Shown in pieces: positions 1 to 54,618 of a stretch of DNA of 54,618 nucleotides. The stretch is taken from positions 80,932 to 135,549 of the forward strand of contig PIVY01000001.1 of assembly GCA_003353795.1 (NCBI GenBank), read 5' to 3'. Numbering within the stretch: position 1 is the first letter of the stretch; each line of letters begins with the position of its first letter. The position numbers and the translations under genes are program-made. Source of the DNA: a bacterium. Lineage in GTDB: Bacteria; Krumholzibacteriota; Krumholzibacteriia; LZORAL124-64-63. The notes beneath the pieces were generated by a model, which was not told where the DNA came from, made no database searches, and saw nothing but the letters and a program-made list of their open reading frames with translations.

Positions 1-1
1 G

Positions 2-694
2 GGCTGCAATGACGACTTCCACGCCGACTACACGTCGAAGCTGGACGTCTTGCTGAGCGCCGGGGTGATCTACTACCTGGTGATCGACGGCTACGGGGGC
101 GATGCCGGAGACTACGTCCTGAACGTCATGGAACTGGACGACTGCGAACTGGCGATTCCCGCGGACTCGGTACTCGAAGGTGAGCCGCCCCTCGTGGACG
201 GCACCGGGATCCTCGACTGCCACAACGGCGGTTGCCAGTTCGTGGACGAATGTGCCGAGAGCACCTGGCAGGTCCTGGGTGGCGATGTCTTGGGCGAACT
301 GTCCTTCCACGGCCGGTCCGGCTGGTACATCGACGGCGGCGCGGATTTCCGCGACACCGACTGGTTCGAGGTCACCTTCGGCCTCGACGGCGTGATCGAG
401 ATCGTGGCCGACGCCGAGGAGCCGACTTATCTGTTCGAACTCGGTCCGCAGGATTGCGGCACGGTCGGCGTCGTGCAGAACGTTTCCATCGGGCCGTGCG
501 TGCCGAACACCATGACCATCACCGGCGATGTCGGGTCCACGGCCTGGATCTGGGTCGGTCCGCAGACCTTCACGTCACCCACGGGCGCGACGCCCTACGA
601 GTTCGACTACCTGCTCGAGATCTCGGGGCTGGAGATCGGGCACGTGGCCGTGGAGGCGGAGAGCTGGACGGGAGTCAAGGCCCTGTACCGTTAG
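2..694 (+). CDS. Secreted PPC-like paralog 1 (5' end cut by window edge)
   Basis: The reading frame is open from base 2, so the signal peptide and first part of the protein lie outside the window. What remains starts inside the first beta-sandwich (CNDDF, DYTSKL, YYLVIDGYGGDAGDY), a pattern typical of pre-peptidase C-terminal (PPC)-like domains. It continues into a second domain marked by EPPL, NGGC, RDTDWF, TYLFELGPQDC and IWVGP. The protein ends in the tail SWTGVKALYR, shared with the seven paralogs starting at 4182. It is probably exported to the periplasm or cell surface; its ligand is unknown. It is the only family member upstream of the glycyl radical genes and has its own terminator. 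The family relationship is certain; a binding or adhesion role is inference. Confidence 0.85.
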   Translation, partial: GCNDDFHADYTSKLDVLLSAGVIYYLVIDGYGGDAGDYVLNVMELDDCELAIPADSVLEGEPPLVDGTGILDCHNGGCQFVDECAESTWQVLGGDVLGELSFHGRSGWYIDGGADFRDTDWFEVTFGLDGVIEIVADAEEPTYLFELGPQDCGTVGVVQNVSIGPCVPNTMTITGDVGSTAWIWVGPQTFTSPTGATPYEFDYLLEISGLEIGHVAVEAESWTGVKALYR

Positions 695-715
695 TATGCT
701 GGGATCGCGCGCCAG

Positions 716-742
716 GGGCCCGGCTTCGCGCCGGGCCCTTTT
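716..742 (+). terminator. Rho-independent terminator after paralog 1
   Basis: A perfect 9-bp GC-rich stem (GGGCCCGGC / GCCGGGCCC) with a TTCGC loop is followed directly by TTTTCCTT. It lies 21 nt after the stop codon of paralog 1 and separates it from the glycyl radical pair. Confidence 0.88.
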
Positions 743-806
743 CCTTGCGCCGGCGTAGCCGCTGCGTCAACTTGCCGATAACGCCAGCAACCGGGAGAAT
801 CGACAG

Positions 807-1700
807 GTGGTCAGCGGTCGCATCTTCGATCTCAAGCGGTACTCGGTCCACGACGGACCGGGGATCCGCACCACCGTGTTCCTGCAGGGTTGCCCGCTGA
901 GCTGCCCCTGGTGCCACAACCCCGAGTCTCGCCCGGGTACGCCCGTGCCGGGTTTCCGCGCCGATCGCTGCTTGAGCTGCCTGGCCTGCGGCGAGGTCTG
1001 TCCCGAGGACACCAAGCCCATGCCGCACTCACCCTGGTCGGCGACCTGCGATCATTGCGGACGGTGCGTGGGTGTGTGCCCGGCGGGCGCGCGCGAACTT
1101 GCCGGCCGGGACGTGGACAGCGAATCGTTGCTCGTCGAGCTCGAACGCGACCGCCTGCACTTCGAGGAGAGCGGGGGTGGCGTGACCTTCGGTGGCGGCG
1201 AACCCCTGGCCCAGCCCGAGTTCCTCCTCGCCTTGCTGCGCGGGTGCCGCGATCGCGACCTCCACACCGCGGTGGACACCACCGGATTCGGGCATGCCGA
1301 CCTGGTCGACCAGATGGCCGATCTGACGGACCTCTGGCTCTTCGATCTCAAGCATCCCGACCCGGCCCGGCATGCTGAGCTCACCGGCGAGGACAACACG
1401 CTCATCCTGGCGAACTTGCGCCGCCTGGCCCGAGCGGGCTGCAGCATCTGGTTACGAGTGCCGCTCGTGCCGGGCCTCACCGACCAGCCGGAGGCGCTGA
1501 AGCAGACGGCGAACCTGGCGCGTGAACTGGGCATCGGTCGCCTGCATCTGCTACCCTATCATCGAGCGGCAGCGGGCAAGCTGGATCGCTTCGACCTCGA
1601 GGATGCCGGCGGCGGTCTCGCGCCACCGACCTCCGATCACGTCGATCGACTGGCTGCCGCAATGCGTTCCCCGGATCTGGACGTGATCATCGGAGGCTGA
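807..1700 (+). CDS. Glycyl radical enzyme activase (radical SAM)
   Basis: This 297-residue radical SAM protein should generate the glycyl radical on the enzyme encoded 2 nt downstream, using S-adenosylmethionine and a reduced [4Fe-4S] cluster. The cluster motif CX3CX2C is at Cys29, Cys33 and Cys36. Two ferredoxin-type clusters follow in an insert (Cys55/58/61/65 and Cys81/84/87/91), the architecture of the GRE activases of the PflA/HypE/CutD group. The glycine-rich GGGVTFGGGEPL segment is also characteristic. The start is GTG with GGGAG upstream. Cytoplasmic. Tight coupling to the partner makes the assignment secure; the exact partner class is taken from the neighbour. Confidence 0.93.
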   Translation: MVSGRIFDLKRYSVHDGPGIRTTVFLQGCPLSCPWCHNPESRPGTPVPGFRADRCLSCLACGEVCPEDTKPMPHSPWSATCDHCGRCVGVCPAGARELAGRDVDSESLLVELERDRLHFEESGGGVTFGGGEPLAQPEFLLALLRGCRDRDLHTAVDTTGFGHADLVDQMADLTDLWLFDLKHPDPARHAELTGEDNTLILANLRRLARAGCSIWLRVPLVPGLTDQPEALKQTANLARELGIGRLHLLPYHRAAAGKLDRFDLEDAGGGLAPPTSDHVDRLAAAMRSPDLDVIIGG

Positions 1701-1702
1701 CC

Positions 1703-4054
1703 GTGAACGAACGCGTGGCGCGACTCCGCCAGGAGAGCTTCGAGACCCCCGTGACCCTGGACCACGAGCGAGCGGCCATCGTCACCGACGCCTACCGCGA
1801 AAATCTGGGGCGTCTGTCCACGCCCATGCTCCGGGCCACGGCGTTCTACGACCTGTGTCGTCGCAAGTCGCTCTACATCGGCGAGGACGAACTCATCGTC
1901 GGCGAACGGGGTCCGCGACCCAAGTGCGTTGGCACGTACCCCGAGATCACCTGCCACACGCTCGACGACCTCGAGATCCTCGACACGCGCCCGCAGAATC
2001 CCTACCGCGTGAGCGACCAGACCCGCCTGGTCTTCGCCGAGCAGGTGATCCCGTTCTGGCGGGGGCGTTCCATGCGCGCATTCGTGCTGGAACGCATGGA
2101 GGACGAGTGGAGCACCTACTACGAGGCCGGCATCTTCACCGAGTTCATGGAGCAGCGCGCTCCCGGTCACACCACGCTCGACGGCAAGTTCTATACACGG
2201 GGCATGGAGGACTTCCAGAACGACATCGAACTGGCCGTCGCCGCCCTCGATCCCGCCGACGCCGACGCGGTGGCCAAGCGTGAACAACTGCAGGCCATGC
2301 GCCTGAGCTGCGACGCGGTGATCCTCTTCGCCGAGCGTCACGCCGACCATGCCGAGGACCAGGCTCGCAACGCCTCGAGCGAGCGCGCCGCCGAACTGCG
2401 CGAGATCGCGCGCATCTGCCGCCGCGTGCCGCGTCACGCCCCGCGCACGTTCCACGAGGCGCTGCAGATGTACTGGTTCATGCATCTGGGCACCATTACC
2501 GAACTCAACGGCTGGGACGCCATGAATCCCGGTCACCTCGACCGCTACTTCCAGCCCTTCTACGACCGGGATCTTCGCACCCGCATCCTCGATCGGGACC
2601 GCGCCAAGGAATTGCTGGGCTGTTTCTGGATCAAGTTCGACCACCATCCGGCGCCGCCCAAGGTGGGCGTCACGGCCCAGGAGTCGAGCACCTACAACGA
2701 CTTCACCAACATCAACGTGGGCGGCGTGCTGGAGAACGGTCAGGACGGCGTGAGCGAGCTGAGCTTCCTCATGCTCGAGGTCATGGACGAGGTTCATCTG
2801 TTGCAACCTCAGGGCAACATCCAGCTCTCCAAGCGCACCAGCGACCGCTTCCTCAAGGCGGCCTGCCGGGTGATCCGCAACGGCTACGGCTACCCGTCGG
2901 TGTTCAATGCCGACACCGTGATCGCCCAGCTGCTGCGGCAGGGCAAGTCGCTGACCGACGCGCGCGAAGGCGGCAGCAGCGGCTGCGTAGAGACCGGGGC
3001 GTTCGGCAAGGAAGCCTACTTCCTCACCGGCTACCTCAACCTTCCCAAGCTGCTGGAGCTGGCGTTGCACGACGGGCGCGATCTACGCACCCGTCGGCAA
3101 CTCGGCCCAAGGTCGGGCGACCCGGTGCACTTCACATCGGTGGCTGACGTGATGCAGGCCTTCGCCGTCCAGGTTCGGCACGCGGTGGCGGTGAAGCATC
3201 GTGGGAACCAGGTCATCGAGCAGCTCTTCGCGGCCCGCATGCCGGCCACGTTCCTGTCGGTGCTCATCGACGACTGCATCGAGAACGGTCGCGACTACAA
3301 CGCCGGCGGCGCTCGCTACAACACCACGTACATCCAGTGCGTGGGTATCGGCACGATCACCGACAGCCTGTCGGCGCTGGAGCATCACGTCTTTGGCGGC
3401 GATCTGCCGCTTTCCGAACTGCTGGCGGCGCTGGACGACGACTTCGACGGCGAAGAACCGCTGCGCCAGCGCCTCTGGAACCGCACCCCGCGCTGGGGCA
3501 ACGACGACGACCGCGCCGACCGGCACATGGAGCAGGTGTTCGAATTAGTGCTCGAGCTCATCGACGGCTTGCCCAACAGTCGCGGCGGCCGCTACCACGT
3601 GGACATGCTGCCGACCACGTGCCACGTGTACTTCGGCAAGGTCTGCGGCGCGACGCCGGACGGACGCCATGCCGGTCGGCCGCTGAGCGAGGGCATCTCG
3701 CCGGTACAGGGCACCGACTCCAAGGGGCCCACGGCCGTGGTCAACAGCTGCGCCAAGATGGACCACGAACGCACCGGCGGCACCCTGCTGAACATGAAGT
3801 TCTTGCCGAGCGTGCTCGCCGGCGAGGAGGGCATCGAAAAGCTGGCGCGGCTCATCCGCACCTACTTCCGGCAGGGCGGCCACCACATGCAGTTCAACGT
3901 GGTGGACGTGGCGACGCTGCGGCGGGCGCAGAAGCATCCCGAGGAGCATCGGGATCTCATCGTGAGGGTGGCGGGCTACAGCGATTACTTTTGCGACATC
4001 GGGGAGGCGTTGCAGGAGGAGATCATCGCGCGGACGGAGCAGGAGGAGGCCTAG
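1703..4054 (+). CDS. hypD: Glycyl radical enzyme, probable trans-4-hydroxy-L-proline dehydratase
   Basis: A 783-residue glycyl radical enzyme. The thiyl-radical cysteine is Cys428 in SSGCVETG, with general-base candidate Glu430; the radical glycine is Gly758 in RVAGYSDYF near the C-terminus. The stretch AGIFTEFMEQRAPGHT (Phe148, His156) and the region after Cys428 (FGKEAYFLTGYLN) agree with what I recall of hydroxyproline dehydratase rather than choline lyase, glycerol dehydratase or pyruvate formate-lyase. Such an enzyme converts trans-4-hydroxy-L-proline to pyrroline-5-carboxylate under anoxia. No P5C reductase gene (proC) is nearby. Start GTG behind GGAGG. The symbol means the Hyp dehydratase, not the hydrogenase maturation protein. 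GRE status is near certain; the substrate is a strong inference. Confidence 0.85.
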   Translation: MNERVARLRQESFETPVTLDHERAAIVTDAYRENLGRLSTPMLRATAFYDLCRRKSLYIGEDELIVGERGPRPKCVGTYPEITCHTLDDLEILDTRPQNPYRVSDQTRLVFAEQVIPFWRGRSMRAFVLERMEDEWSTYYEAGIFTEFMEQRAPGHTTLDGKFYTRGMEDFQNDIELAVAALDPADADAVAKREQLQAMRLSCDAVILFAERHADHAEDQARNASSERAAELREIARICRRVPRHAPRTFHEALQMYWFMHLGTITELNGWDAMNPGHLDRYFQPFYDRDLRTRILDRDRAKELLGCFWIKFDHHPAPPKVGVTAQESSTYNDFTNINVGGVLENGQDGVSELSFLMLEVMDEVHLLQPQGNIQLSKRTSDRFLKAACRVIRNGYGYPSVFNADTVIAQLLRQGKSLTDAREGGSSGCVETGAFGKEAYFLTGYLNLPKLLELALHDGRDLRTRRQLGPRSGDPVHFTSVADVMQAFAVQVRHAVAVKHRGNQVIEQLFAARMPATFLSVLIDDCIENGRDYNAGGARYNTTYIQCVGIGTITDSLSALEHHVFGGDLPLSELLAALDDDFDGEEPLRQRLWNRTPRWGNDDDRADRHMEQVFELVLELIDGLPNSRGGRYHVDMLPTTCHVYFGKVCGATPDGRHAGRPLSEGISPVQGTDSKGPTAVVNSCAKMDHERTGGTLLNMKFLPSVLAGEEGIEKLARLIRTYFRQGGHHMQFNVVDVATLRRAQKHPEEHRDLIVRVAGYSDYFCDIGEALQEEIIARTEQEEA

Positions 4055-4100
4055 AGGTCGGCGATCTGTCGCCGAACCTCAGCGTGGACCCTGATTCGCG

Positions 4101-4129
4101 TCGAATACCCCCCAGGATCGTGATATAAT
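4101..4129 (+). promoter_or_regulatory. Extended -10 promoter for the secreted paralog array
   Basis: A perfect extended -10 (TGATATAAT, hexamer at 4124-4129) stands out in GC-rich sequence. The best -35 is weak (TCGAAT at 4101-4106, 17-nt spacer), as expected for an extended -10 site. The predicted start near 4136 gives a leader of about 45 nt before the ATG at 4182. Confidence 0.65.
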
Positions 4130-4137
4130 GACATTCG

Positions 4138-4160
4138 CCTGTCAGGATCCATCTGGCAGG
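4138..4160 (+). promoter_or_regulatory. 5'-end hairpin of the array leader
   Basis: CCTGTCAG and CTGGCAGG form an 8-bp stem (one G-U pair) around a 7-nt loop. It starts within a few bases of the predicted transcript 5' end and ends 10 nt before the GGGGGAGA ribosome site. A hairpin here could shield the mRNA 5' end from RNase E-type decay or tune translation; this role is inferred. Confidence 0.5.
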
Positions 4161-4181
4161 AAAGGCTCCGGGGGGAGACCC

Positions 4182-5213
4182 ATGATCCGACTGCTAACGC
4201 TGTTGACCTTGTTGTTGCTGACCTCGCCGACCGTCGCCCTCGATACGAGCCATCGGGCGCCCGCCAAGGCGACCGTCCACGCCGAAGCGTCGCCGGCCGA
4301 TCCCGCGGTGATCCGCCAGGGCGGCGACACCATCCTCGACGCCGTGCCGCTGGCCATACCCACCAACGATCTCGCCGGCACCACCGTCGGCTACACCGAC
4401 GACTACGACGAGGTTTGTCCCTACAACGATTCGGTGGCGCCCGACGTGGTCTACACCTTCACGCCCGACAGCGACATGCTGGTCATCATCGACATGCTCG
4501 GCTCGACGTACGACACGAAGATCTACGTCTACGACGAGAACCTCTCGCTCGTCGCCTGCAACGACGACTTCTACTCGGACTACGTGTCGCGGCTGGAGAA
4601 CGTACCGTTGATCGGAGGTGTGGCCTATTACCTGGTCATCGACGGGTACGGGGCCGAAGCCGGGGACTACGTGCTGACGATCGAGGAATTCATTCCCTGC
4701 GAGCTCGATCCCTTCTGGTCCGACGAGAACGAGCCGCCGCTGGAGTACGATTACGTCGACAACTGGAACGGGGGCTGCAATACCGATCCTCTGGATGGGC
4801 CGTTCCAGGACCTCTACCCGTGGCATACGTTCGCCGGAGTCAGCGGCTGGTATCTCGCCGGGGGATCGAACAACCGCGACACCGACTGGTACCGCCTGGT
4901 AATTCCCACCTGGACCGGCGGAGTCCTCGATTTCACCGGCGACGCCGAGCAGCCCACCTACCTGTTCGAACTCGGCCCGCAGGATTGCGGCGAGGTCGCC
5001 GTGCTGCAGTCCGTGGAGATCGGCCCCTGCCAGGAGAACGTCATGACCATCGTCGCCGAACCCGGCTCGGTCGTCTGGTTCTGGGTCGGCCCCACCACGT
5101 TCGAATCTCCCGACGGCTCGGATGTCTACGAGTACGACTACATCCTCGAGTTCCCGTGGGTCACCGCCGTCGAGGACCACACCCTCTCCAGCGTCAAGAA
5201 TCTGTTCCGCTGA
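4182..5213 (+). CDS. Secreted PPC-like paralog 2
   Basis: 343 residues. The ATG at 4182 was chosen over the longer frame because it follows GGGGGAGA and opens a clean signal peptide (basic MIR, leucine-rich core, cleavage near PTVA/LD). Residues about 45-170 form the PPC-like domain (RQGGDTI, YTDDYDEVCPY, DTKIYVYDEN, CNDDF, YYLVIDGYG). Residues about 175-325 form the second domain (EPPLEYDYVDNWNGGC, RDTDWY, TYLFELGPQDC, FWVGPTTF). The tail is HTLSSVKNLFR. It is the first gene of the seven-gene run behind the 4101-4129 promoter. Acidic, cysteine-containing and exported; likely a surface or periplasmic binding protein. No catalytic residues are recognisable. Confidence 0.88.
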   Translation: MIRLLTLLTLLLLTSPTVALDTSHRAPAKATVHAEASPADPAVIRQGGDTILDAVPLAIPTNDLAGTTVGYTDDYDEVCPYNDSVAPDVVYTFTPDSDMLVIIDMLGSTYDTKIYVYDENLSLVACNDDFYSDYVSRLENVPLIGGVAYYLVIDGYGAEAGDYVLTIEEFIPCELDPFWSDENEPPLEYDYVDNWNGGCNTDPLDGPFQDLYPWHTFAGVSGWYLAGGSNNRDTDWYRLVIPTWTGGVLDFTGDAEQPTYLFELGPQDCGEVAVLQSVEIGPCQENVMTIVAEPGSVVWFWVGPTTFESPDGSDVYEYDYILEFPWVTAVEDHTLSSVKNLFR

Positions 5214-5229
5214 TCGAAAGGCGTCGCCC

Positions 5230-6255
5230 ATGCGCACCATCGTCATCATCATGATCCTCGGCCTCGCCGTGCCGGCGCTGGCTTTCGACCTCGGACCGGC
5301 GGGACCGGTCAAGCAAACCGTGAACCAGGAGCCGCCGCCGGCCGATCCGGACGTGATGCGCCAGGGCGGCGACAACGTCCTGGACGCTGCGGACCTGGTC
5401 ATTCCCACCGTCGATCTCGTCGGCACCACAATCGGCTACACCGACTACTACGACGAGGTCTGTCCCTACACCAACTCGACGTCGCCCGACGTGGTCTACA
5501 CGTTCACGCCGGACCAGTCTGTCGCGATCAACGTCGACATGTTCGGCTCGGCCTACGACACCAAGATCTACATCTACGACGCCAATCTGAACCTGGTGAA
5601 CTGCAACGACGATTTCTACAGCGACTACACGTCGAGGCTCGAGAACGTGGCGGTCGCCGGCGGTGAGGTCTACTACCTGGTGATCGACGGCTACGGGGGA
5701 GACGCCGGCGAATATTTGCTGAATGTCGAGGAGTTCGAGCCCTGCGTGGTCGAGTGCTCGCCCTGGAGTGAAGACGAGAATGAGCCGCCGCTGGCCATGG
5801 ACTACGTAGACCTGTGGAACGGCGGTTGCGATCCCGATCCCGAAAATCCGATGCTGCAGCCCCTGTCGGGGGGCCAATTCTGCGGCGTGTCGGGCTGGTA
5901 TGTCTCGCAGGGGGGAAATATGCGCGACACCGACTGGTTCCTTTTCCAGGTGCCTTACTCGGGCACGTTCGAGATCGTCGTGACCGCCGAGTATCAGACC
6001 TATCTGTTCGAACTGGGTCCCCAGGATTGCGGCAACGTGGGCGTGCTCCAGATGGTGACCTGTGATCCCTGTTTCGAGACCGTGATGCAGGTGAACAGTC
6101 CGGGGGGAGAGGACATCTGGCTCTGGGTCAGTCCGACGGTCTTCGCGTCGCCTCTTGGCCTCGACGTGCAGGAATACGTCTACACGCTCTGGATCCCCAT
6201 CGGCGACGCGGTGGAGAGCCACACGCTGTCCGATGTGAAGGATCTGTTCCGCTGA
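5230..6255 (+). CDS. Secreted PPC-like paralog 3
   Basis: 341 residues, 16 nt after paralog 2. The ATG at 5230 follows AAAGGCG and starts a signal peptide ending near PALA/FD. The longer upstream frame overlaps the previous gene and lacks an export signal at its start. The same two domains occur: RQGGDNV, YTDYYDEVCPY, DTKIYIYDAN, CNDDFYSDYTSRLENV and YYLVIDGYGG, then NEPPLAMDYVDLWNGGC, FCGVSGWY, RDTDWF, TYLFELGPQDCG and LWVSPT. The tail is HTLSDVKDLFR. Close in sequence to paralog 2, so the pair probably arose by recent tandem duplication. Secreted; function unknown. Confidence 0.88.
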   Translation: MRTIVIIMILGLAVPALAFDLGPAGPVKQTVNQEPPPADPDVMRQGGDNVLDAADLVIPTVDLVGTTIGYTDYYDEVCPYTNSTSPDVVYTFTPDQSVAINVDMFGSAYDTKIYIYDANLNLVNCNDDFYSDYTSRLENVAVAGGEVYYLVIDGYGGDAGEYLLNVEEFEPCVVECSPWSEDENEPPLAMDYVDLWNGGCDPDPENPMLQPLSGGQFCGVSGWYVSQGGNMRDTDWFLFQVPYSGTFEIVVTAEYQTYLFELGPQDCGNVGVLQMVTCDPCFETVMQVNSPGGEDIWLWVSPTVFASPLGLDVQEYVYTLWIPIGDAVESHTLSDVKDLFR

Positions 6256-6271
6256 CCGAGAGGAGACCGTC

Positions 6272-6832
6272 ATGCGGATCGGCGCCACGCTCGCAATGTT
6301 GATCGCCACCGTGTCGCTGGCGCCGGCCATCGAATGCCCGGACGGCGCGGTTCTCGAAAATGAACCACCGCTGATCGACGGCTACATCGACCAGCACAAT
6401 GGAGGGTGCGACACCCTTCCCGAAGGTGCTGACCCGCTGTTCCAGTCGCTCGACCGGGGTTGGTTCTGCGGCGAGACCGGCTGGTACAACGTGGATGGCG
6501 AGTTCCACCGCGACACGGATTGGTTCCTCGTCGAGTTTCCCGAGGCGGACTTCCTCGGCATCTACGGGTGGGCCGAAGAGCCCACCTATCTCTTCGTGCG
6601 CACACCGGACTGCGAAGCGCCCCTGGTCATCGAGAGCGTCTGGCTCGTCGAAGAACAGGCGCACACGCTCTACTACGAGGGCGCGCTGGGCGAAAACGTG
6701 TGGGTCTGGATCGCGCCGCCGGCCTATGCCGCACCAGGCTGGCCGATGACATGGAGCTATCAGGTGCGTTTCGTTGCCGTCACGCCGGTGGAGGAACCCA
6801 CCTGGTCGTCCGTGAAGCAGATGTTCGACTGA
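6272..6832 (+). CDS. Short secreted paralog 4 lacking the PPC-like domain
   Basis: 186 residues. A signal peptide (cleavage near LAPA/IE) runs straight into the second family domain: ECPDGAVLENEPPL, NGGC, FCGETGWY, RDTDWF, TYLFVRTPDC, VWVWIAPPAY. The whole PPC-like domain of about 130 residues is absent, and the join is exactly at the domain border. The tail TWSSVKQMFD is kept. The gene has its own GAGAGGAG ribosome site and a 16-nt spacer like its neighbours, so it looks like a working deletion derivative, not debris. It shows that the second domain and the tail form a self-standing module. Confidence 0.87.
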   Translation: MRIGATLAMLIATVSLAPAIECPDGAVLENEPPLIDGYIDQHNGGCDTLPEGADPLFQSLDRGWFCGETGWYNVDGEFHRDTDWFLVEFPEADFLGIYGWAEEPTYLFVRTPDCEAPLVIESVWLVEEQAHTLYYEGALGENVWVWIAPPAYAAPGWPMTWSYQVRFVAVTPVEEPTWSSVKQMFD

Positions 6833-6848
6833 TCCGGAGGTGACCGTC

Positions 6849-7883
6849 ATGCGTCTATTCGCGACCATCATTCTTATGCTCGTCCTGGCTGCCGGCGCCC
6901 TGGCCTACGATCTGGGCAATGCCGCTTCGCCCAAGCCCGCGATCCAGCACACGCCGCCGCCCATCGATCCGGAGATGCTCCGCCAGGGCGGCGATACCAT
7001 CGCCGATGCGGTGGAACTGACAATCCCCGTCTGGGAACTCGTCGGCACCACGGTCGGATACACCGACGACTACGACGAGGCCTGCCCGTACACGCAGTCG
7101 ACCTCGCCGGACGTGGTCTACACGTTCGTGTCCAGCCAAGACGCGGTCGTCGACATCGACATGTTCGGCTCCGGCTACGACACCAAGATCTACGTGTATG
7201 ACGAAAACCTCGAGCTGGTGGCGTGCAATGACGATTTCTATCCCGACTACACCTCGAAGATCGAGTTCCTCGCACTCGATGGCGGCGTGCGCTACTACCT
7301 CGTCATCGACGGCTACGGTGGCGATGCCGGAGAGTACGTCCTGTCCATCAACGAGTGGATCATCGAGCAGCTGGAGTGTCCGATGGGCGCGGTCCTGGAA
7401 GACGAACCACCGCTGGCCGTCGATTACGTCGACGAGCACAACGGGGGCTGTAACAATCCCGACGCGCCTGACGCGCCGCGCTTCCAGCACATCGCCAGCC
7501 AGATGTTCTGCGGCGTCAGCGGCTGGTACCTCTATGAGGGCTCGACCAACCGCGACACCGACTGGTTCACGGTGACCTTACCCGCCAGCGGCACGCTCAC
7601 CATTACCGGCGATGCGGACTACCACTCCTACATCTTCGAACTCGGCCCGCAGGAATGCGACGTGGTCGGCGTGCTCCAGAACATCGAGATCGGCCCCTTC
7701 AACCCCGGCTACATGATCCTGACCGGCGAGCCCGGCGCCACGGTCTGGATCTGGGTGGGGCCGACGACCTTCGAGGCTCCGAACGGGCAGGATGTCGATG
7801 AATACCTGTACATCCTGATGCTCGACGATCCCGTGTCCGTGAAGAATCACAGCTGGACCGGTGTGAAGGCCCTCTTCGACTGA
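6849..7883 (+). CDS. Secreted PPC-like paralog 5
   Basis: 344 residues. The ATG at 6849 was preferred to the GTG at 6840 because CCGGAGG lies 8 nt upstream and the signal peptide (MRLFATII..., cleavage near GALA/YD) begins there. First domain: RQGGDTIADA, YTDDYDEACPY, SPDVVYTF, DTKIYVYDEN, CNDDFYPDYTSKIE, YYLVIDGYGGDAGEY. Second domain: CPMGAVLEDEPPL, NGGC, FCGVSGWY, RDTDWF, SYIFELGPQEC, IWVGPTTF. Tail HSWTGVKALFD. The FELGPQDC cysteine is conserved in spacing, suggesting disulfides after export. Fifth family member in the window, same operon; function unknown. Confidence 0.88.
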   Translation: MRLFATIILMLVLAAGALAYDLGNAASPKPAIQHTPPPIDPEMLRQGGDTIADAVELTIPVWELVGTTVGYTDDYDEACPYTQSTSPDVVYTFVSSQDAVVDIDMFGSGYDTKIYVYDENLELVACNDDFYPDYTSKIEFLALDGGVRYYLVIDGYGGDAGEYVLSINEWIIEQLECPMGAVLEDEPPLAVDYVDEHNGGCNNPDAPDAPRFQHIASQMFCGVSGWYLYEGSTNRDTDWFTVTLPASGTLTITGDADYHSYIFELGPQECDVVGVLQNIEIGPFNPGYMILTGEPGATVWIWVGPTTFEAPNGQDVDEYLYILMLDDPVSVKNHSWTGVKALFD

Positions 7884-7898
7884 CCGGAAAGGAAGATC

Positions 7899-8930
7899 AT
7901 GAAGACTTCGTTAACTGTCGTGCTCGCGCTGCTGCTCACAGCCCCCGTCCTGGCCATCGATCTTGGCAACCGCGGCCCGGACAAGCCGGTAGCCAGGCAC
8001 GCACCCGGAACGCCGGATCCTGCCGCCCTGCGCCAGGGCGGCGATACCATCCTCGACGCGGTGCTCGTCTCCCTGCCGGTGGTCAACATGACCGGCACCA
8101 CCGCCGGCTTCACCGACGACTATGACGAGGTCTGTCCCTACACCAACTCGACCTCGCCCGACGTGGTGTACACGTTCGTGCCCGACTCGAACGTCGGTCT
8201 GGTCATCGACATGTATGGTTCGGTCTACGACACCAAGATCTACCTCTACGACGAAAACCTGGCGCTCGTGGCCTGCAACGACGATTTCCATCCGGACTAC
8301 ACGTCGCTCCTGGAAAACGTGCCGGTCATTGCCGGCGTGCAGTACTTCCTGGTCATCGACGGCTACGGAGGCGACTTCGGCGAATATCTGCTGCAGATCG
8401 AGGAGTTCATGCCGTGCCAGCTCGACTGTCCTGCGGGCGCCGTGCTCGAGAACGAGCCGCCGCTGGCGAATGGCTACGTGGACAACTGGAACGGTGGCTG
8501 TAATACCGATCCCGTCAGCCCACCCTTTCAGCAGGGATGGTGGGGCTCGTTCTGCGGGGTGAGCGGATTCTATCTCTCGGCAGGGAGCAGCTTCCGCGAC
8601 ACGGATTGGATGCAGCTAGAGATTCCCTCCGACGGCGTCCTGGAGATCTACGGCGATGCCGAGCTGGCGACCTACATGTTCGAGCTCGGACCACAGGATT
8701 GCGACACCGTCGGCGTCCTGCAGAACGTGATCATAGGACCCTGCGTCGAAGGCGCCATGGTCATCACCGGCTCGCCCGGATCGACCGTCTGGTTCTGGGT
8801 CGGGCCGACCACCTTCGCCTCGCCCGACGGCTCGGACGTCTACGAGTACGAATACGTCCTGATCAACAACACCATCTGGGACCCGGTGGAGAACGATAGC
8901 TGGACCGATGTGCGGGCGCTGTTCGACTGA
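7899..8930 (+). CDS. Secreted PPC-like paralog 6
   Basis: 343 residues. Signal peptide MKTSLTVVLALLL with cleavage near PVLA/ID; GGAAAGGAAG precedes the ATG. First domain: LRQGGDTILDA, FTDDYDEVCPY, SPDVVYTF, DTKIYLYDEN, CNDDFHPDYTSLLENV, YFLVIDGYGGDFGEY. Second domain: CPAGAVLENEPPL, NGGC, FCGVSGFY, FRDTDWM, TYMFELGPQDC, FWVGPTTF. Tail DSWTDVRALFD. The spacer to the previous gene is 15 nt. It is close to paralogs 2 and 5 throughout, with differences spread along the chain. Exported; function unknown. Confidence 0.88.
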   Translation: MKTSLTVVLALLLTAPVLAIDLGNRGPDKPVARHAPGTPDPAALRQGGDTILDAVLVSLPVVNMTGTTAGFTDDYDEVCPYTNSTSPDVVYTFVPDSNVGLVIDMYGSVYDTKIYLYDENLALVACNDDFHPDYTSLLENVPVIAGVQYFLVIDGYGGDFGEYLLQIEEFMPCQLDCPAGAVLENEPPLANGYVDNWNGGCNTDPVSPPFQQGWWGSFCGVSGFYLSAGSSFRDTDWMQLEIPSDGVLEIYGDAELATYMFELGPQDCDTVGVLQNVIIGPCVEGAMVITGSPGSTVWFWVGPTTFASPDGSDVYEYEYVLINNTIWDPVENDSWTDVRALFD

Positions 8931-8960
8931 TTCGGCGGCGCCGTAACCAGGAGAGGAACC

Positions 8961-9989
8961 ATGACGCGATCAATCGCCCGGATCGTGATGGCGGCGTCCT
9001 TCGCCTGCCTGGCCGCCACGACCTTCGCCAAGGTCGAGACCGGCGTCACCCCGCCGCCGCCCGACCCGGCCACGGTGCGTCAGGGCGGCGACACCTTCGC
9101 CGACGCCTTCCTGATGCCCATGGAGATCTTCTCCGCCAGCGGCTGGACCACCGGCTACACCCACGACTACGACGAGGTCTGCCCTTACTCCGGCAGCGAG
9201 TCGCCGGACGTGGTCTACCGGGTCACGCCGGAGTACGACTCGTGGGTCGACATCGATCTCTGGGGTTCGGAGTACGACACCAAGGTCTACGTCTACGGCG
9301 CCGGCATGGAGCTCATTGCTTGCAACGATGACTACTACGCGGACTACACTTCTTTCATCGAGGGCGTGCAGCTGTACCGCGGCGTCAAATACTACATCGT
9401 GATCGACGGCTACGGCGGCGATCACGGCCAGTACCATCTCTACGTCGGCCCGCCGCCGCCGGGTGGCGGCGAGGTGGAGTGCCCGTCGGGCGCGCCGCTG
9501 GAGAACGAGCCGCCACTGGAAGACGGCTACGTCGATGCGCACAATGGCGGCTGCACGAATCTCGACCAGGGACTCAACCTCCTGGATTTCCTCTTCGACG
9601 ATCCCTACTGCGCGACCTCCGGCTGGTTCGACGGCGGCCGCGACCACGACTGGTATCGGGGCTACACAACCTACGGACACGAAAGCGTGGAGGTCCTGGC
9701 CGAGGTGGAGCAGACCACCTGGCTGCTGGGCTACGGCGGCGCCGACTGCGGTGATCTGGAGTTGCGGGAGTCGGTCCTCGTGGAGCCCGGCGACGAGGGC
9801 TGGATGACGGTTCCCGGCGGCACCTACGAGGAGATCTGGATCGAGGTCCATCCCGATCTCGCGGTGGCGCCGCCCGGTTTCGAGGGGAACGAGTACGACT
9901 ACCTGATCATGCAGGCGTTTCCCGTGGGCGAGCAGCCGGTTGCGGTGCAGGAGCGTAGCTGGACAAGTGTGAAGGGGTTGTTCGACTGA
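8961..9989 (+). CDS. Secreted PPC-like paralog 7 (divergent second domain)
   Basis: 342 residues behind a 30-nt spacer, the only long spacer in the run, with AGGAGAGG before the ATG. The signal peptide cleaves near TTFA/KV. The PPC-like half is well kept (VRQGGDTFADA, YTHDYDEVCPY, DTKVYVYGAG, CNDDYYADYTSF, YYIVIDGYGGDHGQY), followed by a Gly/Pro linker. The second half starts normally (CPSGAPLENEPPL, NGGC) but loses RDTDWF and FELGPQDC in favour of RDHDWY and WLLGYGGADCG. Tail RSWTSVKGLFD. This member shows drift in the second domain while the tail stays fixed. Confidence 0.86.
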   Translation: MTRSIARIVMAASFACLAATTFAKVETGVTPPPPDPATVRQGGDTFADAFLMPMEIFSASGWTTGYTHDYDEVCPYSGSESPDVVYRVTPEYDSWVDIDLWGSEYDTKVYVYGAGMELIACNDDYYADYTSFIEGVQLYRGVKYYIVIDGYGGDHGQYHLYVGPPPPGGGEVECPSGAPLENEPPLEDGYVDAHNGGCTNLDQGLNLLDFLFDDPYCATSGWFDGGRDHDWYRGYTTYGHESVEVLAEVEQTTWLLGYGGADCGDLELRESVLVEPGDEGWMTVPGGTYEEIWIEVHPDLAVAPPGFEGNEYDYLIMQAFPVGEQPVAVQERSWTSVKGLFD

Positions 9990-10005
9990 ACGTGGAGGTG
10001 ATCCT

Positions 10006-11010
10006 GTGAAGACCTTGTTGCTGGTCGCCGCGGTCATGGTCGTGTCGCTGCCGGCCGTGGCCGTCGATACGGTCAAGCCGATTCGCACCGATGCCCCGCC
10101 GCCGCCTGATCTCGCCGTCATTCGTCAGGGCGGCGACACCATCGCCGACGCGATCCCCATCGTCCTGCCGTACGACGGCTCGGGAACGACCACCGGATAT
10201 ACCAACGACTACGATGAGATCTGCCCCGTTCCCGGGTTCGACGCGCCCGACGTCGTCTACTCGCTGGCGCCAGAATCCACAGCGCCGGTGATCGTCGACC
10301 TCCATGGCTCCGGCTACGATACCAAGGTCTATATCTACGACGAGAACCTGGACGTCGTCGCGTGCAATGACGATTTCTACAGCGACTACACGTCGAGGGT
10401 CGAGGCGCTGCTCGCCGCGGGTGCGACCTACTTCATCGTGATCGACGGGTACGCCGGCGACTTCGGCGACTACTTGATCCGTGCCTGCGCCTTCGAGCCG
10501 TGGCCGGACGACTGCCCCGACGGCGCCCAGATCGAGGGCGAACCGCCGATGCACGACGACTACGTCGATGAGTTCAACGGCGGTTGCGCCACGGGAAACC
10601 AGGGGCCGGTCCAGCCCATCACAGCGCCGGTGTTCTGCGGAGTGGCGGGGTGGTCGGGCGGTGTTAGCTGGCAGAAGAACTTCGACTATCTCGCGGCGAC
10701 CATGCCGGCCAGCGGCGAACTGATGGTGACCATCGCGGCCGAGATCCATACCGTCGTGTTCCAGTACCATCCCACTGACTGCATCGACGGTGCGCCGGTC
10801 CTGGGGACGTCCTGCGACTCGTGCGATGATACCGAGATGACCATCGTCGGCGAGCCCGGCGAGGAGATCTGGATCGTTGTCGCGCCGTTCGTCTATCAGC
10901 CGCCCGGTTGGTTCGACGGCAACGAGTACCGCTACCGCCTTGAGATGAACCTCGCTCCGGTCGCGAACCATGACAGAAACATGTCAAACGTCCGAGGCCT
11001 GTTCCGGTAA
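10006..11010 (+). CDS. Secreted PPC-like paralog 8 (most divergent, last in array)
   Basis: 334 residues from a GTG with GGAGG upstream; 16-nt spacer. Signal peptide MKTLLLVAAVMVV, cleavage near PAVA/VD. First domain: IRQGGDTIADA, YTNDYDEICP, APDVVYSL, DTKVYIYDEN, CNDDFYSDYTSRVE, YFIVIDGYAGDFGDY. The second domain keeps CPDGAQIEGEPPM, NGGC and FCGVAGW but replaces RDTDWF with KNFDYL and lacks FELGPQDC. The tail is NMSNVRGLFR, where Met takes the place of the usual Trp or Leu. A terminator follows after 28 nt, so this gene ends the operon. Confidence 0.86.
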   Translation: MKTLLLVAAVMVVSLPAVAVDTVKPIRTDAPPPPDLAVIRQGGDTIADAIPIVLPYDGSGTTTGYTNDYDEICPVPGFDAPDVVYSLAPESTAPVIVDLHGSGYDTKVYIYDENLDVVACNDDFYSDYTSRVEALLAAGATYFIVIDGYAGDFGDYLIRACAFEPWPDDCPDGAQIEGEPPMHDDYVDEFNGGCATGNQGPVQPITAPVFCGVAGWSGGVSWQKNFDYLAATMPASGELMVTIAAEIHTVVFQYHPTDCIDGAPVLGTSCDSCDDTEMTIVGEPGEEIWIVVAPFVYQPPGWFDGNEYRYRLEMNLAPVANHDRNMSNVRGLFR

Positions 11011-11038
11011 GCCTCAACCCACCGTCATTTCGTCCGAT

Positions 11039-11068
11039 AACGCTGGAAAGACCACTCTTCCGGCGTTT
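11039..11068 (+). terminator. Rho-independent terminator at the end of the array
   Basis: AACGCTGGAAAGA and TCTTCCGGCGTT pair with one bulged A around a short CCAC loop and run into TTTT. It sits only 17 nt upstream of the GTG of the next gene, so that gene needs a promoter inside or after the hairpin, or depends on readthrough. Confidence 0.75.
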
Positions 11069-11085
11069 TCGTGCGAGGTCGAACC

Positions 11086-12330
11086 GTGCAACGAACGAAC
11101 CGCGACTGGCGCTGGGCCCTGCTGGTGCCCGTGCTCCTGCTCCTGACCCTGGCCGCCTGCTCCATCGAGGAACCCGTGGAGGTGGAGCCCGAGCCGGAGG
11201 TCGTTCCCACGCCCGCCTCGGGCAGCGTCGACCATTCGGTGCCCGTCGTCCTGAGCTGGGAACTGGACGACACCATCGCCTGGGGCGACAGCTTCCACGT
11301 CTACTGCGACACCATCCGCCCGCCGCGCCGTGAGGTCTACGCCGGCACCGAGCGCACCTGTACCGTGGGCGACCTCCTCGACGACCGCACCTACTACTGG
11401 TACGTGGCCGCCGCCGACAGCGCCGGCGCTCCGTACATGTTCGGCGCCTGGAGCTTCGCCACCCGGCCGTTCCTCTGCACCGTCCGTCCCGAACCCGTGG
11501 ACCACACCACCAATCTCGAGATCGATCCCTTCCTGAACTGGGCCGTGGCCTCGGCCAGCGACACGCCGTCCTACTATCTCGCCTACGTCGACACCGTGAA
11601 CCCGCCGCAGGAACTGGTCTACGCCGGCAGCGACAGCGTGTGCCGCGTGTATGGTCTGGAGTATGAAACGCAGTACTGGTGGCGCGTGACGGCCGTCGAT
11701 GGCAGCGACAACACCGACACCACCGGTCCCTGGACCTTCACCACCGGTCCGCCGCTCTTCCTGGTGGACCTCGATCCCGCGCCCGCCGACAGCAGCAGCG
11801 ACCTCGACCGTGTGATCACCCTGAGCTGGAACGTGCTGACCGAGTCGGCGCCCACGGAGAACTGGGTCGTCTTCCTCGACGACCACCCGCAGCCCACGAC
11901 CCTGGTCTACGCCGGCACCGACACCGAGGTCACGCTCACCGACCTGCGCTACGGCCGGACCTACTACTGGGCCGTCACCGCCTTCGACGACGACGGGCAC
12001 ACCTTCACCAACGGTCCCTGGCGCCTGGATATCCGCGAGTTCGACGTGGAGCTCGAGCCGTCGCCCGCCGACGGATCGACCCAGGTGGCGACCACCGGCT
12101 CGTTGAGCTGGAACGTGACTCGCGGCGCCGAGATGGTGGTGAACTACCTGGTCTGCCTCGACAGCCACACCCAGCCCACGACGCCGGTCTACGCGGGACC
12201 CATGACGTCGCTGGACCTGGGGGCCCTCGGATTGGCGCCGGGCACGACCTACTGGTGGAAGGTGACCGCGCTGGACGTGGACGGATTCACCTGTCCGCTG
12301 GATCCCTGGAGCTTCACCACAGCACCCTGA
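11086..12330 (+). CDS. FN3-repeat lipoprotein
   Basis: 414 residues from the GTG at 11086, chosen because GCGAGGT lies 8 nt upstream; an in-frame GTG at 11071 would add five residues. A basic N-terminus and hydrophobic core end in a lipobox with Cys25 (TLAAC), so the protein is a lipid-anchored envelope protein. An acidic linker (EEPVEVEPEPEV) follows, then four fibronectin-III-like repeats of about 95 residues. Each has a YAG(T/S/P) turn and a YWxVTAxD strand; the first, second and fourth close on PW/AWSF-type TT(G/A)P strands. No catalytic motif is visible. Probably a surface or periplasmic scaffold or adhesion protein. Its 3' end overlaps the convergent phosphatase gene by 17 nt. Confidence 0.8.
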   Translation: MQRTNRDWRWALLVPVLLLLTLAACSIEEPVEVEPEPEVVPTPASGSVDHSVPVVLSWELDDTIAWGDSFHVYCDTIRPPRREVYAGTERTCTVGDLLDDRTYYWYVAAADSAGAPYMFGAWSFATRPFLCTVRPEPVDHTTNLEIDPFLNWAVASASDTPSYYLAYVDTVNPPQELVYAGSDSVCRVYGLEYETQYWWRVTAVDGSDNTDTTGPWTFTTGPPLFLVDLDPAPADSSSDLDRVITLSWNVLTESAPTENWVVFLDDHPQPTTLVYAGTDTEVTLTDLRYGRTYYWAVTAFDDDGHTFTNGPWRLDIREFDVELEPSPADGSTQVATTGSLSWNVTRGAEMVVNYLVCLDSHTQPTTPVYAGPMTSLDLGALGLAPGTTYWWKVTALDVDGFTCPLDPWSFTTAP

Positions 12331-13213
12331 CGCCGTCGGCGGTGATCTCGACGACCTGGACCGTGCCGCCGTAGTGGGCAGACGCTCCGGTGTCGATTGC
12401 CCAGGCATGCTGGTCGCAGTAGGCGGTGGCGCCGTCGTCCTGCACCGTGTGGCCGGTGAAGATGCGCTCGCAGCTCAATTCATCAAGAACCTGATCCAGA
12501 ATAGCGCAGTCATCCGCATCCGGGGCGTCGTTGTAGTGTCGGGACCACACAGGGTCGCTTTTCCCTTTGTAAATATCAGGTTCTGGGATTTCTCCGCGTA
12601 ACCAGGCGCGAGTTTCTGTGTTGATTTTGTCGATACCGTACTCCAGGTGGGCCGGCAGGAGGCCTCCGTGGATGAACAGGTTGCGGCCGATGATCACGGC
12701 CACGTTCCGGTTGGCCATCTGAACGGCATATGTCCCACCGGGACGGAAGGCAGCGGCCCGCGCGCGGTGCTCGGCAGGCAAGGTGGCGAGGGCGGAGTCA
12801 GCCGGGTCGTACACGATTCCGGCATCGGCGAAATCTACCCAACCCCCGTCGGTGACGTAGCGGAAGTCCCAGGCCACGTTCATGAGCTCGTGGTTGCCCA
12901 GCAGCGCGTGGATGGCGCCTCCTGCAGCGGCAGCTTCGCCTTCCAGGCGGGTCAACAGGTCGAGAATCTCCTGCTCCTGGTCCCCGCGGTCGAGCTGATC
13001 CCCGGTCTGGACCACCACGAGAGTGCCGCCGATCCAGTGATCGTGCTCGTCGATGGCCCCGGCGAGGCGCAGGGCGCGGCGGGCGGCGTCGAGATCGCCG
13101 TGCCAGTCGCCCATGGCCACCACCCGATCGGCGGCGGGGTAACGCGTGGGGATTTCGTCGGCCACGGCGACCGTGGTCAGGGCGATCAACAAGGCGATCA
13201 GGATTCTCGTCAT
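12314..13213 (-). CDS. Secreted PPP-family (Shewanella-like) phosphatase
   Basis: 299 residues. The internal ATG at 13213 was chosen because it opens a signal peptide (MTRILIALLIALTTVAVA/DE); the longer frame would bury it. All three PPP metal motifs are present: GDWHGD (Asp36, His38), GDQLDRGD (Asp72) and GNHE (Asn107, His108), plus FTGHT near the C-terminus. This pattern, with a conserved mid-domain GG(T/L)L and a Trp-rich end, fits the bacterial Shewanella-like phosphatases, metal-dependent hydrolases of phosphotyrosine or phosphoserine. Export places it in the periplasm. Divergent from the yjbQ-type gene. Substrate unknown. Confidence 0.85.
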   Translation of the reverse strand: MTRILIALLIALTTVAVADEIPTRYPAADRVVAMGDWHGDLDAARRALRLAGAIDEHDHWIGGTLVVVQTGDQLDRGDQEQEILDLLTRLEGEAAAAGGAIHALLGNHELMNVAWDFRYVTDGGWVDFADAGIVYDPADSALATLPAEHRARAAAFRPGGTYAVQMANRNVAVIIGRNLFIHGGLLPAHLEYGIDKINTETRAWLRGEIPEPDIYKGKSDPVWSRHYNDAPDADDCAILDQVLDELSCERIFTGHTVQDDGATAYCDQHAWAIDTGASAHYGGTVQVVEITADGVRVLW

Positions 13214-13216
13214 GAC

Positions 13217-13246
13217 GTGACCTCGGGCTGGAGGAGCGGCTATGAT
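13217..13246 (+). promoter_or_regulatory. Candidate promoter for the first YjbQ gene
   Basis: GTGACC (13217-13222, four of six matches to the -35 consensus), an 18-nt spacer and TATGAT (13241-13246, five of six) lie between the divergent phosphatase and YjbQ genes. The predicted start is near 13253. Confidence 0.35.
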
Positions 13247-13296
13247 GCCCGGAATGGGGCGCCGGCGCAACTCCGGCCATGCGAAAGGCGAGATCC

Positions 13297-13713
13297 ATGA
13301 TCCACGGCGAATTCCTCGAGCGCCGCACCCGCGGCTTCAGCGACATCCACGACCTCACCGGCGATATCCGCGAAATCGTCGGCCGCAGCGGTGTGAGCGA
13401 CGGCACGGCCAACGTATTCGCGGTGGGCTCCACCGCGTCCGTCACCACCATCGAGTTCGAGCCCGCCCTCGTTCGCGACATGGAGGAGGCCCTCGAAACA
13501 CTCTGGTCGCGCCACATGCGCTCGCACCACAGCGAGACCTGGGGCGACGACAACGGCTTCAGTCATCTGCGCGCCAGTTTCATGGGCCCGAACATCACCG
13601 TCCCCATCCACCAGGGCGCACTCGTACTTGGCACCTGGCAGCAAATCGTCGTCATCGATCACGACAACGGACCGCGGGAGCGCCGGGTCTTCGTACAGGT
13701 CATGGGCGAGTAG
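13297..13713 (+). CDS. YjbQ/UPF0047 family protein, variant subfamily
   Basis: 138 residues from the ATG at 13297, which follows AAAGGCGA; an ATG 18 nt upstream is possible. The UPF0047 fold is recognised from the C-terminal signature VPIHQGALVLGTWQQIVVIDHD and the central ETWGDDNGFSHLRAS. Some family members show weak thiamine-phosphate synthase activity; the true role is unsettled. In place of the HTTA/NExAD active-site segment, this copy has GSTASVTTIEFEP, typical of a second subfamily. A canonical copy is encoded at 40044. Cytoplasmic. Followed by a long inverted repeat. Confidence 0.85.
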   Translation: MIHGEFLERRTRGFSDIHDLTGDIREIVGRSGVSDGTANVFAVGSTASVTTIEFEPALVRDMEEALETLWSRHMRSHHSETWGDDNGFSHLRASFMGPNITVPIHQGALVLGTWQQIVVIDHDNGPRERRVFVQVMGE

Positions 13714-13764
13714 ACCACCGTACTCAGGGGCCCGTTGATCCCCGTCGACGGCCCCCAACCCCAA

Positions 13765-13845
13765 GACCTGCATCGCCTCGGTCCCGCGAACTCCACAGCA
13801 AGCGAAGCGAAGCGAGGACATCGCGGGACCGAGGCGATGCAGGTC
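13765..13845. repeat. Perfect 25-bp inverted repeat with 31-nt loop
   Basis: Bases 13765-13789 are the exact reverse complement of 13821-13845. The loop (13790-13820) contains the short tandem AAGCGAAGCGAAGCGAG. No T-run follows on either side, so it is not an ordinary terminator. It fills most of the 208-nt gap between the YjbQ gene and the aminotransferase. It could be a REP/BIME-like or miniature mobile element, or a structured RNA. No second copy was noticed in the window. Confidence 0.85.
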
Positions 13846-13921
13846 CTCCTTGCCACCGCCGATTGCGGTGACCAGATTTTCAGGGAATGAACGTGCGGGA
13901 ATACGACCAAGGAGCACCGGT

Positions 13922-15226
13922 ATGGATCCCAGACTCTCCGCCCACTACGCCTCCCGCAAACCCAGCGTCGTCCGCCTGGCCCAGATCGAGTTCGCCAAGC
14001 GGTCGGACCCGGTGGAGGCCCTCAACGTCGCCATCGGCAACGTGTCGCTGCCCATGCATCCGGCGATGATCGAGCGGTTGAAGGGTGTCGGACATCCCGG
14101 CGGAGCATTTGCGGACGGCGTGGTCCAGTACACCACCACCGTGGGGCTCGCGGAGACCAACCAGGCGTTCCTGAATATCATCGGCGCCAGCGGTTTCGAT
14201 ACCACGAACCTCCACAGCCAGATCACCGACGGTGGTAGCCAGGCCATGGAGCTCTCGCTGGTCGGGGTGTGTGGCCCGGCGGGCACCAACGAGGCGCCGC
14301 TGCTGCTCATCGACGCGGCCTATCCCAACTACCACAGCTTCGCCGAGCGCCTCGGCCGCCGCACCGTTTCGGTCACGCGCACGCTCGGCGACGACGGTCG
14401 TTTCTCCCTGCCGGACCTCAGCGAGGTCGAGGCGGTCATCAAGGAGCACCGGCCCGGCGCCATGGTGGTCATTCCCTACGACAATCCCACCGGCCAGCTC
14501 TACACCCGCAGCCAGATGGCCGACCTGGCGCGGCTCTGCGTGGAGCACGGCATGTGGATGATCAGCGACGAGGCCTATCGCGAGTTGCACTACGAGGATC
14601 AAGCCGCCGTCAGCGTGTGGGCGATCACCGAGGACGAGGTGCCGGGGATCACGGGTCGGCGTATCGGCATCGAGACCAGCAGCAAGGTCTGGAATGCTTG
14701 CGGACTACGCATCGGCGCCCTCGTCACCGACAACGCCGACTTCCACCAGCGCGCGGTGGCCGAGAACACGGCTGGCCTCTGCGCCAACCACATCGGCCAG
14801 TGGATCTTCGGGGCGCTGGCCCACGAGAGCCACGACGCCTTGCGCCAGTGGTACACCCGGCAACGCGCGTACTATCGCGAGATGCTCGTGGACCTCTCCG
14901 AGGAGACGCGCCGGCTCATGCCCGGCGTCATCGTCTCCAGCCCCGACGCCACCATCTACTCGGTAATCGACCTGCGGAATCTCGTCGACGAGGACTTCGA
15001 TGCCCTCGACTTCGTGATCTGGTGCGCGCGGGAGGGACGTTGCGTGATCGACGGTCGCCAGCTCACGCTGTTGACCGCGCCCATGTCCGGCTTCTACAGC
15101 ACTCCGGCGGGGCAGCCCAATCCGGGCCGCACCCAGATGCGGGTGGCCTACATCGAGCGTCCGGAGAACATGAAGCTGGTGCCGCAGCTCCTGGCCGAGC
15201 TGTTCGACCAGTACCGGCAACGGTAG
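13922..15226 (+). CDS. PLP-dependent class I/II aminotransferase
   Basis: 434 residues. The ATG at 13922 has AAGGAG 7 nt upstream; the longer frame runs back into the inverted repeat and was rejected. Fold-type I aminotransferase features are visible: PYDNPTGQLY (substrate/PLP contacts), SDEAYREL (Asp and Tyr of the cofactor site) and SSKVWNACGLRIGAL, holding the Schiff-base lysine and the phosphate-binding arginine. The C-terminal arginine segment TQMRVAYIE is also present. The amino donor cannot be told from sequence. It is convergent with the transaldolase gene (11-nt gap). Probably cytoplasmic amino acid metabolism. Confidence 0.85.
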   Translation: MDPRLSAHYASRKPSVVRLAQIEFAKRSDPVEALNVAIGNVSLPMHPAMIERLKGVGHPGGAFADGVVQYTTTVGLAETNQAFLNIIGASGFDTTNLHSQITDGGSQAMELSLVGVCGPAGTNEAPLLLIDAAYPNYHSFAERLGRRTVSVTRTLGDDGRFSLPDLSEVEAVIKEHRPGAMVVIPYDNPTGQLYTRSQMADLARLCVEHGMWMISDEAYRELHYEDQAAVSVWAITEDEVPGITGRRIGIETSSKVWNACGLRIGALVTDNADFHQRAVAENTAGLCANHIGQWIFGALAHESHDALRQWYTRQRAYYREMLVDLSEETRRLMPGVIVSSPDATIYSVIDLRNLVDEDFDALDFVIWCAREGRCVIDGRQLTLLTAPMSGFYSTPAGQPNPGRTQMRVAYIERPENMKLVPQLLAELFDQYRQR

Positions 15227-15237
15227 AGCCGCCAACG

Positions 15238-15924
15238 TTACTCGATGATCTCGGCGCCCATCTTCGCGGCCGCCTCGGCGAACGCGTCGGCGGCGTCCTC
15301 GGTGTCGGCATCGTCGACCATGCCCTCGGCCACCGCCGGCCCGAAGGTGAAGGTGTCGCACCCTTCCCAGGCCAGTTCCACCACCTTGTCCCACGATCGT
15401 AGGCTGGCCGTGAGCAGGCGCGTGGGCGACTCCGTGTTCTGCAGCAACTCCTGCATGGCCACCACCTCGGCGGTGCCGTCGCGACCGAGGTCGTCGAGGC
15501 GACCCAGGTAGGGCGCGGCGTAGGCGCAGCCCAGCGCGGCGCCGGCCAGCACCTGGCCGGCGTTGTAGACCGCGGTCAGCGTGACGCCGATGTCCTCACC
15601 GATCAGTCGCCGGGCCGCGGCAAGCCCTGCCTCGGTGGCCGGCACCTTCACCGCCACCTGGGGTGCCAGTCCCACGAGTTTGCGCCCGCAAGCCACCAGC
15701 TGATCGGTGGTCTCGCCCCAAGCCTGCAGGTGGATCTCGCGGGCGCCCAGGGCAAAGGCGCGGTCACCGAGCGCCGCCAGATTCTCCAGCGTGCACGGCC
15801 GCCCCGCGCGCTCGAGCAGCAACGGGTTGGTTGTCACACCGTGGAACACGCCCAGGGGTAACCACCGCTCCCACTGCTCGGGGTCGGCGCTGTCGAGGAA
15901 GAGGCGGAGCGGGCGCGGGGACAT
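15238..15924 (-). CDS. Transaldolase / fructose-6-phosphate aldolase-like protein
   Basis: 228 residues, the length of the short FSA/TalC subfamily. Family motifs are FLDSADPE at the N-terminus, GVTTNPLLL, VAVKVPATEAG with the Schiff-base Lys93, and GVTLTAVYNAGQ. These enzymes cleave or transfer dihydroxyacetone units between sugar phosphates. It is second in a - strand pair, 16 nt after the SRAP gene, which probably reflects shared transcription only. FSA and transaldolase activity cannot be separated without the full active-site comparison. Cytoplasmic. Confidence 0.88.
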   Translation of the reverse strand: MSPRPLRLFLDSADPEQWERWLPLGVFHGVTTNPLLLERAGRPCTLENLAALGDRAFALGAREIHLQAWGETTDQLVACGRKLVGLAPQVAVKVPATEAGLAAARRLIGEDIGVTLTAVYNAGQVLAGAALGCAYAAPYLGRLDDLGRDGTAEVVAMQELLQNTESPTRLLTASLRSWDKVVELAWEGCDTFTFGPAVAEGMVDDADTEDAADAFAEAAAKMGAEIIE

Positions 15925-15940
15925 GAGTGACCTCCGACGG

Positions 15941-16639
15941 TCAGAAGAGGTTGAGTTGATCGGGGGGATCGTCGTGCATGGGCGCGACGAGTTCGGGGCC
16001 GTCGTTCTTCACGCTGTTGACTAGCGGCGCCACCGGCCAGTGCTGCAGCACCGACTCGGCCGCCGGGCTCAGCAGGGGAACGAGGTCGTTGGCCCGGGCG
16101 GGTTCGGTGGCCAGCCAGCGCTCGTGCTGGTCGGCGGCGAGGATCACCGGCATGCGGTGGTGGAATCGACGCATGAGCTTGTTGGCGGCCGTGGTCAGGA
16201 TGCTGCACGACTCGATGACCTCGCCGCCGGGATACTCCCAGCGCTCCCAGAGGCCGGCCAGGGCCAGCAGGCGATGGTCGCGCGCCGAAAAATAGAACGG
16301 CTGGCGCTGGGCGCCTTGCTTGCGCCACTCGTAAAACCCATCCACGGGAATGAGACAGCGGCGCCCGGCGAAGGCCTCGCGGAAGGCCGGCTTGTCGGTC
16401 ACGGTCTCGCTGCGGGCATTGAACATCTTGGCGCCCATGCGCGGGTCGGGGGACCAGGGCGGGATGAGGCCCCAGCGCAAGAGGTCACCGCTGCGCGGAC
16501 CGGACCCGTCCTGGCGCACGGCCAGCACGGGCTGAGTCGGGGCGATGTTGTAGCGCGGCGAGAGTTCCGGCGGCTGCACCAGTTCGAACTGGGCGGCTAC
16601 ATCGCCTGCCGGCGCCTTCAACGTGATGCGTCCACACAT
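15941..16639 (-). CDS. SRAP protein (YedK/HMCES family)
   Basis: 232 residues starting MCGRIT, so that Cys2 becomes the N-terminal catalytic cysteine that cross-links to abasic sites in single-stranded DNA. The upstream in-frame extension was rejected because the mature protein must begin at this cysteine. Other family motifs: SPRYNIAPTQ, RWGLIPPW, NARSET, CLIPVDGFYEW and HHRMPVIL (active-site His). It shields abasic sites and is often SOS-associated. A DNA polymerase IV gene lies 2.7 kb away on the other strand. Cytoplasmic. Promoter probably in the 117-nt gap shared with the CYTH gene. Confidence 0.93.
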   Translation of the reverse strand: MCGRITLKAPAGDVAAQFELVQPPELSPRYNIAPTQPVLAVRQDGSGPRSGDLLRWGLIPPWSPDPRMGAKMFNARSETVTDKPAFREAFAGRRCLIPVDGFYEWRKQGAQRQPFYFSARDHRLLALAGLWERWEYPGGEVIESCSILTTAANKLMRRFHHRMPVILAADQHERWLATEPARANDLVPLLSPAAESVLQHWPVAPLVNSVKNDGPELVAPMHDDPPDQLNLF

Positions 16640-16688
16640 GCAGCAAGGGTAGCGAGCGCCCGATGCGGGCGCCAGAGGAGATCCTACT

Positions 16689-16716
16689 TTGCCGGGCCGC
16701 CGCGCGGCGGTATGCT
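16689..16716 (+). promoter_or_regulatory. Candidate promoter for the CYTH-DUF47-Pit-DinB run
   Basis: TTGCCG (16689-16694), a 16-nt spacer and TATGCT (16711-16716) precede the CYTH start by 40 nt in the divergent gap. TTGCCG also serves as the best -35 match upstream of genes at 32487 and 41286. Confidence 0.35.
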
Positions 16717-16756
16717 CACCGATACACCTGGACCCGGACCCGGCAGGAGGCCCAGC

Positions 16757-17221
16757 ATGGGCGTGGAGATCGAACGCAAATTCTTGGTCATCAGCGACGG
16801 CTGGCAGGAGACGGCCGACAAGGGCACCGACATGCACCAGGGCTACCTGGCCACCACCCCGGAGCGTACCGTGCGCGTGCGGGTGACCGGCGAAGGTGCC
16901 TGGCTCACCATCAAGGGCGCGGCCAAGGGCGCGGTGCGGGCCGAGTTCGAGTATCCGATTCCCCCCGACGAGGCGGCCAACCTGCTGTCGCTGAGCGAGA
17001 CCATCATCGTGGAGAAGACTCGCTACCGGGTGCCCTTCGCGGGGCGCACGTGGGAAGTGGACGTCTTCGCCGGCGAGAACGAGGGCCTCGTCATGGCCGA
17101 GATCGAACTGGAGAGCGAGGACGCCGCAGTGGAGTTGCCGCGCTGGGTCGGCGAGGAAGTCACCACCCGGTCCGAGTTCCACAACTCGCAGCTCGCCCAG
17201 TTTCCATTTTCCCGCTGGTAG
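16757..17221 (+). CDS. CYTH-domain triphosphatase-like protein
   Basis: 154 residues. The signature ExExK is at Glu4-Glu6-Lys8 (EIERKF), followed by the tunnel-lining alternation of charged residues typical of triphosphate tunnel metalloenzymes (RVRVTGEGAWLTIKG, EFEYPI, KTRYRV, WEVDVF, EIELES). The short single-domain bacterial group, like NE1496, hydrolyses inorganic triphosphate with divalent metal; adenylate cyclase is the less likely alternative. AGGAGG lies 6 nt before the ATG. It is 12 nt upstream of the DUF47 gene and probably co-transcribed, a sensible pairing of polyphosphate and phosphate functions. Confidence 0.88.
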   Translation: MGVEIERKFLVISDGWQETADKGTDMHQGYLATTPERTVRVRVTGEGAWLTIKGAAKGAVRAEFEYPIPPDEAANLLSLSETIIVEKTRYRVPFAGRTWEVDVFAGENEGLVMAEIELESEDAAVELPRWVGEEVTTRSEFHNSQLAQFPFSRW

Positions 17222-17233
17222 AGGAGCCGCCAA

Positions 17234-17878
17234 ATGTCGCTGTTTCGAACCTCCCGCATCATCGAACGCCAGATCGACGAGTTCCTCGACGCGGTGAACC
17301 AGGGCGCGCTCCTGTTCCGCGATGCGGTGGACGCCTACCTGGCCGGCCGCCTCGACGAGTTCAACGACAAGCGCGAGCGGCTGGAGGAACTGGAGGGCCG
17401 CGCCGACCATCTCAGCCGCGAGGTGGAGTCGTCGCTCTACACCCAGTCGCTCATTCCCGAGCACCGCGGCGACGTGCTGGGACTGCTCGAACACACCGAT
17501 GACATCATCGACCGCGCCAAGACCTGCCTGCAGCGCTTCGACGTGGAACGCCCCGACATTCCGCCCGCCTGGCAGGACCACTACCATCGCCTGGCCCACA
17601 CCGCCTACGCCGCGGCCGAGGCCGTGGTCATGGCCGCGCGTCGCTTTTTCCGCGACCCGGCGGGCGTCACCGATTACCTGTTCAAGGTCCATCACTACGA
17701 AGGCGAGTGCGACAAGATCGGCCTCGAGCTGCGGCGCGGCATCTTCGCCGATCCCGAGCTCGATCTGGCCCACCGCCAGCACCTGCGCTATTTCGCCGAG
17801 GCCGTCGACCGGGTGGCCGACATGGCCGAGGCGGTGGCTGACCGGCTGGCCATCTACTCCATCAAGCGGCGGCTCTGA
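17234..17878 (+). CDS. DUF47 family (PhoU-like) phosphate transport regulator
   Basis: 214 residues, nearly all helical, of the TIGR00153/DUF47 group related to PhoU. Characteristic segments are an N-terminal helix with a conserved FLDAVNQGALLFRDAV pattern, EGRADHLSREVESSLYTQSLIP and DDIIDRAKTCL. DUF47 genes typically precede Pit-type transporters and are thought to gate or stabilise them. Here the stop overlaps the start of the Pit gene (TGATG), giving strict translational coupling. Cytoplasmic, probably on the inner face of the membrane. Confidence 0.92.
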   Translation: MSLFRTSRIIERQIDEFLDAVNQGALLFRDAVDAYLAGRLDEFNDKRERLEELEGRADHLSREVESSLYTQSLIPEHRGDVLGLLEHTDDIIDRAKTCLQRFDVERPDIPPAWQDHYHRLAHTAYAAAEAVVMAARRFFRDPAGVTDYLFKVHHYEGECDKIGLELRRGIFADPELDLAHRQHLRYFAEAVDRVADMAEAVADRLAIYSIKRRL

Positions 17879-19368
17879 TGACCCTGGGTGTCCTGTTCTT
17901 CCTCTCCAGCGGCCTGTTCCTGGGCTGGTCCCTGGGCGCCAACGACGCGGCCAACGTCTTCGGCACCGCCGTGGGCAGCCGCATGGTGCGGTTCGGCACC
18001 GCGGCATTGATCTGCTCGGTATTCGTGATCGTGGGCGCTGTGCTCGGCGGTTCGGGCGCCGCGCACACCCTGGGCAGACTGGGTTCGGTCAACGCGCTGG
18101 CCGGAGCCTTCACCGTGGCCCTCTCCGCCGCCCTGTCCACGTTTGCCATGACCCGCGCCGGTCTGCCCGTCTCTACCAGCCAGGCCATCGTCGGTGCCAT
18201 CATCGGCTGGAATCTCTATGCCGGCATGATCACCGACACCGGCGCCCTGACCTCCATCGTGCTGTCGTGGGTGCTGTGTCCGCTCCTGGCCGGCGTGGCC
18301 GCCGTGGTCATCTTCCTGCTGTTGAAGGCCACCCTGGGACGCGCCCACATCCACCTCCTGCGCCAGGACGCCCTGGTCCGCGCCGGATTGATCCTGGTGG
18401 GTGCCTTCGGCGCCTACAGTCTCGGCGCCAACAACATCGCCAACGTCATGGGCGTCTTCCTGCCCGACAATCCGTTTCCGGACCGGGAGCTGCTCGGCAT
18501 GTCGGTCACCGGCGTCCAGCAACTCTTCATGCTGGGCGGCGTGGCCATCGCCGTGGGGGTGATGACCTACTCGGGCAAGGTCATGCGCACCGTGGGCGGT
18601 GGGATCATGCGACTGTCGCCCGAGGCGGCGCTGGTGGTGGTGATGGCCCAGGCCCTGGTGCTGTTCGTGTTCGCCAGCGAGGAACTGGAGGCATGGCTCC
18701 TCGGGCACGGATTGCCGTCCATTCCGCTGGTACCGGTGTCGAGCAGCCAGGCGGTGATCGGTGCCATCGTGGGGCTGGGATTGTTGCGGGGCGGGCGCAT
18801 GATCCGACTTCGGCCCCTCGGCTCCATCGGCCTCGGCTGGCTCGCCACGCCGGCGGCTGCCGGCGTCACGGCCTTCGTCCTGCTCTTCGTGGTGGACAAC
18901 GTGTTCGACCAGACCGTGGCCCGAACGGTGCATTTCCGGGTCGACGAGGCCGTGACGGCCCGCATGGAGGACGAGGGCGTGCCGGCGTCGACCCTGGCCG
19001 ATCTGCTGGGCACCGAGACGACCAACGGACTGAGCCTGCAGAAGACTCTGGAGCGGGATCACGCCCTGGCGCGCCATGTGGCCCGCCGCGTGGTCGGTCT
19101 GGCCGAGGTCGCGCCCATTCACGTGGATCTGGTTCGGATCAACCGCGACCTCGATCCCGACTGGCTGGGTGTCGACCAGATGCGGGCGGTACGCTCGCTG
19201 GCCGGACTCCGGTTCGATCACACCTGGCAACTGTACGACGCCCTGGCCCAGGCCTCGCCGCTGTGGCGCCTGCGCGAGGACATACCGCTCAATCGGCTCT
19301 GGAACAAGGAGGTCCGTCAGAAACGCGAGTTCCTGGTGCGGACCTTCCGGGATGAATCGCAACCGTGA
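17878..19368 (+). CDS. pit: Pit-family inorganic phosphate transporter
   Basis: 496 residues. Two inverted PiT repeats are marked by GANDAANVFGTAVGSR near residue 20 and GANNIANVMG near residue 180, with VSTSQAIVGAIIG and VSSSQAVIGAIVG in the second halves. About ten membrane segments end near residue 345. The remaining 150 residues are hydrophilic and helical and probably form a cytosolic domain. The family carries metal-phosphate symport driven by protons or sodium. The gene overlaps DUF47 by 1 nt and dinB by 4 nt. Inner membrane. Confidence 0.93.
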   Translation: MTLGVLFFLSSGLFLGWSLGANDAANVFGTAVGSRMVRFGTAALICSVFVIVGAVLGGSGAAHTLGRLGSVNALAGAFTVALSAALSTFAMTRAGLPVSTSQAIVGAIIGWNLYAGMITDTGALTSIVLSWVLCPLLAGVAAVVIFLLLKATLGRAHIHLLRQDALVRAGLILVGAFGAYSLGANNIANVMGVFLPDNPFPDRELLGMSVTGVQQLFMLGGVAIAVGVMTYSGKVMRTVGGGIMRLSPEAALVVVMAQALVLFVFASEELEAWLLGHGLPSIPLVPVSSSQAVIGAIVGLGLLRGGRMIRLRPLGSIGLGWLATPAAAGVTAFVLLFVVDNVFDQTVARTVHFRVDEAVTARMEDEGVPASTLADLLGTETTNGLSLQKTLERDHALARHVARRVVGLAEVAPIHVDLVRINRDLDPDWLGVDQMRAVRSLAGLRFDHTWQLYDALAQASPLWRLREDIPLNRLWNKEVRQKREFLVRTFRDESQP

Positions 19369-20540
19369 GCGACCGCGCTATCCTGCACGTGGACATGGAC
19401 GCCTTCTACGCCTCCGTCGAGGTGCTCGACGATCCGTCGCTGCGCGGCAAGCCCGTGATGGTGGGGGGCACGCCCGAGGGGCGCGGCGTCGTGGCCGCTG
19501 CCAGTTACGAGGCGCGGACATTCGGCGTGCACAGCGCCATGCCCGCGGCGCAGGCGGTGAAGCGCTGTCCTCACGGCGTGTTCCTGCGACCGCGTATGGA
19601 ACGCTACCTGGAGATCTCGAAGGAAATCTTCACCGTCTTCCGGGACTTCACGCCCCTGGTCGAACCGCTCAGCGTGGACGAAGCATTTCTCGACGTGACC
19701 GGTTGCCGCCGCCTCTTCGGTTCGGCCGAGGACATCGGTCGAGCCATCAAGGACCGCATCGGCCGGGACGTGGGTCTGACCGCCTCGGTGGGTTTGGCGC
19801 CCAACAAGTTCCTGGCCAAGCTCGCCAGCGATCTCGAGAAGCCCGACGGCTTCGTGGTCATCGAAGAGGGCGAGGTCCGCGAGCGGCTGGCCGTGCTGCC
19901 CGTGGGCAAGCTATGGGGCGTGGGCAAGGTCACCGAGCGGGAACTGAACCGGCGCGGCATCATCACCGTCGGCGATCTGCTCGCTGCGCCGCGCCAGGAC
20001 CTGGTCGACCGGTTCGGGGACCACGCGGCGCACCTGCTCCAGCTCGCCGTGGGTCACGACGAGCGGCCGGTGGTGCCGGTGCACGAGGCCAAGTCGGTGG
20101 GCAACGAGATCACCTTCGCCAGCGACATCGCCGACGCCGAGGAGTTGCGCGGTATCGTCGATCACCTGGCCGAGAAGGTGGCCTGGCGGCTGCGGCGACA
20201 CGGACTCTGCGGACGCACGATCGTGCTCAAGGCCCGCTACCCGGATTTCACGACCCACACGCGCAGCCACACCCTACCGCATCCAACCCAGTCGACCACC
20301 GAGATCCGCAGCGCTGCGCGGGAACTGCTCACCGAGCGCCTCGGCCGGCGCGGGCGAGCGCTGCGCCTGCTCGGGGTCACCGCCAGCCATTTCGAGCACG
20401 AGGGCGGCGGCCAGGGCGAACTCTTCACCGACGCGGAGGTGGCCCGAGACCAGGATCTCGACCGGGTCATGGATCGCGTCAACGAGAAGTTCGGCAAGAT
20501 GTTGCGCCGGGGCGGCCCACTCCGTCGAAACGACCGTTGA
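19365..20540 (+). CDS. dinB: DNA polymerase IV (Y family)
   Basis: 391 residues. Palm carboxylates are in HVDMDAFYASVE (residues about 8-18) and SVDEAFLDVT (about 103-112). GLAPNKFLAKLASD and the helix-hairpin-helix KLWGVGKVTERELNRRGI follow; the little-finger domain is in the C-terminal third. It performs error-prone lesion bypass. The start GTG overlaps the pit stop by 4 nt (GTGA), so translation is coupled to a phosphate transporter, an unusual operon setting. The end lacks a clear beta-clamp motif, though GQGELFT near residue 345 could serve as one. Confidence 0.95.
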   Translation: MSDRAILHVDMDAFYASVEVLDDPSLRGKPVMVGGTPEGRGVVAAASYEARTFGVHSAMPAAQAVKRCPHGVFLRPRMERYLEISKEIFTVFRDFTPLVEPLSVDEAFLDVTGCRRLFGSAEDIGRAIKDRIGRDVGLTASVGLAPNKFLAKLASDLEKPDGFVVIEEGEVRERLAVLPVGKLWGVGKVTERELNRRGIITVGDLLAAPRQDLVDRFGDHAAHLLQLAVGHDERPVVPVHEAKSVGNEITFASDIADAEELRGIVDHLAEKVAWRLRRHGLCGRTIVLKARYPDFTTHTRSHTLPHPTQSTTEIRSAARELLTERLGRRGRALRLLGVTASHFEHEGGGQGELFTDAEVARDQDLDRVMDRVNEKFGKMLRRGGPLRRNDR

Positions 20541-20640
20541 CCCGGATTCTCAAGTCTTCCCCGATCAGGCCGATGCAGGACAGGAGAGCCGCCGTCAGGC
20601 GGTGTCGTCGCCCCTCACCTGCGCCCGGGAGGCCGTCGAA

Positions 20641-21873
20641 GTGCCGGACATCAAGGACAAGGTCATGCAGGCCATGCGGGATCTGCCGCCGTTCCCCACG
20701 GCCGTGCAGAAGCTCCTGGCCGTGATGCGTGACGAGAACAGCTCGGCCGTGGACGTCAACAAGGTCATCTCCAGCGATCAGGCTCTGGCCGGCAAGATCC
20801 TCAAGCTGGTCAACAGCAGCTATTACGGCATGAGCGGCGAGGTTTCCACCGTGACCCGCGCGGTGGTGGTGCTCGGCTTCAGCGGCGTGCGTAACGTGGC
20901 CATGGGCTTCGGCATGGTGTCGGCCATGAAGAAGCTCGGCGGCACGTCCATGACCTCCTTCTGGGATCATGCCATCGCCGCGGGCGCCGGCGCCCAGGCC
21001 ATTGCCGAGCAGATGGGGCCCCAGCACGATCCCGAGGAGGCGTTCATCGCCGGCCTGATGCACGACATCGGTCACGTGGTGCTCGCGAGCGCCGCTCCCG
21101 ACGAGTGGCGTGCGGCCCAGGACGCCGCGTCCGCCGGCGGCGACGTCATCCTGCTCGAGAAGGACGGGCTCGGCATGAGCCACGCCTCGGTGGGACAGCG
21201 GCTCATGGAGTTCTGGCAACTGCCTGAGGAGTTGCAGGAAGCGTCGCGCTGGCACCACAACGTCCAGAAGATCTGCGGTCGCGAGCAACCGCTGGCGACC
21301 CTCGTGGCACTGGGCGACGTGCTGGCCTGCATCCACGGCGGCAACTTCGAGCGTCCGCTGGAGGAGGAGCACCTGGCGCGCATGCTGCGCCTGCACTGCC
21401 TGGAGATGGAACAGGTCCGCGCCGCGCTCGGCACCATGGACAAGAAGATCGACGAGATGAAGGTCTTCCTGAAGATCGCCGACGACGACGGCGGCGAGGT
21501 CCAGACCTCCGACAGTACCGGTGACACGGGACTCAACGTGGTCGTTCTCAGCACCGACGAGGATCGCGTTGCCTGGGTCAGCACGCTGCTCCAGCATTTC
21601 GGCTGCCGCATCTACCCGCTCAAGGCGTACTTCAATCGCGGAGTGGGTCACGAGGAGGTGGCGCTGGTGGTACTGGATCCCAGCTGCCTCACCAAGCAGC
21701 AACTCCAGAAGATGCTGCCCTTCCTCGACAGTATGTCTGCCACCTCATGCGTGCTGCGCGACAGCGGCGAGAGCCCGCTGGCCGACGAGTTGGCCGTCAC
21801 GTATCCGGTGCTGCCCTACGTGTTCTCGCGGGCGGACGTGCTCGCCGTCGCCAACAGCGCGGCGAGGGTCTGA
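20641..21873 (+). CDS. HDOD domain signalling protein with C-terminal receiver-like domain
   Basis: 410 residues from the GTG at 20641, preferred to a GTG 39 nt upstream because GGGAGG lies 8 nt before it. Residues about 10-215 form an HDOD domain: LPPFPTAVQKLLAVM, DQALAGKILKLVNSSYYG, VVLGFSGVRNVAM, MHDIGHVVL, WHHN. HDOD proteins are inactive relatives of HD hydrolases used in signalling and regulation. The last 110 residues after an acidic linker look like a degenerate response-regulator fold (VVLSTDEDRVAWVSTLLQHFG, VALVVLDPS). Separated from dinB by 100 nt and probably independent. Cytoplasmic. Confidence 0.85.
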   Translation: MPDIKDKVMQAMRDLPPFPTAVQKLLAVMRDENSSAVDVNKVISSDQALAGKILKLVNSSYYGMSGEVSTVTRAVVVLGFSGVRNVAMGFGMVSAMKKLGGTSMTSFWDHAIAAGAGAQAIAEQMGPQHDPEEAFIAGLMHDIGHVVLASAAPDEWRAAQDAASAGGDVILLEKDGLGMSHASVGQRLMEFWQLPEELQEASRWHHNVQKICGREQPLATLVALGDVLACIHGGNFERPLEEEHLARMLRLHCLEMEQVRAALGTMDKKIDEMKVFLKIADDDGGEVQTSDSTGDTGLNVVVLSTDEDRVAWVSTLLQHFGCRIYPLKAYFNRGVGHEEVALVVLDPSCLTKQQLQKMLPFLDSMSATSCVLRDSGESPLADELAVTYPVLPYVFSRADVLAVANSAARV

Positions 21874-21914
21874 CCCGCCACCTCTTGCGTCCTACGGCGC
21901 TTGATGTCATCCTG

Positions 21915-21943
21915 GAACGGCCGCCTCGTCGAGGCGGCCGTTC
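21915..21943 (+). terminator. Strong hairpin after the HDOD gene
   Basis: A 12-14 bp perfect GC-rich stem (GAACGGCCGCCT / AGGCGGCCGTTC) with loop CGTCG lies 41 nt after the stop. Only TTCTGC follows, so it is a weak intrinsic terminator or a transcript-end stabiliser. Confidence 0.6.
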
Positions 21944-21970
21944 TGCGAACTCCACCGGAAGGATGACGGC

Positions 21971-22468
21971 ATGCGCCGCACGGTGATCGGGGTCATGGGT
22001 GGAAGCGTGGCCGACGAGCGGACCACCGAGAACGCCTACGAGATTGGCCGGCTCATCGCCGCCCATGGCTGGCTGCTCCTCAACGGCGGTCGACCCACAG
22101 GGGTGATGGATGCGTCGGCCCACGGTTGCCGCGACGCCGGTGGTCTGAGCGTGGGCATCCTCTTCGACGCCGAACGGGAAGCCGCCAGCGAACACCTGGA
22201 CATCGTCATCCCCACCGGCATGGGCGCCGCCCGCAACATCGCCAATGTGCTCGCGAGCGACGTGGTCGTGGCCTGCCGCGGCCAGGGCGGAACCCTGAGC
22301 GAGATCGCGCTGGCGCTGCGCTTCGAGCGGCCCGTCGTGCTGCTGGACTTCGATCCGGGTGCGGCCTTCCTCGATGCCTGCGGCCCCGGTCGCTGGTACC
22401 TCGCCGAGACGCCGGCCGCCGCCGCAACCCAGATCGCCGCTTGCCTCAAGGAGCTGGACCGCGCGTGA
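21971..22468 (+). CDS. SLOG/LOG-like nucleotide-binding protein (TIGR00725 family)
   Basis: 165 residues of Rossmann-like SLOG fold: VIGVMGGS at the N-terminus, GWLLLNGGRPTGVMDASAHGCRDAGG, and ARNIANVLASDVVVACRGQGGTLSEIALAL, matching the PGGxGTxxE-type nucleotide loop of LOG proteins in altered form (CRGQGGTLSE). TIGR00725 proteins are related to phosphoribohydrolases and DprA but are of unproved function. The stop overlaps the next start by 4 nt (GTGA), so it is coupled to a PatB-type C-S lyase. Cytoplasmic. Confidence 0.85.
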   Translation: MRRTVIGVMGGSVADERTTENAYEIGRLIAAHGWLLLNGGRPTGVMDASAHGCRDAGGLSVGILFDAEREAASEHLDIVIPTGMGAARNIANVLASDVVVACRGQGGTLSEIALALRFERPVVLLDFDPGAAFLDACGPGRWYLAETPAAAATQIAACLKELDRA

Positions 22469-23607
22469 CATCCTTCGACTTCGACCAGCCCATCGACCGC
22501 ACCGGCACGTCCAGCGTGAAGTGGGATCGCTACGCGGATCCGGAGATCCTGCCTCTCTGGGTGGCCGACACGGATTTCAAGAGTCCGCCGGCGGTGATCG
22601 AGGCGCTGCATCGGCGGACCGACCATGGCGTCTTCGGCTACACCACGCCGCCCCCCGAACTGGTGGAGGAGGTGCAGTCCTACCTCGAGAGGCGCTTCGC
22701 CTGGGAGGTTCAGAGCGACTGGCTGGTGTGGATACCCGGCCTGGTCTCGGCGCTGTCGGTGTGCTGCCGGGCCTACGTCGAGCGCGGCGAGTCCGTGCTC
22801 ACGACCACGCCCATCTATTCGCCGTTCCTCAAGTGCCCGCCGGCCATGGATCGCGAGTTGCAGACCGTGCCGCTGGCCTTGAACCATCGCTGGGAATTCG
22901 ACTGGGATCGGTTCGAGGCCGCCATCGATCCGAGCTCCCGGCTTTTCCTGTTCTGCTCGCCCCACAACCCGTGCGGCCGCACCTGGGACCGCGCCGAGGT
23001 CGAGCGCCTGGTGGAGGTCAGCGAGCGGCACGATCTGATCATCTGCAGCGACGAGATCCACAACGACCTGCTCCTGGACGCCGCTCCGCACGTTCCCACC
23101 GCCCTGGTCTCGCCGGAAGCCGCCCGCCGGACAGTGACGCTCATGGCGCCCAGCAAGACGTACAACATCGCCGGCCTGGCCTGCAGCTTCGCCATCATCC
23201 CGGACGACAGTCTCCGCCGCCGCTTTCAGCGGGCCGCGGCCATGATCGTGCCGCACATCAACGTCCTCGGTTATGCTGCGGCCCAGGCTGCCTATCAGCA
23301 CGGAGAGCCCTGGCTCGCGGCGCAACTCGATTACCTGCGCGCCGGCCGCGATCTCATCGAGGACGCGGTGGCCGGTATTCCGGGCGTGACCATGACTCAC
23401 GTGGAGGCCACCTATCTGGCCTGGCTTGACTGCCGTGACCTGGGGCTGGAGGCCACGGCCGCCCATTTCGAGAATTTCGGACTGGGATTCCAGGCGGGGC
23501 GGGAGTTCGGGCTGGCCGGTTTCATGCGCTGGAACTTCGGCACCACGCACGCCAACACGCGCGAGGCGCTGGTCCGATTCCGACGGGCCTGCGACGCGGT
23601 GCGCTGA
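22465..23607 (+). CDS. patB: MalY/PatB-type aminotransferase (cystathionine beta-lyase-like)
   Basis: 380 residues from the overlapping GTG at 22465; a long upstream frame extension lies over the previous gene and is spurious. Features of the PatB subgroup: DRTGTSSVKWDRY near the N-terminus, LPLWVADTDF, FCSPHNPCGRTW, CSDEIHNDL, and MAPSKTYNIAGL holding the PLP lysine. The C-terminal RWNFGTTHANTREAL supplies the carboxylate arginine. Such enzymes cleave C-S bonds of cystathionine or cystine. The operon partner is the LOG-like protein. A bidirectional terminator follows. Cytoplasmic. Confidence 0.9.
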   Translation: MTSFDFDQPIDRTGTSSVKWDRYADPEILPLWVADTDFKSPPAVIEALHRRTDHGVFGYTTPPPELVEEVQSYLERRFAWEVQSDWLVWIPGLVSALSVCCRAYVERGESVLTTTPIYSPFLKCPPAMDRELQTVPLALNHRWEFDWDRFEAAIDPSSRLFLFCSPHNPCGRTWDRAEVERLVEVSERHDLIICSDEIHNDLLLDAAPHVPTALVSPEAARRTVTLMAPSKTYNIAGLACSFAIIPDDSLRRRFQRAAAMIVPHINVLGYAAAQAAYQHGEPWLAAQLDYLRAGRDLIEDAVAGIPGVTMTHVEATYLAWLDCRDLGLEATAAHFENFGLGFQAGREFGLAGFMRWNFGTTHANTREALVRFRRACDAVR

Positions 23608-23620
23608 TTCGACCCGTTGC

Positions 23621-23647
23621 CGACGCAATGAAGTCGACGCAATGAAG
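23621..23647. repeat. Short tandem duplication before the terminator
   Basis: The sequence GACGCAATGAAG occurs twice in tandem separated by two bases in the gap after patB. It looks like a small slippage duplication; no function is evident. Confidence 0.6.
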
Positions 23648-23675
23648 AGGCCCCGCCGATCGGCGGGGCCTCTTC
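23644..23675. terminator. Bidirectional terminator between patB and the FKBP gene
   Basis: A perfect 32-nt palindrome (arms start GAAGAGGCCCCGCC) lies between two convergent genes. Its outer ends give TCTTC on each strand, acting as short pyrimidine tracts for both directions. Confidence 0.82.
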
Positions 23676-23703
23676 GTCATCGAACGGGCTCACAACGGGG
23701 CGG

Positions 23704-24618
23704 CTACTCCACGATCTCGAGAAGCTCGACGTCGAAGATCAGCGTTGCGTTGGGACCGATGTCCGGGCCGGCGCCACGAGGACCGTAGGCCAGCTCGCCG
23801 GGGATGAAGAACTTGAACTTGCTGCCCACGGGCATGAGCTGCACGCCCTCGGTCCAGCCGGCGATCACGCGGTTGAGGGGGAACTCGATGGGCTCGCCGC
23901 GGCTGTAGCTGCTGTCGAACTCGGTGCCGTTGATGAGGGTGCCGGCATAGTGCACCTTCACCTTGTCGGTGGCGGCGGGCTTGGGACCGGTGCCTTCCTC
24001 GACGACCTCGTACTGCAGGCCGCTCTCGGTCACCTGCACGCCGGCGCGCTGGGCGTTCTCGGCCAGGAACTTCTCACCCTCGGCCTGGTTGGCAGCGCCC
24101 TTGGCCTCCATCTGCTTCTGCTGGTATTCGCTCACCATCTGTCGCACATCCTCATCGGGCAGCAGCGTCTCGGCGCCGGCCAGCTTGTCGTGCAGTCCCT
24201 GGCACATGGCCTTGGAGTCGAGCTCGTCGAACTGCTTCTGGGTGAACTCGGCAATGGTCACGCCCGCGGCGTAGCTGTTGCGCTCGTCCGCGGTGGCGAA
24301 ATCGGGGTCGGAGAACTCGCCCGCGTCCTCGTCGGCGGCGGGCATGGAGGCGGCCTGGAGGATCTCGCGGCAGTTATCCACGGTGAGCTTGGCCGAACCG
24401 TCGAGCTGGTCACTGAGACCCTTCTCCAGCGCAGCGTGATCGCTGGCGCCGGGCATGCGGTCCACGGATCCGGCCAGGTCCATACCCAGGGCATAGCTCA
24501 CGGTCTGCATGCCGGGATCGAGGGAGGTCAGGGGCGACTTGGCGTCTTCCCCGGAACCGCAGGCAGCCACCACGAGCAGGCAGGCCAGGACGGGAGCCAG
24601 GCGGATGAGGTTCTTCAT
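23704..24618 (-). CDS. FKBP-type peptidyl-prolyl isomerase lipoprotein
   Basis: 304 residues. The ATG at 24618 was chosen because it opens a lipoprotein signal peptide with Cys20 (LLVVAACGSG); the longer frame would precede it by 14 residues. An FkpA/Mip-type dimerisation region (residues about 30-190; SYALGMDLAGSVDRM, a second YAAGVTIAEF repeat and a charged helix) precedes an FKBP domain (about 200-304). That domain contains VKVHYAGTLINGTEFDSS, VIAGWTEGVQLMPVGSK and AYGPRGAG. It should act as a periplasmic, membrane-tethered proline isomerase and folding helper. Confidence 0.94.
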   Translation of the reverse strand: MKNLIRLAPVLACLLVVAACGSGEDAKSPLTSLDPGMQTVSYALGMDLAGSVDRMPGASDHAALEKGLSDQLDGSAKLTVDNCREILQAASMPAADEDAGEFSDPDFATADERNSYAAGVTIAEFTQKQFDELDSKAMCQGLHDKLAGAETLLPDEDVRQMVSEYQQKQMEAKGAANQAEGEKFLAENAQRAGVQVTESGLQYEVVEEGTGPKPAATDKVKVHYAGTLINGTEFDSSYSRGEPIEFPLNRVIAGWTEGVQLMPVGSKFKFFIPGELAYGPRGAGPDIGPNATLIFDVELLEIVE

Positions 24619-24648
24619 GAGGCATCCTTTCGGGTCCGATCGAGGTCC

Positions 24649-24674
24649 GGAGCGTCCCACCGTGGGACCGCTCC
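24649..24674 (-). promoter_or_regulatory. Hairpin in the S9-FKBP gap
   Basis: GGAGCG-TCCCAC pairs with GTGGGA-CCGCTCC with one bulge in the 122-nt gap between the S9 peptidase stop and the FKBP start. No T-run follows on the - strand. It may be a leader or processing hairpin. Confidence 0.4.
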
Positions 24675-24740
24675 ATCAGATAATTGCCCCTGCAAGCTAA
24701 CGGACAGGACCCGCCGGGGCAACGGGAAGCTGCATTCCGC

Positions 24741-26822
24741 TCATTCGGCGTCCTCTGCGAGCAGGTACTTCTCGAACCAGGCCAGATCCCAGTGGATCTT
24801 GGCCATGCGGTTCTCGGCCGTGGTCAAACCGTGGGGCTCGCCGGGGTAGACGATGAGTTCGCACGGCACACCCAGATAGTGGTGGAGTGCCCGGTAGAGG
24901 GCGCGGCTGTGGGCCGGCGGCACCCGCGGATCCTGGCCGCCGACGTGGATGATGGTGGGCGTCTTGACCTTGTCGAGTTCGTAGAGCGGCGAGGCGGCGC
25001 GATAGTGGTCGGGCGCTTCCCAGGGCAGGCCTTCCACGAAGTTGATCACGTGTCCGGGGGTGTCCTCGGTGCCCCACTGGATGACCTGATCGAGGACGCC
25101 GGCGCCGCTGCTGGCGGCCCGGAACATGTCCGGTGCGGCGGTGATCACGCAGTTGGTGAGGTAGCCGCCGTTGCTCCAGCCCATGACGCCCACCCGGTCG
25201 GCGTCGGCGATGCCCGTGTCGATGAGATGCTGCACGCCGGTGATCAGGTCGGCCACGTCGATGTCGTTCTCGCGGCCCACGAGCTTCTCCATGAACTCGT
25301 CGCCGTAACCTGTTGATCCGTGATAGTTAGGACTCAGCAGCGCATAGCCGTTGGCCGGCATCACGGCCCGTCCGTAGATCCAGAGGCGCAGTCGGTACTG
25401 GGTCGACGCGGTGGGGCCGCCGTGGATCTCGAGGATCAGGGGCAGCGGGCCGTCGGTGGCGCGATCATAGTCGTGTGGCAGTTCGAGGATGCCGCTGACG
25501 GGGTCGCCGTCGCCGCCGGTCCAGGTGACGTGCTCGATCTGGGGGAGCTGCCAGGCGTGGACCTGGGGATTGAGGTCGGTGAGCGCCTCGTAGCGGCCCT
25601 TGTGGACCCGGTAGATATCGGCGATGCGCTCGGTTGTGCCGAAGGCTGCGAGCAGGGTCTTGCCGTCGGGAGTGAAGGCTGCCGCTTCCACCACCACGTC
25701 GCCGGGGGTGAGCTCGCGGGTGTCGCCGTGGCCACCGTTCTCGGCCTTGTCCACCGCCAGCACCCGCACGCGACCCTCGGCCTCGCCCCGGTAGGTGAGG
25801 GTGCGTCCCTTGCCCTGCCACTGCAGGCCGCCGGAGCAGTCCACCGGATGGGGGCGGGCGATCTGCTGCAGGGCCCAGGCGCCGTCCGCGTTCTCGGCCA
25901 CGTAGATCCGCGTGGGATGGCCGTCGTAGCTGATGGAGAAAGCCACCGCCTCGCTGTCGTGCGACCAGGCCAGGTTCTCCAGCCAGCCGTACGGCGAGGG
26001 GTGATCGCCGCGCCAGCCGTCGCCGGTGGCATGGCTGACCTCGCCGGTGTTCAGATCGAGCACGTCGACCCGCGACCAGCCTTCCATGAAGATGAGTTCC
26101 TCGTCCTCGGTGGTGATCATGGCCAGGCGGGCGCCGTCGGGCGACAGGGCCAGGTCGTGGATCACGCGGTCGGCGGGTTGGATCTCGCGGGCGCGCCAGC
26201 TGGACAGGTCGAGCCGGTGGACCGCCTGGCGATTCACCACGCCGTGGCCGTACTCCAGGTGACCGTGTTCCTGCTTGAGGTCCTTCCAGGGCTCCTCGTG
26301 CTGCTCCTCGTCCACGGTGTAGTACACGGCGCGTCCGTCGGGAGCGAGGCAGAACTGCCCGGCGCCGCCGGCGGCCCGGGTCACCGGCATGAGCTCGCCG
26401 CCGTCGGGCCGGATCCGCCAGACCTGCCGTGTGCCGTCGTACGGGGGCTTGTCGGAGCCCTCGCGCTCCTCGCGTCCCCGGAAGTAGATCCACGACCCGT
26501 CGGCGGACCACACGGGCGCGCTGGCGCCGAAACCGTCAAAGGTCAGGCGGAGGGTGGTCGGCGGGCTCTGGCGGCGGTCCAGGAGCCACAGATCCTGGAA
26601 GCGACCTTCCGATCCCCGGCCCCAGCGGCTCTCGGTCCAGACCGCCTGTTGGCCGTCCGGAGACACGGCAAGACTGGTGATCGAGGCAATGTCGAGGTAG
26701 TCTTCCGGGACGATGACGTGGTCGCGGGCGGGGCTTTCCGCCAGGGCGGCGCCGGCCAGGACCAGCAAGATCACGCAGAACAGCGACCGCTGGAGACCGC
26801 CGAGAGGAATCTGGAAACGCAC
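24741..26822 (-). CDS. S9 family serine peptidase (prolyl oligopeptidase-like)
   Basis: 693 residues from the GTG at 26822, chosen because GGAGG precedes it and a signal peptide follows (RSLFCVILLVLAGAALA/ES). Residues about 35-420 form a beta-propeller with WD40-like SPDG repeats. The C-terminal alpha/beta hydrolase carries the triad Ser550 (GWSNGG), Asp631 (GGQDPRVPP) and His664 (GEPHG). The layout is that of dipeptidyl aminopeptidase/acylaminoacyl peptidases of S9C, here exported to the periplasm or beyond. It probably degrades short peptides. Divergent from asnB; a TACAAT -10 candidate lies at 26866-26871. Confidence 0.93.
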   Translation of the reverse strand: MRFQIPLGGLQRSLFCVILLVLAGAALAESPARDHVIVPEDYLDIASITSLAVSPDGQQAVWTESRWGRGSEGRFQDLWLLDRRQSPPTTLRLTFDGFGASAPVWSADGSWIYFRGREEREGSDKPPYDGTRQVWRIRPDGGELMPVTRAAGGAGQFCLAPDGRAVYYTVDEEQHEEPWKDLKQEHGHLEYGHGVVNRQAVHRLDLSSWRAREIQPADRVIHDLALSPDGARLAMITTEDEELIFMEGWSRVDVLDLNTGEVSHATGDGWRGDHPSPYGWLENLAWSHDSEAVAFSISYDGHPTRIYVAENADGAWALQQIARPHPVDCSGGLQWQGKGRTLTYRGEAEGRVRVLAVDKAENGGHGDTRELTPGDVVVEAAAFTPDGKTLLAAFGTTERIADIYRVHKGRYEALTDLNPQVHAWQLPQIEHVTWTGGDGDPVSGILELPHDYDRATDGPLPLILEIHGGPTASTQYRLRLWIYGRAVMPANGYALLSPNYHGSTGYGDEFMEKLVGRENDIDVADLITGVQHLIDTGIADADRVGVMGWSNGGYLTNCVITAAPDMFRAASSGAGVLDQVIQWGTEDTPGHVINFVEGLPWEAPDHYRAASPLYELDKVKTPTIIHVGGQDPRVPPAHSRALYRALHHYLGVPCELIVYPGEPHGLTTAENRMAKIHWDLAWFEKYLLAEDAE

Positions 26823-26971
26823 GAGGGAACCTCCGGAAACAGTGGCTTCGGACGGGATCCGGTGCATTGTAGAGGATAGCCGCCGCTTCAGGCAGCGGAT
26901 ATTTTGGCCGATCAAGACGGACAGGTCCCGCCGGCGGGGCCGATCACCTCGACCCGGGAACGAATCACGGC

Positions 26972-29017
26972 ATGTGTGGCATCTGCGGCGCAGTTTCTCT
27001 CGACGGGACCCTCGAGCTTCCCGGCAACCTGCCCGAGCGCATGATCGGTAGCCTGCGTCACCGCGGCCCCGACGAGTTCGGCGCCTGGCGCGACGACTCG
27101 TGTTTCCTGGGCCACGCCCGGCTCAGCATCATCGACCTCGCCAGCGGGCAGCAGCCCCTGGCCTCGGACGACGGTCGGCACTGGCTGGTGTTCAACGGCG
27201 AGATCTTCAACTACCCCGAACTCACCGCCGAGCTCACCGCCCTCGGACACCGGTTCCGCACCAAGTGCGACACCGAGGTCATCGTCAACGCGTACCGGCA
27301 GTGGGGCGAGCGCTGCGTCGAGCACTTCAACGGTCAGTTCGCCTTCGCTCTCTGGGACCGCACCGAGCGCAGCCTCTTCCTGGCGAGAGATCGTTTCGGC
27401 ATCCGCCCGCTCTACCTCGCCCGCCACGGCAACGTGCTGCTGTTCGCCTCGGAGATGAAGGCCTTCGGCGCCTGGCCCGGCTTCGAGACCCGGCTCGACC
27501 CGTCCCGGCTGGCCGAGGTCTTCACGTACTGGGCCAATGTGGCGCCCGCCGCGCCCCTGGCCGGCGTCTCGCAATTGCCGCCGGGCCGCACGGCGTTCTG
27601 CCGCGGCAAGGAAGCCGTGGCCTCGCCGCCGCCCGCGCCCCTGCCCGACTGCCTCGAGGTCAAGCGCTACTGGGCACCACAGTTCCTGACCGCCCGTGAG
27701 GATGCGCAGCATCCCGACGCGCCCACGCTGAAGCGCCTGGCCGGCGAGGTCCGCGAACGTCTCGAGGCCGCCTCGGTGATCCGGCTGCGCGCCGACGTTC
27801 CGGTGGGCGCCTATCTCTCCGGCGGCCTCGACAGTTCGGCCACCGCGGCGCTCATCCACTCCTGCACCGACAACAAGCTGCGCACGTTCTCGGTGGGCTT
27901 CACCGACCGCGACTTCGACGAGAGCCAGTGGCAGCGCGCCATGGTCGCCCACATCGGCACCGACCACAGCACCATCGAGATCGACGGCGCCGACATCGCC
28001 GGTCGCTTCGCCGAGGTGGTCTGGCACACCGAGACGCCCATCCTGCGCACGGCGCCCGCGCCTCTGCACGCACTCAGTCGCCTCGTTCGCGACAATCAGT
28101 GGAAGGTGGTGCTCACCGGCGAAGGCGCCGACGAGGTGTTCTGCGGCTACAACATCTTCCGCGAGACCAAGGTGCGGCGCTTCTGGTCGCGGCAGCCCGA
28201 CTCGCCCCACCGGCCGCTCCTGCTGACGCGTCTGTATCCGTACCTGGCCCAGTCGCCGCCCCAGTTCCTGCAGCGATTCTACGGTCAGGGGCTCGACCGG
28301 CCGGATGACCCGCTATTCAGTCACCGTCCGCGGTGGCAGAATACCGGAATGATGACGACCTTTCTGGAGCCCGCGGCCCTGGCGCCGCTGGAAGCGGGAG
28401 AACCCGAAGCGCGACTTCTGGCCGATCTGCCGGCCGAGTTCGCGGAGTGGGGGCCGGTGGCACGGGCCCAGTACGTGGAGATGACCACGTTTCTGGCCGG
28501 TTATCTGCTCTCGAGCCAGGGTGACCGCATGCTCATGGGAAACTCGGTTGAGGGACGTTTCCCGTTCCTCGACCACGAGCTCGCGGACGCGGTGCTGGCC
28601 ATGCCGGCGGCGGCGCGCCTGCCGCTCTTGAAGGAGAAGGAGCTGCTCAAGGACGCGGTGGCCGACCTCTTGCCTCCGGCCATCCTCCAGCGGCCCAAGC
28701 AACCCTATCGCGCCCCCGACTCGGCGGCCTTCGCCACGGAGATCGGTCAGGCGGTGGTGGCCGACGCCCTGGGGCCCGAGGCCCTGGACGCGGCCGGTTT
28801 CTGGCGACCCGAACGGGTGGCCAGTCTGCGGCGCAAGTGGGAGGCCGGCAAGCTCACGAGCGCCCGGGAGAACATGGCATTCATCGGGGTGCTCAGCACC
28901 CAGCTGCTGGCCCGCGGGTTCGGTTCCGACCTCGCGGCGCGGCTCGACAAGGACACCCTGGCGCCCGACGAACTGGTCTGGCGCCATTCGCACGACAATC
29001 CCTCGGAAAGGACCTGA
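26972..29017 (+). CDS. asnB: Glutamine-hydrolysing asparagine synthase family protein
   Basis: 681 residues. Cys2 (MCGICG) is the nucleophile of the N-terminal glutaminase, with RHRGPDE and NGEIFNY as further motifs (residues 1-200). The synthase domain has the ATP-pyrophosphatase loop SGGLDSS near residue 285 and GEGADEVFCGY near residue 385. It is longer than classical AsnB and sits 6 nt before an acyl carrier protein and 255 nt before an AMP ligase. This suggests amidation of a carrier-bound or secreted metabolite, as in polysaccharide or natural-product clusters, rather than plain asparagine supply. That role is inferred; the enzyme class is sure. Confidence 0.9.
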   Translation: MCGICGAVSLDGTLELPGNLPERMIGSLRHRGPDEFGAWRDDSCFLGHARLSIIDLASGQQPLASDDGRHWLVFNGEIFNYPELTAELTALGHRFRTKCDTEVIVNAYRQWGERCVEHFNGQFAFALWDRTERSLFLARDRFGIRPLYLARHGNVLLFASEMKAFGAWPGFETRLDPSRLAEVFTYWANVAPAAPLAGVSQLPPGRTAFCRGKEAVASPPPAPLPDCLEVKRYWAPQFLTAREDAQHPDAPTLKRLAGEVRERLEAASVIRLRADVPVGAYLSGGLDSSATAALIHSCTDNKLRTFSVGFTDRDFDESQWQRAMVAHIGTDHSTIEIDGADIAGRFAEVVWHTETPILRTAPAPLHALSRLVRDNQWKVVLTGEGADEVFCGYNIFRETKVRRFWSRQPDSPHRPLLLTRLYPYLAQSPPQFLQRFYGQGLDRPDDPLFSHRPRWQNTGMMTTFLEPAALAPLEAGEPEARLLADLPAEFAEWGPVARAQYVEMTTFLAGYLLSSQGDRMLMGNSVEGRFPFLDHELADAVLAMPAAARLPLLKEKELLKDAVADLLPPAILQRPKQPYRAPDSAAFATEIGQAVVADALGPEALDAAGFWRPERVASLRRKWEAGKLTSARENMAFIGVLSTQLLARGFGSDLAARLDKDTLAPDELVWRHSHDNPSERT

Positions 29018-29023
29018 CGACCC

Positions 29024-29275
29024 ATGGATCTGCACGAAAAGATCAAGGCCTACATCGTGGAGAACTTCCTGTTCGGTGATCTGGAGCCGCTCAAGGACGA
29101 CGCCATGAGCCTGCTCGACAACGGCATCATCGATTCCACCGGCGTCATGGAGCTGGTGGCGTTCCTGGAAGGCGACTTCGGCCTCGGCATCGAGGACGAA
29201 GAACTGGTGCCCGAAAACCTCGACTCGGTGGACAACCTGGTCGGATTCGTGACCCGCAAGCAGGCCGCGGCCTGA
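29024..29275 (+). CDS. Acyl carrier protein
   Basis: 83 residues, acidic and helical. The phosphopantetheine attachment site is Ser38 in IIDSTGVMELVAFLE; Thr-Gly after the serine replaces the usual Leu of fatty-acid ACPs, as seen in carrier proteins of specialised pathways. The end LVPENLDSVDNLVGFV matches the family helix IV. It lies between asnB (6 nt) and an AMP-dependent ligase (3 nt) on the same transcript, so the ligase probably charges it. Cytoplasmic. It is not the housekeeping acpP, which would be among fab genes. Confidence 0.9.
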   Translation: MDLHEKIKAYIVENFLFGDLEPLKDDAMSLLDNGIIDSTGVMELVAFLEGDFGLGIEDEELVPENLDSVDNLVGFVTRKQAAA

Positions 29276-29278
29276 TCC

Positions 29279-30826
29279 ATGGACGACCTGCAATCGATCC
29301 ACCGCCTGCTGGAACACAGCGCGGATCGCACCCCCGACGCCACCGTCATCGAGCACGGCGAACAGCGCCTGGCGTACGCCGAGCTCGAGGCCGAATCCAA
29401 CCGCATCGCCGGCTGCCTGATCGAACGCGGCGTGGTGCGTGGCGATCGGGTGGCGTTGCTGGCCGACAACGGTCCGCAGTACGTGGCGGGGTTCTTCGGA
29501 ATCCTCAAGGTGGGCGCCTGCTGCGTGGCCCTCAACGGGGCCAACAAGACGCGCACCAACTGCCTGCTCCTGGAGGACAGCGGTGCCGTGGCCCTGGTCA
29601 CCCGGGCGCTGCAGGTGCGGAGCGACCTGCCCGACCTGGTTGCCGCCTCCCCGGCGCTGCACACCGTGGTCATCGACCGCGTGGCGCCGTCCTGGTCGTT
29701 GCCCGATCGGGTGACCGTGTTGGCCGCCGCCGATGTGGCCGCAGTCACCGACTCACGTCCGGAGATCCCGTCGGAGCTGGATGACCTCTGCGCTATCATC
29801 TACACCAGTGGCTCCACTGGAAAACCACGCGGCGTGACCCTGACGCACCGCAACCTCGCCGCAAACACCCGGCAGATCCTCGCCTACCTGGAACTGAACG
29901 CGGACGACAGCGTGCTCAGCGTGCTGCCGTTCCACTACAGCTTCGGCAAGAGTCTGCTCCTGACCCACGTGGCCGTCGGCGGCCGGATCGTCGTGGACAA
30001 CCGCTTCGCCTATCCCGCCAACGTGGTGGACAACATCGAGCAGAGCCGCGTCACCAGCTTCTCGGGCGTGCCGTCCACGTACGCGATCCTCGCCGCGCGG
30101 ACCGATTTCCTGGAGCGCCCGTGGCCCGACCTGCGCTATCTGACCCAGGCCGGCGGCGCCATGAGCCCGTCTCTGCAGCGTCGGCTGCGAGAGACCCTGC
30201 CCGATCGCATCGATCTGTTCGTGATGTACGGACAGACGGAGGCCGGTCCGCGGCTGAGCTGGCTGCCGCCCGAGCGCCTGGCCGAGAAGTATGGTTCCAT
30301 CGGCATCCCCATTCCCGGGGTCTCGCTCCTGGTCAAGCGCCCCGATGGCGCCGAGTGTGACGTGGACGAGGTGGGCGAGGTCGTCGCCAGCGGCGACAAC
30401 ATCATGCAAGGCTACTGGAACGATCCCGAGGAGACGGCCGAGGTCCTCTTCGACGACGGCCTGCACACCGGCGACCTCGGTCGTCGCGATGCCGACGGCT
30501 TCATCTGGCTGGTGGACCGCGTCAAGAACATGATCAAGGCTGGTGCCAATCGGGTCAGCGCCAAGGAGATCGAAGAGGTGATCGCCGAGGTGGACGGTGT
30601 GCAGGAAGTGTGCGTGATCGGTGTCGCCGACGAACTGCTGGGCGAGGCCATCGAGGCCTTCGTGGTGCCGCGCCCGGGCAGCGGCCTGGAGGCCAACACG
30701 ATTCAGCAGCACTGCCGCGAGAACCTGGCCCTCTACAAGATCCCCCGCACGGTGCAGTTCCTCGATGCCCTGCCCAAGAACAGTTCGGGCAAGGTCCTCA
30801 AGAAGGAACTCCGGCTCGATTCCTGA
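29279..30826 (+). CDS. AMP-dependent acyl ligase
   Basis: 515 residues of the ANL superfamily. Motif A3 is IIYTSGSTGKPRGV near residue 180; A5 is MYGQTEAGPRL near residue 320; A7 is HTGDLGRRDADGF near residue 397; the hinge region DRVKNMIKAGANRVSAKEIEEV and the catalytic-lysine motif PKNSSGKVLKKEL close the protein. It adenylates a carboxylic acid and transfers it to a thiol, probably the ACP encoded 3 nt upstream. The acid is unknown. The relation to exosortase-associated acyl ligases is possible, but no exosortase is present here. Cytoplasmic. Confidence 0.92.
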   Translation: MDDLQSIHRLLEHSADRTPDATVIEHGEQRLAYAELEAESNRIAGCLIERGVVRGDRVALLADNGPQYVAGFFGILKVGACCVALNGANKTRTNCLLLEDSGAVALVTRALQVRSDLPDLVAASPALHTVVIDRVAPSWSLPDRVTVLAAADVAAVTDSRPEIPSELDDLCAIIYTSGSTGKPRGVTLTHRNLAANTRQILAYLELNADDSVLSVLPFHYSFGKSLLLTHVAVGGRIVVDNRFAYPANVVDNIEQSRVTSFSGVPSTYAILAARTDFLERPWPDLRYLTQAGGAMSPSLQRRLRETLPDRIDLFVMYGQTEAGPRLSWLPPERLAEKYGSIGIPIPGVSLLVKRPDGAECDVDEVGEVVASGDNIMQGYWNDPEETAEVLFDDGLHTGDLGRRDADGFIWLVDRVKNMIKAGANRVSAKEIEEVIAEVDGVQEVCVIGVADELLGEAIEAFVVPRPGSGLEANTIQQHCRENLALYKIPRTVQFLDALPKNSSGKVLKKELRLDS

Positions 30827-30888
30827 GCCCTGATGCCGTCCTCGCCGACAGCGTTATCATGGGAGCCAGCCACCCACCGGAGGTTCCC

Positions 30889-31479
30889 ATGAAGATGCCC
30901 TGGATCATTGTCATAGCGGTCGTGCTCGTCATCGCGGCGGCCGCGGTTCTCTGGATCAGTCGCGCCATGGCCGCGGACATGCAGCGCGCTGCCACCGACG
31001 GCGCCGGATCGCTCTATGATCTCGACGTCCGCACCCTCGAGGGCGAGCCCGCCGATCTCGACCAGTACCGCGGCACGGTCGCCCTGGTGGTCAACACGGC
31101 CAGCAAGTGTGGACTCACGCCGCAGTACGAAGGGCTCGAAGCACTCTACCTCGAGCTGGCGCCGCAGGGCTTCGTGGTGCTCGGGTTCCCGTCCAACGAC
31201 TTCATGGGCCAGGAGCCCGGCTCGCCCGAGGAGATCCGTTACTTCTGCACCGACACCTACGCGGTGACCTTCCCGCTCTTCGAGAAGTCGCGGGTCAAGG
31301 GCGACGAGAAGTCGGACGTCTATCGGTTGCTGACCGCCGAGCTGGACGAACCCAGCTGGAACTTCACCAAGTACGTGGTCGATCGCGACGGCACGGTGGT
31401 GGCCCGCTTCGGTCCCAAGACCGCGCCCGGCGACCCGCGCCTGCGCGACACCATCGAGCGAGCGCTCGCCACCGAATAG
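30889..31479 (+). CDS. Membrane-anchored glutathione peroxidase-like thiol peroxidase
   Basis: 196 residues from the ATG at 30889 with GGAGG 5 nt upstream; an in-frame ATG 30 nt earlier lacks this. An N-terminal hydrophobic segment (residues 5-25) serves as signal anchor. The GPx fold shows LVVNTASKCGLTPQY with peroxidatic Cys74 (cysteine, not selenocysteine), GFPSNDFMGQEPG (Ser-Asn-Asp where Cys-Asn-Gln is usual) and WNFTKYVVD. It should reduce peroxides in the periplasm with a thioredoxin-like donor. Convergent with the CaCA gene, 5 nt apart. Confidence 0.9.
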   Translation: MKMPWIIVIAVVLVIAAAAVLWISRAMAADMQRAATDGAGSLYDLDVRTLEGEPADLDQYRGTVALVVNTASKCGLTPQYEGLEALYLELAPQGFVVLGFPSNDFMGQEPGSPEEIRYFCTDTYAVTFPLFEKSRVKGDEKSDVYRLLTAELDEPSWNFTKYVVDRDGTVVARFGPKTAPGDPRLRDTIERALATE

Positions 31480-31484
31480 TCGGC

Positions 31485-32363
31485 CTAGCCGCGTTGCAGA
31501 AGCAGGTGGATGAGCACGCCGATTCCGGCCAGCCAGAGATTGGTGATGTTGGAAACGATGATGTTGAGCACCGCCGAGGTGGTTCGCCCGCGTCGTAGCA
31601 GGGTGAGGCCGGAACGGAACTCGGGCCAGCTCGTCAGGGCGGCCAGCACGAAGAATCCGATGGCTCCCTTGGGCGCGTGGCTCGCGTCGGCGGTGTAGTC
31701 GACCACCGGATCGAGTGCGTAGCCGGCGACGAAGAGCACCGCCAACGCGGGGATCAATCGCCAGCGTGAAACCGAACCGGGAATGGTGTCGATGGAGGCC
31801 GGGTCCCCGGGGCGCTTGACGAACAGTACGATGCTGACAACGCCGGTCACGATAATCCAGGCCCAGTAGTACTCCGGCGGCGTACGGAAGAACGCGGCGG
31901 CCAGGATCGCCGTCAGGATCAGCGCAGTCGGTCCGTAGGCTCGGTGGTGCCGGAAGACGGCGCCCAGGCAACCTGCCGCGATGGCTGCCGCGACGAGCAT
32001 GGCCGGGTTCATGAAGTTGGAACCCAGGGGCGTACTCGCAGCGAAGATGATGTCGTTGCTCAGCAGTCCCACCAGGAGGCAGAGCGCCTCGGGACCATTG
32101 GTGATGAAACCCACCACGGTTCCCAGCCCCGGCATGTCCCGCAAGGCGTCGATGATGAACTCGACGGCTGCCCCTACCAGGAACATCACGAGCATGATCG
32201 CCACCGCGCCGACGGCCGAATCGCGCAGGTCGCCGCCGCCGAGCAGGGCGGCGCCGACGAAGAATGCGAGCACGAGCAGGCCGATCACCAGATCCAGCGG
32301 CTGCAGTATCGGCACGCCCCACAGATACAGTCCGCGGGGTCTCGATCCGGAAGGGTTGGTCAT
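31485..32363 (-). CDS. CaCA-family sodium/calcium exchanger-like protein
   Basis: 292 residues with about ten membrane segments. The two alpha repeats are seen as GFITNGPEALCLLVGLLSND...GSNFMNP (residues about 85-120) and ALTSWPEFRSGLTLL...IVSNITN (about 240-280). They carry the paired acidic and Asn residues of cation/Ca2+ antiporters, though PE replaces the usual PEL in altered form. The ATG at 32363 follows GGAGAG. It moves Ca2+ or another cation across the inner membrane; direction and ion are unproved. Divergent from the GNAT-HDAC gene. Confidence 0.82.
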   Translation of the reverse strand: MTNPSGSRPRGLYLWGVPILQPLDLVIGLLVLAFFVGAALLGGGDLRDSAVGAVAIMLVMFLVGAAVEFIIDALRDMPGLGTVVGFITNGPEALCLLVGLLSNDIIFAASTPLGSNFMNPAMLVAAAIAAGCLGAVFRHHRAYGPTALILTAILAAAFFRTPPEYYWAWIIVTGVVSIVLFVKRPGDPASIDTIPGSVSRWRLIPALAVLFVAGYALDPVVDYTADASHAPKGAIGFFVLAALTSWPEFRSGLTLLRRGRTTSAVLNIIVSNITNLWLAGIGVLIHLLLQRG

Positions 32364-32453
32364 CCACTCTCCTCGTGCGTTGCGGGACCTCCGCATTCTC
32401 GGTGCAGTGTCGGGGTTTGGCAAGTGTGGCGACGAGGTCGAGGAAATCCGTGG

Positions 32454-32480
32454 TTGCCGGTGCGGGTCGACTGTTATCAT
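32454..32480 (+). promoter_or_regulatory. Extended -10 promoter abutting the GNAT-HDAC start codon
   Basis: TTGCCG (32454-32459) and extended -10 TGTTATCAT (hexamer 32475-32480) with a 15-nt spacer. The -10 ends 6 nt before the ATG at 32487, so the transcript would begin at or beside the start codon. No Shine-Dalgarno sequence lies between them. Confidence 0.5.
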
Positions 32481-32486
32481 TCACCG

Positions 32487-34826
32487 ATGATCGATCGTGA
32501 ACAACTCGCCGAGGCCGTGGCCGTCATCGCAGCACGCGATCCCGAGGCCGGCATTCCCCTGCGCGAACTCCTGGCAGCAGGGCGCCTGGCGGCCGTACCC
32601 GGCGCCGAGGTGGCCACGTTTCGCATGGACGACGAGACGGTGACCGTGCGGCGTCACCAGTTCATCCACCAGGGGCTGCCGGCACTGGTCGAACGGCTGA
32701 CCCTGGCCTTCGGAGCCTGGCGGGCGCGCCAGGGTGAGGCCGAGGGCACGGAGGGATTCCAGAAGGACCGCAGTCGCCGCCTGTCGCGCCGGGCGGGCCT
32801 CGAGTTCATGCTGGATTTCAGCCTCGCCCAGGCCGAGGACACCGGCCGTCGTCAGATGGAGGAGCATCCCGCCGACGGCGAACGCGCCGCGGCCCTGACC
32901 CTGCTCGAGGATCTCCACGGCGAGTTCCCCGGCGACGCCTTGCCCTGGAATCCATCGCATCACGACGTCTTCTTCAAGGGCGTCGTCGACGTGGACACCG
33001 CCGCCCTCTTCTGCCGCTTTCCGTTCACCCGCGACGGACTGCTGCAGGTGGCTGACCGCAACCTGGAGTTCTTCAACCTCCACTTCGTGCTCGACCATCT
33101 CCTGCGCGGCCAGCACCGCAACCTGTTCTGCTGCGTGGTCCACGGTCGGCTGGTGGGCATGATGACCATCGGACCGGTCACCGAGCACGGCCGGCGGGAA
33201 CTGGAGGTCAAGTGGCTGGCCACCTCGCGGGGCGGGCCCACCGGGGCGCCGGAACGCGGCGAGTGGGTGCACCGGGGCGCGGGCGCCCTGCTGTTGGCCG
33301 GCGCCTGGCTACTCTGGAAGATCTACGAGCCGCGGCTGAGCGGATTGATCGTCGAGTCCGAGCCGGCGGCGGTGAACTTCTACGAGTCCCTGGGTTTCGA
33401 CCACGCCAAGCCCCACGTCTTCCATCTCGACGATCCGCGCGGCCACTTCCTGCGCAACATCGTGGCCATGGCCAACCGGGTGGACGAGTTGCCCATCGAG
33501 GTACAGCGCGACATCAGCTTCATGGTGCGCCGCCAGGCCAAGGCGCTCATCGCCGCCGAGGTCTCCAACCCCTACCCGCAGCCCGACACCGAGACCCGTC
33601 GCCTGGCCGGCGCCTTCTTCTTCGAGGAGTGCTTCCGCGCCAGCCGGTCGCGACCCTGGGCCGGCGAGGCCACGGCCATGCTCGTCGAGCGCGCCCAGCG
33701 CCTGCCCTGGGGCGAGGAACTGCTGCGCTGCGCCCACGAGTACGGTCTGGTTCAGCAGCGCGGGGTGCCCGAACCGCGCAAGCCCCTGCTGCTGGTCATC
33801 GACGACCGTTTCGGCGGCCACCTCGAGAAGATCACCAGCTTCGAGAGCGGCAAGCGCCTGCGCGCGCTGTTGACGGTGCTGGAGGATCCCGACCTGGACG
33901 ACCGCTGGCGCAAGCTGCCGCCCCGTCAGGCCACCGTCGAGGAACTCATGCTTGTCCACACCCGCGACCACGTGGTGCGAACCGTGGGCACCATGGGCCC
34001 GACGACCCAGCCCGACGGTCACGTGGTGGCCGAGACGGTCAAGGTGCAGGACACCGCCCTGTTCGCCGTGGGTGGCTGGCTAGAACTACTCGACGCCGTG
34101 GTGGACGGTCGGGCCAACCGCGGTTTCGCTCTGGTGCGGCCGCCGGGGCACCATGCCGAGCCCGATCAGGCCATGGGCTTCTGCTTCTTCAACAACGCCG
34201 CCATCGGCGCGCGGCATCTTCAGCAGAAGCACGGCATGAAGCGCATCCTGCTCGTGGACATCGACGCGCACCACGGCAACGGCACCCAGACCATCTTCTG
34301 GGACGACCCCAGCGTGCTCTATTTCTCCGTCCACCGCGACGGCGCGTATCCGTTCACCGGCGCGGTCGACGAGGTGGGCGAGGGGCCGGGCCGCGGCTTC
34401 ACCGTGAACGTGCCCATCGACCGGCGCGTGGGCGACCGCGACTACGCCCGCATCCTCGCCGGCCTGCTCGACCCCATCGCCCGCCAGTTCCGTCCCGAGT
34501 TGCTGATGGTCAGCTGCGGATTCGATCTGCACCACAAGGACCCGCTCGGCCAGCTGTCGCTCACCGCCGAGGGCTACCGCCTGATCACCGACCTGCTGTT
34601 GCGTCTGGCCCAGGACATCTGCGGCGGCAAGACGGCGTTCGTGCTTGAGGGTGGCTACAGCGTGGGGGGGATCAAGGAGGCGGGCAGCCGGGTGATCCGG
34701 CGTCTGGGCGAACTGGACATGGTGGACGCCGACGTCGTGGATCGTCTCCGCGACGCCGGCGCCTCGGGGGTGCCGGGCTTGAAGCAGGTGCTCAATGTCC
34801 AGCGGGAATTCTGGGATCTGGACTAG
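32487..34826 (+). CDS. GNAT acetyltransferase - histone deacetylase-like fusion
   Basis: 779 residues. Residues 1-190 match nothing I recognise. Residues about 195-330 look like a GNAT fold: GRLVGMMTIGP, an acetyl-CoA loop HRGAGALLL, and SEPAAVNFYESLGF. From about 430 to 770 there is a class II-type deacetylase: GHHAE with His555 and His556, DIDAHHGNGTQ with zinc ligands Asp591/593 and His595, GFDLHHKDPLG with Asp680, and GGYSVGG with Tyr724. All catalytic parts are intact. The chain thus joins a possible acetyl donor domain to a deacetylase, for protein lysines or small acetylated amines such as polyamines. Tail overlaps the dehydratase gene by 4 nt. Confidence 0.85.
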   Translation: MIDREQLAEAVAVIAARDPEAGIPLRELLAAGRLAAVPGAEVATFRMDDETVTVRRHQFIHQGLPALVERLTLAFGAWRARQGEAEGTEGFQKDRSRRLSRRAGLEFMLDFSLAQAEDTGRRQMEEHPADGERAAALTLLEDLHGEFPGDALPWNPSHHDVFFKGVVDVDTAALFCRFPFTRDGLLQVADRNLEFFNLHFVLDHLLRGQHRNLFCCVVHGRLVGMMTIGPVTEHGRRELEVKWLATSRGGPTGAPERGEWVHRGAGALLLAGAWLLWKIYEPRLSGLIVESEPAAVNFYESLGFDHAKPHVFHLDDPRGHFLRNIVAMANRVDELPIEVQRDISFMVRRQAKALIAAEVSNPYPQPDTETRRLAGAFFFEECFRASRSRPWAGEATAMLVERAQRLPWGEELLRCAHEYGLVQQRGVPEPRKPLLLVIDDRFGGHLEKITSFESGKRLRALLTVLEDPDLDDRWRKLPPRQATVEELMLVHTRDHVVRTVGTMGPTTQPDGHVVAETVKVQDTALFAVGGWLELLDAVVDGRANRGFALVRPPGHHAEPDQAMGFCFFNNAAIGARHLQQKHGMKRILLVDIDAHHGNGTQTIFWDDPSVLYFSVHRDGAYPFTGAVDEVGEGPGRGFTVNVPIDRRVGDRDYARILAGLLDPIARQFRPELLMVSCGFDLHHKDPLGQLSLTAEGYRLITDLLLRLAQDICGGKTAFVLEGGYSVGGIKEAGSRVIRRLGELDMVDADVVDRLRDAGASGVPGLKQVLNVQREFWDLD

Positions 34827-36619
34827 GCCAGCAATCCACCCCGCTGATAGATCTCCAGCTGCACCTCGCTGAACCGTTCGCCGCGCAACTCGCCACCGTC
34901 CCAGGTGATCAGCCCCGTGGTCAGATCCACGGTTATCTCCTGGCCACCGTTGAGCCCCGCCGCGAGCAGATCGGCGATCATCACCGGCATGCCGGCGTTG
35001 ATGGCGTTGCGCTCGTAGATCGAGCCGTAGCTCCGCGCCACGATGAGTGTCACGCCCAGGGCCGTGAAGCAATCCACTGCCTGCTGCCGGGACGAACCGC
35101 AACCGAAGTTGCCGCCGGTCACCACGATGTCGCCCGGCTGCGCGTTCTGCGGAAATTCTTCCCAGCCGGGCAGGTTGCCGAAGGTATGGGGTCCCATCTC
35201 GGCCAGCTCGGTGATGGCCAGGTGACGGTTGTGGAAGATCATGTCGGTGTCGATGTTCTCCACGTCCACCAGCCACACGCGACCCTTCAGGGTGGTCGGC
35301 TTGTCGCCGCTCGCCTGGATGGTCGACGCTGCTGCGGAACTGCCATTGGCCTTGGGCTGGTGCGGCGCCACGGTCTCGGGAATGGCGTCCGCCCGCGCGA
35401 TCACCCCGGCCAGCGCCGTGGCCGCGCAGGTCTCCGGGCTGGCCAGGAAGACCTCGCCCTTGCCCTGCTTGCCGGCGAAGTTGCGGTTGCCGCTGGAGAC
35501 GGTGACCTCGCCCGGTCCGTTCTGACCGATCTGGCCCGCCGCGCAGCCGCCGCAACCGGCATTGCCGATGAGGGCGCCGGCCTTCATGAGGTCGTCGATG
35601 ATGCCCTCGTCCAGGGCCTGCGCCCAGGTCTTGCGCGTGGACGGCACCACCTTCAAGACCAGGCCCGGTGCGATCTGCTTGCCGCGCAGGATCCGGGCGG
35701 CGGCGCGCAGGTCGTCGAGGCGGCCGTTGGTGCAGCTGCCGATGAACACCGAGTCCACGCGCTTGCCCGCCACGTCGGTCACCGGGACCGCGTCGTCGGG
35801 GTGGCCGGGCTGGGAGATCATGGGCTCGAGGCCGTCGACGTCGACCTCGATGGTCTCGACGTACTCGGCGTCCGCGTCGGCGGCGATGGGCTCCCAGTCG
35901 CGGCCGCTGGCAGCCTTGCAGAAGTCCAGCACCGCCTGGTTGGGCGTGAAGAGAACGATGATACCGCCCATCTCCGTGGCCATGGAGGCGATGGTGACGC
36001 GGTCGGCCACGGTGAGCTTGTCGACGATGTCTCCGTAGACCTCGGCGGCGCAGCCGAGCAGGCCCGAGGCGCCGAGCACGGCGGCCATCTTCAGGGTGAT
36101 GTCCTTGGCCGTGGCGGCGGGGCCGGGCTCGCCGATCAGCACGATCTTCTTGGTGCGCGGCACCTTGAACCAGACCTTGCCGTGGGCCCAGGCGGCGGCG
36201 ATGTCCTGGTCGCCCATGCCCTGCCCGAAGGCGCCCACGGCGCCCATGATGTTGGCGTGGCTGTCCGTGGAGACGAACGTGGTTCCGGGACCCACGAGAC
36301 CATCCTCGATGGCGATGTGGGTGCCGATGCCCTTGTCGATGTCACGCACCGCGACGCCGGTCTCGCGGGCGAAGGTGCGGCAGAGCTGCTGGTTGGCCGC
36401 GTAGCCCTGGTCGCTGCCGCCGGGATTGCAGTCGAAGGTGAATACGGTCTTCTCGGGGTCGGCCACCGTGAGGCCGGCGGCCTGCAGGTTCTTGACCACG
36501 TTGGCGCCGCCGAAGTCCCGCGCGGCGCGCACGTCGATCTCCACGTCCACGATCTCGCCGGGGCGGGCGGGACCGGAGCCGTGCAGAGTGAGGATCTTCT
36601 CGATCAGCGTCTGGCCCAC
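34823..36619 (-). CDS. Fused large+small subunit aconitase-family dehydratase (LeuC-LeuD type)
   Basis: 598 residues. Residues 1-415 match the LeuC/HacA large subunit, with [4Fe-4S] ligands Cys296 (GSCTNGR), Cys356 and Cys359 (GCGGC) and the STDSHANIMGAVGAFGQGMGDQD segment. A low-complexity linker (residues 420-443) leads to a swivelling small-subunit domain with GGNFGCGSSR at 502-511. These halves are normally separate genes. Likely a hydro-lyase of the isopropylmalate/homoaconitate/dimethylmaleate group; the substrate is not given by sequence and no leu genes are near. GTG start after AGGAGG; 27 nt below the crotonase gene, probably one operon. Confidence 0.88.
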   Translation of the reverse strand: MGQTLIEKILTLHGSGPARPGEIVDVEIDVRAARDFGGANVVKNLQAAGLTVADPEKTVFTFDCNPGGSDQGYAANQQLCRTFARETGVAVRDIDKGIGTHIAIEDGLVGPGTTFVSTDSHANIMGAVGAFGQGMGDQDIAAAWAHGKVWFKVPRTKKIVLIGEPGPAATAKDITLKMAAVLGASGLLGCAAEVYGDIVDKLTVADRVTIASMATEMGGIIVLFTPNQAVLDFCKAASGRDWEPIAADADAEYVETIEVDVDGLEPMISQPGHPDDAVPVTDVAGKRVDSVFIGSCTNGRLDDLRAAARILRGKQIAPGLVLKVVPSTRKTWAQALDEGIIDDLMKAGALIGNAGCGGCAAGQIGQNGPGEVTVSSGNRNFAGKQGKGEVFLASPETCAATALAGVIARADAIPETVAPHQPKANGSSAAASTIQASGDKPTTLKGRVWLVDVENIDTDMIFHNRHLAITELAEMGPHTFGNLPGWEEFPQNAQPGDIVVTGGNFGCGSSRQQAVDCFTALGVTLIVARSYGSIYERNAINAGMPVMIADLLAAGLNGGQEITVDLTTGLITWDGGELRGERFSEVQLEIYQRGGLLA

Positions 36620-36646
36620 GATGGGACCTCCTGGTGTTTGCTGGTT

Positions 36647-37462
36647 CTACCCTTCGTCTTCGTGTTCCGGTGAAATCGGGGCGTGAAACACCGGCGTGCG
36701 ATTCTCTTGCCAGGCCTTGAGACATTCGGCGGTCTCGAGGCTGTCCCAGCACTGCTGCTGCGCTTCGAACTCGAAGCTGAGCATGGCAGTGAGGTCGAAG
36801 TGGCCGGACTGCTGCGAGGCCAGCTTGGTCAGGCGGACGTGGGGCTGCGGCAGGCGAGCCAGCCGCAGGAGGAGCTCCTCGATGGCGTCGTCCCAGTTGG
36901 CGTCGGCCACGACCCGGTCGACCAGGCCTACAGTGTGTGCTTCGCCGGCCGAGAGAGTGCGTCCCGACCAGAGGAATTCGAGCGCGCGGCCGGGACCCAT
37001 CAGGCGCGGCAGGGCGAACGTGAGACCCCATTCCGGCATGAGTCCGGTGGTCATGTCGGGTGCGGTGAAGCTGGCGGTGCTGCTGGCCAGGCGCACGTCG
37101 CCGGCCATGAAGAAGCCCAGCCCGATGGAGCGGATGTCGCCCCGGGTGGCGGTGACCACCGGCTTGACGCACTCCTGCAGCAGGGTGACCAACCGGGTTC
37201 CCACCTCGAGTCCCGCGGCCAGGTTTTCGAATCCGCCGGTCTTGCCGGCGTCGCTGCTGATGGAACCGAGGTCGGGCTGCAGGTCGAAGGCGTGTTCGCC
37301 GTCGCTCAGCAGGATGACCCGTACGGCCATGTCTTCCTGCAGGCGAAGCATGAGATCGACGAATTCGTCGGCGAGGTCCGCCAGCAGGGGACTGCCGGGG
37401 CCCAGCATGGAGATGCGGGCGGCGCCGTCACGGATATCGCAGTCGAAGTGCTCGTACTGCAT
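36647..37462 (-). CDS. Crotonase-fold protein lacking hydratase glutamates
   Basis: 271 residues from the ATG at 37462, behind AAAGGATCC. Enoyl-CoA hydratase/isomerase fold: oxyanion-loop region around residues 52-62, RGDIRSIGLGFFMAGDVRLAS (108-128), FTAPDMTTGLMPEWG (132-146) and GPGRALEFLWSGRTLSAGEA. The two catalytic glutamates of hydratases (GGGCEL and PE) are replaced by non-acidic residues near 117 and by Asp136, so ordinary hydratase chemistry is unlikely. Perhaps an isomerase, hydrolase or decarboxylase acting on an acyl-CoA. Upstream of, and probably co-transcribed with, the fused dehydratase. Confidence 0.82.
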   Translation of the reverse strand: MQYEHFDCDIRDGAARISMLGPGSPLLADLADEFVDLMLRLQEDMAVRVILLSDGEHAFDLQPDLGSISSDAGKTGGFENLAAGLEVGTRLVTLLQECVKPVVTATRGDIRSIGLGFFMAGDVRLASSTASFTAPDMTTGLMPEWGLTFALPRLMGPGRALEFLWSGRTLSAGEAHTVGLVDRVVADANWDDAIEELLLRLARLPQPHVRLTKLASQQSGHFDLTAMLSFEFEAQQQCWDSLETAECLKAWQENRTPVFHAPISPEHEDEG

Positions 37463-37494
37463 GGCGGATCCTTTCGTTCGAGATTCTGATCCCA

Positions 37495-37522
37495 AGAATA
37501 GGCGCTGAGGGCGGGGGAGCAA
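37495..37522 (-). promoter_or_regulatory. Candidate promoter for the crotonase-dehydratase pair
   Basis: On the - strand, TTGCTC (37522-37517), a 16-nt spacer and TATTCT (37500-37495) precede the crotonase ATG by 32 nt. It lies back to back with the + strand promoter at 37540. Confidence 0.35.
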
Positions 37523-37539
37523 ACTCGGCTTTGGGGCGG

Positions 37540-37568
37540 TGGACAGGTCCTGGTGCTGAGCGTATGGT
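37540..37568 (+). promoter_or_regulatory. Promoter for the TIGR01777 epimerase gene
   Basis: TGGACA (37540-37545, five of six) and TATGGT (37563-37568, four of six) are exactly 17 nt apart. A GAGGAGG ribosome site and ATG follow at 37580-37591. Confidence 0.55.
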
Positions 37569-37590
37569 GGACGGACCCTGAGGAGGTCGC

Positions 37591-38511
37591 ATGCAGATCC
37601 TGATGACGGGCGGAACGGGGCTGATCGGACGGGCCCTGATCCGCGAATTGCGCGCTCGCGGCGACGATGTCGTGGTTGTGACCCGGAGCGCCGCCGGGGC
37701 CGCCGCGCTTCTGGAAGACGACGTCGAACTGTTCGAGGCCGACCCTGCCGTGGCGGGCCCCTGGCTGGATCGGGCCATGGCCTGCGACGCCATCATCAAC
37801 CTCGCGGGCGAGAGCGTGGGCGAGGGCCTCTGGACCCGCGGCAAGAAGCGACGCATCCGCCGTAGCCGCCTGCGCCCCACCAGCCACCTCGCCGACGTCC
37901 TGCGCGAACGTGACCCCGACCGTCCCTGCGTGCTCCTGAACGCCTCGGCCGCCGGCTATTACGGCGACGGCGGCGACCGTGCCCTGGCCGAGAACGCCGA
38001 GCCCGGCCAGGACCATCTGGCCATGCTCTGCTACGAATGGGAACGCAATGCCATGCGGGCCGAGAGCGAGCGTTGCCGGGTGGTTTGCTTGCGCTTCGGC
38101 GTGATCCTCTCCGGCAAGGGCGGCGCGCTGGCCAAGATGATGCCCATCTTCCGGCGCGGACTTGGCGGACCGCTCGGCAATGGACGCCAGTACTTCCCCT
38201 GGATCCACCTCCACGACACCGTCCGGGCGGTTCTGTTCACCCTGGACACCGCGGCGATTCGCGGTCCGGTCAACGTGACCACGTCCGACCCGCCGAGCCA
38301 GGCGGAATTTGCCCGGGCGCTGGCCGTACGGCTGGGTAAGACGGGGCGCACGCCCGCGCCGGGCTGGGTGATCCGGACCCTGCTGGGGGAAAAATCGAAT
38401 CTCTTGCTGAATGGCCAGCGAGCCGTTCCCAACTGCCTGAAGGCGCACGGTTTCCGCTGGAAGTTTGCCGAACTCGACCGCGCCCTCGACGATCTCGTCG
38501 GTCCGGTCTGA
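37591..38511 (+). CDS. TIGR01777 family NAD(P)-dependent epimerase-like protein
   Basis: 306 residues, short-chain dehydrogenase fold. TGGTGLIGRAL near the N-terminus is the dinucleotide loop; INLAGESVGEGLWTRGKKRRIRRSR, NASAAGYYGDGGD and the C-terminal NLLLNGQRAVPNCLKAHGF are hallmarks of the YfcH/SulA-like TIGR01777 group. Its substrate is unknown; the family is often linked to lipid or sugar metabolism by context only. GAGGAGG lies 5 nt before the ATG. It is a single-gene unit. Cytoplasmic. Confidence 0.92.
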   Translation: MQILMTGGTGLIGRALIRELRARGDDVVVVTRSAAGAAALLEDDVELFEADPAVAGPWLDRAMACDAIINLAGESVGEGLWTRGKKRRIRRSRLRPTSHLADVLRERDPDRPCVLLNASAAGYYGDGGDRALAENAEPGQDHLAMLCYEWERNAMRAESERCRVVCLRFGVILSGKGGALAKMMPIFRRGLGGPLGNGRQYFPWIHLHDTVRAVLFTLDTAAIRGPVNVTTSDPPSQAEFARALAVRLGKTGRTPAPGWVIRTLLGEKSNLLLNGQRAVPNCLKAHGFRWKFAELDRALDDLVGPV

Positions 38512-38562
38512 CGGCCGCTGATACTCCGCAAAGCCGAATTTCCGTTGTCGATTGCCGCTGGC

Positions 38563-38568
38563 TATATT
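38563..38568 (+). promoter_or_regulatory. Possible -10 box for glutamine synthetase
   Basis: TATATT stands out 78 nt before the glnA ATG; the best -35 (TTTCCG at 38539-38544, 18-nt spacer) is poor. No sigma-54 GG-N10-GC pair was recognised. Confidence 0.3.
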
Positions 38569-38645
38569 GGAGCCGTGATCGGCCTTCGTCCGCAATGCCG
38601 CGGCCGTGGGTCCGTGTACCCCATCGAATCCGCTGCGAGGTTGCC

Positions 38646-40019
38646 ATGGCGCCCGAGAAATTTGCCCAGGTTCGCCAGGAGGCCGCGGCCAAGGGGATCG
38701 AGTTCGTCGACCTGAAGTCCCTCGATCTCAACGGCCGCCTGCACCATCTCTCCCTGCCGTTCGACCGTTTCACGCCGGAGATCTGCACCGAAGGCATCGG
38801 CTTCGACGGCTCGAGCTACGGTTTCCTCAAGGTCGAGGCCAGCGACATGGTGCTGATCCCCGACCTGGACACCGCGGTCATCGACCCCTTCCGCGAGCGG
38901 CCCACGCTGCACCTCTTCGCCTCGGCCCACCTCACCGACGACAGTCGCACACCCTTTTCCCAGGACGGCCGCCACATCGCCCGCAAGGCCGAGCGTGCCC
39001 TGGCCAGCACCGGCGTGGCCGACCTCTCGCACTGGGGTCCCGAATACGAGTTCTACATATTCGAGGAGGCCGACTTCGCCTCGGGCAAGGACGAGAGCTT
39101 CTTCTCCGTGCAGAGCAACGAGCGTTTCCACCACAACGCGTACCACGCCTGCAATCCCTTCGACCTGCACGACGACTTCCGCGACGAGGTCTGTCGCCTG
39201 ATGAAGTCGTTCGGCATTCCCGTTCGCTACCACCACCACGAGGTGGGTAAGCACGGTCAGCACGAGATCGAGGGCTGGTTCGCCGACCTGTTGACCACCG
39301 GCGACCATGCGGTGCTCACCAAGTACATCCTGCACAATGCCGGCCACCGCGCGGGTCTGCGGATCACGTTCATGCCCAAGCCGCTGTACGAGAATGCCGG
39401 CAACGGTTTCCACCTGCACCAGTTCCTCACGCAGAACGGCAAGAACGTCTTCAACGACGCGTCCGGCTACGCGAATCTCTCGCAGACAGCGCTCTACTAC
39501 GTGGGCGGCATCCTCGCGCACGCCGACGCCCTCTGCGCATTCACCAACCCCAGCACCAACAGCTACAAGCGCCTGGTGCCCGGCTACGAGGCGCCCACGG
39601 TGCGGACCTTCGGGCGCAGCAATCGCGGTGCGGCCATTCGCATTCCCAGCTACGTCACCGATCCGGAGCTTCGCCGCGTCGAGTACCGTCCGCCCGACTT
39701 CACCGGCAACCCTTACCTCTGCGCTTCCGCCATCCTCATGGCGGGCATCGACGGGATCATCAACAAGATCGATCCCATCGAGCGGGGCTGGCAGCCGGCC
39801 GACGCGCCCAGCCAGGAGTCGCGCAAGGATCACGAGTTCCTGCCGCGCTCGCTGGACGACGCGCTGGACGCCCTCGAGGCGGACCACCAGTTCCTGCTGC
39901 ACGACGACGTGTTCCCGGAGGTGCTGATCCGGCGCTGGCTGGAGATCAAGCGCGACGAGATCGGCCGTATCAATCAGCGGCCGCACCCGTACGAGTTTAC
40001 GATGTACTTCGATCTGTAA
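38646..40019 (+). CDS. glnA: Glutamine synthetase type I
   Basis: 457 residues from the ATG at 38646, which follows GAGG; the longer frame has no ribosome site. Motifs: GIGFDGSSYGFLKVEASDM near residue 60, GPEYEFYIFE with metal glutamates near residue 140, GNGFHLHQFL near residue 255, NPSTNSYKRLVPGYEAP near residue 300 and RIPSY. The typical C-terminal HPYEFTMYFDL is present and the adenylylation tyrosine segment (NLYDLP) is not, as in the short GSI-alpha type. It makes glutamine from glutamate, ammonia and ATP, feeding the AsnB-type amidotransferase among others. Cytoplasmic dodecamer expected. Confidence 0.94.
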   Translation: MAPEKFAQVRQEAAAKGIEFVDLKSLDLNGRLHHLSLPFDRFTPEICTEGIGFDGSSYGFLKVEASDMVLIPDLDTAVIDPFRERPTLHLFASAHLTDDSRTPFSQDGRHIARKAERALASTGVADLSHWGPEYEFYIFEEADFASGKDESFFSVQSNERFHHNAYHACNPFDLHDDFRDEVCRLMKSFGIPVRYHHHEVGKHGQHEIEGWFADLLTTGDHAVLTKYILHNAGHRAGLRITFMPKPLYENAGNGFHLHQFLTQNGKNVFNDASGYANLSQTALYYVGGILAHADALCAFTNPSTNSYKRLVPGYEAPTVRTFGRSNRGAAIRIPSYVTDPELRRVEYRPPDFTGNPYLCASAILMAGIDGIINKIDPIERGWQPADAPSQESRKDHEFLPRSLDDALDALEADHQFLLHDDVFPEVLIRRWLEIKRDEIGRINQRPHPYEFTMYFDL

Positions 40020-40043
40020 CTCAACCTGAACGAAGGGACCGCC

Positions 40044-40445
40044 GTGCAGGAGTTCGACGTTCGCACCGAACAGCACGCGCAACTCGTCCACATCACGCAG
40101 CAAGTGCAGACCGCCGTCGCGGACCTCGGGGTTCGCGACGGCGTCGTTCTGGTGCACATCCCGCACACCACGGCCGCCGTCACGGTGAACGAGGGGGCGG
40201 ATCCCGACGTGGTCACCGATCTGCTGCGGCGCCTCGGCGCCCTGGTGCCCTGGCAGGATCTCTCCGACCGCCACGGCGAGGGCAACAGCGCCGCGCACCT
40301 CAAGAGTTCGCTCGTCGGCTGTGATCAGATGTTGCCCGTGAAGGACGGCAAGCTGGTGCTCGGCACGTGGCAGGCGGTGTTCTTCTGCGAGTTCGACGGA
40401 CCCCGACAGCGGCGGGTGCAGGTGTTCGCGGGCGTGCAAGCGTGA
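40044..40445 (+). CDS. yjbQ: YjbQ/UPF0047 family protein, canonical subfamily
   Basis: 133 residues from a GTG with GAAGGGA upstream. The canonical active-site segments are all present: VHIPHTTAAVTVNEGADPDV, RHGEGNSAAHLKSSLVG, and LVLGTWQAVFFCEFDGPRQRR. Family members show weak thiamine-phosphate synthase activity in vitro, and their true role is unsettled. It differs from the copy at 13297, which lacks the HTTA/NExAD residues. The stop overlaps the CPBP start by 4 nt (GTGA), and glnA lies 24 nt upstream, so the three may share a transcript. Cytoplasmic. Confidence 0.93.
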   Translation: MQEFDVRTEQHAQLVHITQQVQTAVADLGVRDGVVLVHIPHTTAAVTVNEGADPDVVTDLLRRLGALVPWQDLSDRHGEGNSAAHLKSSLVGCDQMLPVKDGKLVLGTWQAVFFCEFDGPRQRRVQVFAGVQA

Positions 40446-41197
40446 CGGTGTCCATGCGCGGGCCGATCCTCGGCGTCCTGGCCGCCATCGCCATCACCAC
40501 CACCATGGACGCCACGGGACTGACCAACTTCAGCGCCCTGCCGTTGTGTCCGCTGTTCTTCCTCTTCTGGCGTGTCGAGCGGTTGCCGCGTGTCGACATC
40601 GGGTTCACCTGGGGATCGCGGCGCGGATACGGGCTTGCTGTCCTGTATCCGGTGCTGGTCCTCGGCCTGGCGGTGGCTGCAGCCTGGCTCGCAGGCGCCA
40701 TCGACGTGTCGGCGACCGACTGGTCGACCGCGCGCAAGAACCTGCTCGCGGCCACCATCGGCACCGCGCTGGTGACCGTGGTCACCGAGGAAGGGTTCTT
40801 CCGCGGCTGGCTCTGGGCCTCGCTGACGCGCCGAGGGTTGGGTGCACGGCAGACGCTGCTGTGGACCAGCGCGGCCTTCGCCCTCTGGCACGTCTCGGCC
40901 ATCGTCCTGCCCACGGGATTCGACGTGCCCCGCGCGCAGATCCCTGTCTTCATGATCAACGCGACCTTGCTCGGATTGATCTGGGGATTGCTCCGCCACG
41001 CGTCGGGTTCGGTCCTGGTGGCCAGCGTGAGCCACGGCCTCTGGAACGGCGGCGCGTACGTATTCTTCGGCTATGGCCGGGAGGTCGGCGCCCTGGGCAT
41101 CGCCAACACGGCGGTTCATGGTCCGGAAGTGGGGCTGGTGGGTGTCGTGCTCAATGGTTTGTTCGCGGCTTGGTTGTGGAGGCATTGCCGGCCCTGA
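40442..41197 (+). CDS. CPBP family intramembrane metalloprotease
   Basis: 251 residues from the overlapping GTG at 40442 (ATG at 40454 is an alternative). About seven to eight membrane segments. The Abi/CAAX-protease motifs are TEEGFFRGWL near residue 120 (EExxxR), FALWH near residue 148 and SHGLWN near residue 200, which together bind the catalytic metal. Bacterial members are membrane proteases implicated in bacteriocin immunity or protein processing; no bacteriocin gene is nearby. Coupled to yjbQ by a 4-nt overlap. Inner membrane. Confidence 0.9.
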   Translation: MTVSMRGPILGVLAAIAITTTMDATGLTNFSALPLCPLFFLFWRVERLPRVDIGFTWGSRRGYGLAVLYPVLVLGLAVAAAWLAGAIDVSATDWSTARKNLLAATIGTALVTVVTEEGFFRGWLWASLTRRGLGARQTLLWTSAAFALWHVSAIVLPTGFDVPRAQIPVFMINATLLGLIWGLLRHASGSVLVASVSHGLWNGGAYVFFGYGREVGALGIANTAVHGPEVGLVGVVLNGLFAAWLWRHCRP

Positions 41198-41214
41198 CCG
41201 GCCTGGGATCGCCG

Positions 41215-41269
41215 TTGCCGCCGAATGCGATCGCGTCGATCATGGGAGGGCCGGCCGCACGCTGCGGCC
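41215..41269 (+). promoter_or_regulatory. Candidate promoter and leader hairpin for the SRPBCC gene
   Basis: TTGCCG (41215-41220), a 17-nt spacer and GATCAT (41238-41243) are followed by a hairpin GGCCGC-ACGCT-GCGGCC (41253-41269), just before the GAGAGGA ribosome site. The arrangement echoes the leader hairpin at 4138. Confidence 0.35.
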
Positions 41270-41285
41270 GCGGAGAGGAAGCCGA

Positions 41286-41810
41286 ATGGTCCGCGCACTG
41301 GTGAACCTTGCCCTGATTCTGCTCGTCACAACGCCGGTCGGCGCCGACGAGGCTCCCCCCACCGGCTCCTTCGCCTTCTCCTTCACCGTCGACCTCCCCG
41401 GCCCCGCCGACGAGATGTACGACGCCCTGACCGGCGACATCTCCGGCTGGTGGGACCACACCATGAGCGGCGCACCGTTGAGCCTGGAGCTGCAGGCCTG
41501 GCCCGGCGGCCACTTCCTCGAGACCTTCGACGAGACGGGCGACGGCGTGATCCACGCCACGGTGACCTACGCCCAGCGCGGCAAGAAGCTGATGATGGTG
41601 GGCCCGCTGGGACTCGCCGGCCACGCCATCCACATGGTCACCACCTTCGAATTGGAATCCCTGGAGGGCGGGCGGTCGCGCCTCACGGTGACCGTGCACG
41701 CCGCCGGCGAGATTCATGCGGGCTGGGACGAGGTCGTACCCGCAACCTGGCATCACTTCATCGACGATCGCTTCCTTCCCTGGGTGACAGCCGGCGAACA
41801 CCGGAAGTAG
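41286..41810 (+). CDS. Exported SRPBCC-superfamily protein
   Basis: 174 residues from the ATG at 41286 with GAGAGGA upstream. A signal peptide (MVRALVNLALILLVTTPVGA/DE) precedes an SRPBCC/AHSA1-like helix-grip domain: FSFTVDLPGPADEMYDALTGDISGWWDHTMSG, GGHFLETFDETG, GKKLMMVGPLGLAG, VTTFELE and WHHFIDDRFLPW. Such domains bind hydrophobic ligands; an exported member may carry a lipid-like molecule in the periplasm. A conserved Trp-Trp in DISGWWDH is typical of Aha1-like proteins. Five nt upstream of the COX3-like gene. Confidence 0.85.
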   Translation: MVRALVNLALILLVTTPVGADEAPPTGSFAFSFTVDLPGPADEMYDALTGDISGWWDHTMSGAPLSLELQAWPGGHFLETFDETGDGVIHATVTYAQRGKKLMMVGPLGLAGHAIHMVTTFELESLEGGRSRLTVTVHAAGEIHAGWDEVVPATWHHFIDDRFLPWVTAGEHRK

Positions 41811-41814
41811 ACCC

Positions 41815-42384
41815 ATGACCAGAGGGCCAGACCTTTCCGCCGGCGGCCCGGCCACCTTTGGTATGCGGCTCTTGATCTTCTCCCTTTCGGTCCTCTTCGT
41901 CGGGGGCCTGGTGGGCTACGGCATCACCCGGCAGCGCCTCGGGCCGGACTTCGTGGTGACGGTGCCGCCCGTCTTCTTCGGCAGCACCGCGGCCTTGCTG
42001 ATCACCGGGTACTTCCTGGAAACAGCGTGGCAACGATTGCGGCGCGGCGTGGTGGTTCCGGCCAGCGTCCTGCTGCGGCTGTCGGTGCTGTCGGCTCTGC
42101 TTTTTTTGATCGTGCAGATCCCCGCAATGGCGCAACTCCTGTCCGAGCACCGGACGGCCGTGGCCACGGGCAATCCGTTGCTGGGTTTCGTGTTCTTCCT
42201 GGTGCTGCTGCACGCACTGCACGTTCTGGGCGGGCTCGCGGCGCTGACCGTGGTGGTGGCGCGGTCGGTGCGGCGGTCGTTGAACCCCGACCAGGACGGA
42301 GCCGCCGTGCGCCTGAGCGCTCGGTACTGGCACTTCCTGGACGCTGTCTGGGTCGTGATGTTCGGGGTGTTCCTGCTGGGCTAG
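41815..42384 (+). CDS. Orphan cytochrome c oxidase subunit III-like protein
   Basis: 189 residues with about five membrane segments. The COX3 family is indicated by LLHALHVLGGL and SARYWHFLDAVWVVMFGVFLLG near the C-terminus, and by an early GYGITRQR loop. No subunit I or II gene is nearby, so it may serve a remote oxidase or be a stand-alone member. It lies 4 nt after the SRPBCC gene and is convergent with arfB (2-nt gap). Inner membrane. Confidence 0.83.
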   Translation: MTRGPDLSAGGPATFGMRLLIFSLSVLFVGGLVGYGITRQRLGPDFVVTVPPVFFGSTAALLITGYFLETAWQRLRRGVVVPASVLLRLSVLSALLFLIVQIPAMAQLLSEHRTAVATGNPLLGFVFFLVLLHALHVLGGLAALTVVVARSVRRSLNPDQDGAAVRLSARYWHFLDAVWVVMFGVFLLG

Positions 42385-42386
42385 CC

Positions 42387-42821
42387 TCAGTCGTCGTCCG
42401 GCTTCCGCCGACCGCGTTTGGTCTGCGACTGCCGACGCTTCTGATCCAGCCGCTTCTCCTTGGCCGCCCGGGGGACCCGCGTGCGTCGTCGCGGTTTCGG
42501 ACGATGCAGGGATTCGCGAATCAACGCCGCCAGCCTCTCGCGGGCCTCCTCACGATTGCGATGCTGACTGCGGTGGGTCTCGCAGGCCACGGTGAGCACG
42601 CCCTCGCCCGACAGACGGCTGGCCAGCTTACGCGCCAGTCGATCCTTCTGCGCGTCGTCGAGGACCGCGGTTTCCAGGACGTTCCAGCGCAACTGGACCC
42701 GCGAGTCGGTGGTGTTGACGTGCTGGCCGCCAGGGCCGGACGACCGGCTCACCGTGACGGTCAGCTCGGCGGCTGGAATGATCAGTCCGTCCTTGACGAG
42801 GAGATCGTCGCCGGCCGCCAC
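42387..42821 (-). CDS. arfB: Ribosome-rescue peptidyl-tRNA hydrolase ArfB
   Basis: 144 residues from the GTG at 42821 behind GGAGG; a TTG 24 nt earlier lies inside the previous gene. The GGQ domain (SSGPGGQHVNTTDSRVQLRW, residues about 28-47) and a basic C-terminal tail rich in Lys/Arg (residues about 105-140), which enters the empty mRNA channel, identify the YaeJ/ArfB family. It frees stalled ribosomes by hydrolysing peptidyl-tRNA. One base separates its start from the stop of the deacetylase gene, so it ends the pga operon. Cytoplasmic. Confidence 0.93.
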   Translation of the reverse strand: MAAGDDLLVKDGLIIPAAELTVTVSRSSGPGGQHVNTTDSRVQLRWNVLETAVLDDAQKDRLARKLASRLSGEGVLTVACETHRSQHRNREEARERLAALIRESLHRPKPRRRTRVPRAAKEKRLDQKRRQSQTKRGRRKPDDD

Positions 42822-42822
42822 G

Positions 42823-43875
42823 TCAGTCCTCCTCGTCGGCGGCAAAGAGAGCGGCGATGTCGGCGGGGGTGGTCTTGGCCGTGAGGGTGAACCGGCCCAG
42901 GTGCCAGGAGGGCGTCTCGTCGTCGACGGAGGTGGGGCGCAGGCTCAAGGTGCCGGAAAAACCTACGTGGGCGGCGAGGCTATCGAGGGCGCCGTTGCCG
43001 AAGCCGTAGGGCCAGGCGAGCCAGCGGCAGTCGCGGCCGGTGTGCCGTTCGAGCAGGCGGCGGCTGAGCAGAAGGTCCGCGGCGACGGGATTTTCGGCAA
43101 GAGGCGAGACGCGTTCCCGCTCGCTCGTGGGTGTCGCATCGGTGAGGTCGCCGAGCTCGCGCTGCGCCCGCTCGCGTTGACGGTCGCCGATGCGGTCGGG
43201 ATTCCAGAAGACCGGCTGGCGACCGAGGTCGGTGCCCACCTTGAAGTGCAGGTCGTGGGTGTGCGAGCCGAGGACCAGGGTGCCCGAGTCCGACATTTCC
43301 CGCAGCTCGGGCCAGGTGCAGACCTCGATGCCGCTCCAGTGGCTGTCCACGCGACCGGTGGGCACGAAGAGGTGGGCCTGGATGTCGTACTTCTTCAAGA
43401 GCGGCCAGGCGAGTTCGTAGACGCTGCGGTCGGCGTCGTCGATGGTGATCACCACGGCGGGGTCGGGTAACGGTTCGCCGCGTCGTTGCCGGCTCGCGAT
43501 GTCGTCCAGGGTGAGCACGGGAATGCCCTCGTCGCGGAAGTAGCGGAGATGCCGCTCGAACTGGCCGATGGGGGTGGTCCAGAATTCCTGGGGACCCAGG
43601 GTGGGCATGCCCAGCATCACGGCGCCGACCACGCGTAGCAGATACCCGGGTGCGAAGTCGGGTCGGAAATAGTGATAGCAAAGCACCCGCACGCCGGGAC
43701 CCACCTCGTCCACCTGCATGGCCGCAAGCTCGGTGGGGTCGAGGTGGTAGCCGGGACTGTGCTCGCCGGGACGGCCGGAGACGCTGCCGCGCCAGATGAT
43801 GACCGCGGCCGTGGTCACCACCAGGATCGCCAGGGCGATCCCGATGCGGCGACGGAACTGCTCGCCACGCGCCAT
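42823..43875 (-). CDS. pgaB: Polysaccharide deacetylase, PgaB/IcaB-like
   Basis: 350 residues from the ATG at 43875; the longer frame overlaps the preceding gene. A signal anchor (residues 8-28) leads to an exported NodB-like domain: VLCYHYF, the metal Asp pair in TIDDAD (Asp146, Asp147), His205 and His210 of SHTHDLH (five apart as in PgaB), and WPYGFGN. It should remove acetyl groups from exported poly-N-acetylglucosamine. It lacks the C-terminal glycoside hydrolase domain of E. coli PgaB (about 670 residues), so it resembles IcaB. Spaced 1 nt from both neighbours of the operon. Confidence 0.88.
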   Translation of the reverse strand: MARGEQFRRRIGIALAILVVTTAAVIIWRGSVSGRPGEHSPGYHLDPTELAAMQVDEVGPGVRVLCYHYFRPDFAPGYLLRVVGAVMLGMPTLGPQEFWTTPIGQFERHLRYFRDEGIPVLTLDDIASRQRRGEPLPDPAVVITIDDADRSVYELAWPLLKKYDIQAHLFVPTGRVDSHWSGIEVCTWPELREMSDSGTLVLGSHTHDLHFKVGTDLGRQPVFWNPDRIGDRQRERAQRELGDLTDATPTSERERVSPLAENPVAADLLLSRRLLERHTGRDCRWLAWPYGFGNGALDSLAAHVGFSGTLSLRPTSVDDETPSWHLGRFTLTAKTTPADIAALFAADEED

Positions 43876-43876
43876 G

Positions 43877-45328
43877 TCAGAAGAGCGCCCGGACGCGGAC
43901 GGTGGCCGTGGTGCGGTTGTAGCCGCTGTCGCTGGTGAAGCGGCTGCGCGAATACGCAACGTCGCCCGAGAGGAGCCAGCCGGGGGCCATGCGCCAGCCG
44001 ACGTGGCCGTGGAAACCACCCACGGGGATGGCGTCGGATCCGGCCTCGCGCTCCAGCCCGTAGCTGCCGTCGATCTGGGCGATGACCCGCGCCCAGCGAC
44101 GCTTGATGCGCAGGGTGAGGCTACCGTTGCGCACCCAGTCGGGAGCCCAGTAGCCGCCGGGGTAGGGGATGGCGTAGTCCATGTAGTAGACCACGCCGCC
44201 GGCGGTCCAGTCCCAGGTGCCGGGACGGTGCCAGAGGAGCTGGGCGGCGCCGCGAGTGCGCTCGTTGCCGTCGCTGTAGCTGGCGTACTGCGCGGTGCCG
44301 GAAAGGGTCCAGGCCGGGACGAAGCGCCAGTCGGCCGAGAGGTTCACGGGCTCGTAGTGCAGTTTCTTGGCGAAGGCGTCGTAGGTCTCGATGACCTGGC
44401 TGCCGGCGCCCAGGTCCAGACGCAGGCGCGACGTGGCGAGCCAGGTGAGCCAGGCGTCGCCGCCGACGCGGGTCCAGTCGAGCTCGGGATCGTTCGCCGT
44501 CAACGGACCGTCGCTCTGGAAATGGTCGACCCAGGCGTAGGCGTGCAGGGCCCAGTTGTGGGCCAGCGGGGTGACGATGCCCAGTTGCACGCGCGGCGCG
44601 TTGATGTCCGGGCGATCGGGCTGACTGTAGAAGGCGACCCCGCCGCCCGCCTCGACGAGGGCCGAACCCAGGTTGGTGCGGCCCAGGGCGGTGAGGCGGT
44701 GGATGGTGAGATCGTCGCTGTCCCAGATGCCGTCCCAGCGCAGGTCGAGGTGGGGGTCGTACTCGTCGAGGACGGTGAGCAGGAAGCTGCCGGCGGCGCG
44801 GGCCTCGCCGGTGTCGGCGTGGTCCTGCTCGACGGCGCGCAGGACGCGGAATCCCTCGTGCAGGCGGTTGTCCCAGATGAGGGCGCGACCGAGTCCGAGG
44901 CTGGCCTCGAGGTCGCTGGGATCCTCGGCCACCAGTTCACGGTAGAGCGCGATGGCTTCCGGCTGACGGCCGCTCCAGCTGTAGGCCAGGGCCAGGCCCT
45001 TGCGCGCGTCGCGGTTGGACTCGCCGGGATGGCGGGCCAGGTAGCGCTGGAAGTAGAAGATGGCCTTGTCGGGTTCCTCGTTCCAGAGCTTCTGGGAGGC
45101 CAGTTCGTCGCAGACCGTTCCCACCAGGCGCCCGTCGTGATTCAGGGCGGCGATGAACGCGGCGATGGCCGTGGGATGCTCGTCGCGGCCGGCGGCGTCG
45201 CGGGCCTCGGCGGCCTTCTCCCAGGCCCGCTCGGAATCGATGGCGCCGCGCATTCCGGGGACCTGGTCCACGGCTCCGGCCACGGCCACCACGAGGACGA
45301 CGGCGATGATCAAGAGATCGCGCATCAT
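43877..45328 (-). CDS. pgaA: TPR plus outer-membrane beta-barrel exporter, PgaA-like
   Basis: 483 residues. The ATG at 45328 overlaps the previous stop (TGATG) and follows GAGGGAG. A signal peptide (MMRDLLIIAVVLVVAVAGA) is followed by a tetratricopeptide region (residues about 25-190; AIFYFQRYLARHPGESNRDARKGLALAYSW and EAIALYRELVAEDPSDLEASLGLGRAL). The rest is a chain of alternating beta strands rich in Trp and Tyr ending in a terminal Phe (VRVRALF), the outer-membrane barrel signature. PgaA of E. coli has the same TPR-then-barrel plan but is about 807 residues. It would form the export pore for the polymer. Confidence 0.85.
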   Translation of the reverse strand: MMRDLLIIAVVLVVAVAGAVDQVPGMRGAIDSERAWEKAAEARDAAGRDEHPTAIAAFIAALNHDGRLVGTVCDELASQKLWNEEPDKAIFYFQRYLARHPGESNRDARKGLALAYSWSGRQPEAIALYRELVAEDPSDLEASLGLGRALIWDNRLHEGFRVLRAVEQDHADTGEARAAGSFLLTVLDEYDPHLDLRWDGIWDSDDLTIHRLTALGRTNLGSALVEAGGGVAFYSQPDRPDINAPRVQLGIVTPLAHNWALHAYAWVDHFQSDGPLTANDPELDWTRVGGDAWLTWLATSRLRLDLGAGSQVIETYDAFAKKLHYEPVNLSADWRFVPAWTLSGTAQYASYSDGNERTRGAAQLLWHRPGTWDWTAGGVVYYMDYAIPYPGGYWAPDWVRNGSLTLRIKRRWARVIAQIDGSYGLEREAGSDAIPVGGFHGHVGWRMAPGWLLSGDVAYSRSRFTSDSGYNRTTATVRVRALF

Positions 45329-46596
45329 CACTCCCTCACCGGCTTCCACAGGGTGTATTTCTTCTTCTGACGATTCACGCTGGCGCCGGCCGGATGCGTG
45401 GTCACGGTGATGATCGCCATGAGGATCCAGTAGACCAGCGGATAGAAGACGGCGGTCACGAAGTAGCGGGGCAGGGTGCGGTCGTACGTGCGGTCGAGCA
45501 GGACGCCGGTGATCAGCTGCCCGACACACACCGTGGCGATGAGCATGCCCCAGAAGTTGGGAATGGGGCTGGCGCCCACCGGCGGGTAGCCCATGGCGTA
45601 GCTCAGGATCCAGACGATGCTGAGGAACACGTAGATGTAGGCCCAGGCCACCGACAGATTGGCTTCGATGAGCACGGGCCAGAAGCGACGGTGCTCCCAC
45701 TTCATCACGGTGCGCCAGTGCCGGTGCAGCACCTGGCTGAGGCCCAGGGCCCAGCGGCGGCGCTGGCGCCAGAGTCCCTTGAGCGACTGGGGCACGCGCA
45801 TCCACATCACCGCTCGGGATTCGTAGCGTACGTCCCAGTGGCGGATCTGCAGACGCCAGGTGATGTCGATGTCCTCGGTGGCCATCTCGGGGCTGTAGAA
45901 TCCCACGTCCTCGAGGGCCTCGCGACGGAAGATGCCCACCACGCCGGACATGGTCATGATGCGGCCCCAGACCCGCTGGGCGCGCCGCATGAGCGAGATG
46001 ATGCTGGCGAACTCGATGGCCTGCAGCTTGGACAGGAAACTGTCGCGATTGACGACGCGGGGATTGCCGGTCACGCCGCCCACGCGGGGAGAGCGGAAGT
46101 GGGGGACCATGGCGTCGAGGATGCCGGGGTCGGGAATGGCGTCGGCGTCCATCACCAGGATCAATTCGCCCCTGCAGATGGGCAGGGCGTCATTGAGCGC
46201 CATGGCCTTGCCCTCGTTGACGTGCTTGCGGACCAGGCGGATGCGACCATCGTCGGCGAAGGGTTGCAGCTTGGCGAGTGTCCGGTCGGTGGAGCAGTCG
46301 TCGATGACCACGACCTCGAAGTCGGGGTACTTCACGGCCAGGACGCCCTCGACGGTCTCGACGATGTTGGCCGCCTCGTTGAAGGCGGGGATCACGAAGC
46401 TCACCGACGGGTGCTGCGTGAGCTTGTAGAATCTCCTGGACGCCGCGTCATCGTCGCCCTCGCGGCGGCGGTAGAAGATGACCGCCGTGTAGATCCACAT
46501 GGCGCTGGTGACGATGGGATACCAGGCGAAGTACACCAGCAGGGCCAGGTAGAACAGCGTGTTCTCGAAGGAGACGAGGAGATCGTAGAGGTTCAC
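45328..46596 (-). CDS. pgaC: Poly-N-acetylglucosamine synthase-like glycosyltransferase (GT2)
   Basis: 422 residues from the GTG at 46596, overlapping the PgaD stop by 4 nt. Membrane segments flank a GT2 domain: VIPAFNEAANI near residue 68, VIDDCSTD near 98, the DxD motif Asp150/Asp152 (VMDADA), GNPRVVNRDS near 178, MATEDIDITWRL near 239 (general base) and QRRRW at 278-282. These are the hallmarks of processive beta-glycan synthases of the PgaC/IcaA/HasA class. It would polymerise UDP-GlcNAc across the inner membrane with PgaD. UDP-GlcNAc is the likely but not proven donor. Confidence 0.92.
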   Translation of the reverse strand: MNLYDLLVSFENTLFYLALLVYFAWYPIVTSAMWIYTAVIFYRRREGDDDAASRRFYKLTQHPSVSFVIPAFNEAANIVETVEGVLAVKYPDFEVVVIDDCSTDRTLAKLQPFADDGRIRLVRKHVNEGKAMALNDALPICRGELILVMDADAIPDPGILDAMVPHFRSPRVGGVTGNPRVVNRDSFLSKLQAIEFASIISLMRRAQRVWGRIMTMSGVVGIFRREALEDVGFYSPEMATEDIDITWRLQIRHWDVRYESRAVMWMRVPQSLKGLWRQRRRWALGLSQVLHRHWRTVMKWEHRRFWPVLIEANLSVAWAYIYVFLSIVWILSYAMGYPPVGASPIPNFWGMLIATVCVGQLITGVLLDRTYDRTLPRYFVTAVFYPLVYWILMAIITVTTHPAGASVNRQKKKYTLWKPVRE

Positions 46597-46985
46597 GGCC
46601 CATCCTCGCCGGCGGCGACCACGTAGGTCTTGCCCGTGTCGTCGGCGGTGATGTCCACGCAGGCGGCGGCGCGCAGGACATCGAGTCCGGGATGGTGGAC
46701 GGGACGACCGATGGTGTCCTCGGTCAGCGTCGGCGCGTCCACGGTGCGGAATCCCTGCCGGCGGCCCTCGAACTTGCGGGCCAGGCGCAGGTTGTGGCGG
46801 ATCCAGAACAGCGTCGCCACCAGGCCGAGCATCACGCCGGTCACGAGGATGCCCATGGCCCGGATGGTTTCCTGGCTGACCTCGCGACCGAGCACCACGT
46901 TCCAGTAGTACCCGAACAGGGCCCACATGGAGAGGGAGGCGGCGACGTGGAGGCGGTGGCGCATGGACCAACCCTGGACAAGGGG
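46593..46985 (-). CDS. pgaD: PgaD-like accessory membrane protein
   Basis: 130 residues from a GTG at 46985; an ATG at 46964 is also possible and the start is uncertain. Two membrane segments (WALFGYYWNVVLG region and LVTGVMLGLVATLFWI) are followed by a basic loop and a soluble end (VDITADDTGKTYVVAA). Length, the WxLFxxYYW pattern and position fit PgaD, the c-di-GMP-responsive partner of PgaC. It is the first gene of a - strand operon whose genes all overlap or nearly touch. Similarity is to a poorly conserved family, so the context carries much of the evidence. Confidence 0.75.
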   Translation of the reverse strand, partial: PLVQGWSMRHRLHVAASLSMWALFGYYWNVVLGREVSQETIRAMGILVTGVMLGLVATLFWIRHNLRLARKFEGRRQGFRTVDAPTLTEDTIGRPVHHPGLDVLRAAACVDITADDTGKTYVVAAGEDGP

Positions 46986-47034
46986 CACGAATCCGATCCG
47001 GCGAGGCGTCCGGTTCTCAAGGTTGAGATCGGAC

Positions 47035-47047
47035 GCGAGAATCTCGC
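47035..47047. promoter_or_regulatory. Small inverted repeat upstream of the pga operon
   Basis: GCGAGA-A-TCTCGC is a 13-nt near-perfect palindrome about 50 nt before the pgaD start, in the only AT-richer patch nearby (47041-47095). It may be an operator for the operon. No convincing - strand promoter was found. Confidence 0.35.
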
Positions 47048-47163
47048 ATTTTCGCTCGAAGTTTACAAGTTTGGACTGTATTTGAGAGATTGGCGGATCG
47101 ACCAGGGCGCAGTGGTGGGCCGCCTCACCGGATCCACGCCAAACCGGCCGGCCGCCACCCGGG

Positions 47164-47192
47164 TTGACCACCGGCCCCGCCGTCATTAGACT
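47164..47192 (+). promoter_or_regulatory. Promoter for alaS
   Basis: TTGACC (47164-47169, five of six) and TAGACT (47187-47192, four of six) are separated by exactly 17 nt. The predicted start near 47199 leaves a leader of about 66 nt. Confidence 0.55.
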
Positions 47193-47206
47193 TCCGCTCT
47201 CAGTTC

Positions 47207-47233
47207 GGCCCGCCCCTCACCGGGGGACGGGCC
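47207..47233 (+). promoter_or_regulatory. alaS leader hairpin
   Basis: GGCCCG-CCCC and GGGG-A-CGGGCC form a very stable stem with a short TCACC-type loop, about 8 nt after the predicted transcript start and 31 nt before the GTG. It could be an attenuator or an mRNA 5' shield; no T-box features were seen. Confidence 0.5.
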
Positions 47234-47264
47234 ACCTTTCCAGTCCCGAATCGAGGACCAGATC

Positions 47265-49973
47265 GTGACCATCAGCGAGATCCGCGCGCGTTTTCTCGAG
47301 TTCTTCAAGGAGCACGGCCACACCGTGGTGTCGTCGAGCACCCTCGTGCCCAAGGACGATCCGACGCTCCACTTCACCAACGCCGGCATGAATCAGTTCA
47401 AGGCCGTCTTCACCGGCGTCGAGAACCGCGACTACAAGCGGGCCACCAGCGTCCAGAAGTGCATGCGTGTTTCGGGTAAGCACAACGACCTCGAGGAGGT
47501 GGGCAAGGACGCCCGCCACCACACCTTCTTCGAGATGCTCGGCAACTGGAGCTTCGGCGATTACTACAAGAAGGAGTCGCTGGCCTGGGGCTACGACTTC
47601 CTGGTCAAGGACATGGGCCTCGACGCCTCGCGCCTCTGGTACTCGGTCTACAAGGACGACGACGAGGCCTACCAGATCTTCCACGACCAGCTCCACATTC
47701 CCGCCGAACGCATCGTGCGCCTGGGCGACATCGAGCACGGTGACGAGGAGAACTTCTGGTCCATGGGCGATGTCGGTCCCTGCGGCCCCTGCGCCGAGAT
47801 CCACTTCGACCAGGGCGATCACATGGCGTGCGACCACCCCGACGGTTGTGCGGTCGGGGTCTGCGATTGCGACCGCTGGCTCGAGCTCTGGAACCACGTC
47901 TTCATGCAGTACGATCGCGACAAGGCCGGCACGCTGACGCCCCTGCCCATGCAGAGCGTCGACACCGGTCTCGGCCTCGAGCGCCTCGCGGCCGTGCTCC
48001 AAAAGGTGGACAGCAACTACAAGACCGACCTCTTCGAGCGCCTCATCGCCCGCGTGGCGAGGATCTGCGGCCGCGAGCCCGTGGGCGAGGACCGCATCTC
48101 CATGCAGGTCATCGCCGACCATGCCCGCGCCGTGGCCTTCACCCTGGCCGACGGCGCCACGCCGAGTAACAGCGATAGCGGTTACGTCATCCGCCGCATC
48201 TTGCGCCGGGCCCTGCGTCACGGCTACTTGCTCGAGGTGGAGGAGCCGTTCCTCTTTCAAATCTGCGACGAGGTCGTCGATGCCATGGGCGACGCCTACC
48301 CCGAACTGAGCGAACAGCGCGACCGCATCCTCACCATCTGCCGCCAGGAGGAGGAGCGTTTCCTGCGCACCCTCGGTGCCGGTATCAAGATCTACGGCGA
48401 GATCCGCAGCGGCATGCAGGCCGCCGGTCGCACCGAGGTTTCGGGCGAGGAAGCGTTCAAGCTCCACGACACCTTCGGCTTTCCGGTGGACCTCACCGCC
48501 GTCATGGCTGAAGAGGACGGTTTCACCGTGGATACGGTCGGCTTCAAGGAACTCATGTCGAAGCAGCGCGCGCAGAGCGGCAAGGAACGTGTCTTCATGG
48601 CCGGCATCGGCGCCTGGCAGCCGCTCGGCGACACCGATCAAACACGCAGCAAGTTCACCGGCTTCGACGACATGGAAGCCGACACCGCGGTGATCGCCGT
48701 GCGGGCCGGCGGCGAGGACTCTGACGGCACGCTCACCCACCTGCTCCTGGCCGAGTCGCCCTTCTACCCCGAGGGCGGCGGCCAGATCGGCGACACCGGC
48801 GAGATGACTCTGGCCGACGGCGCCATCCTGCCCGTGATCACGACGGTCAAGAGCGAGGACGGTCCGGCCCTGGTGGTGCGCGGCGATCTCCATACCGTGC
48901 GCGCGAATCTCGGCTCGGGCAGCCCGGTGACCGTGCGGGTCGACGCCGCGCGACGCCTGCCCACCATGCGCCACCACACGGCCACCCACCTGGTGCACGC
49001 CGCCCTGCGCCGCGTGCTGGGCAGTCACGTAGAGCAGGCGGGCAGCGAGGTCACGCCCGAGCGGCTGCGCTTCGATTTTCGCCACGACAAGCCCATGACC
49101 CGCGACGAGATCGCGCGCGTGGAGGACCTGGTGAACGCCTCGGTGCTGGACAACCAGCCCGTATTGCGTCGCGAGAACGTGCCCCTGGCCGAGGCCAAGG
49201 CCGCCGGCGCCATGGCGCTGTTCGGCGAGAAGTACGGCGACTCCGTGCGCATGATCGAGATCCCGGGCGGCGCGGCGGTGGCCGGCGCCATGGACCAGTC
49301 CGACGGCGACACCTATTCCCTCGAGCTCTGTGGCGGCACCCACTGCGATGCCACCGGCGACGTGGGCCGGTTCCGCATCACCAGCGAGGGCTCGGTGGCC
49401 GCCGGCGTGCGGCGCATCGAGGCCGTGGCCGGTGAGATCGCCACCGGTCTGGACCGCGCCGACCGCCAACAACTCGACGCCCTGGGCGACGTGTTGCGCC
49501 CCGACGGCGGTCCCTATGCCGAGCAGGCGGCCGCGCTCCAGGCCGAGATCGCCGACCTGCGCAAGGAACTCCAGCGCAACCAGCAGGCCTCGGCCCAGGA
49601 AGGGCTCGAGGACACGCTGGCCAATCCCGTGACGGTGGGGTCGGTGAACCTGGTCTGCGCCGAGGTGCCCGCGGCCGATCGCGGCGCGCTGTTACAACTG
49701 GGCGACCACGTCCGGGACACGCTCGGCACCGCGGGCGTGGTTGTGCTCGGAGCGACCCTGGACGGCAAGGGCATGTTGCTCGTGACGTTGACGCCCGATC
49801 TGGTGGACGCCAAGACGCTGCACGCGGGCAACCTCGTGAAGGATCTGGCGGCCATCGTGGGTGGACGCGGTGGCGGTCGGCCGAACACGGCCCAGGCCGG
49901 ACTGCCGGACGCCGACGCGGTACGGAAGGTGCTGGCCGCGGTGCCGGACGCGGTGGCCGCGCTGGTTGACTAG
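47265..49973 (+). CDS. alaS: Alanyl-tRNA synthetase
   Basis: 902 residues, full length for the family. The class II aminoacylation core opens with EIRARFLEFFKEHGHT, SSSTLVP and NAGMNQFK, with MGDVGPCGPCAEIHFDQG near residue 170. The editing domain carries zinc ligands in HHTATHLVHAALRRVLG (near residue 570) and CGGTHCDATGDVGRF (near residue 690). The C-Ala domain ends in GGRGGGRPNTAQAG, the conserved DHHA1-type glycine loop. It charges tRNA-Ala and clears mischarged Ser or Gly. GTG start. The end overlaps a convergent membrane-protein gene by 4 nt. Confidence 0.97.
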   Translation: MTISEIRARFLEFFKEHGHTVVSSSTLVPKDDPTLHFTNAGMNQFKAVFTGVENRDYKRATSVQKCMRVSGKHNDLEEVGKDARHHTFFEMLGNWSFGDYYKKESLAWGYDFLVKDMGLDASRLWYSVYKDDDEAYQIFHDQLHIPAERIVRLGDIEHGDEENFWSMGDVGPCGPCAEIHFDQGDHMACDHPDGCAVGVCDCDRWLELWNHVFMQYDRDKAGTLTPLPMQSVDTGLGLERLAAVLQKVDSNYKTDLFERLIARVARICGREPVGEDRISMQVIADHARAVAFTLADGATPSNSDSGYVIRRILRRALRHGYLLEVEEPFLFQICDEVVDAMGDAYPELSEQRDRILTICRQEEERFLRTLGAGIKIYGEIRSGMQAAGRTEVSGEEAFKLHDTFGFPVDLTAVMAEEDGFTVDTVGFKELMSKQRAQSGKERVFMAGIGAWQPLGDTDQTRSKFTGFDDMEADTAVIAVRAGGEDSDGTLTHLLLAESPFYPEGGGQIGDTGEMTLADGAILPVITTVKSEDGPALVVRGDLHTVRANLGSGSPVTVRVDAARRLPTMRHHTATHLVHAALRRVLGSHVEQAGSEVTPERLRFDFRHDKPMTRDEIARVEDLVNASVLDNQPVLRRENVPLAEAKAAGAMALFGEKYGDSVRMIEIPGGAAVAGAMDQSDGDTYSLELCGGTHCDATGDVGRFRITSEGSVAAGVRRIEAVAGEIATGLDRADRQQLDALGDVLRPDGGPYAEQAAALQAEIADLRKELQRNQQASAQEGLEDTLANPVTVGSVNLVCAEVPAADRGALLQLGDHVRDTLGTAGVVVLGATLDGKGMLLVTLTPDLVDAKTLHAGNLVKDLAAIVGGRGGGRPNTAQAGLPDADAVRKVLAAVPDAVAALVD

Positions 49974-51577
49974 CCGAGCGGTAGCCTGAGCGCGAGCAGG
50001 ACCTGCTCGTCGCCGTACAGGTCGGCGTCGCCGAATCGCAGCACTTCCATGGGCTCGGGCAGCGGCCCCAGCGCCGCCTCGATCTCCGCTTCGACCTGCG
50101 GCCACTCGCTGGCCGTCACGTACAGGGCGCCGCCGCCGGACAGCGTCCGGACGGCGGCGTCCACCGCTTCGCGCAGCACCGTGTGTCCGTGATCGTCGCG
50201 GTCGGAGTTGGGACCGGGCAGCCCGTGGACTGGCTGCTGGGGGCGGAAGTAGAGCGCGCACTGCCAGACGCGGTCTTCCTGCAGGATCACCGTGTCGGCC
50301 GGCTGGACCACGCGGGCCAGGAACATGATCATCGGTTGGCGGTCGTCGTGAATCCGGTGCCGCGGCAGGATGCCGCCGGCCAGATTGAAGCTGAAGGCCA
50401 GGGCCACGGCCGCTGTCACGGCCACCATGCCGAGCCGGGGTCGTCGCCGGGGCCAGCCGGACCAGCCTACGGCCGCCAGGGCGAGCAGACCCGGCAGGAT
50501 CGGTGCCCAGAACTTGCGGTTGGCGGGCTCCCACCAGCCGGCGAAGAGGGCGCCCAGCAGCACCAGCAAGGCCACGTTGATCACGGCCCGTCTGTCGCCA
50601 GGATCGCGGTCGCCGGTGGTGCCGAGCACTAACCCGATTAGCAGGCGACCGATCCCCACGGCCACGAGCGTTCCTACCAGCAGGAAGGGCAGCAACGCCA
50701 GCACGAAGGCGGCGTCCATCGGCCGGCCCCCGAAGGCGTAAGGTTTGAACGGAGCGCCCGTGAGCAGGGTCGACGCCAGGCCGCGCGGCGTGTCGGCCGA
50801 GAACAGCAGGCGCAACGAACCGCAACGACCGGCGAACTCCTGGGTGTAGCCCGTGAACCAGCGCCACAGGTCGACGGGCGCGACGCTGCCGGTGGCCCAG
50901 GCGCCCGCGATCAGGTAACAGGCAAGTACCGCGGCGCCGGCACCGAAGAGCGTGCCCAGTCCGTACCGCCACCTCACGCCGGGGGCGGCTTCCCGCCCTA
51001 CCATCCAGGCCAGCAGCGGCGCCCACAGTACGAGCGACTGGTGGATCAGCACACCGCCGGCGATGACCCCGCCCACGGTCACCGCCGTGCGCACGGTGGG
51101 CGCCTCGCCGTGCGACGGTAGCCGGGCGGCCCAGTAGAGATTCAGGGTGCCGAAGATCACGAAGAGGGGGAGTCCCTCGGCCTGGGTCGCGTGGTACCAG
51201 GGAACGTAGCTCACGCCGAGGAGCAGCCACCAGCCAACCGCCGTCGCCCCGTCGCGCAATAGCAGACGCAGCAATCGGGCCGCCACCAGCAGCGAGCCCA
51301 GGCTGACCAGGATGTTCAGGATCTGGATGGGGGCGACTGCGCGGCCCGGCCATCCGAACCACTGCCAGAGGCGCCACCAGGCGCGCAACAACGGCTCGAG
51401 AGCCAGGTGGTGGGGGTGGAGCAGTCGCCGCCACTCGGCGAACTCGGCATCCCACAGGTAGTACATGCTGTCGATGGTGAAGATGTGCTGGCGCAACGCG
51501 AGGTACAGGATCGCGAGGCCGACCGGGACGAGCAGGCGTACGGCAAGGGGCAAACTGGTGGTCCGGGCGCGGTTCAC
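49970..51577 (-). CDS. Polytopic membrane protein, GT-C glycosyltransferase-like
   Basis: 535 residues from a GTG at 51577. About ten to eleven membrane segments in the first 400 residues, with an early external loop containing IDSMYYLWDAEFAEW, where acidic residues of GT-C enzymes are usually found. A soluble C-terminal part of about 110 residues (VILQEDRVWQCALYFRP, ALYVTASEWPQVEAEIEAAL) follows. The layout suggests a polyprenyl-phosphate-dependent sugar transferase of the GT39/ArnT/PMT type, but no decisive motif is present. It follows the DJ-1 gene by 80 nt on the same strand. Inner membrane; function tentative. Confidence 0.72.
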   Translation of the reverse strand: MNRARTTSLPLAVRLLVPVGLAILYLALRQHIFTIDSMYYLWDAEFAEWRRLLHPHHLALEPLLRAWWRLWQWFGWPGRAVAPIQILNILVSLGSLLVAARLLRLLLRDGATAVGWWLLLGVSYVPWYHATQAEGLPLFVIFGTLNLYWAARLPSHGEAPTVRTAVTVGGVIAGGVLIHQSLVLWAPLLAWMVGREAAPGVRWRYGLGTLFGAGAAVLACYLIAGAWATGSVAPVDLWRWFTGYTQEFAGRCGSLRLLFSADTPRGLASTLLTGAPFKPYAFGGRPMDAAFVLALLPFLLVGTLVAVGIGRLLIGLVLGTTGDRDPGDRRAVINVALLVLLGALFAGWWEPANRKFWAPILPGLLALAAVGWSGWPRRRPRLGMVAVTAAVALAFSFNLAGGILPRHRIHDDRQPMIMFLARVVQPADTVILQEDRVWQCALYFRPQQPVHGLPGPNSDRDDHGHTVLREAVDAAVRTLSGGGALYVTASEWPQVEAEIEAALGPLPEPMEVLRFGDADLYGDEQVLLALRLPLG

Positions 51578-51657
51578 CGTCCGGTGTCACTCCTGAAGAC
51601 GCGGGGAGAGGCGGGCGCGGCGGCCAATGTACCATGACCGCCGGAGCGATCGAAGCG

Positions 51658-52218
51658 CTATTCCTGGGCGAGCATGGGACCGGCCACGGCGGCGCGGGCA
51701 TCGTCGCCGAGCAGTTCCTCTACCAGTGTGAACGCGAATTCCAGCGCCGTGCCGGGACCGCGGCTGGTGACCACGTGACCGTCCACGACCACGCGATCCT
51801 CGCGGCGGCGGGCGGGATCGAGCTGCTCGACGAACGCCGGGTGACAGGTGGCGGCGCGGCCGTCGAGTATGCCCAGGGGCTGCAACACGAGAGCGGGGGC
51901 GGCGCAGATGGCGGCCACCAGGGCGCCGCGTGCGTGCTGGGACCGGAGCATGGCGCCCAGTGGCTCGCAATGGCGCAGGTACTCGGCGCCGGGCATGCCG
52001 CCGGGCACGGCGATGAGGTCGAACTCGCGTCCGTCGAGGTCGTCCAGCATGACGTCGGCCGTGAGGATCACGCCGCGGCTGCAGGTGACCATGCGGCGCG
52101 CCGCTGCCGAGGCGACGGTCACCTCGACGCCGGCGCGCCGCAGGACGTCGATGATGCAGACGGCCTCGATCTCCTCGGTGCCGGCGGCGATGGGAACGAG
52201 GGCGGCCTTGAGGGGCAT
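51658..52218 (-). CDS. DJ-1/PfpI family protein
   Basis: 186 residues, full length for the YajL/ThiJ/DJ-1 group. The reactive cysteine is Cys105 in VAAICAAPALVL, with the acidic partner near Glu15-Glu16 (GTEEIEA). VPGGMPGAEYL and TSRGPGTALEFAFTLVEELLG are further signatures. Family members act as redox-regulated chaperones, glyoxalases or deglycases; which one applies is not set by sequence. GGAGG lies 8 nt before the ATG. Between the secreted beta-rich protein gene (30 nt) and the GT-C-like gene. Cytoplasmic. Confidence 0.93.
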   Translation of the reverse strand: MPLKAALVPIAAGTEEIEAVCIIDVLRRAGVEVTVASAAARRMVTCSRGVILTADVMLDDLDGREFDLIAVPGGMPGAEYLRHCEPLGAMLRSQHARGALVAAICAAPALVLQPLGILDGRAATCHPAFVEQLDPARRREDRVVVDGHVVTSRGPGTALEFAFTLVEELLGDDARAAVAGPMLAQE

Positions 52219-52248
52219 GGCGGTCCTCCTGTTCGGGGTACTGACAAG

Positions 52249-53283
52249 CTAGTGAGAGGAACCGTTGCCGCCGAACGAGCGCGAGATGCCGACGCCGAAC
52301 ATGATGGTGCCGGGCTTGTCTCCGTCGACCTGCTGCAGCGATACGGCGGAGCCTGCTTCCAGCGTCCATGCCCAGCCATTGCCAATCAGCGTGCGAAGAC
52401 CGCCGGTGAAGGAGACTCCGGCACTGCCACCGAGGGGGCCGTACAAGCCGAGACCGAAGTTGAGGTAGGGCTGCACGGTGCCCACGCGTGGGCCCAGGCG
52501 CATGAGCAGCGCGCCCGAGTATCGACTGCTGCCTGGCACGCGCGACTCTTCGGACACGGTCACCGCCGTTCCCAGGGAAACGCGCGATCCCAGCGGCCAC
52601 CAGAGCGCGGTGCGCAGGGCGAACTGACTGTGCGTCCCGTCCGGCTTGCGCCAGCCGACGCCGGTCAAGGCGGGGGTCACGTCCAGCCAGGGACCGGGTG
52701 CCCAGATCCGGCGCTTGCGTCCGTCGGGATGGGGCAGGAAATCCGCCCGTGCGGTGTCGGCGCCGGGCGTCGAATGCACGAGGGTCCAGTTCTCGGGAAC
52801 CGGGCCGGCAACTCCCGAGATCAGTCCCACGATCAGGCCGCCCGAGATCACCGCGGCCATGCCAATTCCGGTCCCCAGATTGCTCAAGAATCCGGAATCA
52901 GCCTCGTTGTAGGTGCCAGCGTAGATGGCCGTTGCCGCCATGGCGCCCACCGCCATGCCGTAGCCGAGCCCGCGGGCGAAGGCGTCGGAACGGCTGCGGA
53001 GGGGGATCCAGATGGCCTGGCAGGTGGCTGTGCTGACCACGACGCCACGGTCGGTGACCAGCGATGAATCGACCACCGCGGCCACCGTGCCGTGTCCCAG
53101 TTCACCATCGATGAGCAGCCAGGCGACGAGGTCGCCGGGGACGAGTTCGGCCAGGAGCGCGGGGCGGTCCTTCGGTGCGGGATCGTCAGGGTGGCCGACG
53201 TTGTCCTGCGACCAGTCCTGGGCGGTGGCGCCGGTGGAGACGGTCAGGATCATCAGCAGCGACAGGATGAGCTTCGGATTCAT
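52249..53283 (-). CDS. Exported beta-rich protein of unknown function
   Basis: 344 residues from the ATG at 53283, which follows GGAGGGG and starts a signal peptide (MNPKLILSLLMILTVSTGATA/QD). A small N-terminal domain (residues 25-95; LAELVPGDLVAWLLIDGELGHGTVAAVVDSS) has alternating strands. Two glycine-rich hydrophobic stretches follow (about 105-165; GYGMAVGAMAATAIYAGT, GIGMAAVISGGLIVGLI). The last 150 residues alternate polar and apolar residues like an outer-membrane barrel (ALRTALWWPLGSRVSLGTAV, YLNFGLGLYGPLG, IMFGVGISRSFG). I do not recognise the family. Likely envelope protein. Confidence 0.75.
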   Translation of the reverse strand: MNPKLILSLLMILTVSTGATAQDWSQDNVGHPDDPAPKDRPALLAELVPGDLVAWLLIDGELGHGTVAAVVDSSLVTDRGVVVSTATCQAIWIPLRSRSDAFARGLGYGMAVGAMAATAIYAGTYNEADSGFLSNLGTGIGMAAVISGGLIVGLISGVAGPVPENWTLVHSTPGADTARADFLPHPDGRKRRIWAPGPWLDVTPALTGVGWRKPDGTHSQFALRTALWWPLGSRVSLGTAVTVSEESRVPGSSRYSGALLMRLGPRVGTVQPYLNFGLGLYGPLGGSAGVSFTGGLRTLIGNGWAWTLEAGSAVSLQQVDGDKPGTIMFGVGISRSFGGNGSSH

Positions 53284-53349
53284 GGCTTCCCCTCCGTCGA
53301 AGATACAGGCTGAATCTACGCATTCAGGGGTGCGTCGGAAACAACGAAG

Positions 53350-53380
53350 AACCGCCGCCGGTTCCGATTCGGCGGCGGTC
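53350..53380 (-). terminator. Terminator after the multihaem cytochrome gene
   Basis: ACCGCCGCC and GGCGGCGGT form a 9-bp stem around an 11-nt loop; read on the - strand it is followed by TTCTTCGTTGTTT. It lies about 25 nt past the cytochrome stop codon. Confidence 0.68.
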
Positions 53381-53405
53381 CTGACCGAAGGATGTTCGCA
53401 GCGGC

Positions 53406-54618
53406 CTAGCGGGCGCCCGTGAACTCCCGCTGGAGGTAGATGTGCATGGCCGAGTCCGGCTGGGCCGGTGCGATGGGTTCGAGATACCGGAACGGCGACG
53501 GACTCTCGAAGGCCAGGATCGAATGACAGAGCGTGCAGTCTGCCGAGATCGTCTGCCCTTCGCTGTCCACCAGGTCGTTGTTGTGGCAACGGAAGCAGCC
53601 TGCCTTGCCTTGCCGGTGTCCGAGATGGCTGGGATAGCCGCCCCATTCCACCTTCATGTCCGGATGGACATTGCGCGCATGGGCGGCCGCCAGTTCCACG
53701 ACCATCTCGTCGAGACCGCGAACGTGGCGTCGCAGGACCTCGGGGGCGCGACGCTGGTAGAATCCGCGCACCGCTCCGCCGATGGCGGCTTCACGATCGT
53801 CCTTCGACTTGACCGTGGTGGTGATCGCCTCCATGGCCGCGGACTTGGCCCACGGTACGGTGCGATCGATCCTGCCCTCGGCCAGGAGCTCGTCCACCAC
53901 GTCCTCGGGAGTCTGGTAGACGTGCGTGGCGCGATTGTGGCAATCGATGCAGTCGAAGGTGCGGACATCCGGCAACTCGTGTTCGTCCGGAATGATGGCC
54001 CGGCGGTTCTCGAACCTCTGGACCTCGTCGCCCCGCTTGACCTCCACCCAGGCCATGGTCAGGCGGTCTTCCGAGGTGGGCTGGTAACGCACCTCGTTCT
54101 CCGCCGACACGTGCCAGTGGATCTTACCTTCCTGGCCCCCCGCACCGACCTTCAAGGCCAGGGTGCTGTAGCGGGCCGTCGAGGCGCTATCGGCGGCGAA
54201 GCGGGTGAAGCCCTTGATGCGGTCACCGTAGAACTTGTCCGGCCAGTGACACTTCTCGCAGGTCTCCCGCGCCGGGCGCAGGGTGTGCACCGGGGTGGGG
54301 ATGGGGCGATTGTAACCACCGGTGGTGACGAGCCACATCTGCCTGAGACCGTTCAGTTTGGCTTCGATCAGGGCCTCGCCGCCTTCACCCACGTGACACT
54401 CCACACACGCCACGTGGGCGTGGGGACTGCTCTGGTAGGTGACCCACTCGGGGTTCATCACGGTATGACAGGTGGTGCCGCAGAACTCGGCGGAGTCCAT
54501 GTGGTGCAGGATGGCCGCGCCACCGAAACCGATGATCAGCAGGTTGGCCACGGTGAGTCCTGCGGTGGTCACGGCCAGGCCCGACCCGAAGTTTTTGCGC
54601 TCGACGAGTTGGTCGGGG
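53406..54618 (-). CDS. NapC/NirT-type multihaem cytochrome c (5' end cut by window edge)
   Basis: At least 404 residues; the frame stays open to the window end (PDQLVERKNFGSGLAV before the GTG at 54572), so the true start is outside. A membrane anchor (LTVANLLIIGFGGAAIL) is followed by six haem sites. The first is CGTTCH, a CX3CH form; then come CVECH, CEKCH, CIDCH, CFRCH and CTLCH. The N-terminal half (FCGTTCHTVMNPEW, SPHAHVACVECH) matches NapC/NirT quinol-oxidising cytochromes. It probably passes electrons from membrane quinols to periplasmic partners. A partner oxidoreductase may lie beyond the window. Confidence 0.88.
   Translation of the reverse strand, partial: PDQLVERKNFGSGLAVTTAGLTVANLLIIGFGGAAILHHMDSAEFCGTTCHTVMNPEWVTYQSSPHAHVACVECHVGEGGEALIEAKLNGLRQMWLVTTGGYNRPIPTPVHTLRPARETCEKCHWPDKFYGDRIKGFTRFAADSASTARYSTLALKVGAGGQEGKIHWHVSAENEVRYQPTSEDRLTMAWVEVKRGDEVQRFENRRAIIPDEHELPDVRTFDCIDCHNRATHVYQTPEDVVDELLAEGRIDRTVPWAKSAAMEAITTTVKSKDDREAAIGGAVRGFYQRRAPEVLRRHVRGLDEMVVELAAAHARNVHPDMKVEWGGYPSHLGHRQGKAGCFRCHNNDLVDSEGQTISADCTLCHSILAFESPSPFRYLEPIAPAQPDSAMHIYLQREFTGAR

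Follow-up and report, generated by a model that had tools for sequence, protein, structure and literature searches.

Eight proteins with a common C-terminal tail

The DNA analysed here, referred to as the window, is a stretch of 54,618 nucleotides from a genome of the Krumholzibacteriota (the source genome). Eight paralogous proteins encoded on its + strand carry a similar short tail at the extreme C-terminus, with ends at positions 694, 5213, 6255, 6832, 7883, 8930, 9989 and 11010. The features are as follows.

650..694, + strand: tail of paralog 1, VEAESWTGVKALYR; the protein starts upstream of the window and is complete in locus L028
5169..5213, + strand: tail of paralog 2, VEDHTLSSVKNLFR; gene 4128-5213
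6211..6255, + strand: tail of paralog 3, VESHTLSDVKDLFR; gene about 5230-6255
6788..6832, + strand: tail of paralog 4, VEEPTWSSVKQMFD; gene 6272-6832, without the N-terminal domain
7839..7883, + strand: tail of paralog 5, VKNHSWTGVKALFD; gene 6840 or 6849 to 7883; AlphaFold2 model made
8886..8930, + strand: tail of paralog 6, VENDSWTDVRALFD; gene 7899-8930
9945..9989, + strand: tail of paralog 7, VQERSWTSVKGLFD; gene 8961-9989
10966..11010, + strand: tail of paralog 8, NHDRNMSNVRGLFR, degenerate at -10/-9; gene 10006-11010
6840..7838, + strand: body of paralog 5, with signal peptide, PPC/galactose-binding-like domain and second beta domain; representative cargo

The tail in the window was confirmed and lies far above chance. 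A preliminary description of this DNA had all eight proteins ending in one pattern, which holds for seven of them. In paralog 8 (10006-11010, ANHDRNMSNVRGLFR) positions -10/-9 are N-M and not [ST]-[WL], while the V[KR]xLF[RD] core is kept as VRGLFR. The span given in that description, 6802-11010, covers the last four paralogs and the end of paralog 4, but the earlier tails lie outside it. Paralog 4 had correctly been described as lacking the N-terminal domain and keeping the tail. The tail had also been called unique among secreted proteins; this is true within the window but not genome-wide, where about 70 proteins carry it.

Abundance and consensus of the tail in the source genome

The source genome (5.7 Mb, 953 contigs) was searched with codon patterns, using the same codon pattern reversed as the control. 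The first pattern, W-x-x-[IV]-[KR]-x-[aliphatic]-[FY]-x-stop, gave 41 matches compared with 1 for the reversed control. In the second, any residue was allowed at -9, while -10 was restricted to S/T-like codons and -8 to S/T/G/A-like codons. It gave 66 matches compared with 1 for its control, and a true stop codon was present in 66 of 66. When both searches were pooled, 70 tail proteins were obtained, 41 with W and 29 with L at -9. A genome-wide search of this kind had been called for in the preliminary description, and the proteins that it recovered have many unrelated domains preceding the tail.

The tail is about 10-16 residues long, with a V[AG][TV]E-like linker ahead of [ST]-[W/L]-[G/S/T]-x-[V/I]-K-[small]-[L/M]-[F/Y]-[R/D/E] and the stop, or, in short form, roughly SWxxVKxLFR at the extreme C-terminus. 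Even with -9 left free, only W (37) or L (29) was found there among the 66 matches of the second pattern. Conservation extends to positions outside the query, with a small residue at -4, E at -13 and, in the W-only first search, S/T at -10. Lys is near-invariant at -5, and W/L (-9), V/I (-6), L (-3) and F/Y (-2) fall on one face of a helix. The hydrophobic moment of the source-genome tails peaks near 100-120 degrees; since it is about equally high near 180 degrees in the other tails, the evidence that it provides for an amphipathic helix is mixed. Among 75 representative tail proteins, Pfam and NCBIfam models matched the bodies and none matched the tail itself. A tail profile had no match among PDB sequences, and a search of open-access journal papers gave nothing on tail strings or on Krumholzibacteria together with the type IX secretion system (T9SS).

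Bodies of the tail proteins and position of the tail

Complete ORFs were available for 67 of the 70 source-genome tail proteins. Following removal of signal peptide and tail, the bodies fell into 34 blastp clusters, the largest with 19 and 10 members. When the foreign loci were included, 153 tail proteins gave 75 clusters. Using a simple heuristic and not a trained predictor, we found a signal-peptide-like start in 66 of the 67 complete proteins, compared with about 33% of the non-tail ORFs of related loci that passed a similar heuristic. With a stricter heuristic the values were 54% for tail and 15% for non-tail ORFs, the ORFs being delimited by a crude gene caller. These starts suggest that the tail cargo is Sec-exported. 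The bodies, as classified by Pfam and NCBIfam, include PPC, beta-helix, PKD, lamin tail domain, NHL, FG-GAP and CBM20, and in addition CBM96/DNRLRE, CHRD, MAM, choice-of-anchor E and others.

In a tail protein of 154 residues, the full CHRD profile (1-117) covers residues 26-134, and the domain ends 20 residues before the C-terminus. The full DNRLRE profile covers residues 38-202 of 221, ending 19 residues before the C-terminus. Since both profiles are full-length before the tail is reached, the tail follows complete domains. The AlphaFold2 model of paralog 5 places the last strand of the second domain at residues 320-329; residues 332-347 have a pLDDT <50 and include a short helix (342-346). 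In the model of a tailed FN3-like family, described below, a confident beta-sandwich is followed by the tail as a helix (residues 118-129, pLDDT about 60). Both models were built from shallow alignments, of 11 and 32 sequences. Foldseek returned only generic FN3 or beta-sandwich matches for both, and TM-scores were low for the paralog from the window. As modeled, the tail appears to be a short helix beyond the folded domain.

Distribution of the tail

The tail was found in 37 of 38 genomes comprising the source genome and its relatives (28 genera, 7 families), with 600 matches versus 21 for the control. Across 80 genomes of the phylum it was present in 79, with 1,044 matches versus 25 for the control and a median of 11 per genome. 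One T9SS-positive genome of the same phylum, G037, had no tail by the search pattern. We also scanned GTDB, using one genome per species (84,980 species) and a stricter, GC-biased pattern, WGx[IV]KxL[FY]R-stop, and obtained at least 118 stretches with the tail. The named matches listed are mostly Candidatus Eisenbacteria, Candidatus Krumholzibacteriia and MAGs labelled bacterium or Gemmatimonadetes. Latescibacterota, Neomarinimicrobiota, Ignavibacteria, Zixibacteria and Hymenobacter are fewer among the matches listed, and some of the labels look wrong. The number of tails per genome among these matches ranges from 1-2 (Hymenobacter, Ignavibacteria) to at least 60 (one Eisenbacteria and one other MAG).

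The tail-bearing protein found in Bacteroidota belongs to one small FN3-like family of about 130-140 residues. Its most divergent members in this phylum have 23-34% identity to the Zixibacteria member, and the best-conserved stretch is the C-terminal TWGSIKAMFR. A near-full-length tailed FN3 protein was present in 73 of 198 sampled genomes of the phylum to which Hymenobacter belongs. SprA, the T9SS translocon, was found in all 73 of these genomes compared with 154 of the 198 overall, a difference with a naive hypergeometric P of 5e-11 that ignores kinship. In Bacteroidota, Maf, MATE or membrane-protein genes frequently adjoin the tailed FN3 gene; no recognisable T9SS genes were seen beside it in the synteny. 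A single case of a DUF4835 gene adjoining the tailed FN3 gene was found, in a Zixibacteria MAG (L127). DUF4835 is a hypothetical T9SS component (PMC9722745). Within the source phylum, DUF4835 was not found in a search that had no positive control, and the search for a full-length tailed FN3 orthologue gave only partial matches in larger open frames. The presence of a tail carrier in culturable Hymenobacter makes direct testing possible.

T9SS and interchange of C-terminal ends

We also looked at T9SS markers in the 38 genomes. SprA was present in 34 of them, including the source genome (G000), where SprA_N was matched with an E value of 1e-13. Classical T9SS C-terminal domains (CTDs) were present in all 38, with 83 matches in the source genome, and 9 of 10 CTD proteins examined end canonically, in the style of ...GVYFYKLKxxxxxTRKMILLR. 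No clearly T9SS-less genome with the tail was found. Genome G037 contains SprA and 35 CTD matches and lacks the tail; T9SS therefore does not require the tail.

Similar bodies were found with either kind of end. At locus L141, two adjacent genes encode proteins that are 40% identical over about 180 residues. One of these proteins ends in VEDESWGSIKGLYR; its neighbour, with 980 aa, has at its end a FlgD_ig-type domain, a kind found at the ends of T9SS cargo. A MAM-like domain is common to a protein with the tail (L059) and one with a CTD-like end (L056), and a protein with a T9SS type A sorting domain (L048) has beta-helix stretches in common with many tail proteins. Since homologous bodies carry either a T9SS sorting domain or the tail, the tail seems to fill the same slot. 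Interchangeable endings on like bodies are the pattern behind the NCBI name 'choice of anchor'. This interchange is the strongest evidence at the sequence level that the tail may be a localisation signal.

Proposed role of the tail

We believe that the tail is a short helical signal for sorting or docking, as yet undescribed, dispersed and modular, that is read after Sec export, and we put the probability of this at roughly three in four. Sec would export the tail proteins, and after export the tail would form a short amphipathic helix outside the folded body. The helix most likely docks on a receptor shared by the tail proteins, either periplasmic or in the outer membrane, and docking would place the protein at the outer membrane or on the cell surface, by sorting or by anchoring. 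Several features of this proposal are directly supported: the tail itself, on unrelated carriers; its placement outside the fold and after complete domains; the signal-peptide-like starts of the cargo; and the interchange with T9SS sorting domains. To that extent the sorting or docking idea of the preliminary description stands, but it gained no specific partner. No co-occurring sortase or transporter was found as a conserved neighbour of the tail genes, and no partner candidate recurred across lineages when 710 ORFs neighbouring them were clustered.

The window's eight proteins are paralogs, which is what would be expected if the tail were merely the terminal strand or helix of their second domain, inherited among them. 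The preliminary description had named this, with no unrelated carriers, as the outcome that would overturn its proposal. It is refuted, and we assign it a negligible probability, because the tail occurs on 34 unrelated groups of proteins in the source genome and throughout the phylum, is modelled as disordered or helical past the last strand, and comes after the end of full Pfam and NCBIfam domains. Alternatively, the tail may be an element for assembly or quality control, a helix that binds other tailed proteins, a periplasmic chaperone or a protease. The amphipathic helix pattern at the extreme C-terminus suits such a role, and dispersed cargo also fits a general client tag for a chaperone or protease. 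However, the interchange with T9SS domains and the bodies of adhesion and carbohydrate-binding type point to localisation. The last residue of the tail is also charged and varies among R, D and E, unlike that of classical PDZ C-terminal ligands, and we consider a role in assembly or quality control unlikely.

The sorting signal that we favour can be stated in a narrower form, with T9SS as the receptor. The tail would then represent one more class of T9SS signal, a short one, or would dock on a T9SS outer-membrane carrier of the PorV/PorP kind, and it would serve mainly small proteins, alongside the classical CTD. T9SS is a plausible candidate: a link is suggested by the presence of SprA and classical CTDs in the source genome and its relatives, by the same domains bearing CTD or tail, by SprA in every Bacteroidota genome with the tailed FN3 protein, by the DUF4835 gene in the Zixibacteria MAG and by the docking of a C-terminal helix of SkpA on PorV (PMC10994853). 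On the other hand, the tail is unlike type A CTDs, and the T9SS signals of types A-C are all far longer. G037 has the T9SS markers but no tail, DUF4835 did not turn up in the source phylum in the search lacking a positive control, and the SprA correlation in Bacteroidota ignores relatedness. We therefore advance the T9SS form only tentatively, at clearly less than even odds. Somewhat nearer to an even chance, though still short of it, is that Bacteroidota, Krumholzibacteriota and Eisenbacteria have in common an undescribed sorting code in which a C-terminal amphipathic helix of 12 residues directs dozens of Sec-exported proteins per genome to a dedicated receptor, possibly as a further, minimal class of T9SS signal.

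C-terminal tags such as PEP-CTERM and the T9SS CTD led to the discovery of entire machines for secretion and anchoring. When about 70 proteins of a single genome carry a tag for which Pfam and NCBIfam gave no family model and the literature search no match, this implies an unrecognised receptor or a new class of T9SS signal, and either would span a large set of uncultured bacteria.

Comparison with known C-terminal signals

The known C-terminal signals that were checked are all unlike the tail. Like the beta-signal of outer membrane proteins (BAM), it lies at the extreme C-terminus and has aromatic and hydrophobic residues. In the beta-signal, however, hydrophobic residues occupy every second position and the end is aromatic, whereas the tail has a -9/-6/-3/-2 spacing and R/D/E/Q/N as its last residue; no beta-barrel family was found among the tail-protein bodies. 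Type I secretion signals occur on proteins without an N-terminal Sec signal peptide, in contrast to the signal-peptide-like starts that the heuristic found in nearly all tail proteins. PEP-CTERM/exosortase, MYXO-CTERM/myxosortase and GlyGly-CTERM/rhombosortase tags are, like the tail, short and dispersed on many exported families, and the same dispersal on unrelated exported proteins is seen with LPXTG. In these three tags, a signature motif is joined to a transmembrane helix and a basic cluster, and an intramembrane enzyme makes the cut. The tail differs from them and from LPXTG in being hydrophilic, with no transmembrane helix and no basic cluster, and in having the stop directly after L[FY][RDE].

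The T9SS type A CTD (PF18962 / TIGR04183) is likewise C-terminal on Sec-exported proteins, has dozens of unrelated cargoes per genome and is present in the same genomes on homologous bodies. It folds into an Ig-like domain of about 70-80 residues with the ending ...GVYxxxLxxxxxxxxKxxLxK, whereas the tail is helical and has about 12 residues; PF18962, TIGR04183 and PF13860 were absent from the families matched by the 75 tail representatives. T9SS signals of types A, B and C are regions of roughly 70-100 or more residues (PMC10202324). In the solved T9SS extended translocon, SkpA has at its C-terminus a short helix that docks on PorV from the periplasmic side (PMC10994853). SkpA is a component of the machine while the tail is on cargo; likened by description, its helix provides a precedent for the contact proposed here.

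Tandem arrangement of the tail genes

The group of tail paralogs, whose products end in the short C-terminal tail (roughly SWxxVKxLFR-stop), already begins upstream of the window (locus L027, contig C505:78978-79007). Further tandem groups of three tail genes were found on contigs C180 (loci L014-L016) and C896 (locus L042). Tail paralogs 1 and 2 are separated by a radical-SAM activase and glycyl radical enzyme pair (window 807-4054, + strand). These and other genes of the window are:

807-1700, +, radical-SAM activase
1703-4054, +, glycyl radical enzyme (pyruvate formate-lyase family)
11071-12330, +, repeated fn3 lipoprotein-like protein, directly 3′ of the last tail paralog
31947-34823, +, 959-aa reading frame with a histone-deacetylase domain

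The fn3 lipoprotein-like protein has no tail, whereas all of its upstream neighbours are tailed. In the 959-aa frame the histone-deacetylase domain is confined to the last third (residues 633-917), and a Pfam search gave no match in the first 630 residues, a stretch that may reflect a wrongly called start.

Variation and wider occurrence of the tail

The protein at locus L123 resembles the tailed beta-helix proteins; its tail motif is followed by extra residues (C-terminus SWSAIKALFLPASP), perhaps a decayed or extended tail. The tailed single-domain FN3-like protein is kept in more than one-third of the sampled Bacteroidota genomes (loci L205-L234), often with a Maf gene immediately 3′ of its gene. 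The tailed FN3 gene also occurs in a Zixibacteria MAG:

L127:4390-5746, -, DUF4835 gene, then tailed FN3 gene

The DUF4835 gene that precedes it there encodes a hypothetical component of type IX secretion (PMC9722745).
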